From contig CANFKE010000007.1 in the NCBI GenBank assembly GCA_947447465.1, positions 51,803 through 115,802 of the forward strand: a stretch of 64,000 nucleotides of DNA, in the 5' to 3' direction. A program made the position numbers and the translations under genes. The notes beneath the pieces are model-generated. The model worked only from the letters and a program-made list of their open reading frames with translations, made no database searches and was not told the DNA's origin. This DNA is from Chitinophagaceae bacterium. GTDB lineage: Bacteria; Bacteroidota; Bacteroidia; Chitinophagales; Chitinophagaceae. Each line of letters opens with the position of its first letter. The stretch's first letter is position 1. Below are positions 1 through 64,000 of the stretch, one piece after another.

Positions 1-2
1 GT

Positions 3-473
3 ATGCAGTTCTTCTATGGCCAGACAGTCAACACATCTGTTAATCCGGTAAACTGGCATCCAAGTGCTACATGGGGTGGTGCAGGTACTACAACATATCT
101 TGGTGACACAATCTCTATTCAGTCAGATAGCATTGGTCTGGTAAGTGCAGGTCGCTTCCTGTCAAGCCCTAATTATCAGACATTCTCATTGACCATAGAC
201 GGACCACAGTTTGATGACAGTGATCATGTTCAGGCGTATGCTTTGTTCGATAACAACAGAGTAGCATATCCGATGACTGCACGTTACCACCAGAAGATCA
301 GCGAGACCCACGTGCCTAATGTGCCATTGCACTTTGTAGTATGGGGTATCTATCATGGTGATTTCTATGGTGGCATCTCTTCAGGTGTTACACCGCAAAA
401 TGGTTGGGCTTATACCATGAGTATAGTTAAGGTAAACCCGATAACCTTCCTTGCACAGGTTAATGCACTTTAA
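3..473 (+). CDS. C-terminal part of a hypothetical protein (5' end probably outside the window)
   Basis: ORF open to the window edge, followed by a hairpin terminator at ~497-526; no family recognised. Confidence 0.55.
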   Translation: MQFFYGQTVNTSVNPVNWHPSATWGGAGTTTYLGDTISIQSDSIGLVSAGRFLSSPNYQTFSLTIDGPQFDDSDHVQAYALFDNNRVAYPMTARYHQKISETHVPNVPLHFVVWGIYHGDFYGGISSGVTPQNGWAYTMSIVKVNPITFLAQVNAL

Positions 474-496
474 GTAGTTATAATAAGAAATAGAAA

Positions 497-526
497 ATGC
501 CCCGTCTTACGATGGGGCATTTTTAT
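497..526 (+). terminator. Rho-independent-like terminator
   Basis: ATGCCCC (497-503) / GGGGCAT (514-520) stem followed by TTTTATTT. Confidence 0.8.
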
Positions 527-569
527 TTGGGGTAGATGATGTTTTTAAGTATTGTTAAGTTGTGTTATG

Positions 570-577
570 TATATTTG
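570..577 (+). promoter_or_regulatory. Bacteroidota -7 element TATATTTG upstream of the NHL-repeat gene
   Basis: Exact match to TAnnTTTG, 29 nt before the ATG at 607. Confidence 0.45.
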
Positions 578-606
578 AATGTCATTAAACGACCGGGACC
601 TATATT

Positions 607-2439
607 ATGAAAAAGATATCCTCAACTATTGCTGCCACAGCACTATTACTCTCCATAATTTTATTGGCCATTACAAGCAGTGCACAGGTGATAAGTACCT
701 TTGCGGGAAATGGCGTAGCCGCTACTTTGGGAGACGGACTATCTCCAACAGCAGCCAGTTTTAATAATCTTGCAGCTGTCTATTTTCACACTACGGGAGA
801 TTTTTACATTGTAGAGTATAGCGGAAGTGTCATCAGGAAAATATCATCGACCGGTGTAGTGAGTACTTTTGCTGGTAATGGTGTAGCAGGATATGGAGGA
901 GATGGTGGGCCTGCTACCGCAGCCAGTTTTAACCATCCTATAGATATACTTGCAGACTATTCAGGCAATTTTTATGTCATTGATAATGGCAACCAGCGGA
1001 TAAGAAAGATCAATGCTGCCGGTATCATTACAACAATTGCAGGTAATGGAATACCAGGCTATACTGGTGATGGTGGACCAGCTACTGCAGCCACTCTGCA
1101 TGACCCCAGTCGAATGACTATAGATGGTGCAGGTAACATATATTTTGCCGATGCAGTCAATAATGTCATCAGGAAGATAAGTACAGCAGGGATCATTTCT
1201 ACCGTAGTAGGTAATGGTACCCCTGCTTTTGCAGGTGATGGAGGTCCTGCAACCGGCGCATCATTATGGCAACCACTAGGTGTTACTTTGGATGGTAATG
1301 GTAATATGTATGTGGCTGATGCTTTGAATCACCGTATCAGGAAGATCAATACTTCGGGTATCATCTCTACGTTTGCAGGAACAGGTGCAGTAGGTTATGC
1401 CGGGGATAGTGGTCCTGCCACTGCCGCAACTATGAACTATCCTAATGGGGTGACCTGCGACCAGACCTGCAATGTCTATTTTACAGACTGGTATGGACAT
1501 AAAGTAAGAAAGGTCACTTATTCAGGCATCATTACTACAGTTGTAGGTAGCGGCGTAGCGGGCTTTAGCGGAGATGGTGGACCTGCTGTGAGCGCGCAAC
1601 TCAATGGCCCCAATAACCTTACATTCGACCATATAAGTAATTTGTATATCCCGGAGTATTACAACAATAGGGTGAGAAAGGTAAGCAATCTGGGAGAGAC
1701 ATTTGGCTGTCCTTCTGTTGTGCCTGTAGCGGGTATTACGGCTCCCGGTTCGGTATGTCAGGATAGCTGTGTTACTTTTCAGAACCTAAGTACAGGCACT
1801 GTTGATAGTCTTAGGTGGACATCTGCATCGGGTGGGGTAGTTATTTCATCCCCTGTTACTGATACCACCACTATATGTTTTCCGGGATCTGATTCTGCGG
1901 TTGTGAAATTGTATGTTTATGGCCCTCTTGGTACTGATTCTGCAACCGTGACCATAATGATAACTTCTGCTCCACATCCGGGAATTAATCATTCAGGACA
2001 CACTCTTACCGTAACCGGCGGACCTTATACAGGGTATCAATGGTATAATGGTAGTGTAGCTATTACAGGAGCTACCAATGCTACCTATACCTACTTGTCA
2101 ACAGGCGGAGATTATCATGTTGTTGTAGATTCTGCGGGTTGTACCGGCATCTCGGCAAGCATCAGCACTGTAGGAGTGGGAACTACAACTACTTCTGTGA
2201 AAACATATTGGGTAGCTCAATACAACAATGATATGATAACGCTTAGGTCTTCTGAAAACAATGATGAAGCGCTGCACATGGCAATATATGATGCGACCGG
2301 AAGAATAATAGTGCAGGATACATGGAGTAATGGCAGTAATACCAAAGATGTTAACTGCACGGTATTCCCAACCGGATTTTATGTGATCAGATTATCAAAT
2401 CAACAAACCTCAGTTGCTTTGGGGTGGACCAAGCAATAA
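607..2439 (+). CDS. Secreted NHL-repeat (beta-propeller) protein with Ig-like segment and T9SS type A-like C-terminal region
   Basis: Signal peptide; repeated AGNGxxGYxGDGGPATAAxxxxPxGVxxDxxGNxYxxDxxNxxIRKI motifs; C-term 'IYDATGRIIVQ...FPTGFYVIRLSNQ'. Confidence 0.85.
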   Translation: MKKISSTIAATALLLSIILLAITSSAQVISTFAGNGVAATLGDGLSPTAASFNNLAAVYFHTTGDFYIVEYSGSVIRKISSTGVVSTFAGNGVAGYGGDGGPATAASFNHPIDILADYSGNFYVIDNGNQRIRKINAAGIITTIAGNGIPGYTGDGGPATAATLHDPSRMTIDGAGNIYFADAVNNVIRKISTAGIISTVVGNGTPAFAGDGGPATGASLWQPLGVTLDGNGNMYVADALNHRIRKINTSGIISTFAGTGAVGYAGDSGPATAATMNYPNGVTCDQTCNVYFTDWYGHKVRKVTYSGIITTVVGSGVAGFSGDGGPAVSAQLNGPNNLTFDHISNLYIPEYYNNRVRKVSNLGETFGCPSVVPVAGITAPGSVCQDSCVTFQNLSTGTVDSLRWTSASGGVVISSPVTDTTTICFPGSDSAVVKLYVYGPLGTDSATVTIMITSAPHPGINHSGHTLTVTGGPYTGYQWYNGSVAITGATNATYTYLSTGGDYHVVVDSAGCTGISASISTVGVGTTTTSVKTYWVAQYNNDMITLRSSENNDEALHMAIYDATGRIIVQDTWSNGSNTKDVNCTVFPTGFYVIRLSNQQTSVALGWTKQ

Positions 2440-2465
2440 CAGCGTTTAAGAGACAGTTATATAAA

Positions 2466-2499
2466 AAAAACCTTTGCATCATGCGGTGCAAAGGTTTTT
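2466..2499. terminator. Bidirectional terminator between convergent genes
   Basis: AAAAACCTTTGCA / TGCAAAGGTTTTT inverted repeat with A and T tracts. Confidence 0.85.
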
Positions 2500-2536
2500 C
2501 TATTTTTCATTGATCTATGTTTGCAGGAGGGGAACG

Positions 2537-3343
2537 TCAATCCTTCTCAATAGCTCCTCTGCGGGCTCTCAGCGCTGCTTCTGCTTCCATCATACTCATT
2601 TCTTTAGCCTTCTCCAGGAATTCTGAAGCGAAGATAAAGGCATTCAGTTTTTCATCTTTACTGAAGATGATGTCTTTGTTAGTGCCTTCCCACTGCTTGG
2701 TACCCTGATACATGTAAACGATGTGGTCTCCATACTCCATCACGGTATTCATATCGTGTGTGTTGACAACCGTCGTGATGTTAAACTCCGTAGTTATTTC
2801 CTTTATCAACTTGTCAATGACCAGAGATGTTTGCGGATCTAGACCTGAGTTAGGTTCATCGCAGAAGAGGTATTTAGGGTTTTGAACTACAGCACGTGCC
2901 AATGCTACACGCTTCTTCATACCTCCACTTATCTCCGCAGGGAATTTCTTATTGGCATCTTTCAGGTTTACCCTGTCCAATACTTCATTGACCCTTTTCA
3001 GCTTTGTAGCATAATTATCTTTGGTAAACATGTCGAGCGGAAACATAACATTCTCTTCTACAGTCTTACTGTCGAACAATGCGCTGCCCTGAAAGAGCAT
3101 GCCCACCGACTGTCTCAGGTGCTTTAGTTCTTTCACATCCATTGTAACGATGTCCTCTCCCTCATAGAGCACCTGACCTTTATCTACCGACATAAGACCG
3201 ATCATGATCTTCATAAGAACCGTCTTACCACTACCACTGGTACCAATGATCAGGTTGGTCTTGCCTGCTTCCATTTTAAAGGAAACATCATGCAAAACAA
3301 CCTTTTCGCCAAATGCCTTTCTTACGTTCTTTATCTCTATCAT
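2537..3343 (-). CDS. ABC transporter ATP-binding protein, MlaF-like
   Basis: Walker A GTSGSGKT, signature ISGGMKKRVALARA, Walker B YLFCDEPNSGLDP. Confidence 0.9.
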   Translation of the reverse strand: MIEIKNVRKAFGEKVVLHDVSFKMEAGKTNLIIGTSGSGKTVLMKIMIGLMSVDKGQVLYEGEDIVTMDVKELKHLRQSVGMLFQGSALFDSKTVEENVMFPLDMFTKDNYATKLKRVNEVLDRVNLKDANKKFPAEISGGMKKRVALARAVVQNPKYLFCDEPNSGLDPQTSLVIDKLIKEITTEFNITTVVNTHDMNTVMEYGDHIVYMYQGTKQWEGTNKDIIFSKDEKLNAFIFASEFLEKAKEMSMMEAEAALRARRGAIEKD

Positions 3344-3406
3344 TTCATGGTATTTGTTCTCTATGGGTGATCGTTCATTAGCGCCCGATGCATGTTTGGG
3401 TTTCGG

Positions 3407-5035
3407 TTATACCTGAAACACACCCATCTTGAATTCTTTATGGTCCTGCGAATGATTGGCCGCATTGATACCTTCAGATATCACGCTGCGTGTTTCGATC
3501 GGGTCAATGATCTCATCTACCCAAAGGCGAGCTGCTGAATAGTATGCTGAAGTTTGCGCATCATATTTATCAACGATCTCTTTCAGCATTTCTTTTTCTC
3601 TTTCAGGATCAATTACTTCTCCCTTTGCCTTCAATGATGCTACCTGTATCTGCAATAGTGTTTTAGCGGCCTGTTCGCCACCCATAACAGCTATCTTGGC
3701 ATTAGGCCATGCATAGATAAAGCGAGGATCATAAGCCTTGCCACACATTGCATAGTTACCCGCTCCATAAGAGTTGCCTATCACAATAGTGATCTTTGGT
3801 ACTACTGAATTTGCCACAGCGTTGACCAGTTTAGCACCATCTTTAATGATACCACTCTGCTCGCTGCGACTACCCACCATAAAGCCGGTAACATCCTGCA
3901 GGAAAACCAAAGGGATCTTTTTCTGGTTGCAATTCATAATGAATCTTGCGGCCTTATCAGCACTGTCGTTATAGATAACGCCACCCATCTGCATTTCGCC
4001 CTTGCCGCTCTTTACTATCTTGCGCTGATTGGCGACTATACCTACAGCCCAGCCATCTACACGTGCATAACCACATACGATGGTCTTGCCGTAATCTTCT
4101 TTGAATTGGTCGAATTCAGATTTGTCAACGATGCATTTGATCACATCGACCACATCGAAATTCTTATTGTTCTGAGCAGATACGAGGCCATAAATATCCT
4201 TCATGTCTCTTTCCGGTAATGCGGGCTTTACTCTGCTGAAACCTTGGCGCGGCTGTTCGCCCAGTTTGTCCATGATGCGACGTACCTGATCGAGACATTC
4301 CTTTTCAGTATCAAATTTGTAGTCGGCGATCCCGCTGATCTCGGTGTGCATCTTAGCGCCACCCAGTGCCTGCTGGTCAGCATCCTCGCCGATAGCAGCT
4401 TTCACCAGATATGGTCCTGCAAGGAAGATAGAACCGTTGCCTTCAACCATCAGTGTTTCATCACTCATGATGGGCAGGTATGCTCCACCGGCAACACAGC
4501 TACCCATTACAGCGGCTATCTGGCTGATGCCCATTGCGCTCATCTGGGCATTATTTCTGAATATGCGGCCAAAGTGTTCTTTGTCGGGGAAAATCTCATC
4601 CTGCATAGGCAGGTAAACACCCGCGCTGTCCACTATGTAGATGATAGGCAGATAGTTTTCCATTGCTATCTCCTGCAGGCGCAGATTTTTCTTACCAGTT
4701 ATAGGGAACCATGCTCCTGCCTTTACTGTATTGTCATTGGCTACTATCACACATTGACGGCCACTTACATAGCCTAGCCCTGCTACAGTGCCACCTGCAG
4801 GACAGCCGCCATGTTCTTTATACATGTCGTAACCTGCAAAAGCACCGATTTCTGTAAATACACTGCCTTTGTCAATAAGATATTCGATACGCTCCCTTGG
4901 TGCCATTTTGCCTTTTTCGCGAGCTTTCTCCATGGCTTTTTTACCACCGCCATGGCTTATCACAGCATGTCGGGTCTTCATCTGGCTTACTGCCAGTTTC
5001 ATGCCATCTTCATTCTTATTAAATTCAATATTCAT
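3407..5035 (-). CDS. Acyl-CoA carboxylase carboxyltransferase (beta) subunit, propionyl/methylcrotonyl type
   Basis: Carboxyltransferase family motifs: MAPRERIEYLID, GGTVAGLGYVSGR, VMGSCVAGGAYLP, FLQDVTGFMVG, GNSYGAGNYAMCG. Confidence 0.93.
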   Translation of the reverse strand: MNIEFNKNEDGMKLAVSQMKTRHAVISHGGGKKAMEKAREKGKMAPRERIEYLIDKGSVFTEIGAFAGYDMYKEHGGCPAGGTVAGLGYVSGRQCVIVANDNTVKAGAWFPITGKKNLRLQEIAMENYLPIIYIVDSAGVYLPMQDEIFPDKEHFGRIFRNNAQMSAMGISQIAAVMGSCVAGGAYLPIMSDETLMVEGNGSIFLAGPYLVKAAIGEDADQQALGGAKMHTEISGIADYKFDTEKECLDQVRRIMDKLGEQPRQGFSRVKPALPERDMKDIYGLVSAQNNKNFDVVDVIKCIVDKSEFDQFKEDYGKTIVCGYARVDGWAVGIVANQRKIVKSGKGEMQMGGVIYNDSADKAARFIMNCNQKKIPLVFLQDVTGFMVGSRSEQSGIIKDGAKLVNAVANSVVPKITIVIGNSYGAGNYAMCGKAYDPRFIYAWPNAKIAVMGGEQAAKTLLQIQVASLKAKGEVIDPEREKEMLKEIVDKYDAQTSAYYSAARLWVDEIIDPIETRSVISEGINAANHSQDHKEFKMGVFQV

Positions 5036-5207
5036 CGAATATGTATATTTTTTGTGTGCGATATTTCAGGTTGTAAACTTACTATCTTTTTTGTGTATAT
5101 CGATACAAATCACTTTATCCTGTCATAGAGTAAATCGATGGTTTCGGGCTGTGTTCACAAGCCAACCTATTCATTGGCTCATTTATGTTACTTTAGCGGC
5201 ATAAAGT

Positions 5208-6320
5208 ATGAGCAATAACGTAGTGCATAAATTATTAAAACGTCCGCTGTCTGTGATGGCGATATGTATGATAATTGGTACATCACTGCTATCGGTATTC
5301 GCTTATGTATTGGCTCCCGATAATACCCCGTATTCTAATAATATGATCGTAGAGCTGGGGGCTAAGCCACCGGGATTCAGCCGGCAATTGTTATTACTGC
5401 CTAAGGCGCAGCGACCATTTCAGACGGGTACATTGGCCGGTTTGCTCAATGGCCGACCTTCAGATAATGTACTTGTGCCTCTCAATAGTTATTCTTTTGA
5501 GGGGGCTGATCTGCATATAAAGCATTACATAGATGATGGAGTAGCGGATGATGTCGTTTATCCATTACGGCAATTATTGCCGTTGAATTTATTGAAAAGT
5601 GATATCCTGCAGCAGCGGAAATATGTGGAGGAACATTGTATTGTCAGCAGAACTTTTTATCTGGGTACCGACCGTTACGGGCGCGACATATTGTCAAGAC
5701 TCATCACCGGTTCGAGAGTGAGCTTATCGGTGGGGTTTGTTGCAGTATTTCTATCCTTGTCAATAGGTATCATACTTGGCTCTATGGCCGCATATTTCGG
5801 AGGTAAGACAGATAATGCTGTGATGTGGCTGATCAACATACTGTGGTCAATTCCAACATTGCTGCTGGTATTTGCTATTACTCTGACCATAGGGAAAGGT
5901 TTCTGGGAAATATTTGTTGCCATAGGGCTCACTATGTGGGTGGGTGCGGCAAGGTTGATAAGAGGGCAGGTAATGGTGCTGAGAGAGATGGAATATGTAA
6001 CTGCCGCCAAGGCACTCGGCGTATCTGATATGCGTATCATATACCGGCACATATTGCCCAATATAGCCGGTCCGCTGATGGTGATAGCCGCAGGTAATTT
6101 TGCCGCCGCCATACTCACGGAGGCAGGTCTCAGCTTTCTGGGTATTGGTGTTCAGCCGCCACAGCCATCGTGGGGATTGATGATCAAAGAACACTATAAT
6201 TTCCTGCTGACCAATAAGCCATTTCCAGCTTTGATACCGGGTATAGCCATTATGTTGCTGGTCTATTCTTTTAATATTCTTGGTAATGCTCTGAGAGATA
6301 TACTTGATGTGAAAGGGTAG
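5208..6320 (+). CDS. ABC transporter permease, DppC/OppC type, with extended periplasmic insertion
   Basis: LGTDRYGRDILSRLITGSRVSLSVG and EMEYVTAAKALGVSDMRIIYRHILPN (EAA loop). Confidence 0.92.
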   Translation: MSNNVVHKLLKRPLSVMAICMIIGTSLLSVFAYVLAPDNTPYSNNMIVELGAKPPGFSRQLLLLPKAQRPFQTGTLAGLLNGRPSDNVLVPLNSYSFEGADLHIKHYIDDGVADDVVYPLRQLLPLNLLKSDILQQRKYVEEHCIVSRTFYLGTDRYGRDILSRLITGSRVSLSVGFVAVFLSLSIGIILGSMAAYFGGKTDNAVMWLINILWSIPTLLLVFAITLTIGKGFWEIFVAIGLTMWVGAARLIRGQVMVLREMEYVTAAKALGVSDMRIIYRHILPNIAGPLMVIAAGNFAAAILTEAGLSFLGIGVQPPQPSWGLMIKEHYNFLLTNKPFPALIPGIAIMLLVYSFNILGNALRDILDVKG

Positions 6321-6334
6321 AAGCCTCTTCCTGA

Positions 6335-7963
6335 TCACTTCTTCCCTTTACTCTCACTGTTGAATTTATTTTCTTTGGTAACCACATCCTTGATGATCTC
6401 ATCCAGCTTTTCAGAAGCTCCCGCTATGCCTTCCATCAGTTCTTTGTTGACAGGGTCGCTTAGATTATCATAGTTAAATAGTCTGGAAAGGCCCATTATA
6501 GTTACAACCTGTCCTCTTATTTCGTGCGACTGAGTATGCGCAATATCTTCCAGCACATTACTCTGCTCTTTTATGCGCTGTAAATGCTTTTTCTTTTCGT
6601 GCGAGAGTACCCTATGTGAACGAGATTGGACGATGAATTTTTTCACCACCACACCCATAGCTATGAGCAGTAGTGCTATACCTGCAATGAACATTACCCT
6701 TTCATTGCGCTTGTTAGCAGCTTTCAGTTTTTCTATCTGAATGTCTCGCTCTTTAAGGTCAATAGCACGTTGAGTTTCGAGTCCGGCCATTTTCATTTTG
6801 TTCTTTTCAGAGAACATAGAATCGCGGTACTGCATGTATTGTATCTGATTGGCTAGGGCTTCTTTATAATTGCCGGCCATGGTATGAATGGTGGCAAGGT
6901 TTTTAGAGAGTTCCTGTATCCCGTCAATATCTCCTATGTCTTTAGATATGACCATTGCTCTGTCTATAAAGCTCACTGCCTTAGCGAGATTGGCTTGTTT
7001 GCTGCCTGAGATAAGACTGTCTGTTTTTATTCGTCCGGTAGTATCTTGCGCAATGTTCATATAGGCCTCGCCTATATTGCCCAGGCTGATAGAAGTACTG
7101 AATTTATCACCTATCTCTTCTGCAATATGGAGAGAACGGAAGAAGTATTCAAATGCTTTGGGGAAGTCGCCCTGATTGCGATACACATTACCTATGTTGC
7201 CTAGGTCTGCAAGTATGAAGGCCTTAGCACCTTTGGCCTCATTCAATTGCAGGCTCTTTTCATAATATTCAAGAGCCTTAGCATAGTTTTTCTGTGCTTT
7301 GTAAACGAGGCCTATATTCCCATAGTTGTATGCGATGCCACTCTTGTCGCCAATTTCTTCCGCTATTTTAAGGGACTTGAAAAAATATTCTAGTGCTTCG
7401 GTATATTTTTCCTGACGACTATAAACGATACCTATATTCAGCAGGCAAGATGCTATATCCTCCTTGCTTTTTATCTCTTCTTCGATCTTTAGCCCGATAA
7501 AATAATTCTCCAGTGCCTTTGCATAATTGCCCTGAGTGAAGTATAAAATTCCGACATTGATGATGTTCTTAGCCTGATATTTTCTGTTACCTATAGCTTC
7601 ACATATGGCCTCAGCTTTATTATAATACTCAATAGATCTTACATATTCTGATTTTGTGAGATAATTGTTGGCCAATGCGCTATATGCACTTACCAGACCG
7701 GTCTGCCAATCTTCTTTTTCTGCCAGATCTGATGCCTGAATACCATATTTTATACCTTGCTCAGGGTCAATGTATCTGTAATACAATGCTATTCGGGTAA
7801 GAATGGAGGCTTTGGTAGTGTCATCTTTAGCCTTAGGAAGTTCTCTTTGCAGTGAATCCAGTAACTCTGGTCCTTGCTTTTCTTTTGCTTCAGATGCTGC
7901 TACGAATAAGCACATAACAGTAAGCACAAAAAAAGTTATATAGCGCAAAGACGAATGTATCAT
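6335..7963 (-). CDS. TPR-repeat membrane protein ending in a histidine-kinase DHp-like helix, no ATPase domain
   Basis: About 7 TPRs (NIGxVYxxQxxYxKALEYY), one TM, then HTQSHEIRGQVVTIMGLSRLF; stops shortly after. Confidence 0.88.
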   Translation of the reverse strand: MIHSSLRYITFFVLTVMCLFVAASEAKEKQGPELLDSLQRELPKAKDDTTKASILTRIALYYRYIDPEQGIKYGIQASDLAEKEDWQTGLVSAYSALANNYLTKSEYVRSIEYYNKAEAICEAIGNRKYQAKNIINVGILYFTQGNYAKALENYFIGLKIEEEIKSKEDIASCLLNIGIVYSRQEKYTEALEYFFKSLKIAEEIGDKSGIAYNYGNIGLVYKAQKNYAKALEYYEKSLQLNEAKGAKAFILADLGNIGNVYRNQGDFPKAFEYFFRSLHIAEEIGDKFSTSISLGNIGEAYMNIAQDTTGRIKTDSLISGSKQANLAKAVSFIDRAMVISKDIGDIDGIQELSKNLATIHTMAGNYKEALANQIQYMQYRDSMFSEKNKMKMAGLETQRAIDLKERDIQIEKLKAANKRNERVMFIAGIALLLIAMGVVVKKFIVQSRSHRVLSHEKKKHLQRIKEQSNVLEDIAHTQSHEIRGQVVTIMGLSRLFNYDNLSDPVNKELMEGIAGASEKLDEIIKDVVTKENKFNSESKGKK

Positions 7964-8215
7964 ATATTACAACACTTACGGAAAGTTAATATAAATGGCC
8001 GATCAAACATTGGAAGTGATGTGAATGATCCTAATTTTTTATTCAACCACTTGTGATCTGAATTTATGATGTAGTTGGTTGATCAGCAATCATTTAAAGT
8101 TAAATTAAAGAATTTGAAGCCTGATGTATTTTATTTTCATTTATTTTAAACCACTTCATTGACTGTAAGTCTTAAAAGGGTAAAAATTATATTTGATCAT
8201 TTAAAAGCCATAACC

Positions 8216-9058
8216 ATGTTCAAGTCAAAAATCTCATTTTATGCAGGGGCATTAGCCATAACGGCTGGCTCATTGGCGTTTCTGGCGTCATGTAATAAAA
8301 ATAAAAAAACTGATACTGCTGAAGATACAGGCTATGCCTCGGAACATTCTGTTGCAGAAAAATCATTTAATGATGCGGGATCTATAGCTGATCAGGCATC
8401 AACGGTCACGTCGGGTAGTACGCTGGGTTACAAAACTACTGAGCTTACCAGTGCCTGCGCTACTGTAACGCGCACAACAGGATCGATAGTAATAGATTTC
8501 GGAACAACGGATTGTTTGTGCAACGATGGTCGCTTACGCAGAGGTAAGATACTGGTCAACTACACAGGTAACTACTCCGACAGCGGATCTGTAAGGACTA
8601 TCACATTCGATAATTATTATCAGAATGATAATAATGTAGCGGGTACAAAAACGGTAACCAATATGGGGCATAACTCACTCGGTCAGCCTTACTTCAATGT
8701 GACCGTGAATGGGACTGTAACGCTAGCGTCGGGCGGAACAATATCTACCAGCTGGAACAGGGTACGTACCTGGACAGATGGTTATAATACGCTCACTGAT
8801 TTTACAGATGATAAGTACACAGTGACCGGTACCGGAACGCTGACACGTGCGAGTGGAGCCGTTGTGAACATTGCCATACCTACTAGTACTCCGCTGGTAT
8901 TTGCGGCAGGATGCAGATGGATAGAAGCAGGAACTTTGATTTTTACATTGCCTAGCGGACTAACCCGCAGCATTAATTACGGAACTACAGCTAATTGCGA
9001 CAATCAGGCTGTATTGACCTTACCAAGCGGAACTACGTATAATATTACACTACCGTAA
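8216..9058 (+). CDS. Lipoprotein of unknown function
   Basis: MFKSKISFYAGALAITAGSLAFLASCNK lipobox from the ATG at 8216; the ORF track start 8159 is upstream of this. Confidence 0.75.
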   Translation: MFKSKISFYAGALAITAGSLAFLASCNKNKKTDTAEDTGYASEHSVAEKSFNDAGSIADQASTVTSGSTLGYKTTELTSACATVTRTTGSIVIDFGTTDCLCNDGRLRRGKILVNYTGNYSDSGSVRTITFDNYYQNDNNVAGTKTVTNMGHNSLGQPYFNVTVNGTVTLASGGTISTSWNRVRTWTDGYNTLTDFTDDKYTVTGTGTLTRASGAVVNIAIPTSTPLVFAAGCRWIEAGTLIFTLPSGLTRSINYGTTANCDNQAVLTLPSGTTYNITLP

Positions 9059-9079
9059 GTATTTTTTTTGTGTGTGAAA

Positions 9080-9117
9080 AGAGCGGGTCTGCATTCATGC
9101 GGATCCGCCTTTTCTTT
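9080..9117. terminator. Likely terminator between convergent genes
   Basis: Imperfect inverted repeat AAAAGAGCGGGTCTGCAT/ATGCGGATCCGCCTTTT plus CTTTTT. Confidence 0.6.
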
Positions 9118-10182
9118 TTATATTCTCTTGTTTCGTTGCATTTGCTGCGCTATGAGTGCCAGCGCGCATGAAGGCAGAGATATAAAAAGTAGTACTATCC
9201 CGAAATGAAACATATTACCAAGAAGTACGGCTAGTGAAATTGTAAGCACATTAACGCCCGTTATTAACCAAGCTGTGGCTGCATGACTCATGCCTGAGTC
9301 CAGAAGATAATAGTGTAGGTGGCGTCTGTCTGCCTTTAAAGGAGATATACCTTTCTTTATTCTTAGTATGAACACGCGTATGGCATCGAATACAGGGTAG
9401 AAAAGGATAGAGAGCATTACAATGAAAGCCGGAGCCGGACTGAATAATACAGGGCTGACCCACATGAACCTGATAAAGAATACTGCGAGAATGAAAATGG
9501 TAAAACCTGACAGCATTGATCCGGTATCGCCCATATAGATCTTGGCGGGGAAGTAGTTGTAGTACAAAAGGCCTGCAGTAGCACCAAGCAAAGAAAAGGA
9601 GATACATGCCTCAACAATGTTGCCGCTGAAAGCAAAGAAAATACCCAATATGCCACAGCACAATATGGACATCATACCCGCCAGCCCATCTATACCATCT
9701 ATGAAGTTGAATACATTGATAAAGAAGGTGCAGCAGAATGTGGTAAGTCCTATGCTCGTCCAGTAGGGTAGTGTGTATATGCCATTGAAGCCATATAGAT
9801 AGGGGATGCGTATGTCGGCAAACTTAACGGTGATGAACGCGGCAATAAATTGCGCCAATAATTTTTTGGATGGCCGCATATTCATAAGATCATCATAGAT
9901 GCCTGTAAAGAATAGAATGACCGTAGAGGTAATAATGACTTCCCAGCCGGTACCAAACTGCTGAATGAAGAAAGGTATTGTAGCAATATAGCCAATAAAA
10001 ACCCCGATGCCTCCCAGGCTGGGTATTTCCTCGCCATGGATCTTGCGGATATTATCTGGAATATCGTAGATCTTCCGTTCCCGGGCAATAAAGATGATCT
10101 TTTTTACGGCGTATAGGCTTACTATAGCAGAGACCACTACAGCTAGCAAATACAATATGTAATCGGGCAATGCAGATAACAT
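9118..10182 (-). CDS. Glycosyltransferase family 4 (MraY/WecA-like undecaprenyl-phosphate sugar-phosphate transferase)
   Basis: Multi-TM; IPSLGGIGVFIG, FFTGIYDDLMNMRPSKKLLAQ, FNFIDGIDGLAGM, KIYMGDTGSMLSGF. Confidence 0.93.
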   Translation of the reverse strand: MLSALPDYILYLLAVVVSAIVSLYAVKKIIFIARERKIYDIPDNIRKIHGEEIPSLGGIGVFIGYIATIPFFIQQFGTGWEVIITSTVILFFTGIYDDLMNMRPSKKLLAQFIAAFITVKFADIRIPYLYGFNGIYTLPYWTSIGLTTFCCTFFINVFNFIDGIDGLAGMMSILCCGILGIFFAFSGNIVEACISFSLLGATAGLLYYNYFPAKIYMGDTGSMLSGFTIFILAVFFIRFMWVSPVLFSPAPAFIVMLSILFYPVFDAIRVFILRIKKGISPLKADRRHLHYYLLDSGMSHAATAWLITGVNVLTISLAVLLGNMFHFGIVLLFISLPSCALALIAQQMQRNKRI

Positions 10183-10237
10183 TATACTGATAACGGTGTT
10201 TGGTATGTATTATTATATTGTTGGTCTATTCTTGTCA

Positions 10238-11176
10238 TTACCGGATATGGTTATTTACTGATCTGTCTAAAAAAGCCTTGGTAAATGCATAAAGATTAAA
10301 ATCGGCTCCAGAGATAGCATTTTTCAGTTCTGACCGCAATTGCTGATAGCTTATACTTTTCATTTGTTGTACCTGCATTAATTGCCAGCTTTTTTCTGTG
10401 AGCAGTTCCAGTCTTTTTTCCGGGAGCTCCTCATTTTCTTTCAGATAAGTAGCTATCGCGTTCGCCAGATCGGCAATGCCTGTATTGTTGGTAGCCACAG
10501 TTTTTATTACCGGTATCTCTTTACCATCTATAGCTTTTTCATGCGCCAGCATGCGCAGGTTCCTGTATAGTGTTTCCGCATTCTCCCTGTCGGCTTTGTT
10601 GACTACGAAAATATTAGCTATTTCCATTATGCCGGCTTTCAGCGTCTGCACTTCGTCACCGGCTTCAGGTACCAGCGCTACAACGGTGCAGTCGGCAAGT
10701 CCGGCTATTTCTACTTCACTTTGTCCCACTCCTACTGTTTCAATGACAATGATATCAAACGGAGCTTCTTTTACGACCTCGGTTATTTCTATGATCTTGG
10801 CACTTAAACCACCCAATGCACCGCGAGATGCGAGCGAGCGGATATATATATGAGGATTAGTGTAAAACTCGCTCATACGGATCCTGTCGCCCAACAATGC
10901 ACCATAATTGAATGGAGAGGAAGGGTCAACAGCAATTACGGCTATCTTTTTATTTTCTTTGAGCCAATGTTGCAGAAGCGCATTGACCATAGTGCTTTTG
11001 CCTGCGCCGGGAGGACCGGTAATACCTACTACCCGTGGCTTCTGATCGCTCGATAGATTGCTCAGCAGCCATTCATATCCTTCCAGATTATTTTCAACGG
11101 CTGTAATGCCTCTTGCCAATGCAAGAAAGCTGCCCGTTTTTATCTCCTCGTGAAGTTGTTTAATATTGTGGCGCAC
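10238..11176 (-). CDS. meaB: Methylmalonyl-CoA mutase-associated GTPase MeaB
   Basis: GITGPPGAGKSTMVNALL, AVDPSSPFNYGALLGDRIRM, VETVGVGQSEVEIA, NKADRENA; GTG start. Confidence 0.93.
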   Translation of the reverse strand: MRHNIKQLHEEIKTGSFLALARGITAVENNLEGYEWLLSNLSSDQKPRVVGITGPPGAGKSTMVNALLQHWLKENKKIAVIAVDPSSPFNYGALLGDRIRMSEFYTNPHIYIRSLASRGALGGLSAKIIEITEVVKEAPFDIIVIETVGVGQSEVEIAGLADCTVVALVPEAGDEVQTLKAGIMEIANIFVVNKADRENAETLYRNLRMLAHEKAIDGKEIPVIKTVATNNTGIADLANAIATYLKENEELPEKRLELLTEKSWQLMQVQQMKSISYQQLRSELKNAISGADFNLYAFTKAFLDRSVNNHIR

Positions 11177-11182
11177 TAAATT

Positions 11183-12469
11183 TTGGTTTTGACCGTTACA
11201 GTAATTGTGAATAATCTATTGAGCAAAAGTAGTTTTCTAAATAATAAGAAAGTAGATAAGTCTGATATAGCTATTGTTTGTATATTATTGATGGTATCAG
11301 GTTTGCTTATTTCCAGGCTGTTCCTGTCGTTAGGCATGATATTGTTTGGCATCAATGCGTTGTGGAATGTTCCGCCACGCAGATGGATAGAAAGCAAATG
11401 GTGGCTTGCAGGTGTAGCGTGGGTAGCCATGTATGCCATCAGTTATTTCTGGAGTAGCAATAAAGAAGAGTGGGGGGTATTTTTGCAATTGAAGCTACCT
11501 GTAATATTGTTGCCGCTAGCCTTTACATTCTTACCTAGATTTAGTGCCAGACAATTGCAATTATTTACAATCATCACAGCGCTTATGCTGCTGGCAGGGG
11601 CATTTTACAGTGTTTCCTTTCTTGTCTTTGATTATGCTCATTTTATACAGGAATATAATGTATCGCATATGTTACCTACTCCTGTATATCGCGATTATCT
11701 CTGTTTTAGTGTCAGTTGTGCTCTTTTTATTGCCTGGGTTGCATACATATGGCCGCAGCTTTTCAGCGCCGGAATTAAGTGGATAACAGGTATCTGTTGC
11801 GCCTTATTATTTATTTACCTGCATATACTTGCTTCCAAGAGTGGCTTGATAGCCTTGTATATTTTTGCTTTGGGTTATGCCGTATATTCTGTTTTTGCCA
11901 AAAGAAGTATGGCCGGTATTCTGGGTGTTATGGCAATTCCGGTATTTCTATATTGCGCTGTCACCTATATACCTACTCTCAGGGAGCGAAAGGACCATAT
12001 AGTTTATACATGGTACAGGTACATGAGCCAGGATAAGTCGGGCAAGCTGGGCGATCTCTCTCGTATCATGTCTTATGATATTGCTCTAAAAAAGATCGGG
12101 CAGCATCCTCTCACTGGGGTGGGTACGGGTGATATGCTGGATGTTATGAAAGAGGGATATGCCCAATATTATCCAGATGTAAAAGATGATATCAATAAAT
12201 TGATACCTCATAACCAGATACTCACAGTAGCACTGGGTTGTGGTATTCCTGCTATGCTGATCTTTGTGGGATGGGTATTGATGCCTTTGTTCTATAAAGG
12301 TACTAAACGTGATAAGTTCTTTCTTTCGATCACGTGGCTTATGTTATTGTTGATGCTGTTCATAGAGCCTTTTTTGGAAAGCCAGTTTGGCGTGTTCATC
12401 TATCTCTTTTTTCTGCTGATGATCATGCATATAATGGTAGCACCTGAGAAAAATATAGTGAAAGTCTAA
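11183..12469 (+). CDS. O-antigen ligase/polymerase family membrane protein
   Basis: Multi-TM; ...KIGQHPLTGVGTGDMLDVM...IPHNQILTVALGCG... (Wzy/WaaL signature region). Start codon uncertain. Confidence 0.82.
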   Translation: MVLTVTVIVNNLLSKSSFLNNKKVDKSDIAIVCILLMVSGLLISRLFLSLGMILFGINALWNVPPRRWIESKWWLAGVAWVAMYAISYFWSSNKEEWGVFLQLKLPVILLPLAFTFLPRFSARQLQLFTIITALMLLAGAFYSVSFLVFDYAHFIQEYNVSHMLPTPVYRDYLCFSVSCALFIAWVAYIWPQLFSAGIKWITGICCALLFIYLHILASKSGLIALYIFALGYAVYSVFAKRSMAGILGVMAIPVFLYCAVTYIPTLRERKDHIVYTWYRYMSQDKSGKLGDLSRIMSYDIALKKIGQHPLTGVGTGDMLDVMKEGYAQYYPDVKDDINKLIPHNQILTVALGCGIPAMLIFVGWVLMPLFYKGTKRDKFFLSITWLMLLLMLFIEPFLESQFGVFIYLFFLLMIMHIMVAPEKNIVKV

Positions 12470-12480
12470 AGATGTGCGTG

Positions 12481-12840
12481 TCAGATACCCGTTATTTCTA
12501 TTAATCCAATGATGTTATTATTAAGCTCATCTATCGCGTCGGGAGACAAATGTACTTCTGTGTGCATGTCTGCATCCACATGGTTTACTGCATGTTTACT
12601 CAGATAGTCTTTGATCACATGAAAGCGGATGATACATGCGGCCCTGTCGGCATGTCTTAACTTTTGGACTGGCTTTTGAGCAATGAAAGCATCATCAATG
12701 ATCGGGTAAAAAACCGGTTCTTTAATAAGTCTTGCCGGGAAACGTGTCCAGCCTGATCTTATGATCCATGCTAATTCGTTTGATCCTACGGGGCGATATA
12801 GTGTTTGCAGTTCCATAGCACAATTCTTTACGTCTGTCAA
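12481..12840 (-). CDS. Small conserved hypothetical protein (YRPVG...EL...SGW..FP.R....P.FYP type)
   Basis: Resembles a widespread small family with LYRPVGxxELxLIxxSGxxxFPPRLxxQPxFYPVxN; recalled by eye only. Confidence 0.6.
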   Translation of the reverse strand: MTDVKNCAMELQTLYRPVGSNELAWIIRSGWTRFPARLIKEPVFYPIIDDAFIAQKPVQKLRHADRAACIIRFHVIKDYLSKHAVNHVDADMHTEVHLSPDAIDELNNNIIGLIEITGI

Positions 12841-13082
12841 TAAAATAGATTACTCATTTTTAAAACGCGATTCCGCTGAAAGTATTACTGAGCGCGTTTC
12901 CTGATACAATGATACTATGCATAGAATCGAGCAATACAATTTTGTTTACCAACGGTCGAAAAAGTTTATGAACGGTAGAATTATGTCGTTGATCAACAAA
13001 GAAGGGAATAAAATGTGAATGTGTAGATGAGGGCCCATTTGAAATGATACGCAAATTATTCTACTACATCTTATAAATAAGT

Positions 13083-13113
13083 AACGGCTAAATGGGTCTC
13101 ACATTTAGCCGTT
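13083..13113. terminator. Terminator downstream of the HtrA gene
   Basis: AACGGCTAAATG / CATTTAGCCGTT stem, 12 bp. Confidence 0.75.
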
Positions 13114-13135
13114 TTCTTGTTTATATGATGATCAA

Positions 13136-14605
13136 TTATTGCTGTCCGCCGGTGGCATCAGCATTATTGAGGTTGTAGTAATAGCGGCCCTGATATCCGG
13201 GTTGAAAACCTGAGATCTGCAGCATTTTATTATTGTTGACAATAGCTTCAATATCCGCTACGCTGGCTACAGGAGCATCATTTATATTAGTGATCACAAA
13301 GCCTTTGTGTATTTGTGTTCTAGCTAGTTTGCCTTTGCCTACATCAGTGATCATCACACCTCCTTCTATACCATATTGCTGGCGTTCTGCACTGGTTAAA
13401 GCTCTGAAGGAAGCACCCAGAATGCTGGTGGGTACAACCGCTTTATTCAGCTTAACGCTTACTGTCATTGGTTTCCCATCGCGGAGGAATGTTACTGAAA
13501 CATTGTCTCCGGGAGTATAGCGGGCTATCTGCTCTTGTAATTGCGGTTGGTTACTTACGGTCTGTCCGTTTACTTTGGTGATCAGGTCACCTTTTGTAAT
13601 GCCGGCTGCCGCTGCGCCACTGCCGGGGAGAACATTCCGAACATAGATACCTTCATTTCTATCTAATCCAAGCTCTTTTAACTGCTCCGGAGTAGCTGTT
13701 TTATTGTCGAGATATTCAATGCCCATGTATGCCCTTTGCACAGAACCAAATTTCATGAGGTCGTTGGCTACTTTACGGACAATATTTACCGGTATGGCAT
13801 AAGAGTAACCTGCATAGGAGCCTGTAGGTGATGCTATGGCAGAGTTGATGCCAATGAGCTGACCGGCAGTATTAACGAGTGCACCGCCACTGTTGCCCGG
13901 GTTTACTGCTGCATCGGTCTGGATAAATGATTCTATCGCAGATTCAGATTGTTGTTTGTTGATGCCCAGAGAGCGGCCTTTGGCACTGACAATACCTGCT
14001 GTAACAGTCGCATCGAGTGACAGAGGATATCCTACCGCCAATACCCATTGCCCCAACTTTACGTTATCTGAGTTGCCCAGTTCCATATAGGGCAAATTGT
14101 TTTCACCATCTACCTTCAGTATTGCCAGGTCTGTTGAAGGGTCTTTGGCTACTACTTTCGCCTTGGTAGTATAGCGATCATTAAAGGTGACTGCTACTTC
14201 ATCTCCGTTAGCTACAACGTGGTTATTGGTCACTATATAGCCATCAGGTGATATTACTACTCCTGAACCTGCTTCTACCTGCGATGGTATGAAATATTGG
14301 CGAGGACCAAACAGTTGGCTGTAAATATCGTTTGCATTATTGTCAACAATAGTACGTGCTTTAGTAGTTGTTTTTACATGTACTACTGCTTTTACTGAGG
14401 CCGCCGCCGCGGCTTCGAAGTTAACACCTGCATTCATTGCAGCAGCACTACCATCGGAAGTGTAAGATGCATAATTGACAGGTAATGAGTGGTCTGGTCT
14501 TTCAGTAAGAAACGGGACTTTGTGTTGAAAGTGGGCTGCAACGAAAAATGTCATTACAGACGTGAATGCAGCTGTTAAAATGACGGGGAACAATTTTGTT
14601 TTCAT
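13136..14605 (-). CDS. Do/HtrA-family serine protease, trypsin plus PDZ domains
   Basis: GSGVVISPDGYIVTNNHVV, STDLAILKVD, NPGNSGGALVNTAGQLIGIN, PDZ-like GSGAAAAGITKGDLITKVNG. Confidence 0.95.
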   Translation of the reverse strand: MKTKLFPVILTAAFTSVMTFFVAAHFQHKVPFLTERPDHSLPVNYASYTSDGSAAAMNAGVNFEAAAAASVKAVVHVKTTTKARTIVDNNANDIYSQLFGPRQYFIPSQVEAGSGVVISPDGYIVTNNHVVANGDEVAVTFNDRYTTKAKVVAKDPSTDLAILKVDGENNLPYMELGNSDNVKLGQWVLAVGYPLSLDATVTAGIVSAKGRSLGINKQQSESAIESFIQTDAAVNPGNSGGALVNTAGQLIGINSAIASPTGSYAGYSYAIPVNIVRKVANDLMKFGSVQRAYMGIEYLDNKTATPEQLKELGLDRNEGIYVRNVLPGSGAAAAGITKGDLITKVNGQTVSNQPQLQEQIARYTPGDNVSVTFLRDGKPMTVSVKLNKAVVPTSILGASFRALTSAERQQYGIEGGVMITDVGKGKLARTQIHKGFVITNINDAPVASVADIEAIVNNNKMLQISGFQPGYQGRYYYNLNNADATGGQQ

Positions 14606-14896
14606 CGCTTTGTTTTGATTTTATGTTTCGTGGTTATTACCTCAAATTTATTACCCATGTAGTTTATAAAAATGTTAAAAGGGTATGCGTTCATGTGTTT
14701 TAATAAACCGTTAGGAATTGACCAAACGATCTTAAATGTTGTTTCCCCTGAATGATTCGCCTCAATATGGTAGGCATGGCATCTGGACAATTAAGCATTT
14801 AGTATCTGCTTATCATTGTCTGTTAAGAAATGTTTAAATAGTTATTGTTTAAATAAAAGTGACATTAATCATCTGATTAAATCAACTATTTAATTC

Positions 14897-14904
14897 TAAA
14901 TTTG
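14897..14904 (+). promoter_or_regulatory. -7 element TAAATTTG upstream of the TetR gene
   Basis: Exact TAnnTTTG, 10 nt before the ATG at 14915. Confidence 0.5.
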
Positions 14905-14914
14905 CTGTGTTAAC

Positions 14915-15538
14915 ATGAATGATAAAGATAACATAGCAAAGAGCGAGAGTACCGAGCAGAAGATAAAGGAAGCGGCAAGGCGTGTGTTCACCAGTAAGGG
15001 ATATGCGGGTACGCGTACTCGCGATATTGCAGAGGAAAGTGGCTACAATCTGGCGCTCATCAATTATTATTTCAGGAGTAAGGAAAAGCTCTTTGAGATA
15101 ATAATGATGGAAAATCTGCAGTTGTTCATTGGTAGTATCATAGGCATGTTGAATAATGAAGCTACCAGCCTTGACGAAAAAATTGATCAATTGGTTACCT
15201 ACTATGTGGACATGTTGATGGTAAATCCCGGTATTCCTGTTTTCATACTGAATTTGGTGAATAACAATCCGAGCGCCCTATTTGAAGGTGTTTTGGGCGG
15301 CAATACGGTCTCTGATACTGTTTTTGCGACGCAGTTCAAAGAGCAGATGAAAAAGAAGAAACTAACGATACATCCATTGCATTTATTTATGAATATAGTT
15401 TCTTTAACGGTCTTTCCATTTGCCTCGGCACCAATGATCAAAGCTAAAAACGGGATAAGTGATGAGGAATATAATCAACTGATGCTGGAACGGAAGATAC
15501 TTATTCCTAAATGGATAAAGGTGATGATGGATATGTAG
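14915..15538 (+). CDS. TetR/AcrR family transcriptional regulator
   Basis: KEAARRVFTSKGYAGTRTRDIAEESGYNLALINYYFRSKEKLFEIIM HTH. Confidence 0.93.
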   Translation: MNDKDNIAKSESTEQKIKEAARRVFTSKGYAGTRTRDIAEESGYNLALINYYFRSKEKLFEIIMMENLQLFIGSIIGMLNNEATSLDEKIDQLVTYYVDMLMVNPGIPVFILNLVNNNPSALFEGVLGGNTVSDTVFATQFKEQMKKKKLTIHPLHLFMNIVSLTVFPFASAPMIKAKNGISDEEYNQLMLERKILIPKWIKVMMDM

Positions 15539-15594
15539 GGTGTATGATCATAAATAGTAGTAAAAGAATAGAATAACAAAAAGAACAGAGCAAC

Positions 15595-16911
15595 ATGTTT
15601 AAGCGAATACTAATGACATTGATAATGATCGCTATGACGGTGTCAGCATCAATAGGGCAGGTAGCTTTCAGCTCGGTAGAAGAGGTATGGAAGTATGCAG
15701 ACGATCATAACCTGACCATAAGACTGGCTAAGTATGAAGCCACAAAATCGGGACTTGCACATAAGCAATCTGTAGGTGCATTGCTTCCCTCTGTGAGTGC
15801 ATCAGGTAGTTATACAGATAACCTTTCCCTGCAGACTACCTTATTGCCGGGTGTTATCATTGGCAAACCGGAGGGTACGTATGTCCCTGTACAATTTGGT
15901 CAGCAATATATATATGCTGCCGGAGTTACCGCGCAGATGGATGTGCTGAATTTGCAGACCTGGTTCAATGTACGGGCAGCTAAGATCAGCGCTAATATGA
16001 GCAAAGATTCACTGGCTAACACTCGTAAAAATATTTACCAGCAATTGGCTACACAATACTATTCTGTACTGTTAATGACCGAGGCCGCTAGACTGGCGGC
16101 TATTAGCGAATCTATTGCCGATTCTGTCCTTACATCAGTCACCAACAAGTATAATGCAGGTACAATTAGTAAAGGCACTGTTGATGTGGCTAAGATCAAT
16201 CTGGCAAGAGCACAGCAAACAAGTATTACATCGCAATATCAGATACAGACCGCTAAGAATAACTTGAAAGCGCTGCTGGATATGTCTTTGAGTGATTCGC
16301 TCAGTATTACCGGCACATTGCAGAAAGAGATGGACAGGTCTGATGAGGGATTTAAAGATGATCCGTCGGTGAAGCTGGCATACGGTGCACTGCAGATAAG
16401 CATTAGTCAATATAAGGCATCGAACAGTTCATTTTTGCCAACAGTGTCTGTACTCTACAGTAATACCAGGCAGCAAAACGATAATAAGTATGAGCCATTC
16501 AGTAGTAAAGGACCGGAGTGGTATCCTGCGCAGTATTGGTCATTGAAGGCATCTTGGAACTTATTCAATGGTGGAACCAGATATTTTCAGTCGAGAAGAA
16601 GTAAAATAACCATTGATGAACGTAGGCTGCAATATGAAAATGCACAAAAGCAGTCCGTGATCAATGATGAAAATCTGAAACTGAATTACAGGAAGACAGT
16701 GGCATTATTATCAAAGACCACAGATGTGATGCAATTGTCGTTGGATAATTATACCCATGTCTCCAATAAATATACTGAGGGTATATCCTCATTGGATGAT
16801 AAATTGAATGCTTTTTCAGATTACATCAATTATCAGAATCAATACCTGAATAGTTTGTCTGATATGCTGGTACAACTATATCAGGTAAAGGTCAGACAAT
16901 TAGAATTATAG
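15595..16911 (+). CDS. TolC family outer membrane efflux protein
   Basis: Signal peptide; TolC-type helices (AxYEATKSGLAHKQSVGALLPSVSASGSY; LNYRKTVALLSKTTDVMQLSLDNYTHVSNKYTEGISSLDDKLNAFSDY). Confidence 0.9.
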   Translation: MFKRILMTLIMIAMTVSASIGQVAFSSVEEVWKYADDHNLTIRLAKYEATKSGLAHKQSVGALLPSVSASGSYTDNLSLQTTLLPGVIIGKPEGTYVPVQFGQQYIYAAGVTAQMDVLNLQTWFNVRAAKISANMSKDSLANTRKNIYQQLATQYYSVLLMTEAARLAAISESIADSVLTSVTNKYNAGTISKGTVDVAKINLARAQQTSITSQYQIQTAKNNLKALLDMSLSDSLSITGTLQKEMDRSDEGFKDDPSVKLAYGALQISISQYKASNSSFLPTVSVLYSNTRQQNDNKYEPFSSKGPEWYPAQYWSLKASWNLFNGGTRYFQSRRSKITIDERRLQYENAQKQSVINDENLKLNYRKTVALLSKTTDVMQLSLDNYTHVSNKYTEGISSLDDKLNAFSDYINYQNQYLNSLSDMLVQLYQVKVRQLEL

Positions 16912-16971
16912 CAGGGATAGGTGATGACCATATCCATTGAATTAGTCTTTATTTTTTTAGAATTGTATATT

Positions 16972-18105
16972 ATGAAAACCAAGCAGCAACTAGTTTTTTC
17001 AAAGATCGTGACAGGTATTTCATTGCCTGCTCTGGCTATATTTTTTGTTACGTCGTGCAAGCCCAAGTATGATGAGTTTATGCCGAAGACAGGTCCCGTG
17101 ACAGAGGCTGTGTTCGCATCAGGTAGTATAGAGCCTAAAGATGCCTATACTCTTACGTCCATATCTGACGGATTTGTGGTGAAAAGTTATGTGACCGAAA
17201 ATGATCTGGTAAAAGACGGCCAGTTATTATTCTCGCTCGATAACAGACAACAAAATACACAGGTGCAGATAGCTCAAAATAATCTGCAATTTGCGGCAAT
17301 AGGTGCCAGTGCCGATAATTCGCCACAGCTATTGCAGGCTAAGGCGCAAATAGACGCCGCAAGAGCCAAGAAGGTAACTGACTCAGTTACTTTGGCAAGG
17401 TATGAGCGATTACTGATCACCAATTCTGTTTCAAAGCAGGATGTGGACAATGCGAGATTTAACTATCAGTCATCATTGAGTAATTACAATTCGGCGGTAG
17501 AGAACTTCAGAGTGACCGCTAATAAAGTAAAACAAGATCTTGCCAATACTAAGGCACAGTTGCAGAATGCGCAGGCGGGTAACCAGTTTTACGAACTCAA
17601 GGCCATAGGCATAAGTAAAGTATATCAGATATTCAAAAAACAGGGTGATCTGGTAAAGCGAGGCGATCAGGTCGCACAGTTGGGAAATCCTGATTCAATT
17701 GTCATTAACCTTGACATTGATGAGGGGAGTATAGCAAAAGTAAAAGTTGGTCAGCAGGTGTTGGTGGAACTGAATACTCAAAAGAATAAGACCTATGAAG
17801 CTACTATAAGTAAACTATATCCGCACTTTAATGAAACATCTCAGTCATATAAAGTGGAAGCAAAATTTGTGAATGAATTATCGGGTCTGATTCCGGGCAC
17901 CCAACTGCAGGCAAACATCATTACCAATAAGAAAGAAAATGCATTGTTGATACCTCATACTTATGTATTGCAGGGCAATAAGGTACAAGTGCAACATGGT
18001 GGTAAGATAGATACTGTTACCATTGCAACCGGGATAGTCTCTGATGAATGGATAGAGGTATTGAGTGGTATCACCGCCAATGATAAGTTGATGAAATTGA
18101 AGTAG
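16972..18105 (+). CDS. HlyD/RND-like periplasmic adaptor subunit (lipoprotein)
   Basis: Start at the ATG 16972 gives MKTKQQLVFSKIVTGISLPALAIFFVTSCKPK; lipoyl-like and long coiled-coil regions. Confidence 0.88.
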   Translation: MKTKQQLVFSKIVTGISLPALAIFFVTSCKPKYDEFMPKTGPVTEAVFASGSIEPKDAYTLTSISDGFVVKSYVTENDLVKDGQLLFSLDNRQQNTQVQIAQNNLQFAAIGASADNSPQLLQAKAQIDAARAKKVTDSVTLARYERLLITNSVSKQDVDNARFNYQSSLSNYNSAVENFRVTANKVKQDLANTKAQLQNAQAGNQFYELKAIGISKVYQIFKKQGDLVKRGDQVAQLGNPDSIVINLDIDEGSIAKVKVGQQVLVELNTQKNKTYEATISKLYPHFNETSQSYKVEAKFVNELSGLIPGTQLQANIITNKKENALLIPHTYVLQGNKVQVQHGGKIDTVTIATGIVSDEWIEVLSGITANDKLMKLK

Positions 18106-18167
18106 TGTATTTCAATAATTCGGGGTAACCTAACTATTCATTCTTTCTTGAGTATTAAAATAATAAA

Positions 18168-19412
18168 ATGAAGATCAGTGTAAATACAGAAATTGCGCTC
18201 ACCTATCTTTCTTCCAGAAAGAAACAGACAGTTGTTGCTGCAATGGGAGTGATGTTTGGTATCTCCATGTTCATTTTTATGCAGTCGCTGATGAAGGGTA
18301 CTAATGATTATTTCGAAAAGTCGTCATTCAGTACTACAGCACATATCAGACTGTATAGTGAAAATAAAGTGGCAGATGCTCACATGCTCAATAGCTATTT
18401 AAAGGATAATTCTACCAAGATACTGACCAATCCCAAGCAGTTGCAGCAAAGTCTTGGGCTTACTAATCCTTATGGTATCATACAAAATATCAGAAAAAAT
18501 CCTCAGGTAGTAGCGGTAACACCTCAAGTAACGACCAATGTTATCTATGCCAGTGGTAGTGTGAATATAAATGGTACAGTAGCCGGCGTGAATATTGATG
18601 AAGAAGATAAGATGTTTGATGTACAGGGGAATATGAAGGAGGGCGATCTCCACGATCTGAACAGGGTGAATAATGGCTTGCTCATAGGAAAGGGAATTGC
18701 GGATAAGTTGAGTCTGCATGTGGGTGATAATATCACTGTTCGTGCAGGTTCAGGTAGTCCTATGATCATGAGGGTTATAGGTATATATGCTACGACCATT
18801 AAACAGATCGATGAAACAAAGTCTTATGCCAATATAGTACAGGCTCAGAATCTTCTGGGTAAAGACAGAAGCTATGTCACAGATATTAAGATCAATCTTG
18901 CAGACTACAACAATGCCCCTAAAGTAGCCAGAGATATGGAGACCATTACTGGTTATAAAGCCGAAGACTGGGTGCAGAGTAATGAACAACTTAAAGCTGC
19001 GTTCAAGATAAGGGCTATCATATTGAATAGTGTGATTGGTGTTATATTGCTTGTGGCCGGTTTTGGAATTTATAACATTCTCAATATGACCATCTATGAA
19101 AAGATCAAAGAAATTGCGATACTGAAAGCTACAGGTTTTCCGGGAAATTCGGTCATCAGTATCTTTTTACAGCAAGCAGTTTACATAGGTCTTATGGGAG
19201 GTGTCATTGGTGTCATCGTTGGTTTCCTGATAACATTTATGGTGTCTAAAATATACATTGGTGCAGGTACACTTAAATATTTACCTATGTCATTTTATAT
19301 ACCTCATTACATAGAGGCTGTTTGCTTCGGTATTCTTACAACCATTGCTGCAGGTTTCTTCCCTGCAAGAAAGGCATCTAAAGTTGACCCTGTAACAATC
19401 ATACGCGGATAA
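18168..19412 (+). CDS. ABC transporter permease, MacB/FtsX (LolE-like) family
   Basis: N-terminal TM, large periplasmic domain, then three C-terminal TMs with IYNILNMTIYEKIKEIAILKATGFPG and FPARKASKVDPVTIIRG. Confidence 0.93.
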   Translation: MKISVNTEIALTYLSSRKKQTVVAAMGVMFGISMFIFMQSLMKGTNDYFEKSSFSTTAHIRLYSENKVADAHMLNSYLKDNSTKILTNPKQLQQSLGLTNPYGIIQNIRKNPQVVAVTPQVTTNVIYASGSVNINGTVAGVNIDEEDKMFDVQGNMKEGDLHDLNRVNNGLLIGKGIADKLSLHVGDNITVRAGSGSPMIMRVIGIYATTIKQIDETKSYANIVQAQNLLGKDRSYVTDIKINLADYNNAPKVARDMETITGYKAEDWVQSNEQLKAAFKIRAIILNSVIGVILLVAGFGIYNILNMTIYEKIKEIAILKATGFPGNSVISIFLQQAVYIGLMGGVIGVIVGFLITFMVSKIYIGAGTLKYLPMSFYIPHYIEAVCFGILTTIAAGFFPARKASKVDPVTIIRG

Positions 19413-20101
19413 TGGAAAACATAGCATTAAAGACGACCAATATCACCAAGTATTTTCATGATCCGGTAACCATTCCGGTGTTGAAGAATATAAATCTGGA
19501 GGTGAAGAAGGGTGAGTTCGTATCTATTGTTGGTAAGAGTGGGTGTGGTAAGAGCACATTGCTCTATGTCCTATCTACTATGGACAGAGACTACGAGGGT
19601 GTATTGGAAATAAATGGTGTACAGGCAACCGGACAATCGCTGAATAGTCTTGCTGCTATTCGCAATGAATCGATAGGTTTCGTATTTCAGTTTCATTATC
19701 TGCTTCCCGATTTTTCCTGTCTCAAAAATGTAATGATTCCGGCATTGAAGTTAGGCAAGTTCTCACCTAAAGAAGTAGAGGCCAGAGCCTATGAGAAATT
19801 GAAAATGTTTGGCGTTGAAGAGCTGGCTCTTAAAAAAGCGAATAAGCTGAGTGGCGGGCAACAACAACGTGTAGCTATTGCTCGTGCGCTGATCAATGAT
19901 CCTGCTATCATCATGGGAGATGAACCTACAGGTAACCTTGATTCAAAGAATACCGGAATAGTGTTCGACCTCTTTCAGAAACTTTCTCATGAATATGGGC
20001 AGACGTTGATAACAGTAACGCATGATGAAGACTTTGCAAAACGCTCAGATCGTATTGTTGAAATGGCAGATGGTGAGATAACGAATCATGGACATAGATA
20101 G
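19412..20101 (+). CDS. ABC transporter ATP-binding protein, LolD/MacB type
   Basis: [47 protein letters not shown]; overlaps the end of the permease gene. Confidence 0.95.
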
Positions 20102-20133
20102 TGGAGGGTTATCTTTGACAATAACTTATTATT

Positions 20134-20571
20134 ATGAGTCGATTTTTTATAATGCTACATCTTCTGGTATTGCTTACGTTTTCGGCTATAAATGTTGATG
20201 GGCAGAGCACTTCAGCTAAAGTCAATTCCAGGTATGCATTCAAATCGCATAGTTATTTATTATCCTCGCTATTTCCGGTTGATGATATTGTTAGTGTTAC
20301 TGTTGAGAACTTCCGTGGTAAGCACAAGTTGACAAACGCTGAGTTATCTTATTTAAAACAACAATTAACGTTGGCAAGAGCATTTGGTGGGCTTGAACAA
20401 AAGCCCGGTCACATTATTTTGCATATAGTATTGAAAAGTAACAGCAAGGTAAAGCTGGGTTACACATACGGTTCTACAGGTTCTATTCACTTTGAAAGAG
20501 CAGAACTAAATGGTAAAAGTTTTGCCGGTACTTACTTCCTTCCTGTTGATCTGAATTTCGATAATTATTGA
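20134..20571 (+). CDS. Hypothetical secreted protein
   Basis: Signal peptide then VDG; follows the ABC genes closely. Confidence 0.6.
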   Translation: MSRFFIMLHLLVLLTFSAINVDGQSTSAKVNSRYAFKSHSYLLSSLFPVDDIVSVTVENFRGKHKLTNAELSYLKQQLTLARAFGGLEQKPGHIILHIVLKSNSKVKLGYTYGSTGSIHFERAELNGKSFAGTYFLPVDLNFDNY

Positions 20572-20641
20572 AATAAGTCCCCTTCTTATCTTACGTGTCT
20601 TGTTAAGGATATCTAAAAAAAATATTTTTTTATTTTCTACT

Positions 20642-20657
20642 TACGAAAATATTCGTA
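20642..20657. promoter_or_regulatory. Palindromic operator 1 (putative BlaI-type site)
   Basis: TACGAA-AATA-TTCGTA. Confidence 0.65.
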
Positions 20658-20663
20658 CGTTTG
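20656..20663 (+). promoter_or_regulatory. -7 element TACGTTTG of the BlaI/M56 operon
   Basis: Exact TAnnTTTG between the two palindromes, overlapping the first by 2 nt. Confidence 0.55.
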
Positions 20664-20666
20664 TCT

Positions 20667-20682
20667 TACGAAATAATTCGTA
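20667..20682. promoter_or_regulatory. Palindromic operator 2 (putative BlaI-type site)
   Basis: TACGAA-ATAA-TTCGTA, 25 bp from operator 1. Confidence 0.65.
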
Positions 20683-20709
20683 GGTTAAATTTCATACACG
20701 ATCAGACCA

Positions 20710-21093
20710 ATGAATAACGATAAGGTAAAGCCAACCGCTAGCGAACTGGAGATACTCAATATTCTGTGGAGCAAAGGGCCAAGCACAGTTAGGGAGATAC
20801 ACGAGGTACTTGAATTGAATAAAGACGCAGGGTACACTACCACATTGAAACTAATGCAGATAATGAATGAAAAGAATCTGCTGAAGAGAGATGAGACCAC
20901 CAAGAGTCATGTATATAGTGCTAATGTCTCTAAGGAGCGCATGCAAGGGCAAATGGTGAAGGGGATGATAGATACTATGTTCAATGGTTCTGCTTCTCAA
21001 TTAGTGATGCAGGCATTAGGTAATCATAAAGCTAATGCAAAAGAGTTGGATGAGATAAGAAAATATCTGGATGCAATGGACAAAAAGAAATAG
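20710..21093 (+). CDS. BlaI/MecI/CopY family transcriptional regulator
   Basis: KPTASELEILNILWSKGPSTVREIHEVLELNKDAGYTTTLKLMQIMNEKNLLKRDE. Confidence 0.95.
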   Translation: MNNDKVKPTASELEILNILWSKGPSTVREIHEVLELNKDAGYTTTLKLMQIMNEKNLLKRDETTKSHVYSANVSKERMQGQMVKGMIDTMFNGSASQLVMQALGNHKANAKELDEIRKYLDAMDKKK

Positions 21094-21147
21094 CTGCAAG
21101 TAATTAGTAAGAATTTACAAAAGAGCCTTTCCATAAAACAAACACAT

Positions 21148-22998
21148 ATGAACACACTTTCTTTTACTACGTTATTGACACATTCCCTTTCACGGGCATT
21201 ATTATATTCTTTATGGCAAGGATTACTTGTCTATGGTGTGTTATATGTTGTGCTTAGGGCATTACGAGAGGTGAGTGCCAGGGCCAGATATTTTATTGCT
21301 GTAGGTGGCTTTATGGCAATGGTCATCTGGTTTGCAGATACCTGGATGACGCAGTATCAAAGGCTTAAAGGGATTACAGTGTATATAACCAATGGCAATG
21401 GAATTGCAGCCCCGGCAGTTACACACCAACAAGGAGCGGGTGTGCCTGTGAGTATTGCTGATCATAGTTGGTTGAAAGAAACTATGTTGAACATGGAAAA
21501 GTATTCCTCTCCGATCATTGTATTATACAGTATCGGACTTGTACTGATGTTGTTGCGATTTGCTGTCAATCTATGGCAAGTGAGACTATTGAAGAAGAGT
21601 GGAGTAGTAGCACCCCAGGAACATCTGAATGAGCTGATAGTGCAATGGCAGGAGCAATTTAATATTACCAGACCGGTAAAACTGTTTTTATCTGCCAGAG
21701 TAGATGTGCCAATGATGTTAGGCATACTCAAACCGGTTATTTTATTGCCAGTAGCCACTATCAATCATCTAAGCATAGATCAGTTGGAAGCCATATTGTT
21801 GCATGAATTGGCGCACATCAAACGACAGGATTTTCTCTTCAATATTTTCCAGACCATTGTTGAGACCATACTCTTCTTTAATCCGTTTATATGGCTTATG
21901 TCGGCGGTTATTCGCAAGGAAAGAGAGAATTGTTGCGATGATATGGTTGTGGCGCATACTACAGATCCATTACCATACGCAAGGGCATTGGCAATTCTTG
22001 AAACCAATCGGTATGAAGGAGGTCTTAGTCTGGCAGCTACAGGAAAAAATAAAAATCTATTGTTAAACCGTATAAAAAGGATCATGGAAATGAAAAAGCA
22101 AAACATTAATTACAGTCAATTGGGCATTGCATTGATGCTGATCATCGCTATCTCTTTTTCACTGGCTATCTTCACACCGTCTTTTGCTCAGAAAGCAAAA
22201 AGTAAAATGGCGGATACAGATACCACAAAGACCACCAGAAGTTATTCTTATGAGAAAGTGATCATTGATAGTAATGGTAACAAAAAGGTGATCAGTAAAA
22301 CAGTCAATTCAAATGATGGAGGAGATGTTCAGGTTTCTTTTTCCGGCGATGATTTTGCCGGTAGTATTTCCGGAGACTTTACCAAAGCCATTTCCGATAT
22401 TGCTTTGGCTGCAACTGAAATAGCAACTGCAGTCTCTAAGATCGATAAAGAGGAGGTGGCTAAAGAAATGGCTCACGCCGGTAAAGAAATGGAGAGTGCG
22501 CAGAAGGAAATGAGGTTAGCGCGTAAGGAGATGATAAAGGCACAGAAAGAAGTAGATGCGGTCGATTGGGAGCAGGTAAGAGCTGAGATCAATAAAGGGC
22601 TTGCGGAAGCAGATAAGGCACTTAACGATCCGGAACTGAAGAAGGAGATCGCAATGGAAATAAGAAGAGGACTGGAGGAAGGAAAGGCTGCTCTGGAAGA
22701 GGCGAAGGCAGAATTGCGCAAACAGAGGGTGTCTGTTTCAGTCACATCTGATGACAACGGACCTGCACCAGCTACGCCCGAAAATAATTTTGATGAAATG
22801 CTTGACAAGATGGAGCGTGAAGGCTTAATAGATAGGAAACGTGGTTTCAATATCGTAAAGAGTGAAAATGGCACGTTGATCATCAATAATGAAATTCAAC
22901 CTAAAAGTGTATTCAAGCACTATAGTCAATATCTGGATGCCAATAACATTGTAATTAGCGGTAAAAAAGGTAAGTTGAGTATTACGGTGAATAATTAG
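21148..22998 (+). CDS. M56 (BlaR1-like) membrane metallopeptidase with charged helical C-terminal region
   Basis: HELAHIKRQD zinc motif between TM helices; C-term AKEMAHAGKEMESAQKEMRLARKEMIKAQKE... Confidence 0.92.
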   Translation: MNTLSFTTLLTHSLSRALLYSLWQGLLVYGVLYVVLRALREVSARARYFIAVGGFMAMVIWFADTWMTQYQRLKGITVYITNGNGIAAPAVTHQQGAGVPVSIADHSWLKETMLNMEKYSSPIIVLYSIGLVLMLLRFAVNLWQVRLLKKSGVVAPQEHLNELIVQWQEQFNITRPVKLFLSARVDVPMMLGILKPVILLPVATINHLSIDQLEAILLHELAHIKRQDFLFNIFQTIVETILFFNPFIWLMSAVIRKERENCCDDMVVAHTTDPLPYARALAILETNRYEGGLSLAATGKNKNLLLNRIKRIMEMKKQNINYSQLGIALMLIIAISFSLAIFTPSFAQKAKSKMADTDTTKTTRSYSYEKVIIDSNGNKKVISKTVNSNDGGDVQVSFSGDDFAGSISGDFTKAISDIALAATEIATAVSKIDKEEVAKEMAHAGKEMESAQKEMRLARKEMIKAQKEVDAVDWEQVRAEINKGLAEADKALNDPELKKEIAMEIRRGLEEGKAALEEAKAELRKQRVSVSVTSDDNGPAPATPENNFDEMLDKMEREGLIDRKRGFNIVKSENGTLIINNEIQPKSVFKHYSQYLDANNIVISGKKGKLSITVNN

Positions 22999-23020
22999 TG
23001 TGTCAACTAATTCAATAAGT

Positions 23021-23055
23021 AAAAAGCGTTCATCGGGTCACGATGAACGCTTTTT
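23021..23055. terminator. Bidirectional terminator between convergent genes
   Basis: AAAAAGCGTTCATCG / CGATGAACGCTTTTT, 15-bp stem. Confidence 0.88.
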
Positions 23056-23071
23056 AGTTTAGCAAGGTTGA

Positions 23072-23824
23072 CTAAGATTCCTTTTTATTGTGATGGAATA
23101 TTTGCTTGAACATTGCCTTTGTTTTGCCATCGCTCTTATGTTTTACATTATAGCTCAGGCTAAGCAATCCGATATGTGATTCATAGCCTTCATATGGCTT
23201 CTGTCCGTTCGATGTATAGTTTTGGTTCATGAAGTTGCCCGGATAGTACTGCAACTTAACCGTGAATCCGCTATTGATGCATATTCCGGCAAAAATATAG
23301 GGCATCACTGGGTTCACTCTGTCGCTAAACCATTCATTGAATTTGTGCTTATTATTGCGCCCGTTGGTAAATACTTTTTCTTTGTAGTTGGTAGGAATAT
23401 CTATACCTCCGCCCAGTAAGCAATAAGTTCCTTTACTTTTCAAATTCCCTATCTTTATACCTACCGGAACGCCAATTGCATATACTCTATGCTTTATGGT
23501 TGAGTTACTCCATCCCGATCCTGTAGTGTTGGTGTATTTTTCAATGTAACCCAGATTTTTGACACCTATGCCGGTGTAGATACCAAAGTGTTGACTCAGA
23601 TCGCGGTTAAAATTCATGCCTGAATTGATAAAGTAGCTGAAGCGGGGTATTGCCGAGCTGTTGCTTACTGTCAAAAAAGGTAGGGAGAACAATGCACCAT
23701 CAAGAGAACTGGAAGCGTACATCTTATTGGCTTTGGGGGGTAGCGGGTCTGTTGTTGCGGTTTGGGCTATGCAGCTGACAGAAAATGCAGCTATAAGTGT
23801 TGGGAGTGCTAAAAATCTTTTCAT
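23072..23824 (-). CDS. Outer-membrane beta-barrel-like hypothetical protein
   Basis: Signal peptide; alternating hydrophobic strands with GIYTGIGVKNLGY, YAIGVPVGIKIG typical of small OM barrels. Confidence 0.7.
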   Translation of the reverse strand: MKRFLALPTLIAAFSVSCIAQTATTDPLPPKANKMYASSSLDGALFSLPFLTVSNSSAIPRFSYFINSGMNFNRDLSQHFGIYTGIGVKNLGYIEKYTNTTGSGWSNSTIKHRVYAIGVPVGIKIGNLKSKGTYCLLGGGIDIPTNYKEKVFTNGRNNKHKFNEWFSDRVNPVMPYIFAGICINSGFTVKLQYYPGNFMNQNYTSNGQKPYEGYESHIGLLSLSYNVKHKSDGKTKAMFKQIFHHNKKES

Positions 23825-23972
23825 GTATGTTAGTTTGGGGTAAAGGTATAAAACGTTTTAACTGCAAAAATTACAGTTTTTATGCTTTGGCATAGCTATT
23901 GCCTATTATCTTTACTATCCTTATTTCATTATCAGGGATGATTTATTTGTCATAATGTCTTAATTATTATAA

Positions 23973-26375
23973 ATGTTAGATATGTTTTTTGGCCAAAATG
24001 AGCATGAAATGGAGTTTATGCCCATAGTGCCTTTAGGAGAAGACGAAATGGATGACCAGGAGAAGAATTCGATTCCTTCTGAGTTGCCCATCGTGGTTTT
24101 GCGAAATACAGTGCTTTTCCCTAACGTTGTTTTGCCTATTACAGTATCGCGCGATAAATCGGTAAAGGCTATTGCCGAGGCGCAGAAAGGTGATAAGTGG
24201 ATAGGTGTGGTTGCTCAGAAAGATAGTACCAATGATGACCCGGGTACCGACGATATATATCATGTAGGAACGCTTGCCAAAGTGGTGAAGCAGATAAAGA
24301 TGCCTGATGGTAATATTACCATATTCATCATGGGCAGAATGAGGTTCAAGATCGACAGTATTTCGCAGACAGACCCTTATATGTCGGCGCATGTAAGCTA
24401 TCTTGAAGATATTTATCCTAAAGAAGATGCTTCTTTCGATGCTTTAATGTCATCTATCAAAGATTATTCTGAGAAGATAGCGCAGATGTCGCCCAATATT
24501 CCTTCCGAAGCATCTATAGTTTTAAGAAATATTGAGCAGCAGAGTTTTCTCATGCACTTTATTGCCAGCAATATATCTTCTAAACTTACGGATAAGCAGG
24601 CATTACTGGAAGAGAATGATGTACAGAAAAGAGCTGAAAAACTCTTTCAATTGCTGCAGACAGAGTTGCAGTTGGTAGAGCTGAAGAATGAGATAACCAA
24701 TAAGACCCGTGCGGATATAGATAAGCAGCAGCGTGAATACTTCTTGCAACAGCAAATGAAGTCTATTCGCGAGGAGTTGGGTGGAGATCCTAACGATAGA
24801 GAAATAAAGGATCTTATCAAGCGTGCAGAGGAAAAAAAGTGGACTGATGGTGCAAAGGAACTTTTCAAGAAGAATATAGAGAAGCTGGAGCGAATGCATC
24901 CCAGCACACCAGATTATTCGGTTATTTATAATCATCTTGATCTCATGTTAGATCTTCCGTGGGGCACTTACACTGAAGATAGTTATGATCTGAAAAATGC
25001 ACAGAAGGTGTTGGATGAAGATCATTACGGCATGGAGAAGATCAAGGATCGTATTCTCGAATATCTTGCGGTCCTGAAGCTGAAAGGGGATATGAAATCG
25101 CCGATACTTTGCTTTGTAGGGCCTCCGGGTATTGGTAAGACATCGCTTGGTCGCAGCATAGCCAATGCTATTCATCGTAAGTATGTAAGACTTAGTCTTG
25201 GCGGATTGCATGATGAGAGTGAACTGCGTGGTCATCGTAAGACCTACATCGGCGCTATGCCGGGTCGCATCATACAATCTATCAGGAAGATAAAATCAGC
25301 AAACCCTGTGTTTATTCTCGATGAGATAGACAAGATAGGAAAGGATTTCAGAGGCGATCCAAGTTCTGCTTTGCTGGAAATATTGGATCCGGAGCAGAAC
25401 AGCACGTTTTATGATAACTATCTGGAGCTTGAATTTGACCTTTCTAAGGTACTCTTCATAGCCACTGCCAATAGTTTGAGCGATATACAACCCGCATTGC
25501 GCGATAGGTTGGAGATCATTCAACTTTCTGGTTATTCAGCAGAAGAGAAGACCGAGATAGCTAAGCGACACCTGATACCTAAGCAGAAAGAAATGCACGG
25601 CCTCACTAAGGTTCCTATGAAGTTTGCTGATAAGGTAATAGTGAAGCTTATACAAGATTATACACGTGAGAGTGGAGTAAGAGAGCTGGACAGGATCATA
25701 GCGGCAATAATGCGCAATATGGCCAAGCAGGTTGCTATGGATGAAGTAGTAGATAAGCAGGTAGCTCCCGAGTTCATTGAAACAGTATTGGGTAAGCCTA
25801 AATACACCAACGATATTTATACCAAAGGGCACCCGACGGGTGTTGTAGTAGGACTGGCTTGGACATCGGTAGGAGGAGATATTCTATTTATTGAAACCTC
25901 ATTATCTAAAGGTAAAGGCAATGTCACGCTTACAGGCAATTTAGGCAATGTTATGAAGGAAAGTGCTACAACGGCACTGTCTTATCTGAAGGCACACGCT
26001 GCTGATTACAATATCAGCTATGAGCAGTTGGAAGAGACGAATGTGCATGTGCATGTTCCTGAAGGTGCTGTTCCTAAAGATGGACCTAGCGCCGGTATTA
26101 CCATGTTCACTTCATTGGCGTCAGCATATACAGGTCGTAAGGTCAAGCCATATTTTGCTATGACAGGCGAGATCACATTACGTGGTCAGGTATTGCCGGT
26201 AGGGGGCATCAAGGAAAAAGTATTAGCGGCTAAACGTGCAGGTATTAAGGATGTGATATTGCCTATGCAGAATGAAAAGGATGTAGATGAGATCAATAAA
26301 GCATATATAAAGGGAGTAAGGTTCCACTATGTGTCTGATGTGAATCAGGTGTTGGGTCTTGCTTTGGCTAAGTAG
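23973..26375 (+). CDS. lon: ATP-dependent Lon protease
   Basis: LAN domain, [23 protein letters not shown], and proteolytic [18 protein letters not shown]. Confidence 0.98.
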
Positions 26376-26395
26376 CGCAAGGCTATCATACAATG

Positions 26396-26436
26396 CAAAT
26401 GGCTGCTTCTTAGGAGGCAGCCATTTGTATTTTTGA
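26396..26436 (+). terminator. Terminator after lon
   Basis: CAAATGGCTGC / GGCAGCCATTTG then TATTTTTG. Confidence 0.75.
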
Positions 26437-26448
26437 CAGTTATTTAAT

Positions 26449-27525
26449 TTATAGTGTTATACCAAACTTATTCCCGATTTTGCCCAGTTCATTAAACACG
26501 CTTTCGTTGATCGGTATGCCTTCTTTCATGCGTATTGCTTCCATTTCTCTCTCCGGGTCGCCGGGTATCAATACCTTTTCATGGCCGGGAGCTGGTGTTG
26601 CGGCTCTGAAGCGACCTATCCAATTGTCCATGTGATCTTTAAACTCATCTGCCGGTCTGAATGCATCTACCCTCATAGCGCCAAAGAAGTGACCGAGACC
26701 CTTGCCAGGCATATTTTCAGGCATTGGTACATAAGCAGGGAAGGGTGGAGCCCAAGGACCATAGCTGGCACCGCTGAGTACTGCGGAGAAGATATCAACA
26801 ATGCTACCTAAAGCATAGCCTTTGTGGCTCCCGTGTTCGCGGTCGCTCCCCAATGGTAGCATGATGCCGCCATCTTTCAGCGCGTGAGCATTATTGGTAT
26901 CACTACCTGCTGCATCTTGCACCCAGCCTGTTGGCGCATCTCCGTTTTTACGTTGCAATATTTCCAGTTTACCATTTGATGCGGTTGTTGTTGCAAAGTC
27001 TGCAACAAAGGCTGGTTGTTTATTTGCGGGTATGGCCACTGCTATCGGATTAGTGCCCAACATACGTTCTATCGAGAAGGTTGGCGCAACTAGTGCGCTT
27101 GCATTGGTCATGGCAATACCGGTCATGTCATGTTCCAGTGCCATCATAGCATGGTATCCTGCAATGCCAAAGTGGTTACTGTTGCGAACACTTACCCATC
27201 CTGTTCCGGCATTAGTTGCTTTATCAATGGCTACTTGCATAGCAAAAGGTGCTACCACCAGCCCCAGTCCTGCATCTCCGTCAACAACTGCGGTAGATGG
27301 TGTTTGGTACGTGATCTTAATATCTGGGGTGGCATTTATTCTGCCGGCTTCCCATAGTCTGATGTAGCCTGTAAGACGGGCTATACCATGACTATCTATT
27401 CCTCTTACATCAGCAGATAAAAGAACTTTTGTTGCAGTTGTCGCATCTTTTTCGCTGCAGCCAATAGCTGTGAATACCGAATGAGTGAATTGGTAAAGAT
27501 TGTTGTAAGTGAAGGTTTGCTCCAT
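26449..27525 (-). CDS. Malate/L-lactate dehydrogenase family (Ldh2-like) oxidoreductase
   Basis: RGIDSHGIARLTGYI, GNSNHFGIAGYHAM-like, GTNPIAVAIPA, GSHKGYALGSIVDI. Confidence 0.93.
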   Translation of the reverse strand: MEQTFTYNNLYQFTHSVFTAIGCSEKDATTATKVLLSADVRGIDSHGIARLTGYIRLWEAGRINATPDIKITYQTPSTAVVDGDAGLGLVVAPFAMQVAIDKATNAGTGWVSVRNSNHFGIAGYHAMMALEHDMTGIAMTNASALVAPTFSIERMLGTNPIAVAIPANKQPAFVADFATTTASNGKLEILQRKNGDAPTGWVQDAAGSDTNNAHALKDGGIMLPLGSDREHGSHKGYALGSIVDIFSAVLSGASYGPWAPPFPAYVPMPENMPGKGLGHFFGAMRVDAFRPADEFKDHMDNWIGRFRAATPAPGHEKVLIPGDPEREMEAIRMKEGIPINESVFNELGKIGNKFGITL

Positions 27526-27860
27526 TCGGTAAAATTACCATAAACGCGGAGCCTAAATCACAAATTTGATGAAAAAAACTGTTTCGATTTTTCCCTGGTA
27601 ATTAAAACGAAAATTCTTAAATTAAAACATATTGCAAAACAATAAGAAGTTAAAATATTAACCAAATGTTATTAAAATGCCATTCAAATAATAAAATAAT
27701 TTAATTAAATACGCTTTTTATCCAAAAAATACTACTTGTATTTGTTTTTTATGCGTTTATTTTCTGTAGATTTACTTCTATTGAATATTATTTTATAATT
27801 AAGAAAATAAATATAATTATTAAGAGAATACTCGATTACCTGAAATTAAAATTTGTCAAA

Positions 27861-30800
27861 ATGAAAAAACTGTACGCTCTCATTATTGTTTGTTTTTTTT
27901 GGTGTAATGTGATAATTGGCCAAATCACAGTCAATCAAAGTTTCGACTCATATGCACTGCCATCAGGATGGGCTAGGTCTATTGTTGGTGGTAGTTACAA
28001 TTGGGTATTCAGTGGAAATTTAACTAGTCCGACACCAGGGGCTCATACCGGGGCAAGCATGGCAGCCTATAATGCTTACAACGCAGCTTCTGGTAATGCT
28101 TCAATGCTCATTACTCCGGTTATAAATAATGTTGGGGTCCAATCAACTACTAACACTTTTTCATTTTGGGTTTACAGGGGTACGGGTGCTAATTTATCGG
28201 GCACTGACGTGATATTTGTATTGATCAATACGGCTCCAAATCAAACTGGAGCAGTGCAGTTAGGATATATTCCACGCAAATCAAACGTAGCTACATCAGG
28301 TACAACTTCCGGTAATTCTACCCCAGGAGGAAATTCATGGCAACAATACACATTTACAATACCTTCTTCTTATAATACATCTACAAACTATATTATTTTC
28401 CAGGCTCAGGCAGGTTCATTAGGGTATGACATATATCTCGATGATGTCTCCTACAAAGAGTATCCTCTTGTTGCTTCTGTGTCCTCTTTATCGTTCGGAA
28501 ATGTTTGTACCGGTACTTCATCTGCTGTTCAGTCGTTTGGTGTTTCTGCTGCAGCATCCACATACGGTGCCAATCTTACGCCATCAAGTGGTAATATTAC
28601 TGTAACTCCACCCACCGGTTATGAGGTCTCACTTACTGGAACAGGCGGTTGGAGCAGTTCTAGCGTACTAGTTCCCTACAGTGGTGGAGCATTATCATCA
28701 ACTAATGTTTATGTTCGCTTATCTCCATCATCTGTTGGTACCTATAATGGTAATATTACATTGTCGGGTGGTGGTGCGTCTTATGTCATTGCAGTAACAG
28801 GTTCGGCGCCATCACCGTCACTTTCTGTGACTCCCTCGGTCAATTTATCTACAGCAATAAGCACAACGTCATTGCCGCAGAATATTTCTTTATCGGGTAG
28901 CTGTCTTACCAACAATATTACGGTAACACCGCCGTCAGGTTTCTTTGGAGTATGGAATGGCAGCTCCTATGTTACTTCCGGTTTTACCATTACAGCAAGT
29001 GGCAACTATGGGCCGGCTTCAATACCAGTGGTCTTTAACGCTCCGGGATCGGCCGGAACCACAGGGCCTCAGAATATATCATTTGCCAGTACCGGTGCGA
29101 CTACTGTAAATACAGCAGCAACAGGTTACGCAACAAACCCCATTGCCGCCGGTACCTATACATACGGTACGGGGGGAACTTACCCTACATTGGCGGCTGC
29201 AATAACCGCATTGAACACAAATGGTATTTCAGGTGCGGTAAGTTTAAAATCTAATGTAAACGGCTGGACGGAAACTGCTCCTGCAGGTGGCTATAAATTG
29301 GGTAGTTCTATTCTCAACGGATATCTGGCTGGGGGGGCTCAGTTGGCAATTTTCGGCTATATCGGGGGTAGTAATACAACGATCACAGCTTTTACTCCCG
29401 GCACGGGAACGAGCGATTGTATTTTTAGTTTGAACGGATGTGATAATGTAACGATAAATGGAATCAACCTTCAGGAAAATGCTAGTAACGTCACTGCCAC
29501 AACACAAATGGAGTATGGATATGGTCTGTTTAATCTGAATAGCTCCGTGCCATATGATGGTTGCCAGAACGATCTTATCAAGAACTGTACGATAACACTC
29601 AATAAAACGAATACAAATATAAGCGCGGGAATCGGGTCGGCTCATATTACAAATGCAGGTACGGCTGTTACTCCATCTGCAATAGGGGATCTCCATAGTA
29701 GCAATCAATTCTATGCTAATACTATTTCTAATTGTGGTATACCAATAAATTTAGTTGGTTATGCCGCATCATCGCCCTATACCTTGTATGATCAGAATAA
29801 TGATGTTGGTGGCACATCTTTCTCTACAGGAAATACTTTCACAAATTGGGGGGCTACCGTTGCGGGATTTAATGGTTATGGTATAAATCTCCAAAATCAG
29901 AATAATGCCAACGCTTCATATAATTCAATGAACAATGCCAGTGGTGGCAGCAATAACATTAATTCGCTTTATGGCGTAAACTGCACCGGAACGAATTCAA
30001 CGTTCACTGTTAACAATAACACGATCATCCTGAATGAAACCAGCAATGCCACCAGCAATACAATAATAGCTATCAATGCTCCGTCTTCCGGATGTGCACT
30101 GGTGGCCAGCAGTAACACAATCACAATAAACCAGACAGCCGGAACTGGGGCTCCGTTAACAGGTGTCAATTTTGTGGGCGCAGGTCTTACATCTCAGTAT
30201 AATACTATGACAATAGTTCAGGCTGTGAGTGGAACACTTTCTAATGTGTATGGAGTATATAGTAATGGTACCGGGGTATCGCTGGTTTCAGGAAATGCGA
30301 TCACATTGAGCAATAATGCATCCGCTACCACAGCCCAGAATTCCGGAATTTTTGTGGCCTCCGGAAGCAGTTGTGCCATAGAGAGTAATACAATTATAGC
30401 TACATTAGTAACAAGCGGGTTATCAACAGGTATTTACAACGCAGTAGCATCGCCAACCCTTAAAATGAACTCCAATATTGTTAATTTCTCAAATTCCTCG
30501 GCCGCCAGCACAGTATATGGTATCAGGAATGTTGCCACTAACAATATACAACAGATGAATGGTAATACTATTACAATTTCTTCGCCATCCGCTACTTCAG
30601 GAAACAACTATGGAATATCAAATGCAGGTGGCGCATCAGCTAGTCTCGATTGTAATAACAATAACATCACCGTTACAGATTATGCGTCTTATGGTATCTA
30701 TAATGTTACAACAAACAATAGCCCGACAGGGAATTTTAATAATAATACAATAACCGTTGTGGGAACAACGGGTACAAACTATGGCATATATAATAACGGG

Positions 30801-33800
30801 CCATTCACAGCAGCAAACTTTGATTATAATACCATCAATGTGACTACTACAACTGGTCAGATATATGGAGTTTATGATAATCCGGTTTATGGTTTTGATG
30901 CGGTAAGTATCAGTAATAATGCTGTAAAGCTTACAGTAACTGCGGCAACTACCAATGGAGGGTTCTATATATATAACAGGCCTGCAGCAGCAGGAGGAAC
31001 GGCTACTCAAAGTAATATTAACTACAACACCTTTACATCTGGTGGGTTTAATAATAGCACAGGTACTTATACTTATGGCACCTTCCCTACTACAGGCGTT
31101 TTAGGGTTTATTCTCAATGGTACAACTAATCCTACTAATAATATTATCGGAAATGTTACATCCGGCAATATTGTAAAAGGTGGTAATGGTGGTAGCTTCT
31201 TCGGTATAATGAATCTCAGTACAGGCGTTAGCAATTTAAGTACCAACATAACTAACAATAACCTCAGTAACATTAATGTTGGCTCTGGTAATGCCTGTCT
31301 ATTCTATGGTATATATCATTTTGAGAGTAATGCAAGATTGGTCTATATAAACAACAATATACTCAATAACATAACGCTTGGTACGACCGCATCTGCCGGA
31401 ATAAATGCAGATTACTTTGCGGCAGGTTCTCAGTTCAATAATAACACGATCAGTAATGTATCCAGCGCAGGTGATTTTTACGGTATTGCCCTAACTTCGT
31501 ACACTTCATTAAGCACAGTAAGCGCGATTGCAGGTAATCCTGTGATCCAGAATAATACAATTACTACTCTTTCAACCTCTGGAGCTTCGTCAAATTTGTA
31601 TGGCATAAATGTCTTTAATTCAGCATCAACAAACTATTATATTTCAGGTAACTCTATTTCCGGATTAAGTTTATCAGGTACCACTGCGCCATCAGCCTAT
31701 GGGATTTGGTCAAATATAACCACTGCAAGTAGCACGGTCTCGGTATATGGTAATGCCATCAATAGTTTTTCAGCATCAGGTACAGGTAGCCCTTCATTGA
31801 ATGGTATATATGTAAGTAATGCTGCTGCTACTACAGTTCATAATATTTATAAGAACAACGTTAATAGCCTGTCTGCCGGTACAGCATCAGGTACTTCAAC
31901 TCAGGTATCCGGAATCAAGGTATTACCTGCTTTAGGAACTTATAATGTGTACAATAATTTTATTACAGGGTTTACTGCATCCTCCTCAACCAATCCTAAC
32001 TCGATCGTTGGCCTTTATGCAACATCTAACGGGATAACTCTCAATGCATATTTCAATACCATAGCTATGGGAGTTGGCGGGGCTATATCCGGAGGTACAA
32101 ATTTCGGTGCATCAGGTATCTTATTCCCCAATTTTACATCCTCTGTTTTTACACTAAATAATAATATTGTTTACATCAATGCCACTCCAAATGGTACCGG
32201 CATTGTTGCAGCATTACAGAGAAACTTCACAGGTACAGGTGGAACCCCTCCTTCCGCTTCATTTTTTAAGCCCAATAACAACATCTACTTTACTAATTCA
32301 GGTACTGCAAATTACATTTATGTGGATAAAGTAACAGGTGGCGCTGCCGGAACTCAGGTTAATGGTTATGCATTGAGTGGTGTTTCTATTGGAACTAATG
32401 ACGCATCATTTAATGCTTGTGGAAGTTCATACAAAGCATTTATGGCCGGCGGTAGGGAAACTGGTAGTTATACAGAAAATAATTTGAGTGCCAGCGGATT
32501 GGCTACAGGTACATACTGGCCAATGGGAGCGTCATTTGCTTACGGAAGTGGCGTATCGATTGCCACTCCCGCTATTACAACAGATTGGAATGGTGCTACC
32601 ATTATGTCGCCTCCAAGTATCGGTGCACTTAATTTTACTGGTACTGCTCCGTCATCAGGTGCTGCGCCAAGTATCACTTATTCAGCTATTCCGGCAACAA
32701 GTTATTGTATCGCATCTCCTCCTGTTCTCTCTGCAACAATTACCAGTGGTGCGGGTATTAATACCACTGTTGGTACAAAGCCTCGACTTTACTTCAAGAA
32801 ATCTACAGAAACAGACGTATTTGGAGGAGGAAATACTAGCGCAACAAATGGTTGGAAATATGTGGAGGCGTCCAATTCATCCTCGCCGTTTACTTTTCAA
32901 CCGAATTATAGTTTATTGACAGGCGGTTCTGCCGCTGTTGGCGACGTGATACAATACTTTGTAGTGGCACAGGATAACAGTGTATCTGCACTAGTTGGTA
33001 AAAACCAGGTAGGGTTTGCTGCCGGTTATTGTGCCGCAAGTGTGAATATCACTTCAGGAGGTGCGCCTACTACAGGCACACCTGCATTGAATACTTATAC
33101 TATAACAGCGGTTCCTTCCTTTACAGCTTCTTCATTACCTACGTCTTTTTGTGGTATCGGCAACCCTGCTATTTTGTCTGTTAGTCCGTCACCAAGTGAC
33201 CTTGCTATACAATGGCAACAAAATATAGGTGCCGGGTTCTCCTCAATAAGTGGTGCCACTTCAAACAACTATAGTGCAACACCGCCTGCGCCAATTACTG
33301 CGCCAGGAGCTGCGAACAATCTTACCTACAAGGCTTTGCTTATATGCAATGGATCTACCGTGGCTACATCTTCAACAGCTACGGCAAGTGAGTACTATCC
33401 TCAGGTACTGACTACTACGCCGGCAGCAAGGTGCGGTACCGGAACTGTGACTCTTGGTGCAACAGGCTCTGCAGGTAGTACTCTTAATTGGTATGCCGTA
33501 CCTACCGGCGGAAGCCCTATAGGTACCGGGACATCTTTTGTTACGCCAACTATTTCTACAACAACAAACTATTATGTTGAAGATGTATTTGGTAATTATG
33601 GTAACCCACAGACAGTTGGTGCCGCCTATTCACCTGCTTTTGTTTCATCATCTGCAGGAGCATATAATAGTTTTGGAATAAATTTTACCGTAAATAACTA
33701 CTCCACTATTCAGTCTGTCGATATTTATTGTAATACAGGCGGAATAGGAACAAGCTTCAGTATATGGGTGTACAATTCAACGGGAACTGCGGTTGTAGCG

Positions 33801-36800
33801 TCTTATTCCGGTACAACAACCGCTGCAGCGGGTAGTGTCAATACTGTACCAGTCAATTTCTCTCTTCCGCCGGGAAATTATCAGATGGTATTTGGTTCTG
33901 TTGCTTCAGGCTTCATTATTAATGGATCATCTTCATTCCCTTATACTACCAATTACAATACCATTACGCTTACCAGCAGTACATTTTATCCATATTATTG
34001 TTTCTTCTACAATTGGAAGGTAGTTGCAGGATGCGGATCATCAGCTATAACAGGTTCTCGTTCTGTAGTAACGGCTACTGTAAATCCATTACCAGGTGCA
34101 GGCTCGGTTGTAGCAACACCGGGTACTATTTGTGCAGGTAGTTCTACTGTTCTGTCTGCTACAGGAGTAACTCCTTCTCCTTCAGGTGCAGTACTGTCGT
34201 CTTATAAGTGGGATGGACCTAGTGGATACACTAGCGGAACAATAAGTTCAACTACGGTAAATACAGTATCCGTTACGCCGGCATCAAGCAATTACTACAC
34301 CCTGACAGTAAATTATCCTGGTACCGGATGCTCCAATTCGGCTCAGGGGTATGTTACTGTTAACCCGGTTACCACTCCAACCATTACTACAAGCTCTTCA
34401 TTTAGCGCTTGTGTGGGAGGTGTAACAACATTAAGCATGACTCCAACGTCCACAGGAGGAACATGGTCTGTAACATCCGGAACAGGTTCAGTAAGTACTG
34501 TTTCAGGATCCAGTTCTCTGGATGTTACCGGTGTTCATTCCGGTACCGTTTCAGTAACCTACACTAATTCCTGTGGTACGCCTTCTGCTCCGATAGTATT
34601 TACAGTTAGCCCAACCCCTACAGCAGTAACCGGACCATCTACTGTTTGTTATAGTTCTACCGCCACTATAACTTATACCGCCACTGTAGATGGGACAGGC
34701 TCGGGTAGTTGGAGTAGTAGCAATAGTGGGGTAGCTGGTATAGGTAGTTCTACCGGCGTTTTGGGCTCTTCGCTAAATCCCGGAACCACATTCATAAGGT
34801 ACACGATAGGTACATGTCAGGCCAGCCAATTGTTGACTATTGGTACTACCGGACCTTCTGCAATTGTACCATCCTCACCTACAACTATATCACTTTGTGT
34901 TGGTGCTACACAATCTCTTTCAGATGCTACTGCCGGAGGAACATGGACTTCCAGTGACCCTACGGTAGCTACTGTTAGTGCGACTGGTCTTGTTACAGCA
35001 TTGTCGGGTAGCGCTACTCCGGTTACAATCACTTACTCAACAGGTTGTTCTCCCGATGCTACGAAATCAATAATTGTCTCAGGTTCTTCCATCTCATTAA
35101 CTACTAATGGTCCATTATGTACTGGTAATACTGCAACTTTAACCGCAACATTTCCTTCAGCTACAGGCACCTATACATGGAGCGGCCCTAATGGATTTTC
35201 TGTAGCAAGCACACCATTTACCGGTGTTAGCAGTATCAGTACAAATATATCAGGTGTTACATTAAATGCATCAGGTACATACTCGTTTGCTTCAACCGTT
35301 AGCGGATGTACTAGTTCTGCTACCGCATTTCTTTCTGTAGGACAAACACCTACTGTAACTACAGTATCTGCTTCTCCTTCAACTATTTGCTCAGGTGGTA
35401 TCGCTGGTCTTTCTACATCCTCGCCAACTCCTACTGCTTACACCGTATATGCAATACCTTATGCTCCTATTTCTTTCACAACTTCAGGTACCATAAATAG
35501 TGCTTCATCATGGAATACAAGTAGTAACTATGATGATGGTTCTGTCAGTGTTTCATTACCATTCTCCTTTAATTTTTTTGGTACTAACTATACTACTGTA
35601 AATGTAAATGCTAATGGATATGTGAATTTCGGAACAATGATCACTTCCGCAAATAGCAGCCCGCTCAGCTTGCCTACAGCCAGTGCTCCGAGAGGATTAG
35701 TGTCTTTGTTCTGGCATGATATGAATGTAGGTACCGGTAACATTACTTATGGTACATCAGGTACTGCTCCTAACCGTAAGTTTGTTATTAGTTATAATGC
35801 TGTGCCTGATGCTATAGGTGCCAATACCGGCCAGATCGTATTTAGTGAGGGAACAAACAATATTGACCTCTATATTCTTAAAACGGGAACTACTTCAGCA
35901 AAAACTTGTGGCATACAGAATATTGCCGGCACCTCAGCGTTAACACCGCCGGGAAGGAATAATACTTCTTATTCTGTAGCTGCCTCGGGTGAAGGATGGA
36001 GATTTGCTACACCAAGTTATGTTTATGCATGGAGTCCTTCTGCTACATTGAACAGTAGTACTTCTTCTTCTCCGGTTTCAACCGGGCTTACCTCAAGTCA
36101 GGTATTCTCGGTAACTGTAGCGGATCAGTATAGTAGTTGTTCAGGAGTGGTCGGTACTACTACAGTAACGGTCATGCCAAATCCTACTGTAAGTTCTGTA
36201 ACAGCATCTGCATCTGATCTTTGCTCAGGAGGTCCGCTTACGCTTACCGCAGGTTCTGTATCAGGTGGTTATGGCTCATTTGTGTCCTATGTATGGAGTG
36301 GCCCCGGCGGTTATTCTAACACAGTTACTTCTGTTGGAACAACTACAGTATCTGTTGCGCCTACCGTAACAGGTGCTTACAGTGTGGTTGTCAATTATTC
36401 TGGTAGTGGCTGCTCGGGAGTTGTTCCCGCAGTTTCTTCCGCTGTCAACGTATATGCTCAACCGGCTATCACTTCGATCACACCATCTTTATCAAGTCTG
36501 TGTTCAGGTGACGGATTTACAATTACATCCTCCTCAACAGGTGGCTTGGGTACTGCAACTTATACCTGGAGTGGAGCTGCTATCACTACTACTACGGGTG
36601 CTACTGGCATATCACCTCTATTTGCGCCAACACTAACAGGAGCCAATGTTTATTCTCTGGCATTACACTATGATGGAATTGGATGTAATGACGCTCATAC
36701 TACAACTACAGTCACCACCAATGTGGTGCCTTCTGCTGCGGTAAGCGCTGCTATGCCAAATATTTGCCAGCCAACAACATCAGCATCCATAGGGTTGAGT

Positions 36801-39215
36801 AGTATTGTAGGTGCACCTACTTCTTATAGTGTTGTATGGAACTCTGTAGCTTTAAGTGACGGTGGTTTCAGTAACATTAGCGGTGCAACTTTGTCTGGTT
36901 CATCAGTTACCATCAATTACAATCCATCGGGTGGTGCCGGTTCTTTTGATGGTACACTTACTTTGTCGAACGGGTCATGTGTAAGTTCACCATATCCTGT
37001 TCATACCATTGTACATGCGCAGCCATTGGTTAATGTTACGGCTGTAAATACACCATGTGTGGGTTATGCGGGTAGTATTGATTTTACAGGCACTGATAGC
37101 GCAACTGTGGCTTATTCAGTAGATGGTGCTGCAACCAATTATTTCACTTTCTCAGGTACCACACGTAACCTCAGTACAGGTGCTATAACTGTGCCACATA
37201 CTTATGTCATCATTGATGCGCATAATATAGTATGCACCACTTACTATAGTACACCTATTACCATAACACCAACACCAATGGCTTGGGTGGGTGGTACTTC
37301 CGGACATGAAACAGAATGGAACAAGACCACCAACTGGACTTGCGGTTTTGTACCAACAGTATCAGACGATGTACAAATTGGCGCATCATCATTCGATCCT
37401 GTTATCCCGTCATCATTCACCGCTTCAACTAAAAATCTCACAATTAGTACCGGTGGTGTTCTGAATATTGACGCCGGTGGAAAGGTCAATGTAAAGGGAG
37501 CGTTCAATAATAGTAATGACATTGTAGGCGATGGTAAAGTAGTACTGAATGGTACTGCTAATCAAAATGTTACAGGCGTAGGCACAACAAACAATCTTGA
37601 ATTAGATAACAGTAATGGCGCTACTATCAATACAGGCTCACGCCTGATCATTGGAAATACCATTACCATAACTTCAGGTACATTGACCACTAACGATAGT
37701 CTGGAGTTAGCCTCTACCGATACATTCTCCACTGCCCGTATTGCCGCCTTGCCATCATCGGGTGCAGCTATATCGGGTAAAGTGAAAATGGACCAGTATG
37801 TAATGGGAGGCTATCGCAGGTACCGTTTTGTAGCACATCCGTTCAGTGATATCATATCATTAAGCCAGTTACAAAACTATATTGACATAACAGGTCCCGG
37901 TGGTTCAACCAATGGATTCAGATCTACGGGTTCCAATGCGCCTTCAGCTTTCAGGTTAGATCCATATACAAGTAATTCGTCGATAGGTTACGATCCGGGA
38001 TGGAAGCCATTTACCAAGATCAACAACAGTGCTGCGGATTCTAATAAGGTACATCCCGGTCAGGGTATCCGTCTGTTCTTCAGAGGTGCTAAGGGCGAAG
38101 GCTTAGGTTATGGCGCACTGGGCGGTGGTTATACTCCTTCTTCAGTAGTCTTTAAGATGATGGGTAATGTCAATCAGGGTAATGTATCTGTTGCTCTTCA
38201 ACAAGGTTCAGATACTGCACACCAAAGCTTTAACATGGTAGGTAATCCTTATCCTTCACCTGTGGATATGGGTAAGGTCATCTGGCGCGCACGTGAGGCG
38301 GGTCGAGTTACAGGTGCAGCCTTCTACATCTTTGACCCTGCTATAGGTGCCGGTGGTAACTTTGTTACTGTTGGTCTGGGTGCACCTGCTGCATCAGGCG
38401 GATCTGCTGTGTCTTATTATGTACAGGCCAATACCTGTATTCAGGTACGTGCAGCAAGCGATGGTGCATTGATAGACTTTACCGAGGCCGATAAGTCTGC
38501 CAATACATCCAACTACCTGTACAAGGCGCCTGTTGACTATACCACATTGGCAGTGTACGATGAAAAGTATCATGTGTGGGATAGGTTGCAATTCGATTTC
38601 AACGATAAGGCTACAGACAAAGAGGATAGGTTGCATGATGCGGCTAAGCCAATGGGCATAGCCGACTTCAACTTCTACAGTACCTCTGCCGATGACCGAA
38701 AACTGGCAATAGATAGTCGTCCGTTTGCCGCAGAAAAGGTGATACCATTGGGCGTATCAAGTGGTTATCAGCAAAACTTCATTATCCGTGCAGATAATAT
38801 AGCTGTTCCGGCAGGAGGTAAGTTGGTATTGCATGATAAGTTACTCGGCAAGTATGTAGAATTGAACGCCGGCACTGAATATCCATTTACTATAGGTAAG
38901 GATAAAACTACACAGGGTGATCGTTTTGAACTGGCAATGAAGTCTTCTACACTTGCTGTAGTAAAGCCACTTGCGGTCAGCATGACACCAAACCCTGCCA
39001 CCGATGATGTGAAGATCAGCTTTACATCGGGCAAGAAGGAGCAGGTGAGTGTGCGTGTCATAGATATCAGCGGAGTAAGCATCTACAATAAGGATCTGGG
39101 CGAGCATCAGAATGGTACTATCAGCGTGCCTCTGAGCACATTTGCAGCGAGTATCTACATGGTAGAGCTGACTCAGGGCGACCAAAAGGTTACTCAACGG
39201 TTGGTGAAAGAATAA
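27861..39215 (+). CDS. Giant (3784 aa) T9SS-secreted adhesin-like protein: choice-of-anchor/MAM-like domain, Asn-rich beta-helix, PKD/Ig-like repeats, type A sorting domain
   Basis: Signal peptide; NNNTI-type repeats; serial GxxxTYTWSGPxGYS repeats; C-term MTPNPATDDVKISFTSG...YMVELTQGDQKVTQRLVKE. Confidence 0.92.
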   Translation: MKKLYALIIVCFFWCNVIIGQITVNQSFDSYALPSGWARSIVGGSYNWVFSGNLTSPTPGAHTGASMAAYNAYNAASGNASMLITPVINNVGVQSTTNTFSFWVYRGTGANLSGTDVIFVLINTAPNQTGAVQLGYIPRKSNVATSGTTSGNSTPGGNSWQQYTFTIPSSYNTSTNYIIFQAQAGSLGYDIYLDDVSYKEYPLVASVSSLSFGNVCTGTSSAVQSFGVSAAASTYGANLTPSSGNITVTPPTGYEVSLTGTGGWSSSSVLVPYSGGALSSTNVYVRLSPSSVGTYNGNITLSGGGASYVIAVTGSAPSPSLSVTPSVNLSTAISTTSLPQNISLSGSCLTNNITVTPPSGFFGVWNGSSYVTSGFTITASGNYGPASIPVVFNAPGSAGTTGPQNISFASTGATTVNTAATGYATNPIAAGTYTYGTGGTYPTLAAAITALNTNGISGAVSLKSNVNGWTETAPAGGYKLGSSILNGYLAGGAQLAIFGYIGGSNTTITAFTPGTGTSDCIFSLNGCDNVTINGINLQENASNVTATTQMEYGYGLFNLNSSVPYDGCQNDLIKNCTITLNKTNTNISAGIGSAHITNAGTAVTPSAIGDLHSSNQFYANTISNCGIPINLVGYAASSPYTLYDQNNDVGGTSFSTGNTFTNWGATVAGFNGYGINLQNQNNANASYNSMNNASGGSNNINSLYGVNCTGTNSTFTVNNNTIILNETSNATSNTIIAINAPSSGCALVASSNTITINQTAGTGAPLTGVNFVGAGLTSQYNTMTIVQAVSGTLSNVYGVYSNGTGVSLVSGNAITLSNNASATTAQNSGIFVASGSSCAIESNTIIATLVTSGLSTGIYNAVASPTLKMNSNIVNFSNSSAASTVYGIRNVATNNIQQMNGNTITISSPSATSGNNYGISNAGGASASLDCNNNNITVTDYASYGIYNVTTNNSPTGNFNNNTITVVGTTGTNYGIYNNGPFTAANFDYNTINVTTTTGQIYGVYDNPVYGFDAVSISNNAVKLTVTAATTNGGFYIYNRPAAAGGTATQSNINYNTFTSGGFNNSTGTYTYGTFPTTGVLGFILNGTTNPTNNIIGNVTSGNIVKGGNGGSFFGIMNLSTGVSNLSTNITNNNLSNINVGSGNACLFYGIYHFESNARLVYINNNILNNITLGTTASAGINADYFAAGSQFNNNTISNVSSAGDFYGIALTSYTSLSTVSAIAGNPVIQNNTITTLSTSGASSNLYGINVFNSASTNYYISGNSISGLSLSGTTAPSAYGIWSNITTASSTVSVYGNAINSFSASGTGSPSLNGIYVSNAAATTVHNIYKNNVNSLSAGTASGTSTQVSGIKVLPALGTYNVYNNFITGFTASSSTNPNSIVGLYATSNGITLNAYFNTIAMGVGGAISGGTNFGASGILFPNFTSSVFTLNNNIVYINATPNGTGIVAALQRNFTGTGGTPPSASFFKPNNNIYFTNSGTANYIYVDKVTGGAAGTQVNGYALSGVSIGTNDASFNACGSSYKAFMAGGRETGSYTENNLSASGLATGTYWPMGASFAYGSGVSIATPAITTDWNGATIMSPPSIGALNFTGTAPSSGAAPSITYSAIPATSYCIASPPVLSATITSGAGINTTVGTKPRLYFKKSTETDVFGGGNTSATNGWKYVEASNSSSPFTFQPNYSLLTGGSAAVGDVIQYFVVAQDNSVSALVGKNQVGFAAGYCAASVNITSGGAPTTGTPALNTYTITAVPSFTASSLPTSFCGIGNPAILSVSPSPSDLAIQWQQNIGAGFSSISGATSNNYSATPPAPITAPGAANNLTYKALLICNGSTVATSSTATASEYYPQVLTTTPAARCGTGTVTLGATGSAGSTLNWYAVPTGGSPIGTGTSFVTPTISTTTNYYVEDVFGNYGNPQTVGAAYSPAFVSSSAGAYNSFGINFTVNNYSTIQSVDIYCNTGGIGTSFSIWVYNSTGTAVVASYSGTTTAAAGSVNTVPVNFSLPPGNYQMVFGSVASGFIINGSSSFPYTTNYNTITLTSSTFYPYYCFFYNWKVVAGCGSSAITGSRSVVTATVNPLPGAGSVVATPGTICAGSSTVLSATGVTPSPSGAVLSSYKWDGPSGYTSGTISSTTVNTVSVTPASSNYYTLTVNYPGTGCSNSAQGYVTVNPVTTPTITTSSSFSACVGGVTTLSMTPTSTGGTWSVTSGTGSVSTVSGSSSLDVTGVHSGTVSVTYTNSCGTPSAPIVFTVSPTPTAVTGPSTVCYSSTATITYTATVDGTGSGSWSSSNSGVAGIGSSTGVLGSSLNPGTTFIRYTIGTCQASQLLTIGTTGPSAIVPSSPTTISLCVGATQSLSDATAGGTWTSSDPTVATVSATGLVTALSGSATPVTITYSTGCSPDATKSIIVSGSSISLTTNGPLCTGNTATLTATFPSATGTYTWSGPNGFSVASTPFTGVSSISTNISGVTLNASGTYSFASTVSGCTSSATAFLSVGQTPTVTTVSASPSTICSGGIAGLSTSSPTPTAYTVYAIPYAPISFTTSGTINSASSWNTSSNYDDGSVSVSLPFSFNFFGTNYTTVNVNANGYVNFGTMITSANSSPLSLPTASAPRGLVSLFWHDMNVGTGNITYGTSGTAPNRKFVISYNAVPDAIGANTGQIVFSEGTNNIDLYILKTGTTSAKTCGIQNIAGTSALTPPGRNNTSYSVAASGEGWRFATPSYVYAWSPSATLNSSTSSSPVSTGLTSSQVFSVTVADQYSSCSGVVGTTTVTVMPNPTVSSVTASASDLCSGGPLTLTAGSVSGGYGSFVSYVWSGPGGYSNTVTSVGTTTVSVAPTVTGAYSVVVNYSGSGCSGVVPAVSSAVNVYAQPAITSITPSLSSLCSGDGFTITSSSTGGLGTATYTWSGAAITTTTGATGISPLFAPTLTGANVYSLALHYDGIGCNDAHTTTTVTTNVVPSAAVSAAMPNICQPTTSASIGLSSIVGAPTSYSVVWNSVALSDGGFSNISGATLSGSSVTINYNPSGGAGSFDGTLTLSNGSCVSSPYPVHTIVHAQPLVNVTAVNTPCVGYAGSIDFTGTDSATVAYSVDGAATNYFTFSGTTRNLSTGAITVPHTYVIIDAHNIVCTTYYSTPITITPTPMAWVGGTSGHETEWNKTTNWTCGFVPTVSDDVQIGASSFDPVIPSSFTASTKNLTISTGGVLNIDAGGKVNVKGAFNNSNDIVGDGKVVLNGTANQNVTGVGTTNNLELDNSNGATINTGSRLIIGNTITITSGTLTTNDSLELASTDTFSTARIAALPSSGAAISGKVKMDQYVMGGYRRYRFVAHPFSDIISLSQLQNYIDITGPGGSTNGFRSTGSNAPSAFRLDPYTSNSSIGYDPGWKPFTKINNSAADSNKVHPGQGIRLFFRGAKGEGLGYGALGGGYTPSSVVFKMMGNVNQGNVSVALQQGSDTAHQSFNMVGNPYPSPVDMGKVIWRAREAGRVTGAAFYIFDPAIGAGGNFVTVGLGAPAASGGSAVSYYVQANTCIQVRAASDGALIDFTEADKSANTSNYLYKAPVDYTTLAVYDEKYHVWDRLQFDFNDKATDKEDRLHDAAKPMGIADFNFYSTSADDRKLAIDSRPFAAEKVIPLGVSSGYQQNFIIRADNIAVPAGGKLVLHDKLLGKYVELNAGTEYPFTIGKDKTTQGDRFELAMKSSTLAVVKPLAVSMTPNPATDDVKISFTSGKKEQVSVRVIDISGVSIYNKDLGEHQNGTISVPLSTFAASIYMVELTQGDQKVTQRLVKE

Positions 39216-39233
39216 TTGGAGCAGCTTATATAG

Positions 39234-39272
39234 AACGGGTCAACTCTTAAAATGAGATGACCCGTTTTTTGT
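39234..39272 (+). terminator. Terminator after the giant gene
   Basis: AACGGGTCA / TGACCCGTT followed by TTTTTG. Confidence 0.85.
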
Positions 39273-39325
39273 TTCATATCTCCTGCTTATAATGAGGGTA
39301 TGTATGGTTTTCTCTCTTTATAACT

Positions 39326-39333
39326 TAACTTTG
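39326..39333 (+). promoter_or_regulatory. -7 element TAACTTTG upstream of miaB
   Basis: Exact TAnnTTTG, 24 nt before the ATG. Confidence 0.5.
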
Positions 39334-39357
39334 CCCGATAAATTATAAAAATAATAA

Positions 39358-40776
39358 ATGACTGAAGTGCTTCATAAAGTTGTGGATGAAACGAGGCAGG
39401 GAGAGGCTTATGCTCCATTTGTAAATGACCCTAACTTGTTCAGTAAGAAATTTTACATTGAGAGTTATGGCTGTGCTATGAATTTCAGTGATAGTGAGGT
39501 TATCGCTTCTATTTTGAATGATGAGGGATATGGTTCTACACGTGACTACGAGGAAGCAGATCTGGTGCTGATCAACACTTGTTCTATTCGTGAAAAGGCA
39601 GAGCAGACCATTCGCACGCGTTTACAGGCATTTAAAAAGGTAAAAGAAAAAAGCCCCGGAATGTTGATCGCTGTGATGGGCTGTATGGCGGAACGTCTGA
39701 AGGCTAAATTGCTAGAAGAAGAACGATTGGTAGATATTGTTGTTGGTCCTGACGCGTACCGAACTTTGCCTGCTCTTATTGAAGAGACTACAGGTGGACA
39801 AAAGAGTGTGAATGTCTTATTGAGTAGGGAAGAGACCTATGCCGATATTGCGCCGGTTCGTTTGGATAGTAATGGTGTTACTTCATTTGTGAGTATTATG
39901 CGCGGCTGCAATAACATGTGTACATTTTGTGTCGTACCATTTACTCGCGGTCGTGAACGTAGTCGTGATGCGGCAAGCATTCTCAACGAGTGTCGTGTTC
40001 TGTTCGATCAGGGGTATAGAGAAATTACATTGTTGGGTCAGAATGTAGATAGCTACTATTATACAGGGGCCGATGGTATTGATGTCACTTTTGCCGCATT
40101 GTTAGAAAGTGTTGCATTGATCGATCCTAAGTTGCGGGTACGGTTCAGTACATCACACCCTAAAGACATTACCGATGATGTTTTGTACACAATGGCAAAG
40201 TATCACAACATCTGTAAGTATATACATTTGCCTGTGCAGAGCGGTAATACCCGCATATTGCAGCAGATGAATCGTACTTATACCCGCGAGTGGTATCTGC
40301 ATAAAGTGGACAGGATCCGAACTATAATGCCTGATTGTGGCATCAGCACTGACGTTATCTCCGGTTTCTGCACAGAAACAGAGGAAGAACATCAGGATAC
40401 CTTGTCATTGATGCAGGTATGCAATTTCGACATGGCTTACATGTATTCTTATAGCGAACGCCCCGGAACACTTGCTGCACGCAGGTTTACTGATGATGTG
40501 CCTGAAGTGGTAAAGAGCAGAAGGCTGGCAGAGATCATTAAGATCCAAAAAGATAATCAGGCGATCAGCTACAGAGCGGATATAGGTAAGACCTTTGAGG
40601 TGTTGATTGAGGGCAATAGTAAGAAGAGTGAAAATGATTGGAGCGGAAGAACTACTCAGAATAAGGTTGTTGTATTTCCTAAAGGTAATGCTGGTCTTAA
40701 GAAGGCCGATTATTGCCATGTAAAGATTACACACGCTACATCTGCTACCTTAATAGGTGAGTTGGTAGAGCTTTAG
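39358..40776 (+). CDS. miaB: tRNA-2-methylthio-N6-dimethylallyladenosine synthase MiaB
   Basis: [15 protein letters not shown], radical-SAM [27 protein letters not shown] domain. Confidence 0.97.
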
Positions 40777-40795
40777 GCCAATAGAATTTTTTATA

Positions 40796-40835
40796 AATGC
40801 AGAAGCCTTCCATTATTGTGGAAGGCTTCTGCATT
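40796..40835. terminator. Long-stem hairpin between convergent miaB and metallopeptidase genes
   Basis: Perfect 17-bp stem AATGCAGAAGCCTTCCA / TGGAAGGCTTCTGCATT, 6-nt loop. Confidence 0.85.
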
Positions 40836-40854
40836 AAGTGCATATCATTTATGA

Positions 40855-43776
40855 TCAATGGTTGATCACCACCTTTTTACATTCAATTATCTTTCCTGTT
40901 TGTATCACCAGGTTATATATTCCGGGTGCTACTGAGGTCGTATTGATCGTATAGCTACTATTTCCCGGTGTTATTGTAGTTGATGTTATCTGTTTGCCCG
41001 AAAGGTCATATAACGAAAGGCTTCCCTTATTATCATTGTTCGTTAATATTACATCAATCCGATCATTGGCAGGATTAGGGTGAATGTCTGCCTTCATTGT
41101 GTTGATATCATTAACGGCTGCATTATCACCCTTGTCCATTATGTAAAAATCATCTACACCGCCTACGGTGATGCTTTGTCCGTTATCGCTCCATGTAGAT
41201 AAGATAGAGTCTGCGGCAACAAATCTGATCTGTATATGCGATGCACCGCTCACATATGCGCTCACAGGGAATATTCTGTGGCGCCATTGCACGTCGGGTT
41301 GATAGGTGCGTTCAACTGTTTGCCACGTTCCGCCCGTACTGTTCTTGATCTGTACTATCCATGGGTCGTTCTTGAAATTACTGCCGCCCTGTTCATTAGA
41401 ATACCATCTGTAGTACTCAACAACAGGATTAGTGAAACCGCTGATGTCAAACGATGGACTCAATGCAGTAGTAGTCCCGTTAGCTATTGATGTGCCGAAA
41501 AATCCGCCTGCACCTGTGCCGGTGATAAGGCATTTGCCGGTTCCTGTTGTATGGTCTTTAAGGGGGAAGGCGGTCAGAAAGAAATTCGAAACGGGTATTC
41601 CCCATTGCCAAAGTCCTGCGGTAGCATCATCTCCGGGATTGCCACCCACACCCCATCCGGTAGGTGTCGTCTCAAAATTATTACTGATCTGTCTTACTAC
41701 ACCTACGCCAAATTGGTAAGGTATCGTTGTTTGTTCCGCAAGCATATTAGGGTTGCAGGTAGTAGGGAAATAGCCGTTTTGCATACCCAGTGAATCATGC
41801 ATGGTAAGGTAATATTCTACCGTAGTTCCTTGCGGCTGTGCAGGAATAGTAGCACTATAGTTTGTTCCTGTTGCTGTCATGGTTACTGAGGTCCATGTTC
41901 CGGTGTTATTAAGTCTGTAATTCAACGTGAGATCGCGAAGATGACCCGATGTACTGACTGATAATGATGCGTTTACCGGTATCGGAGTGCCTGCTACCGT
42001 ATTGAGTAGTTCTGAATGATTAAGAGTTGCGTCTCCCTCAAGGTAGATGCCATGTTTGGCAAATGCGGCAACTATCTGACTGTAATGGGGAGTGCCATTG
42101 CTCAGATTAGCGTCATTGTCGTCTGCCATCAATGCATCTATAAGTATGCTCTGATAGATGGCTCCCTCAGTGCCGTCAGGCCCGTCCGGAACATCATAAT
42201 AAACATCTGTAAATAATTGCGTCATAGCTGGAACGCTGCCCATATTCACACCAACATCCCACCAGCAACCTGCTATGATCTGACCATTTTCATGTGGATC
42301 CGCGAATAGCCCAGTGGCAAGGTCAAGTGGGTAAACCTGAGGCGTATTGTCATAACGACGAATGAAGCCACCGAATCCTGTAAATGAATTAACGCCCAAT
42401 ACTGCACTTTGAGTTATACTCAATGCCCAGATGTCAGAATTGGCTTCATTAAGCGCGCCATTGGTCATAGTGCCGGTACTGTGCGTCATGTAGAAGTGGT
42501 CAGTTATGCCATGTCCGTATTCATGGTAGATGATGTCGCCTATCTCAGCGAATGAATTACATTGGGCGTCAGCAGCATAAAAGTTGATAGATACACCGTC
42601 GTAGAAGGCATTGCAGGTCCCGCTGTTCAGGTCCACATTGGTAGGCAACGAAAAATCCATATCCGTGAATGTAGGCAGATACCCTTTCATGAAATTGTGT
42701 ATTCTGTTTACATGATAATACGCATTCACATGCCTGCTGCTTGATGGGGCATTGGTAGGATAAGTGAAGGTAGTTCCCGTAGCCAATACTGTATCATAAA
42801 ATTCAGGTGTCAGCCCTGTAACCGAATCAATGACTGTTGACCACTTTCCAGCCAGAGGGATGCTCACTGTTGTAGGAAGTGTCCATGTTGAAGAACTCAG
42901 ATAGCCTGCAGTATCGGTAGTATAAATACTTAGTCCGTTCGCTACTTTGATATCTGGCAGGGCTTCAAGCGTAGCAGGATGATTGGTGCCGTCTTTATAT
43001 ACTACCCCTTTTACGGTAACGTCAAAATTTGTTTCTTTTACCTCATTGGTCCTGTAGAGTACAGCTCCCGTTACAGCATCAACATAGCCGGTAAGTACAA
43101 GTGGAATATTGCCTTTTATACGGCCTTTTACCTTAAAGTGCCAGGCAGGATGCAAGGTATATCCTCCATCATGTGGTATAGGGAACCACTCCCACACATC
43201 ATTAATGCTGGCTTCTGTTATGGCAAGACCATCAATATCTTGTACACTCAAGATTTTAGCAGACGCTGAAGATACAGAGGGTGCCACATTTTTAGGAGCG
43301 CCATAATTTTTCATTTGTATTCGTGTCAGTTCTCCGTCCTTACTGAAACGGAAACTAAGGGAAGAAAATGCTACAGGGTGGTTATTGATCACTTGCCTGT
43401 AATGTATATAATCAGCCTTTGGCGCAGTATAATCATTGGTCTTTTGCCACTCATTTAGCTTTATTTGCAAGCCACGCAGCTGTTGTTGCATAATAGAACT
43501 TGCTTTCTCCTGTAAATTATTGCCGCTAACATTTATAGGAGCTCCGTATAGGTCGGTAAAAGCACCGTTCAGTTTGTCGGTAGTTACCTTCCAACCGGGG
43601 AATACCTCTGCGATTATAGATCTTGTTCGTTCTCCGGCATTTACATTTGTAGGTAACGTCTGGTAGTTACTGAACGAAGTTCTGTTGTAGTTTTTCTTTT
43701 CTTTAGCACTGCCCGAAAAAGGGATAGCTAATGCTAACGCCAGTGCAGTTCTGGTAATGAGTTTATTACGCAACAT
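40855..43776 (-). CDS. Secreted M36-like (gluzincin) metallopeptidase with T9SS type A sorting domain
   Basis: DIIYHEYGHGITDHFY with downstream NEANSDIWAL; FTP/PepSY-like propeptide; C-term DIHPNPANDRIDVILTNN...GIYNLVIQTGKIIECKKVVINH. Confidence 0.9.
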   Translation of the reverse strand: MLRNKLITRTALALALAIPFSGSAKEKKNYNRTSFSNYQTLPTNVNAGERTRSIIAEVFPGWKVTTDKLNGAFTDLYGAPINVSGNNLQEKASSIMQQQLRGLQIKLNEWQKTNDYTAPKADYIHYRQVINNHPVAFSSLSFRFSKDGELTRIQMKNYGAPKNVAPSVSSASAKILSVQDIDGLAITEASINDVWEWFPIPHDGGYTLHPAWHFKVKGRIKGNIPLVLTGYVDAVTGAVLYRTNEVKETNFDVTVKGVVYKDGTNHPATLEALPDIKVANGLSIYTTDTAGYLSSSTWTLPTTVSIPLAGKWSTVIDSVTGLTPEFYDTVLATGTTFTYPTNAPSSSRHVNAYYHVNRIHNFMKGYLPTFTDMDFSLPTNVDLNSGTCNAFYDGVSINFYAADAQCNSFAEIGDIIYHEYGHGITDHFYMTHSTGTMTNGALNEANSDIWALSITQSAVLGVNSFTGFGGFIRRYDNTPQVYPLDLATGLFADPHENGQIIAGCWWDVGVNMGSVPAMTQLFTDVYYDVPDGPDGTEGAIYQSILIDALMADDNDANLSNGTPHYSQIVAAFAKHGIYLEGDATLNHSELLNTVAGTPIPVNASLSVSTSGHLRDLTLNYRLNNTGTWTSVTMTATGTNYSATIPAQPQGTTVEYYLTMHDSLGMQNGYFPTTCNPNMLAEQTTIPYQFGVGVVRQISNNFETTPTGWGVGGNPGDDATAGLWQWGIPVSNFFLTAFPLKDHTTGTGKCLITGTGAGGFFGTSIANGTTTALSPSFDISGFTNPVVEYYRWYSNEQGGSNFKNDPWIVQIKNSTGGTWQTVERTYQPDVQWRHRIFPVSAYVSGASHIQIRFVAADSILSTWSDNGQSITVGGVDDFYIMDKGDNAAVNDINTMKADIHPNPANDRIDVILTNNDNKGSLSLYDLSGKQITSTTITPGNSSYTINTTSVAPGIYNLVIQTGKIIECKKVVINH

Positions 43777-43892
43777 AGAGTAGATAATTGATTATGAATA
43801 CTGAAATTATGCTTTTTGTTCATATTATTCATATATAAGACGTATTTTTTATTATCCTGCTTGGGTTATTCGGGTAGTACGCTTTATTCAGT

Positions 43893-43900
43893 TATTTTTG
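43893..43900 (+). promoter_or_regulatory. -7 element TATTTTTG upstream of the DUF1697 gene
   Basis: Exact TAnnTTTG, 19 nt before the ATG at 43920. Confidence 0.4.
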
Positions 43901-43919
43901 AGCTCCAAGCAAAGTATAT

Positions 43920-44444
43920 ATGAAGCGTTACGTAGCATTTTTAAGAGGCATCAATGTCAGCGGTAAGAAGTTGATAAAAATGGATGTATTGAAGGGGATA
44001 TTTGTGGATTATGATTATAGAAATGTAGTCACATACATACAGAGCGGAAATGTTGTTTTTGATGCCGATCCTGCAAGGGCAGCGGAACTTCGGTCAGATA
44101 TAGAAAAAATGCTGGAGAAAGAACTGGGCTTTGATGTGGTTACTATTGTCAGGTCTATCGATGAGATCAAAAGAGCTATTGGCAATAATCCGTTCAAAGA
44201 AATTGATGGTGATAAGAAACTATACATTACCTACTTGTCCGATAATCCTAAAAAAGAAGACGTAGCAACTCTGGATAGCGTATTGGCTTTTGGGGAAGAA
44301 TTACACGTCAGGGGCAAAGAATTGTTTTTTGTCACGCTCATGTATGGCAATACCAAACTGTCCAACAATTTCATTGAAAAGCAATTGAAATTGGACGCTA
44401 CCACCCGCAATATGGCAACAACCAAAAAGGTCATAACGCTTTAA
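43920..44444 (+). CDS. DUF1697 family protein
   Basis: MKRYVAFLRGINVSGKKLIKMDVLK... YIQSGNVVF. Confidence 0.93.
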   Translation: MKRYVAFLRGINVSGKKLIKMDVLKGIFVDYDYRNVVTYIQSGNVVFDADPARAAELRSDIEKMLEKELGFDVVTIVRSIDEIKRAIGNNPFKEIDGDKKLYITYLSDNPKKEDVATLDSVLAFGEELHVRGKELFFVTLMYGNTKLSNNFIEKQLKLDATTRNMATTKKVITL

Positions 44445-44710
44445 TGCCGCTCTATCTTACTCTGATCAACTTTTTGTAGCAAATACTTCTGAATATCGGG
44501 GTGAGGTTGCTGAATACTTGAGATTTGTGTATTACTCATTCGTTTTTATAACTCATTCGCCGCTGTTGATATGCTGATCTTCGGCTCTCGGGTAGCATCT
44601 CTTTGAGATAGAGTGAGCAGAATGGACATGGAACTATATCCAAATAGTTGCCCGAATACCCCTCATGTGTTAAGGAATTATCAATGTTTTTATTTTTTTA
44701 AAATTTGAAT

Positions 44711-44718
44711 TACCTTTG
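44711..44718 (+). promoter_or_regulatory. -7 element TACCTTTG immediately upstream of guaB
   Basis: Exact TAnnTTTG, 3 nt before the ATG at 44722. Confidence 0.55.
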
Positions 44719-44721
44719 CGC

Positions 44722-46191
44722 ATGGCAATAAAATCTAAGTTTTATGGCGAAGGACTTACGTTTGATGATGTACTCCTTATGCCTGCTTACTCCGAAGTTC
44801 TCCCGCGCGAAGTAAACATCTCCACCAATCTCACAAAAGACATACGGATCAACATCCCGATGATATCCGCAGCTATGGACACCGTAACGGAAGCTCCGTT
44901 AGCTATAGGGCTGGCTCGTGAGGGTGGTTTGGGTATTCTGCACAAGAATATGAGCATTGAGCGTCAGGCAGATCAGGTGCGCAAGGTAAAGCGTTCTGAG
45001 AATGGCCTGATCATCGACCCGATAACGCTTATGCCCGATGCTACCGTGGGAGACGCCATAAAGATCATGAAGGAGAACCGCATTGGTGGCATTCCTATCG
45101 TTGATAAAAATCACATTCTTGTCGGCATCCTTACCAACCGCGATCTGCGTTTTGAAAAAGACACCAAAAAGAAGGTAAGTGAGGTAATGACCAAAGACAG
45201 ACTTGTTACCGCGCCATTGGGTACCAATATGCTGAAAGCAGAAGGCATACTGGAACAATACAAGATCGAAAAACTACCGATTGTAGATAAGAAAAATAAG
45301 CTCATAGGGCTCATCACTTTCCGCGATACATTGCAACTGAAGAGCCATCCTAATGCAGCCAAAGATACTATGGGACGCCTGCTGGCAGGTGCTGCTATCG
45401 GTATTACAGAAGATATACTGGATAGGGTGGAAGCATTGAAGAATGCAGGTGTGGATCTGATCACTCTTGATAGTGCGCACGGCCATTCAAAAGGTGTGAT
45501 CGATGCGGTAAAGAAAGTAAAGAAGGCATTCAAGAATATTCCTATTATAGCAGGTAATGTAGCCACAGCGGCAGGTGCTAAGGCGCTCGCTGATGCAGGT
45601 GCCGATGGCGTAAAGGTTGGGGTAGGACCAGGATCTATATGTACCACTCGCGTGGTTACTGGAGCAGGCGCACCACAGCTTACAGCTATCATTGAAGCGG
45701 CTCAGGCGCTGAAGAAAACTGGCGTTCCGGTTATTGCAGATGGCGGTATCCGTTACACAGGAGATATGGTCAAGGCCATTGCCGCAGGAGCTTCTTGCAT
45801 TATGGCAGGTTCTATCTTCGCCGGAACTGAAGAAAGTCCGGGAGAAACTATTATTTACGAAGGCCGTAAATTCAAGTCATACCGTGGTATGGGTTCTGTT
45901 GAGGCTATGCAGGAAGGATCTAAAGATCGTTACTTTCAGGATATGGAAGCTGATGTGAAAAAGTTAGTTCCCGAAGGCATTGTAGGCCGAGTGCCATACA
46001 AGGGCTACCTCAGCGAAGTAGTGCAGCAATTTGTTGGCGGACTGCGTGCAGGTATGGGCTATTGTGGTGCAAAAGATATTCCTACTTTACAGGCAGAATC
46101 TCAGTTCGTACGTATCACTGCGGCAAGTATGGCAGAAAGTCATCCGCATGATGTGGTCATTACTAAAGAGGCGCCAAACTACAGCCGTTAA
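44722..46191 (+). CDS. guaB: Inosine-5'-monophosphate dehydrogenase
   Basis: [20 protein letters not shown], two CBS domains, [23 protein letters not shown] at 44722 preferred over the TTG at 44716. Confidence 0.98.
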
Positions 46192-46206
46192 TAAACTATA
46201 GAATTA

Positions 46207-46247
46207 CATTTCAAGAGCCTATCTATACCGGATAGGCTCTTGAAATG
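46207..46247. terminator. Long-stem hairpin downstream of guaB
   Basis: Perfect 17-bp stem CATTTCAAGAGCCTATC / GATAGGCTCTTGAAATG, 7-nt loop, no clear U-tract. Confidence 0.7.
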
Positions 46248-46397
46248 AAAGGACTTTACTGAGAATTATGGTCAGGGTGAGTTCACAAGCATGATCGAAT
46301 GTCATGGAGAGGATCTCCAATCATGAGATTTGTACCGGGGTATTCGTTTTGTACACCCGATAACCCGCCACTGAAAAGGCACACAGAAATACCAACA

Positions 46398-47009
46398 ATG
46401 GAATACAAACTTCAATTAGTAGAAGAAAAAGTAAAACAACAGCAGGTAACTGCATTGCATCTCATTACTTCCCTGGCTTTTCTTGGCGCAGGTGCTATTA
46501 TTTTTATCTACAATTATGTGATCACCTATTGGGGGCTGGCATTGCTTATTGTTGCCCTTGTGCTGCTTACGCTCACCATAGCAAAAAATAAACAGGTCAC
46601 TACTCCTGCTAATAATACCAAACTACGTATAGCAGAGCTCATCATTTCACTCGCCCTGCTCTCATATTCCATAATGCAGCAATGGCGTTTCCCAATGGGG
46701 ATGTTTGGTGTATTGAGTGCGGTACTGGCATTCTCTATCTTTTGGGAAAGAAAAACGAATGCCGCTCAATTTGTAATTGTTAGTGAGGAAGGTATTGATA
46801 TTCCGGCCGGGGTAAGAAAGAAGCTGTTGGAATGGACAGGGGTGGAAGAGGTTTTATGGCGATATGGTACCCTGTCTATTGATTGTACCGACAATCACCT
46901 TTACCAGTGGAATGTACAGCCTGCTTCATTTGATAAAGATACTTTTGAAGCTTTTTGCAAAAAGCAGGTAGCAGATAATTTGGAGAAACGCCCTAAAAAT
47001 GATTGGTAG
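46398..47009 (+). CDS. Hypothetical protein with several TM helices
   Basis: ATG at 46398 (MEYKLQLVEEKVKQQQ) more plausible than upstream 46299; hydrophobic segments then soluble C-term. Confidence 0.7.
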   Translation: MEYKLQLVEEKVKQQQVTALHLITSLAFLGAGAIIFIYNYVITYWGLALLIVALVLLTLTIAKNKQVTTPANNTKLRIAELIISLALLSYSIMQQWRFPMGMFGVLSAVLAFSIFWERKTNAAQFVIVSEEGIDIPAGVRKKLLEWTGVEEVLWRYGTLSIDCTDNHLYQWNVQPASFDKDTFEAFCKKQVADNLEKRPKNDW

Positions 47010-47080
47010 GCAGAGGCAATATTTTTTCTGCAAAAGGGTTATTATTACATCAATATTCAACATCAGTATAATCAGGGACT

Positions 47081-48094
47081 TTGAATAACATCATTCGTTT
47101 TGCAATAGTAGGTTTTGGAAATATTGGTCGTCGTCATGCCGAGCATATTCAGCATAATGCCGCTACCTCGCTTGTAGCGGTCTGTGACACCAATATAGCT
47201 GTTGCAGATCGGGTGCCGGAAGGTATCCCGTTTTATACAGCTCTCGAAACTATGTTGCAGCAGGGAGATATTGATGTATTGTGTGTTTGTACGCCCAATT
47301 TTCTGCACGAGCAGCATACCATTGCCGGATTACACGCAGGTATGCATACAGTAGTAGAAAAGCCAATGGCTTTGAGTGTTGCTGAGTGCGACAGAATGAT
47401 CGCCGCTGCCGAAACTACAGGTAAGACCATCTTCGCTGTTAAGCAAAACAGATATAATCCGCCTGTTCAGGAAGTAAAGAAACTGATGGCCGACAATAAG
47501 CTGGGAAAAATATTTATGATGCAGGTCAATTGCTTCTGGAACCGTGGCGATGCCTATTATTCCGAAAGCGAATGGCGCGGCAAAAAAATGAAAGATGGTG
47601 GTTGTTTGTTCACGCAATTCAGCCACTTCGTTGATATCCTATATTACCTCAATGGCACCATTCAACAAGCTGAGGGGTTGATACATAATTACGCTCATCA
47701 GCATAATACTGAAGTAGAAGATGCCGGTAGCTTTGTAATGCGCGCTGCAAATGATGCAATAGTGAATTTCAACTTCACCACCTGTGCTTATCAGAAGAAT
47801 ATGGAGGGTTCTATTACCCTATTCGCAGAAAAAGGTACAGTGAAGATAGGAGGACAATACCTCAATACGATTGAATACCAGCAACTGGAAGGTGCTGCCC
47901 TTCCCGAGATCAACATCAGCGCAAAGAACAACGATTACGGATTGTACCAGGGTTCTATGAGCAATCATGATAAAATGATACAGAATGTTGTTGATGTGCT
48001 CAATAATAGACAGCCTATTATGACCACCGCCGAAGAAGGTCGCGAAGTGGTCCGCATCATTGAGCAGATGTATGCCGGTGCAGCGAATAAATAA
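47081..48094 (+). CDS. Gfo/Idh/MocA family oxidoreductase, WlbA/WbpB-like
   Basis: FAIVGFGNIGRRHAEHI, EKPMALSVAECDRMI, KQNRYNPPVQEVK; TTG start. Confidence 0.9.
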   Translation: MNNIIRFAIVGFGNIGRRHAEHIQHNAATSLVAVCDTNIAVADRVPEGIPFYTALETMLQQGDIDVLCVCTPNFLHEQHTIAGLHAGMHTVVEKPMALSVAECDRMIAAAETTGKTIFAVKQNRYNPPVQEVKKLMADNKLGKIFMMQVNCFWNRGDAYYSESEWRGKKMKDGGCLFTQFSHFVDILYYLNGTIQQAEGLIHNYAHQHNTEVEDAGSFVMRAANDAIVNFNFTTCAYQKNMEGSITLFAEKGTVKIGGQYLNTIEYQQLEGAALPEINISAKNNDYGLYQGSMSNHDKMIQNVVDVLNNRQPIMTTAEEGREVVRIIEQMYAGAANK

Positions 48095-48125
48095 TATTCC
48101 GACAAGTAAAACACTTCCAAACGAT

Positions 48126-48156
48126 ACTCTGGTAGAGACGCATAATTGCGTCTCCA
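48126..48156. repeat. REP-like palindromic repeat, copy A
   Basis: ACTCTGGTAGAGACGCATAATTGCGTCTCCA; 31 bp, 2 mismatches to 54634-54664; GAGACGCA-TAAT-TGCGTCTC palindrome. Confidence 0.75.
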
Positions 48157-48303
48157 CAGCGGAGGGAACAACACCCGCCGAATGTCAAGGGTAGCCTGCC
48201 TGACCACGACATTCACACGAGACACCTTCTTTTTAAAAAACGGAACAGTCCTACTCTCAACAAATACCCCAACACCGTATATTTACAACTAAACATCAAT
48301 ACC

Positions 48304-49443
48304 ATGTTCAGTTACTGGGAGCAGGAAAGTTTTACACGTTACGATCATATTGTCATAGGCTCAGGAATAGTGGGTCTTAGTATGGCCATAGAACTGAAAG
48401 ATAAATTCCCGCGAGCTCGAGTAATGGTATTGGAAAGAGGTTTATTGCCTACAGGCGCCAGCACCCGTAATGCAGGTTTTGCCTGCATGGGTAGTGCTAC
48501 AGAACTGCTCGACGACCTGCAGCATACTACTGAGGCAGAAGCCGTTGAACTTTTTGAATGGCGCAAAAAAGGATTGGAATTATTAAGGAAAAGACTCGGT
48601 GATAACAACATCGGTTATATAGAGAATGGCAGCTATGAACTGATCAGCGACCATGAACAGGATGCGCTCGATAAACTCGACTACCTCAATCAACTCCTGC
48701 AACCCATAACTGGGAAGCCTGCCTTTGCATTGGCTAACGATAAGATAAGTGAATTCGGGTTTTCTAAAGATTACACAAAAGCCCTCATACAAAATACATG
48801 CGAAGGGGAACTACATAGTGGCATGATGATGCGTGCACTCACCGACATGGCCATCAGCAAAGGCATAGAGATCAAGACAGGAGCAGATGTTTTAAAATTC
48901 GATGACCTCCACAATAGGGTAGAACTATTGCTGCGTGACCCTTTCCGAAATGAGACTGCCATTCTGCAATGCGACAAACTATTCATCTGCACCAATGCTT
49001 TTACCAAACAGTTATTGCCCCATGTTGATGTGGTCCCCGGTCGTGGACAAGTTCTTATAACACATCCTGTACCCGGACTCAAATTCAAAGGTATCTATCA
49101 CTTCGATAAAGGCTATTATTACTTCCGCGAGATCGATGGCCGAGTGCTGCTTGGTGGTGGTCGCAACCTCGATTTTGAAACAGAGAACACCACCGACTTT
49201 GCTCTTAACGAAATGATACAAGCCGACCTGGTGCAAAAGCTCAATGATATCATCCTCCCCACATCTCCTTTCACCATAGATCGTCGCTGGACAGGTATCA
49301 TGGCCTTCGGAGCTAACAAATTTCCCATAGTCAAAGCCTTCTCACCACGCGTCTTCGGTGCCTTCCGTATGGGCGGCATGGGTGTGGCATTGGGCAGCGA
49401 AGCTGCACGGAGGTTGGTGGAGATGGTGGTTGAAGTAGAATAG
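48304..49443 (+). CDS. FAD-dependent oxidoreductase (DAO family)
   Basis: HIVIGSGIVGLSMAIELKDKFPRARVMVLERG, GASTRNAGFACMG. Confidence 0.92.
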   Translation: MFSYWEQESFTRYDHIVIGSGIVGLSMAIELKDKFPRARVMVLERGLLPTGASTRNAGFACMGSATELLDDLQHTTEAEAVELFEWRKKGLELLRKRLGDNNIGYIENGSYELISDHEQDALDKLDYLNQLLQPITGKPAFALANDKISEFGFSKDYTKALIQNTCEGELHSGMMMRALTDMAISKGIEIKTGADVLKFDDLHNRVELLLRDPFRNETAILQCDKLFICTNAFTKQLLPHVDVVPGRGQVLITHPVPGLKFKGIYHFDKGYYYFREIDGRVLLGGGRNLDFETENTTDFALNEMIQADLVQKLNDIILPTSPFTIDRRWTGIMAFGANKFPIVKAFSPRVFGAFRMGGMGVALGSEAARRLVEMVVEVE

Positions 49444-49474
49444 GATTTGCTGATTTTACATGACTTGCCAGTCA

Positions 49475-49570
49475 AATGAGCAGCTCTGAAAGGGCAACAT
49501 AATAGCAAGTGGTTTCAACCCCTCGAACCTTTACAACAAAACGAGCAGCCCTGTAGGGGCGACATAATTT
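49475..49570. repeat. Two copies of a GAGCAGC(C/T)CTGxAxGGGC(G/A)ACATAAT intergenic repeat
   Basis: GAGCAGCTCTGAAAGGGCAACATAAT (from 49478) and GAGCAGCCCTGTAGGGGCGACATAAT (from 49543). Confidence 0.7.
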
Positions 49571-49581
49571 GTCAAAGAAGT

Positions 49582-50145
49582 TTACCTAAACTCCCTTTCC
49601 AGAACCTCCAGCACACTGCCTATCGGTAACCCCATTACATTGTAATAGTCGCCGTTTATCTTCTTTATACCCGTTACACCTATCCATTCCTGTATAGCAT
49701 AGGCGCCCGCTTTATCAAAGGGTTTATAGTTAGCTACATAATGTTCTATTTGCGCTGTGCTCAGCGTTCTGAAATGTACTTCTGTAGTTATAGAAAAGCT
49801 TTGTTCTTTATCATCTTTTCTGATACACACACCTGTCACCACGGTATGCATTCGCCCCGATAATCTGGAAAGCATATCAACAGCATTGGCTGCATCAGTT
49901 GGTTTGTTCAATATGTCATTGTCCAGTAGCACTACTGTATCTGCGGCTATCACAATCGCGCCAACGGCTTTATGTGCTATAGCATCAGCTTTCTTCTTGG
50001 CCAGATACACAGGCAATTCCTTGCCCGGCATACCTACAGGTGGCGTTTCATCCACATCGGCTATGATCACTTCAAACTGAAGCTCGGCCATTTCCATGAG
50101 CTGCTTCCTGCGGGGCGACTGTGACGCCAATATTATTTTATTCAC
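49582..50145 (-). CDS. maf: Maf family nucleoside triphosphate pyrophosphatase
   Basis: VNKIILASQSPRRKQLME, ADTVVLLDNDILNKP, AYAIQEW; GTG start at 50145 preferred, giving a GTGA overlap with the upstream gene. Confidence 0.93.
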   Translation of the reverse strand: MNKIILASQSPRRKQLMEMAELQFEVIIADVDETPPVGMPGKELPVYLAKKKADAIAHKAVGAIVIAADTVVLLDNDILNKPTDAANAVDMLSRLSGRMHTVVTGVCIRKDDKEQSFSITTEVHFRTLSTAQIEHYVANYKPFDKAGAYAIQEWIGVTGIKKINGDYYNVMGLPIGSVLEVLEREFR

Positions 50146-51098
50146 TGTATCTGCTGAATTGAAAAATGATAAACAATAAGTGAGGCAATTCCCGAAAGCA
50201 TAATGAACTTCAGCCACTTGCTGGCACTGCCATAATGTTCAATAGTGTTCTTTTGGGTAATATACTTACACCACCAGATGAGCGGCAGGACGATCAATGC
50301 TATTGTATAGATACCTAATACTAAATACTTGTTGGTAATGAAGAAGTAAGAAATGACTGACAATGTAATGATAGTTATAGCACCCAAAGTCTGTGCAAAA
50401 CGCGCAGAAAATTGCAGGCCTTTTTTTATAGGCATGGTCATACATCCTTCCGACGCATCACCCTTATAATCCTCCATATCCTTCACTATTTCCCGCATCC
50501 AGGTAAGTGTAAATGCAAAGAAGGTAAAAGCACCAAACATCCATTTTGGATCAATTCCGTATCTTATTACTTCCTGATAATTAGGAAATTTATATATGCC
50601 GTAGTGCATGCGCAGTGCTGGCTCATAAACTACCAACACAAGAATGGTCAGTGCAGTAAGCAATGCAATGATAACATTGCCAACTATAAACTTCCGTTTA
50701 AAGTGTGTAGAATAAAACCAAAGTAGCACTATGCACAACATTTGAACCAGCAGCCATTCCAGATGTCTCGCATGATAGGCAATAGGTATTACCAGCACCA
50801 TTGCAATTACATTCAAAATAACGTGCGCTATAATTGCGGCGCGTAGAGGTATTCTTTTCTCAAGTATTATTTTGTCAGGTCGGTTGATCAGGTCTATCTT
50901 TATGTCGAAGTAGTCATTGATAATATAACCTGCTGCAGCAATAAGTAATGTCGAAAGCGCGATCGGGAAGAAATCCCAGAAACGCCACAGACCAAGTAAG
51001 TTTCGGCTGTCATAAATAAGGCAATACCATACCAGCAACTGTGTCAGAAACACAATCAGCAGGTTCTTGTAGCGTATCAACCTCAGCCAGTTCCGCAA
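50142..51098 (-). CDS. UbiA-family prenyltransferase
   Basis: Multi-TM; NDYFDIKIDLINRPDKIILEKRIP and DMEDYKGDASEGCMTMPIKKG Asp-rich motifs. Confidence 0.9.
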   Translation of the reverse strand: MRNWLRLIRYKNLLIVFLTQLLVWYCLIYDSRNLLGLWRFWDFFPIALSTLLIAAAGYIINDYFDIKIDLINRPDKIILEKRIPLRAAIIAHVILNVIAMVLVIPIAYHARHLEWLLVQMLCIVLLWFYSTHFKRKFIVGNVIIALLTALTILVLVVYEPALRMHYGIYKFPNYQEVIRYGIDPKWMFGAFTFFAFTLTWMREIVKDMEDYKGDASEGCMTMPIKKGLQFSARFAQTLGAITIITLSVISYFFITNKYLVLGIYTIALIVLPLIWWCKYITQKNTIEHYGSASKWLKFIMLSGIASLIVYHFSIQQIQ

Positions 51099-51145
51099 TA
51101 GTCTTAAGTCTTAATTCGTAAGTAGAAAGTCCTTATCTTAGCCAG

Positions 51146-51222
51146 ATTCCATCACATTCTCCCACATTGTCGCATTCCATCACATAGCCACATTCCATCA
51201 CATTTATCACATTGCCGCATTA
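51146..51222. repeat. CACATT/ATTCCATCACAT degenerate short repeats
   Basis: Three ATTCCATCACAT copies (51146, 51174, 51192) plus CACATTGCCGCATTA (51208-51222). Confidence 0.75.
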
Positions 51223-51223
51223 A

Positions 51224-51853
51224 TTATTTATTCCAGTTCCCCGGATCCACTCTCCACTGCTCCAATGTCGCCTTTTCCTCAGGTTTAAATAAACCCTTTT
51301 CTTCCGCTACCTCCATCAATGCCTGATAATTACTTATTGTAAACAACGGAACATTAGCTTTCGTAAATGCTTCATCAGCCACAGGAAAACCATAGGTGAA
51401 TAAAGCGCACATACCTATTACATCAGCACCTTCAGCTCGCAGCACATCTACTACCTGCAGACTGCTCTTGCCTGTAGAAACAAGATCTTCAATGATCACC
51501 ACTTTCTGTCCCGGAGTGAGTACGCCCTCTATCTGGTTACCCATGCCATGCTCTTTAGGTTTCGCACGTACATATATAAATGGTAATTTCAACAGGTCGG
51601 CGGCCATTACTCCATGCGGAATACCCGCTGTGGCTACTCCGGCTATCACCTCTGCATCTGGGAAATGCTCCAATACCATATTCGCCAGTTCACTCTTCAC
51701 AAAGTCACGTACATACGGAAAAGATAATGTTTTACGGTTGTCGCAATATACCGGCGAGTGCCAGCCCGATGCCCATGTATAAGGTTTTTGCAGGTTCATT
51801 TGCAATGCCTTAATTTGCATCAGTTTCTCGGCAAAGTGTTTCGATGTGCTCAT
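51224..51853 (-). CDS. pyrE: Orotate phosphoribosyltransferase
   Basis: VIAGVATAGIPHG, FIYVRAKPKEHGMGNQIEG, VVIIEDLVSTGKSSLQ; start set at MSTSKHFAEKL. Confidence 0.96.
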   Translation of the reverse strand: MSTSKHFAEKLMQIKALQMNLQKPYTWASGWHSPVYCDNRKTLSFPYVRDFVKSELANMVLEHFPDAEVIAGVATAGIPHGVMAADLLKLPFIYVRAKPKEHGMGNQIEGVLTPGQKVVIIEDLVSTGKSSLQVVDVLRAEGADVIGMCALFTYGFPVADEAFTKANVPLFTISNYQALMEVAEEKGLFKPEEKATLEQWRVDPGNWNK

Positions 51854-51859
51854 AGCTGT

Positions 51860-51890
51860 CAAACCTACGCCAAAACCGCAAACCTGCAAA
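51860..51890 (-). promoter_or_regulatory. pyrE promoter TTTG-N19-TAGGTTTG
   Basis: Minus strand: TTTG (51890-51887), 19 nt, TAGGTTTG (51867-51860), 6 nt before the ATG (51853). Confidence 0.65.
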
Positions 51891-51899
51891 AATACTACC

Positions 51900-52535
51900 A
51901 TGAATTTTACACAAAAACTCTACTACGCCGATAAGCCCATAGTACTTACAAATGATCTGCAGGCATGTATGGCGGATAATCCTGAAATGAGCGGGTTTAA
52001 AGTGTTACATGGTCTCAGTAACCTGCATTTCTCCGAAGCGCTGGACTATCTGCATCAGAAGAACAACTTGGGGGTTATTATCGAAGAGCAGTCTTCAGGA
52101 GCGCTGATGGAGCATATTGGTAATTTCTTTAAGGTGATAAAAGCAGGTGGAGGATTGGTCTATAATACAGAAGGAAAGATCTTGATGATATTCAGGAGAG
52201 GAAAGTGGGACCTGCCTAAGGGTAAACTGGATAAAGGAGAAACTATAGAAGAGTGCGCATTGAGGGAGGTAATAGAGGAAACGGGGATAAAGCAATTGGC
52301 TATGGGTAGTTTTCTTACCGAAACATGGCATTTGTATAACGATCGTGGCCGCAATCTTATTAAACACAGTGTCTGGTACACTATGAATTCTTCCGATACA
52401 GGGTCATTGAAACCCCAGACTGAAGAAGACATTATGGAAGCCCGTTGGACAGATACTAATGAGTTGGGTCCTATGATGGACAATTCTTACAGGGCCATAA
52501 AAGATGTTCTGCACGCTGCAAACATTAAATGGTAG
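51900..52535 (+). CDS. NUDIX hydrolase
   Basis: GKLDKGETIEECALREVIEETGI (Nudix box); ATG at 51900 preferred over the upstream track start. Confidence 0.93.
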   Translation: MNFTQKLYYADKPIVLTNDLQACMADNPEMSGFKVLHGLSNLHFSEALDYLHQKNNLGVIIEEQSSGALMEHIGNFFKVIKAGGGLVYNTEGKILMIFRRGKWDLPKGKLDKGETIEECALREVIEETGIKQLAMGSFLTETWHLYNDRGRNLIKHSVWYTMNSSDTGSLKPQTEEDIMEARWTDTNELGPMMDNSYRAIKDVLHAANIKW

Positions 52536-52603
52536 CAGGTAAATTCATAATGGATAATACTAAAATTCGGTGTAGTACATGTTGCAACCGAATGGACAAC
52601 TTT

Positions 52604-52640
52604 ACATAACAAGAGCCGCAATTTGCGGCTCTTGTTATGT
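52604..52640. terminator. Long-stem hairpin between convergent genes
   Basis: Perfect 17-bp stem ACATAACAAGAGCCGCA / TGCGGCTCTTGTTATGT, 3-nt loop. Confidence 0.8.
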
Positions 52641-52691
52641 TGGGTATTATCAATAATATTTTTCATTTTGCTGTGCCGAATCAGCAGGCAA

Positions 52692-53168
52692 CTATCTCCA
52701 TCTTCTGCCACCGGCGCGTCCGCCACCTTCACCTCTGCCATCACGCATCTCCTCTTTCAACTTTTTCAGTAATATCTGCTTGAACTCTCTTTCAGCCATG
52801 TTCAGGTCCGAAAGCTGCTGTTGAGTTATGATCTTCAGAAATCTGTCCTGATATTTCTTTTTGATGATCAGTATCTGCTGCTGACAGTCAAGGTCGTCAG
52901 CTACATATTGGGCTATCACAAAATCTTTAGCATCAGGATGTTCTTTGGCATATTTTTCTTTGTAAGGCTTGCGGGTCGCACGTGCTTCAGCCTCATATTC
53001 ATTGAATAAGGGTATAAAATCTCCCGACTGCGCTGCGGTAAGATGTATCCTGTCGGTTATGTAGGCCATTTTAGCAGCGTGGATACGTGCTTTTCCTGCT
53101 TCATCTCGTTGTGCATGTACTGTGTTGACGCTCAATAAAAGCGCGAGTATTACTATAATGTGCTTCAT
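52692..53168 (-). CDS. Spy/CpxP-like periplasmic helical protein with Gly/Arg-rich tail
   Basis: Signal peptide; ITDRIHLTAAQSGDFIPLFNEYE...ITQQQLSDLNMAEREFKQILL; tail RDGRGEGGGRAGGRRWR. Confidence 0.65.
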   Translation of the reverse strand: MKHIIVILALLLSVNTVHAQRDEAGKARIHAAKMAYITDRIHLTAAQSGDFIPLFNEYEAEARATRKPYKEKYAKEHPDAKDFVIAQYVADDLDCQQQILIIKKKYQDRFLKIITQQQLSDLNMAEREFKQILLKKLKEEMRDGRGEGGGRAGGRRWR

Positions 53169-53227
53169 ATACTTGTTTTTTTTGCGGGTTATAATTGTTT
53201 ATTAAAAGTCATTGTTGATTCCCGCTT

Positions 53228-53743
53228 TTATTCCCAACCTGTTTCATTAAGGTAGGCAATAATGTCTTTATTTTCAATGTTGAGGTTGGATATGCTGATT
53301 TCCTTTATTGGGGTGTTCACGTCCATACCATATCTCGATTGTACATAATTATTGAGCTCAACTTTCGGTACTGACGATAGCATTTGTTCAGGTACCGTTG
53401 TGTGCTCAGAGAACATAATGTATCCGCCAAAGCTAATGATGCACGCCAACATAGCTGCGGCCAACCATTGTGCCCGAGGTATGGTCCTGCGTTGGCTTGT
53501 CTTCTCTTTGGCAACCGCCAGCATTGTCTCTGGTAACTGGTCAAAATAGCCCTTCGGTAGGCTATATGGTGCATCATGTTTCAATGTCAGCACATTGTCT
53601 CCTGCGGTCACTGTTGCTGTAGCATGTTCAGGCAACTGACTAAAATAACCTTGCGGAACTGCATAGGGCATTTTACGTGGCATATCTGCCAGCATACTCT
53701 GCATTTCTTTTAGCTCGTCCTGTATGTTATTATGGTCATTCAT
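53228..53743 (-). CDS. Putative anti-sigma-like membrane protein with duplicated PYxxPxGYFxQLPE motif
   Basis: Single TM after a cytosolic N-term; directly downstream of the ECF sigma gene. Confidence 0.6.
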   Translation of the reverse strand: MNDHNNIQDELKEMQSMLADMPRKMPYAVPQGYFSQLPEHATATVTAGDNVLTLKHDAPYSLPKGYFDQLPETMLAVAKEKTSQRRTIPRAQWLAAAMLACIISFGGYIMFSEHTTVPEQMLSSVPKVELNNYVQSRYGMDVNTPIKEISISNLNIENKDIIAYLNETGWE

Positions 53744-53796
53744 CTCATTAATAAGACATTATTTATACTAAGAAGTTTAATTGGTTTGTAGAATTA

Positions 53797-54357
53797 TTAC
53801 CCTTCTAGTAACATTGTTTCTACTTTTTTTACTGCATGGTGATACGAGGCTTTCAGTGCTCCTGCAGATGTCCCCAATAATTCAGACATCTGTTCATAAG
53901 GCATTTCGTCGTAATATCTCAAATTAAAGACTAATCGCTGTTTATCCGGTAAAGATAAAATGGCTTGCTGCAATTTCCATTCTATCTTATGGGGTGAATA
54001 GTCTTTTTGCGAAGCCAGTTGCTCAGTAAGGATATTTTCATCGCCCGACAAAGATACTGAAGTATGCTTTTTTTGTTGCTCTATCCAGGTCAGGGTCTCA
54101 TTGGTGGCTATTCTGTATAACCACGTATATAGCAATGCTTCCTCCCTGAATTCTCCCAGATTTTTCCACACCTTTATAAAAACATTCTGCAATATATCAT
54201 TGGCATCTTCATGCACTACTACCATTCTGCGGATATGCCAATACAATCGCTCCTGATACTTACGCACCAGTTGTGTGAACGCTGTTTCTTTAAGTTGTTC
54301 ATTCTTAAAAGAAACAACCAGCATATGATCGTTCAACCGATCGTTTTCATCCGGCAT
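53797..54357 (-). CDS. ECF-type RNA polymerase sigma factor
   Basis: Region 2 DANDILQNVFIKVWKNLGEFREEALLYTWLYRIATNE; region 4 LPDKQRLVFNLRYYDEMPYEQMSELLGTSAGALKASYHHAVKK. Confidence 0.95.
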   Translation of the reverse strand: MPDENDRLNDHMLVVSFKNEQLKETAFTQLVRKYQERLYWHIRRMVVVHEDANDILQNVFIKVWKNLGEFREEALLYTWLYRIATNETLTWIEQQKKHTSVSLSGDENILTEQLASQKDYSPHKIEWKLQQAILSLPDKQRLVFNLRYYDEMPYEQMSELLGTSAGALKASYHHAVKKVETMLLEG

Positions 54358-54633
54358 TATAGTTTCGCTATTTACTAATAGACTATCGGAAGGTAAGAAA
54401 GTTTAAAATGAAGTATTTAATGTAGATCATAAAGTTCGCACTCATCGAATCCTGAGTCCGATTATTTCTGGGTGCTGCTGGTAGGAATTCTCCCTATTCC
54501 CGTAAACGAACAAGATGAATAACACCCCTGCATATACTCACCCACCTGTCAAAAGATATCCACAATTTGTTAATGTGCTTTTCTGCACCATAGGCAGGTA
54601 GTAATTTGCATTCCAATGCCAACAAATGTCACA

Positions 54634-54664
54634 ACTCTGGTAAATACGCATAATTGCGTCTCCA
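54634..54664. repeat. REP-like palindromic repeat, copy B
   Basis: ACTCTGGTAAATACGCATAATTGCGTCTCCA, 2 mismatches to 48126-48156. Confidence 0.7.
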
Positions 54665-54740
54665 ATGCCACCGAGCATGCCCCGAAATCTGAGTATCATA
54701 GTCTGTCATTTGATCAGCATGATCAAAGTTCAGACAAAAA

Positions 54741-55450
54741 AATCGGGCATCATCGGGCATTGTCATTCTACATAAACAACTAACTATGAACAACTTACCC
54801 AAATTCAATGCCCGATTATTTTTTCACAACCATCGGGCATACCAACAAAACACGATCCTTGAAATCAATCAAATCCTATATGATCTTGTCATCCTGATGC
54901 TCTCGAAGGACTGATACGATCATATTTTCCGATACAATACACAATCGGGCATCATCGGGCATGGCCATTTTACATAAACAATTAACTATGAACAACTTAC
55001 GACTTTTCAATGCCCGATTATTTTTACACAACCATCGGGCACACCAACAAAACACGATCCTTGAAATCAATGAGATCATCATGATCTTGTCATCGTGAGG
55101 CAATCGAAGCACTGATACGATCATATTTTTCCGATACAATACACAATCGGGCATCATCGGGCATGGTCATTTTACATAAACAATTAACTATGAACAACTT
55201 ACGACTTTTCAATGCCCGATTATTTTTACACAACCATCGGGCACGCCAACAAAACACGATCCTTGAAATCAATGAGATCCATATGATCTTGTCATCCTGA
55301 GGCACTCGAAGCACTGATACGATCATATTTTCCGATAGAATACACAACCGGGCATGATCGGGCATGACCATTTTACATAAACAATTAACTATGAACGATT
55401 TATCATTTTCTATGCCCGATTACTTTTCTGATCGGTATCGGGCATTCCCC
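54741..55450. repeat. ~202-bp tandem repeat array, ~3.5 units, with iteron-like ATCGGGCAT motifs
   Basis: Unit starts at 54741, 54943, 55145, 55346 (spacings 202, 202, 201); each unit has ATCGGGCAT x2 (10-bp phase), inverted ATGCCCGAT, then ATCGGGCA. Confidence 0.93.
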
Positions 55451-55631
55451 CGATCATTGTGGTTGCAATCAGGAAAGACAATTTTTATCTGCATAATATT
55501 ATTCGAATAAAATCTACACATTACTATTTTTTATTCTTCTATTTTTATAGCAAACAAACGTTTTAAATTATATCAACGTCTTAGTTAGGTAGTCTCTGAT
55601 CAAGACAGATCGGTTAAAAAGTAAATACAAC

Positions 55632-58523
55632 ATGCGCACCCTCAAATGCATACTTATTGTTCTCATTTCTTTTTTGGCCTCAGACAGTGCTTCAGCACAA
55701 AATCTGTTGCAAAATGGCACTTTTAGCGCTTCAGGTGCTAACTGGATAACTTCATGCACGAGCATTGAGGCTACTTATTTTGAAACCACTTATGGAGGTT
55801 CTGTTGGAACTAACAGGGTTGCGGAGGTCGATGACGAGTCTTGTTTTCATCAGGATATATGTGTGCTCCCCGGTGCCAGCTACACATTTGCTATGCAGGC
55901 CTCAAGGCGCACATCAGGTGGTCCCAATCCTACTACCAGTCATATCAACATCATCGGGCTCGATGCGCTTGGTGCCACAGTAGCCACTTATGTCAATATG
56001 GATTTCACCAGGACCAATACCACATTCAGCCTTACCGCTGTAACGGGGATACCTACTATTGTTGTGCCCGCAGGGTCGGGTGTGGTGCGGTTAAGGGTCA
56101 CACTGACCGATAATACATCCGGCTATTCTACTTTGGGTATGATCGTAGATAATCTTAGTCTCACATTTGCCACACCTCCGGCTGTTGTAGCGGCAGCTAC
56201 TGCATGTCAGAATCTCGCTGCTTCTTTCAGTGTGTCTGGTGTTTCCTCCGGGTCAGATATTTTTTATAATTGGACTTTTGGTGGCAGTGCATCACCTGCT
56301 ACTTCAACCGCAGCTACGCCCTCAGTTACCTGGAGCTCAGCAGGGGCAACAGCAGCAACCGTTGGACTAGGTAATGGCACTTGCTGGGTAGATACCATTA
56401 GTTATGCGGTTACCGTAAATCCTACCGTTACAACTACGCTGTATGATACTATTTGTTTTAATAGCCCCATTACTTTTAATGGTTCAGTAATAAATACCAG
56501 TGGTACTTATCTCGATACATTGTCCACCATTCTCGGTTGCGACTCAATGATCACGCTTCATTTGTTTGTTAAGCCTCAGCCGGCCGCACCGGTTATCACT
56601 GGCGATACCTTCTACTGTCAGGGTGAAGCATTTGTTCCGTTCACAGTTACTGGTGCAGGCATATTGTGGTACACAACACCCACAGGTGGCGTAGGCACTC
56701 CTGCCGCTCCGGTAGTACCTACGAGTACTCCGGGTGTGTATATCTATTATGCATCACAGGTAGTCAATGGCTGCGAAAGTGCAAGAGATTCCATCAAGGT
56801 TACGGTTAACCTCACTCCGGCAGCACCCACTGCACCGGCAGTTACCTATTGCCAATATACCGCTACAGTTCCGCTTACCGCTACAGGCACCAATATTCTC
56901 TGGTACACTTCTGCAACAGGTGGCACTGGTTCCGCTACCGCTCCTACACCATCAAGTGCGGTAGCTGGGGTGTTTACTTGGTATGTCAGCCAAACAAATA
57001 ATACCTGCGAAGGCCCGAGAACACCTGTAACTGTTACCATTTTTGCCAAACCACCGGCACCGGTCATTACTAACGATCCGGGTACTTATTGTCCGGGCCA
57101 GCCGTTCAATAACTGGACCATTGTGCTGGGATCTAACATTCTCTGGTACACTGCTGCTACTGGCGGTGTCGGTTCAACAACTGCTCCTGTGGTCAATACA
57201 TCTGTACCGGGTACATACACTTATTGGGCTAGTCAGACTGTCAACGGATGTGAGGGCGACAGATCTTCTGTTACAGTAGTTGTGAACGGCATTGTTACAG
57301 CAGATTTTAGTTATACGATCAGGCGCGGATGTCATGGCGATACGGTTTCTTTCACTAACCTATCTACAGGTGGGGTCAATTATTCATGGAACTTCGGTGA
57401 TGGTACATCATCTACAGTATTCAGCCCTACGCATATCTATCCGGTGCAGAATACTTATACTGTAAAATTATTTACACATAGCTATACCTGCGTAGATAGC
57501 AGCGTACAGACAATTGATCTCAATCATAAGGATAGCTCAGGTTTTACCATTGTTTCGCCTCTTCTATGTGAAGGGTCTTCTACTTCTTTCACCAATCAGT
57601 CTATTGCTACCGGGCCTTCATATACTTGGATATTTGGCGATGGAGGTACAAGCACCGCCGCAAACCCTAGCCATACTTATACTGCCAGTGGCATATATAC
57701 GGTCGCACTTGTAGTTACAGACTTTGTACCATGTAAAGACACCTCTTATCAGGTGGTCACCGTCGATTCATCTGGTGGCATTGGTTTGCGGGTAACAGAT
57801 ACATTATTGTGTAGGGGTACTTATGTAACTATGACCACCGATTTTCTGGATATAGGCACTGATGCCATCGTCTGGAATTTCGGCAACGGAGATAGTGCCA
57901 AGGATGTAAACCCTGTGGTTTACGCCTACCAGGAGCCGGGAGTATATACGCTTACCACTACTACCAGATTCAGGGCCTGTCCTACGCTCAGCACTTCTCG
58001 TATCATTACGGTATTGCCGCAACCGGTTATAAGTCTGGGGCCCGATACTACGATCTGCGCGGGAAGTGAATCGGTCATACTTAAAGACTGGCTGAACGAT
58101 GGGGTAGCAGGTATGTCCTGGTTATGGAACACCGGGGCTACTACTTCGTCTGTAATTGTGGGTACAGACGGTTTATTCTCTGCTACTGTAAGATTTGGCA
58201 ACTGCTCTGCTACAGACTCAGTAACGGTTACTAATGATTGTTATGCGCATATCCCCAATGTATTCTCTCCTAATAATGATGGACTCAACGATTACTTCAA
58301 TCCGAGAGATTACTTTGGTAAGCAGCTTACAAGTTTTAAAATGGACATCTATAACCGTTGGGGGCAGATCATTTTCTCTACAGATAAGCTGACTGGCAAG
58401 GGTTGGGATGGTAATTTCAATGGCGAACCTCAAATGCAAGGTGTCTATGTTTACGCCATCAAAGCCACTTTCGGTGATGGCCAGAAGATAGATCAGCATG
58501 GTAATCTTACCCTGATAAGGTAG
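55632..58523 (+). CDS. T9SS-secreted protein: N-term carbohydrate-binding-like domain, three Ig-like repeats, PKD domains, type B (gliding motility-associated) C-terminal domain
   Basis: Signal peptide; ILWYTxxTGGxGxxxAP repeats; YSWNFGDGTSS and YTWIFGDGGTS PKD; C-term HIPNVFSPNNDGLNDYF...IYNRWGQIIF...GVYVYAI. Confidence 0.92.
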   Translation: MRTLKCILIVLISFLASDSASAQNLLQNGTFSASGANWITSCTSIEATYFETTYGGSVGTNRVAEVDDESCFHQDICVLPGASYTFAMQASRRTSGGPNPTTSHINIIGLDALGATVATYVNMDFTRTNTTFSLTAVTGIPTIVVPAGSGVVRLRVTLTDNTSGYSTLGMIVDNLSLTFATPPAVVAAATACQNLAASFSVSGVSSGSDIFYNWTFGGSASPATSTAATPSVTWSSAGATAATVGLGNGTCWVDTISYAVTVNPTVTTTLYDTICFNSPITFNGSVINTSGTYLDTLSTILGCDSMITLHLFVKPQPAAPVITGDTFYCQGEAFVPFTVTGAGILWYTTPTGGVGTPAAPVVPTSTPGVYIYYASQVVNGCESARDSIKVTVNLTPAAPTAPAVTYCQYTATVPLTATGTNILWYTSATGGTGSATAPTPSSAVAGVFTWYVSQTNNTCEGPRTPVTVTIFAKPPAPVITNDPGTYCPGQPFNNWTIVLGSNILWYTAATGGVGSTTAPVVNTSVPGTYTYWASQTVNGCEGDRSSVTVVVNGIVTADFSYTIRRGCHGDTVSFTNLSTGGVNYSWNFGDGTSSTVFSPTHIYPVQNTYTVKLFTHSYTCVDSSVQTIDLNHKDSSGFTIVSPLLCEGSSTSFTNQSIATGPSYTWIFGDGGTSTAANPSHTYTASGIYTVALVVTDFVPCKDTSYQVVTVDSSGGIGLRVTDTLLCRGTYVTMTTDFLDIGTDAIVWNFGNGDSAKDVNPVVYAYQEPGVYTLTTTTRFRACPTLSTSRIITVLPQPVISLGPDTTICAGSESVILKDWLNDGVAGMSWLWNTGATTSSVIVGTDGLFSATVRFGNCSATDSVTVTNDCYAHIPNVFSPNNDGLNDYFNPRDYFGKQLTSFKMDIYNRWGQIIFSTDKLTGKGWDGNFNGEPQMQGVYVYAIKATFGDGQKIDQHGNLTLIR

Positions 58524-58567
58524 GTAAAGAAACTTGATTCTCAGGTGGTAAAGTCTTTTTGATCAGT

Positions 58568-59257
58568 TTATAATACTGCGTGGTAACGGGATAATTCCCA
58601 TACATAATGTATGCTCTGCGCAGGATGATTGATACACATTTTTACGATGCCCGTACTGTCACTTACAAAGAACCTGTCGTTGGTGCCTGTGCTGTCATGT
58701 GCTATTTCGGTCACATTATTATATAGGTTACCATTAACGGAATAAGACGCATAGCTTCTGACCACCGAATTTGTCTCTGAGGAATCTGAGGATGGGAAAG
58801 AAGAACTGGTAGGATACATGAAGAAAGGGGTGTAAACTGTCATGTTACCGTTTATAAGGTAGTTCAATGTGCTGTAATTGTTCATCAGGCTCATAGATAG
58901 GGTAGAGGATGCAGCAAGTTGCGGGCTATCAATATTACGACTGGAGATGTTGATAGTATAGACTATCAAGTACATGAAATGAGCATTGCCCGGACCTGTA
59001 GAATTAAGGCTTTGCCATGCTTGCGTGGTATTGTCACTTACATAAAAACTATCCATTCGTCCTGATACAGAATCTCTATAGATCCAATAAGTGCCCGGTT
59101 TGAAGTTGAAATTAGCTACCAATCCCTTGTCGGGAAATGTAGTATCTGAATTATTGTTATTATTAGGGGCAATATATGGATCTGACTTTTTACAACGGGT
59201 GAACAGCAACAATAAAAGTGCCGGTGCGATCAACAGATATTTTATAGATGGGGTCAT
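58568..59257 (-). CDS. Hypothetical lipoprotein
   Basis: MTPSIKYLLIAPALLLLLFTRCKKSDPYI lipobox. Confidence 0.75.
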   Translation of the reverse strand: MTPSIKYLLIAPALLLLLFTRCKKSDPYIAPNNNNNSDTTFPDKGLVANFNFKPGTYWIYRDSVSGRMDSFYVSDNTTQAWQSLNSTGPGNAHFMYLIVYTINISSRNIDSPQLAASSTLSMSLMNNYSTLNYLINGNMTVYTPFFMYPTSSSFPSSDSSETNSVVRSYASYSVNGNLYNNVTEIAHDSTGTNDRFFVSDSTGIVKMCINHPAQSIHYVWELSRYHAVL

Positions 59258-59385
59258 AGCGTTAATTTGCTAAACGTAAATTTACATTAAATAGTATATA
59301 TCGGGTAATTCCATTTTAACTATTACCGACAGGTGCCATCATACAAGATAATGTAGGGTGATATTAAATTCTTACTTTTAGCCTC

Positions 59386-60732
59386 ATGGACAACTCGACG
59401 GTCGATATGCCGGTAATAGAATCATCTAAGTCTGTGCAAAGAGCATGGGCTATGTATGACTGGGCCAATTCTGCCTACAATCTGGTCATTACCTCTACTA
59501 TCTTTCCCATTTATTATGAGGCGGTAACGTCTGTAAAGTCGGCTAAAGGTGAGGTGCTTAACGATACGGTCTCTTTCTTTGGCATCCATGTAAAGAATAG
59601 CTCCCTGTTCGATTATTCGATCTCAGCAGCTTATCTGATCATAGCGCTGTTATCTCCTATCTTATCTTCTGTAGCCGATTATAAGGGCAATAAGAAGCGG
59701 TTCATGCAGCTATTTTGTTATCTGGGTGCTGCAGCTTGTTGCGGCTTATATTTCTTTAGAAGAGATACTGTTGAGTTGGGTATAATCTGTTCATCTATAG
59801 CAGCTTTGGGGTATTGCGGAAGTCTGGTGTTCTATAACGCTTACCTGCCGGAAATAGCTCCTGAAGAAGATCGGGACAGGTTGAGTGCTCAAGGCTTTTC
59901 ATATGGTTATATTGGTAGTGTTCTGTTGCAGATCATCTGTTTCGTTTTTGTATTGAAACCCGATTGGTTTGGTATCAAGGACGATTCATTTGCACCTCGC
60001 CTCTCGTTCTTGTTGGTAGGGTTGTGGTGGTTTGGTTTTGCGCAGATCACATTCTTCAAATTACCCAAAGGAGTGGCTTTACCCACTCAGCCCCGGCACG
60101 GTGTCTTGGTCAATGGTTTCATTGAACTAAAGAAAGTATTGGGCCAGCTAAAGCAAATGCCTGTCTTAAAGACCTATCTGGGTGCATTCTTTTTCTATAG
60201 TATGGGCGTACAGACAGTGATGCTGGCCGCAGCGCTGTTTGGTAGTAAGGAACTGAAATTGGAGCAAGGGCAGTTGATCACTACCATTCTTATTATACAG
60301 TTAGTTGCCATTGCCGGCGCCTATCTTATGGCAAAACTAGCAGCTATATTCGGTAATCTGAAAGTGTTGCTGTTTGTGTTATTTATATGGGTAGGTATAT
60401 GTGTGGGTGCTTATTTTGTGCAAACAGCCATGGAGTTTTATGTATTGGCTACCATAGTAGGAATAGTAATGGGGGGCATACAATCACTCAGCCGTTCCAC
60501 CTATTCCAAACTTATGCCTGTAACACATGATACAGCCTCATTCTTCAGTTTTTATGATGTTACGGAAAAGTTGGCCATTGTAATAGGTATGATGTCATTC
60601 GGGTTCATTGACAGCCTTATGAATATGAGGAGCGCTATAGTAGCTCTGATCACATTTTTTGTGGCGGGGGCATTGATTTTGTACCTTGCGATTAGGAAAG
60701 AGGCAGCTCATAAAGCCGGCACTTCACTTTAA
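59386..60732 (+). CDS. MFS transporter, UMF1/Atg22-like family
   Basis: AWAMYDWANSAYNLVITSTIFPIYY, YNAYLPEIAPEEDRDRLSAQGFSYGYIGS, GIVMGGIQSLSRSTYSKLMP. Confidence 0.93.
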   Translation: MDNSTVDMPVIESSKSVQRAWAMYDWANSAYNLVITSTIFPIYYEAVTSVKSAKGEVLNDTVSFFGIHVKNSSLFDYSISAAYLIIALLSPILSSVADYKGNKKRFMQLFCYLGAAACCGLYFFRRDTVELGIICSSIAALGYCGSLVFYNAYLPEIAPEEDRDRLSAQGFSYGYIGSVLLQIICFVFVLKPDWFGIKDDSFAPRLSFLLVGLWWFGFAQITFFKLPKGVALPTQPRHGVLVNGFIELKKVLGQLKQMPVLKTYLGAFFFYSMGVQTVMLAAALFGSKELKLEQGQLITTILIIQLVAIAGAYLMAKLAAIFGNLKVLLFVLFIWVGICVGAYFVQTAMEFYVLATIVGIVMGGIQSLSRSTYSKLMPVTHDTASFFSFYDVTEKLAIVIGMMSFGFIDSLMNMRSAIVALITFFVAGALILYLAIRKEAAHKAGTSL

Positions 60733-60765
60733 ATCAGCATTTGATCATTCAGAATATTAATTGTT

Positions 60766-61626
60766 ATGAAACTATATACAATAAACGCAGGATACTTTAA
60801 GTTAGACGGTGGTGCCATGCATGGTGTAGTGCCCAAGGTAATGTGGAGCAAAGCGAACCCATCGGACGATAATAACATGTGTACCTGGGCTATGCGTTGC
60901 TTGCTGATAGAGCATGGCAACAACCGCATACTTATAGATAATGGTATGGGATATAAGCAGGATGAGAAGTTCTTCAGTCACTTTCATCCGCATGGTGATG
61001 ACAGCATTGAGAAGAATCTTGCCAAACATGGCTTTACAACCGATGACATTACCGATGTATTTCTGACTCACCTGCATTTTGATCATTGTGGTGGTTCGAT
61101 CACCAGAGATGCAGATGGCAAGTTAGTGCCGACATTTAAAAAAGCGGTCTATTGGTCTAATCACAAGCATTGGAAAGAAGCCATTAACCCCAATGAAAGA
61201 GAAAAGGCTTCTTTCCTGAAAGAGAACATATTGCCAATAGAAGAGAGTGGTCAGTTGAAATTTGTTGATGTGGCTGATGGTGGTGAATGGATAGAGGACA
61301 TACGGATCAGATTCTGCCAGGGGCATACTGAATCTATGATGTTACCACAGATCAAGTTCAATGATACTACTATTCTCTTCTGTGCCGATCTGTTGCCTAG
61401 TGTGGCACATATTTCTCTGCCATGGGTAATGGCATACGATATGCGCCCGTTAGATACACTCAATGAAAAGGCGCGCATACTTCAGGAAGCTGTGGCTAAT
61501 GACTGGGTGTTGTTTCTGGAGCATGATCCTAAGAATGAATGCTGTATGTTGCAACAGACAGATAAGGGTATTAGACTAAAGAAAACGTTTGCTCTTGCAG
61601 ACCTTGAGACAGAAGTAAAGAAGTAA
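60766..61626 (+). CDS. MBL-fold metallo-hydrolase
   Basis: VFLTHLHFDHCGG motif, QGHTESMM, LEHDP. Confidence 0.93.
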   Translation: MKLYTINAGYFKLDGGAMHGVVPKVMWSKANPSDDNNMCTWAMRCLLIEHGNNRILIDNGMGYKQDEKFFSHFHPHGDDSIEKNLAKHGFTTDDITDVFLTHLHFDHCGGSITRDADGKLVPTFKKAVYWSNHKHWKEAINPNEREKASFLKENILPIEESGQLKFVDVADGGEWIEDIRIRFCQGHTESMMLPQIKFNDTTILFCADLLPSVAHISLPWVMAYDMRPLDTLNEKARILQEAVANDWVLFLEHDPKNECCMLQQTDKGIRLKKTFALADLETEVKK

Positions 61627-61687
61627 TTAGCTTACCTGATGTGGTACGCTTCACAGGTGTGCCACATCTATATTCTTAAAGCGGCAT

Positions 61688-62059
61688 CTATTCTATCTCC
61701 AGCATAAACGCTTTTTCAGTTTTATTCTTATATACCAGCGATACAAAATACACACCCTTCGAAAGCTTGTGTATATCAATACTTTCTTCGGGTAATATGC
61801 GGGATTGCTTGATCAGATCTCCTTTTTCATCTGTGATTATTGCCCAAGGTGCTTTGGTCAATTCTGGCAGATTACTGAAGGAAATGCTACCGTTGCCGCG
61901 CGCCATTTCCGTTCCTTCAAATATGTTATCGTGCTTCATCGTAGGTTTTGCTTTTGGGCTTTTAATGCGTGCAGTGCTAGCGTAAGATCTGTCTGATGTT
62001 TGGGCGTGTGCAGCGCTGAAACCTGCTACTAATGTGCAGATAATGATAATGCGTTTCAT
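61688..62059 (-). CDS. Small secreted protein largely composed of a T9SS type A-like C-terminal domain
   Basis: Signal peptide MKRIIIICTLVAGFSAAHA; ISFSNLPELTKAPWAIITDEKGDLIKQSRI...SKGVYFVSLVYKNKTEKAFMLEIE. Confidence 0.7.
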   Translation of the reverse strand: MKRIIIICTLVAGFSAAHAQTSDRSYASTARIKSPKAKPTMKHDNIFEGTEMARGNGSISFSNLPELTKAPWAIITDEKGDLIKQSRILPEESIDIHKLSKGVYFVSLVYKNKTEKAFMLEIE

Positions 62060-62345
62060 TTTCTTTTGTTTTAAAGGTGAGTGTTTGTTGTCTGTATATG
62101 ACGCTGTAAAAGTAGAAGAGGTTACAAGGGCAGGCTTACCGCTAATCGGGTGATTTGCAATTCTGTAACAGGTGAAATAAAGGGGGATAAATAACTAAAA
62201 ATTGAAAAGCAAAAACTAAAAGTGGTCTGCGCCATTATATGATCAATAAACTAAAATGCAAATTCACAATTGGAATGAATACCAATACTCACTATTCACG
62301 CACAATGGGGGAGGTGATCAAAGTCTGATATTCGATAGGTCTTTA

Positions 62346-62384
62346 TTGTCGCATTCCATCCCATTTTACCACATTGCCGCATTA
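62346..62384. repeat. CACATT-type short repeat shared with 51146-51222
   Basis: Exact shared 15-mers TTGTCGCATTCCATC and CACATTGCCGCATTA. Confidence 0.7.
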
Positions 62385-62406
62385 CCCACGCCATTCCTTA
62401 AAATAT

Positions 62407-62414
62407 TATCTTTG
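62407..62414 (+). promoter_or_regulatory. -7 element TATCTTTG immediately upstream of purB
   Basis: Exact TAnnTTTG, 5 nt before the ATG at 62420. Confidence 0.55.
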
Positions 62415-62419
62415 CTGCC

Positions 62420-63769
62420 ATGGAACTCAATGCACTCACCGCCATCAGCCCAATAGACGGTCGTTACCGCTCTCAGTTGGCTTCTTTAGCACAGTATTTT
62501 TCAGAATTCGGACTGATCCGCTACCGGGTAAGGGTAGAGGTCGAGTATTTTTTGTTTTTAGCAGAGCAGAAGATAATAACCCTTCCTGCTAAAGTAAAGC
62601 CGGCAAAGCTCAGGGCCATCTATCAGGACTTCACAGAAGCTGATGCTATGCAGATAAAGGGAATTGAGCGCACTACGAATCATGATGTAAAGGCGGTAGA
62701 ATACTTCCTTAAGGAGAAACTCACCGCTATGGGCGCAGGTGAAAGTGTAGAATGGATCCATTTCGGATTAACATCTCAGGATATTAATAATACGGCTACG
62801 CCATTGTTGTGGAAAGAAGCATTGGAGGATACCTATCTGCCAATGCTATACAATATAGTATTGCAGCTGAGAGGTATGGCTAAAGAATGGAGTGCCATTC
62901 CGCTTTTAGCCCGCACTCACGGACAGCCTGCCTCGCCTACTATGCTGGGAAAGGAAATAATGGTATTTGTAGAGCGTTTGGAAGGACAGATCAGATTACT
63001 GAGCCATATACCGTTTGCAGCTAAATTTGGTGGTGCTACAGGCAATTTCAATGCTCATTATGTAGCATTCAGCAAACATGACTGGGAGAAGTTCGGTAAT
63101 GACTTTGTGAATAATAAGCTGGGGTTGGAGCGTATGCAATACACTACCCAGATAGAGCATTATGATAATCTGGCAGCTCAGTTCGACTCGCTTAAAAGGA
63201 TCAACACTATTATGATTGACCTGTGCCGCGATATGTGGCAGTATATCAGTATGGAGTATTTTAAGCAGAAAGTAAAGGAAGGAGAAGTGGGTAGCAGTGC
63301 TATGCCGCACAAGGTGAACCCCATTGATTTTGAAAATGCAGAAGGGAATCTGGGTATTGCCAATGCAATTTATGAGCATCTGAGTGCCAAATTACCTATC
63401 AGCCGTCTGCAGCGCGACCTTACAGATAGTACAGTATTGCGTAATGTGGGTATGCCGCTCAGTCATAGCTTTCTTGCATTGCGTTCTTTAGAAAAGGGGC
63501 TTGGTAAGCTATTACTGAATGCCAAGAAGATGGAAGACGATCTGGAAAATAACTGGGCGGTAGTAGCAGAGGCAATACAGACCATATTGCGCCGCGAAAA
63601 CTACCCGCAGCCATATGAGGCGCTAAAGGCATTGACCAGAGGAAAGACCAATATTGGCAAGAAAGATATACATGATTTTGTGGATGGACTGAATGTAAGT
63701 GCTAAAGTGAAAAAAGAGCTGAAAGCCATTACTCCACATAACTATACAGGGGTCAATTTCAGTTATTGA
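62420..63769 (+). CDS. purB: Adenylosuccinate lyase
   Basis: LTAISPIDGRYRSQLASLAQYFSEFGLIRYRVRVE; GSSAMPHKVNPIDFENAEGN signature. Confidence 0.98.
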   Translation: MELNALTAISPIDGRYRSQLASLAQYFSEFGLIRYRVRVEVEYFLFLAEQKIITLPAKVKPAKLRAIYQDFTEADAMQIKGIERTTNHDVKAVEYFLKEKLTAMGAGESVEWIHFGLTSQDINNTATPLLWKEALEDTYLPMLYNIVLQLRGMAKEWSAIPLLARTHGQPASPTMLGKEIMVFVERLEGQIRLLSHIPFAAKFGGATGNFNAHYVAFSKHDWEKFGNDFVNNKLGLERMQYTTQIEHYDNLAAQFDSLKRINTIMIDLCRDMWQYISMEYFKQKVKEGEVGSSAMPHKVNPIDFENAEGNLGIANAIYEHLSAKLPISRLQRDLTDSTVLRNVGMPLSHSFLALRSLEKGLGKLLLNAKKMEDDLENNWAVVAEAIQTILRRENYPQPYEALKALTRGKTNIGKKDIHDFVDGLNVSAKVKKELKAITPHNYTGVNFSY

Positions 63770-63855
63770 TATAAAAATATCTGTGTTGTATGCAGCTAGC
63801 TATACATTGTTAGCACATATTGTCACAGCTATTTCATTTTCTGTGCCGATTTTGG

Positions 63856-63863
63856 TAAATTTG
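63856..63863 (+). promoter_or_regulatory. -7 element TAAATTTG upstream of the aconitase gene
   Basis: Exact TAnnTTTG, 30 nt before the ATG at 63894. Confidence 0.5.
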
Positions 63864-63893
63864 CACAAATTCTACGCATTAAATTTTTACTTC

Positions 63894-64000
63894 ATGGCAT
63901 TTGATATTGATCTGATCAAGAAAGTTTACGAACAATTACCTGGCAAAGTAGAAGCAGCGCGCAAGCTTTTGGGCCGTCCGCTGACACTTGCAGAAAAGAC
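63894..64000 (+). CDS. Aconitate hydratase, N-terminal fragment (runs off window)
   Basis: Translation MAFDIDLIKKVYEQLPGKVEAARKLLGRPLTLAEK resembles Bacteroidota aconitase N-termini; not in the supplied ORF track. Confidence 0.75.
   Translation, partial: MAFDIDLIKKVYEQLPGKVEAARKLLGRPLTLAEK

Follow-up and report, generated by a model that had tools for sequence, protein, structure and literature searches.

A dispersed, polar intergenic repeat behind a promoter-like unit in Flavipsychrobacter

Among the described systems closest to the repeat studied here are the REPINs and REP-BIMEs with RAYT (TnpA-REP) transposases. REPINs possess conserved ends and a spacer of fixed length and form tandem clusters that include flanking sequence, and in Pseudomonas fluorescens such clusters repeat along with their flanks (PMC3116915), while atypical structures have been described for RAYT subclass 2.6 in Bacteroidota (PMC6006769). 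The module that we call E1 shares with these elements its shortness, an extragenic and dispersed occurrence, inverted conserved ends, a spacer of fixed length and the formation of tandem clusters, some of them with flanks. It does not, however, consist of two inverted REP palindromes of 20-40 bp with a GTAG or CGTC tag: its left end is an untagged direct repeat, i.e. a tandem pair of 9-mers, and its right end is a hairpin. Moreover, no adjacency of E1 to a RAYT gene was detected, and E1 is polar, lying behind a promoter-like unit (U) and a boxA-like box.

Other described systems invite comparison as well. Non-coding transcripts antiterminated by boxA, as in rRNA operons and CRISPR arrays, resemble the putative transcript of our element in having a promoter, a GnTCTTTGACAT box and long untranslated, repeat-rich DNA, whereas no rRNA, spacers or cas genes were seen in the element. 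CsrB-type regulatory RNAs and type III antitoxin RNAs likewise repeat a short word in what would here be an untranslated transcript, but the present element occurs at at least 20 loci per genome and has no adjacent toxin gene. Finally, plasmid-origin iterons and partition sites have in common with it direct repeats at 10-bp phase, an AT-rich stretch and a DnaA-box-like ATATCCACA, here located in U. An iteron or partition role had been proposed in a preliminary description of this DNA, but it finds no support in dozens of chromosomal copies (51-70 scattered copies per genome), in the absence of a linked Rep gene at the array, which is flanked by genes for an ECF sigma factor and for a T9SS protein, or in searches of phages and plasmids, which gave no match. 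Viral contigs gave no match either.

Within the window, i.e. the whole stretch of 64,000 nucleotides that was analysed, TRF found one large tandem array, at 54741-55427 (period 202, 3.4 copies, 91% matches, score 1113; Table 1). The exact word ATCGGGCAT occurs 14 times in the window (expected 0.65 +/- 0.81), 13 of them inside the array, and 16 words lie within 54741-55450 if up to one mismatch is allowed; the single word outside the array is found at 45031-45039 on the - strand. The array occupies part of a 1.27-kb gap (54358-55631), bordered on one side by a sigma-70 r2/r4 (ECF-like) gene (- strand) and on the other by the gene of a CHU_C protein with T9SS signal (+ strand). The preliminary description had rightly recognised a tandem array of about 16 motifs in this gap and two leading motifs at 10-bp phase (they are 10 bp apart), and the conserved motif spacing with diverging spacers that it had set out as a check is borne out. 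Its repeat unit of 202 bp holds as the period of this array; the unit conserved elsewhere is the 99-bp module, and the remaining ~103 bp form a spacer specific to this array, REP-like in part. With one 202-bp unit as query, the own genome yielded 33 places, mostly covering just bases ~1-103, and spacer stretches (query 132-177) match other places in the genome. A small open reading frame in E1 was considered and rejected, since several copies have lost the linker ATG that looks conserved, and a period of 202 bp shifts the frame with every unit, in agreement with the non-coding nature first proposed. About 20 independent loci, together with the strain assembly of F. stenotrophus, rule out the assembly artefact of the earlier caveat; because E1 copies recur across carriers, this assembly included, the array is due neither to chance nor to misassembly.

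Table 1. Features of the repeat array and its upstream unit (window coordinates).
Feature	Position	Strand	Remarks
U, type 2-like	54555..54609	+	GATATCCACA-TTTGTTAATGT ... GTAATTTGC; points toward array
E1 module copy 1	54742..54840	+	ATCGGGCATCATCGGGCAT, 47-bp linker, ATGCCCGATT, 14 bp, ATCGGGCAT
Array-specific spacer, copies 1-2	54841..54943	+	REP-like TTGTCATCCTGA..CTCGAAGGACTGAT inside
E1 module copy 2	54944..55042	+	final word ATCGGGCAC
E1 module copy 3	55146..55244	+	final word ATCGGGCAC
E1 module copy 4	55347..55445	+	more diverged; linker of 46 bp, ACCGGGCAT as first word
Equivalent spacers	55043-55145 and 55245-55346	+	between copies 2-3 and 3-4

E1 is a module of 99 bp, composed of ATCGGGCAY-N-ATCGGGCAT, a G-poor linker of 47 bp, ATGCCCGATT, a loop of 13-16 bp and a terminal ATCGGGCAT. 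Its spacing is nearly fixed: among 101 distinct copies, all have a head of 19 bp (9+1+9), 93 a linker of 47 bp (45-48 bp in the remainder) and all a loop within the above range. The linker consists of 48% A and 4.5% G on the array strand. The leading direct words are always 10 bp apart, and the inverted and distal words are out of helical phase with this pair. When orthologous last copies preceding the same gene were compared, identity amounted to 96% in the four 9-mers, 79% in the linker, 72% in the loop and 59% and 68% in the 60-bp flanks, against an estimated ~45-50% for unrelated DNA aligned likewise; the words are maintained by selection or by conversion. E1 arrays evolve in concert, as the nearest relative of a copy so often sits in the same array (48/99). 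The same architecture with a different 9-mer was sought in the fetched loci, where only ATCGGGCAT variants turned up. The spacers of E1 arrays are dense with other REP-like palindromes of the GTTGTCGGTCTCTGACCGACAAC, CTGTCGCGAGAG..CTCTCGTGACGA, GGGGCTGAAGATCTTCAGCCCTGCA and GTTCAGACAA types (L136 to L154, L102 to L134), and this crowding indicates that intergenic E1 units act as repeat accumulators.

All E1 copies of one array share their orientation, and the arrays have a defined upstream context. U follows a general plan of an operator palindrome (ATATCCACA..TGTGGATAT), TTTATTT, ~21 bp and TTAATTTGC. Type 1 reads AAACATATCCACA, core, TTTTGTGGATATnTTTATTT, ~21 bp and TTAATTTGC, and 42 of its 121 columns do not vary among 18 copies; a compact form with GATATCCACATTTTGTTAATGT makes up type 2. 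The right half fits a Bacteroidota promoter (TAnnTTTG-like -7). In 34 arrays U lies 5' and on the array strand (34/51, or 34/44 among those for which 600 bp or more of sequence upstream is available), and it was seen in none of the other three combinations of position and strand. In the remaining 10 of these 44 arrays the strict U pattern is missing, and some carry a degenerate U. The window belongs to the less complete loci: its U, only type 2-like, combines an operator-like half-palindrome with a Bacteroidota -7-like box, the type 1 model R2 has no match in the window, and neither boxA nor E2 is recognisable at the locus. In the three carriers of E1, model R2 finds 38, 47 and 41 copies, and in four other congeners a few weaker ones, some upstream of recA. 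A U-like palindrome with DnaA-box-like ATATCCACA/TGTGGATAT precedes recA in congeners devoid of E1 (G001:C238, G003:C480, G005:C48; L160, L161, L179), and the U operator could be part of a larger regulon.

Downstream of U, a boxA-like GnTCTTTGACAT of the form G-n-TC(T/A)TTGA(C/A) follows within 150 nt in 36 of 51 distinct copies, compared to a shuffle mean of 0.09 and to none in the opposite-strand (reverse-complement) control. This box is similar to the boxA of E. coli. The 16S leader of Flavipsychrobacter stenotrophus RB1R16 carries GTTCTTTGAAAGATTG. The third block, E2, is built of GTGGCAG repeats in 10-bp phase, a core that also occurs within U, and inverted CTGCCAC repeats; it was found 5' of the array on the same strand in 21 cases and in no other configuration. 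Direct GTGGAAG words go together with inverted CTTCC ones (C:G 35, A:T 7, contrary 4; Fisher p 2e-5 in a 2x2 table of paralogous and hence non-independent copies), a concordance which supports an inverted-repeat constraint and with which both base pairing and a common binding protein are compatible. Many U-boxA-E2 units stand isolated between converging genes, a placement to be expected of a non-coding gene. This polar context of U, boxA-like box, E2 and E1 lay beyond what the preliminary description could see.

The E1 model, built on 37 copies, recovers 51 copies in the own genome (G000), 70 in F. stenotrophus RB1R16 (G004), a strain assembly, and 36 in a related MAG (G010); the eight other congeners among the 11 genus genomes examined have none. 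Arrays occur near contig ends in G000 (C15, C16, C57, C66, C27, C31), and owing to such positions the counts probably fall short of the true copy numbers. The exact E1 pattern was also scanned for in 85,488 species, among which the window's own genome may be missing; it was present in F. stenotrophus RB1R16 and in one MAG that bears the same species label, and in no others. Judged by the identity of the DHH and LpxH-like proteins to those of G000 (95-97% in G004 and G010, 91% in the sister G005, 77-90% in other congeners), the carriers form one Flavipsychrobacter clade. The strict E2 pattern is present in the own genome alone among 399 genomes of the order, and the sister G005, which lacks E1, possesses one founder-like U-E2 unit whose words are GTGGTAG and CTACCG. 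This unit is situated upstream of a glyoxalase-fold gene (L158, G005:C154).

Orthologous loci differ even among the carriers. The EF-P gene is preceded by an array in G000 only; the LpxH-like gene by 3, 5 and 2 modules in G000, G004 and G010 (the first G000 copy lies outside the strict detector) and by none in other congeners, the last module being 128 bp from the gene start in all three carriers; and at the DHH locus two modules and U are present in G000, U but no E1 in G010, and neither of them in G004. Because of these differences, gain, loss and copy-number change of E1 must be regarded as ongoing on the time scale of the species compared.

Anatomy, nearly fixed spacing, constraint on the 9-mers, polarity, clade restriction and the single founder-like U-E2 copy of the sister are direct observations. 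In the account that we prefer, with about an even chance of being correct, the array represents the distal module, multiplied in tandem, of a multi-copy, polar, clade-specific and promoter-led intergenic element, probably transcribed and non-coding, which spread in a REPIN-like manner. In full, the element would run from U through the boxA-like sequence and E2 to one to five E1 modules. U would drive transcription of the array into a long untranslated RNA, which the boxA-like box would protect by antitermination, and the 9-mer would be read by a protein or by alternative pairing of the one inverted with the three direct words. The element would have spread as a non-autonomous repeat, its arrays lengthening by tandem duplication including the spacer, as REPIN clusters do. 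A bolder version, which we put forward tentatively and think rather improbable, sees a bacterial SINE-like element: a non-coding transcription unit with promoter and boxA, single-copy in the sister and present in dozens in one clade, whose modules U, E2 and E1 are interchangeable and share a plan of direct words, core and inverted words, the word being able to change in concert.

A comparable, minor share of probability falls to a purely selfish REPIN/BIME-like repeat, whose ends would be recognised in trans by a transposase, whose clusters would arise by tandem duplication and which would have no host function, U and E2 being a landing site or the remainder of a mobile unit. Conserved ends, a fixed-length spacer and clusters with flanks are described REPIN traits (PMC3116915), presence varies at the EF-P and LpxH-like loci, and neighbouring genes are unrelated; however, the polarity relative to U is absolute, and of the 30 RAYT-like loci in the genus, 27 have no exact ATCGGGCA beside their Y1 transposase genes and the other 3 single words only, in genomes incomplete enough for a gene to have been missed. 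The readable RAYT flanks bear other REPs, of the AAGCGTCCCGCTT type, and Y1 genes are present in genomes without E1 too. Double-hairpin repeats of the AAGCGTCCCGCTTCG / GCAAGCGTCCCGCTTGCG kind lie on either side of the RAYT-like genes at L067 and L073 and appear to be the REPs cognate to them. A reverse transcriptase was also considered as mobiliser and dismissed, RVT_1 being absent in G000 and G010 and present in G004 and non-carriers (genomes incomplete). We find it unlikely that the array is instead a double-stranded, multi-site protein-binding region, chromosome-organising or regulatory, in which ATCGGGCAT is read at 10-bp phase: the near-invariance of the 9-mer and the constant distance within the direct pair would suit it, but the marked strand asymmetry of the linker, the polarity with U, the off-phase inverted and distal words and the absence from 8 of 11 genus genomes do not.

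Regulation of a flanking gene, also suggested in the preliminary description, is not supported, and it strikes us as very unlikely that the array acts in cis on its downstream gene, which in the window is the T9SS adhesin gene. The 3' gene is indeed co-oriented in 35 of 47 arrays (p = 0.001), and the adhesin gene is preceded by an array in F. stenotrophus as well (L108). Yet the other 12 arrays point at the 3' end of a gene that runs towards them, mostly 20-70 bp off, and 9 of these 12 still have U in its usual place, so that array orientation follows U and not the gene. The downstream genes are functionally unrelated housekeeping genes; by sequence recognition we take the neighbours to include purF, SMC, EF-P, cysteine desulfurase and the LpxH-like enzyme. 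Native promoters downstream of arrays are, furthermore, common to species that lack the array, as in the promoter region of EF-P, conserved in several congeners. Least credible of all is a tandem array of independently structured small RNAs, another earlier suggestion. The inverted words could form hairpins, and for some copies the fold is better than that of shuffled sequences (z -2.4, -2.9), but predicted folds are inconsistent between copies, no covarying pair was found in 37 E1 sequences, whose words hardly vary, and the array has no Rfam match. The last result agrees with the initial view that this is not a described element; in seven U/E2/E1 loci, Rfam likewise returned nothing beyond an unrelated cobalamin riboswitch.

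The promoter-led element favoured above is an undescribed dispersed intergenic repeat with unusual polarity, which may act as RNA, as DNA or purely for itself. E1 arrays may also explain assembly breaks, several contigs of the own MAG starting or ending in them. Repeats of such abundance are usually taken as passive REP debris; these are tied by absolute polarity to a promoter-like unit and to a box of antitermination type, their words hardly vary and keep nearly fixed distances, and the sister species retains one founder-like unit. As one carrier species has a named strain (RB1R16), transcription, binding and mobility of the element are directly testable.
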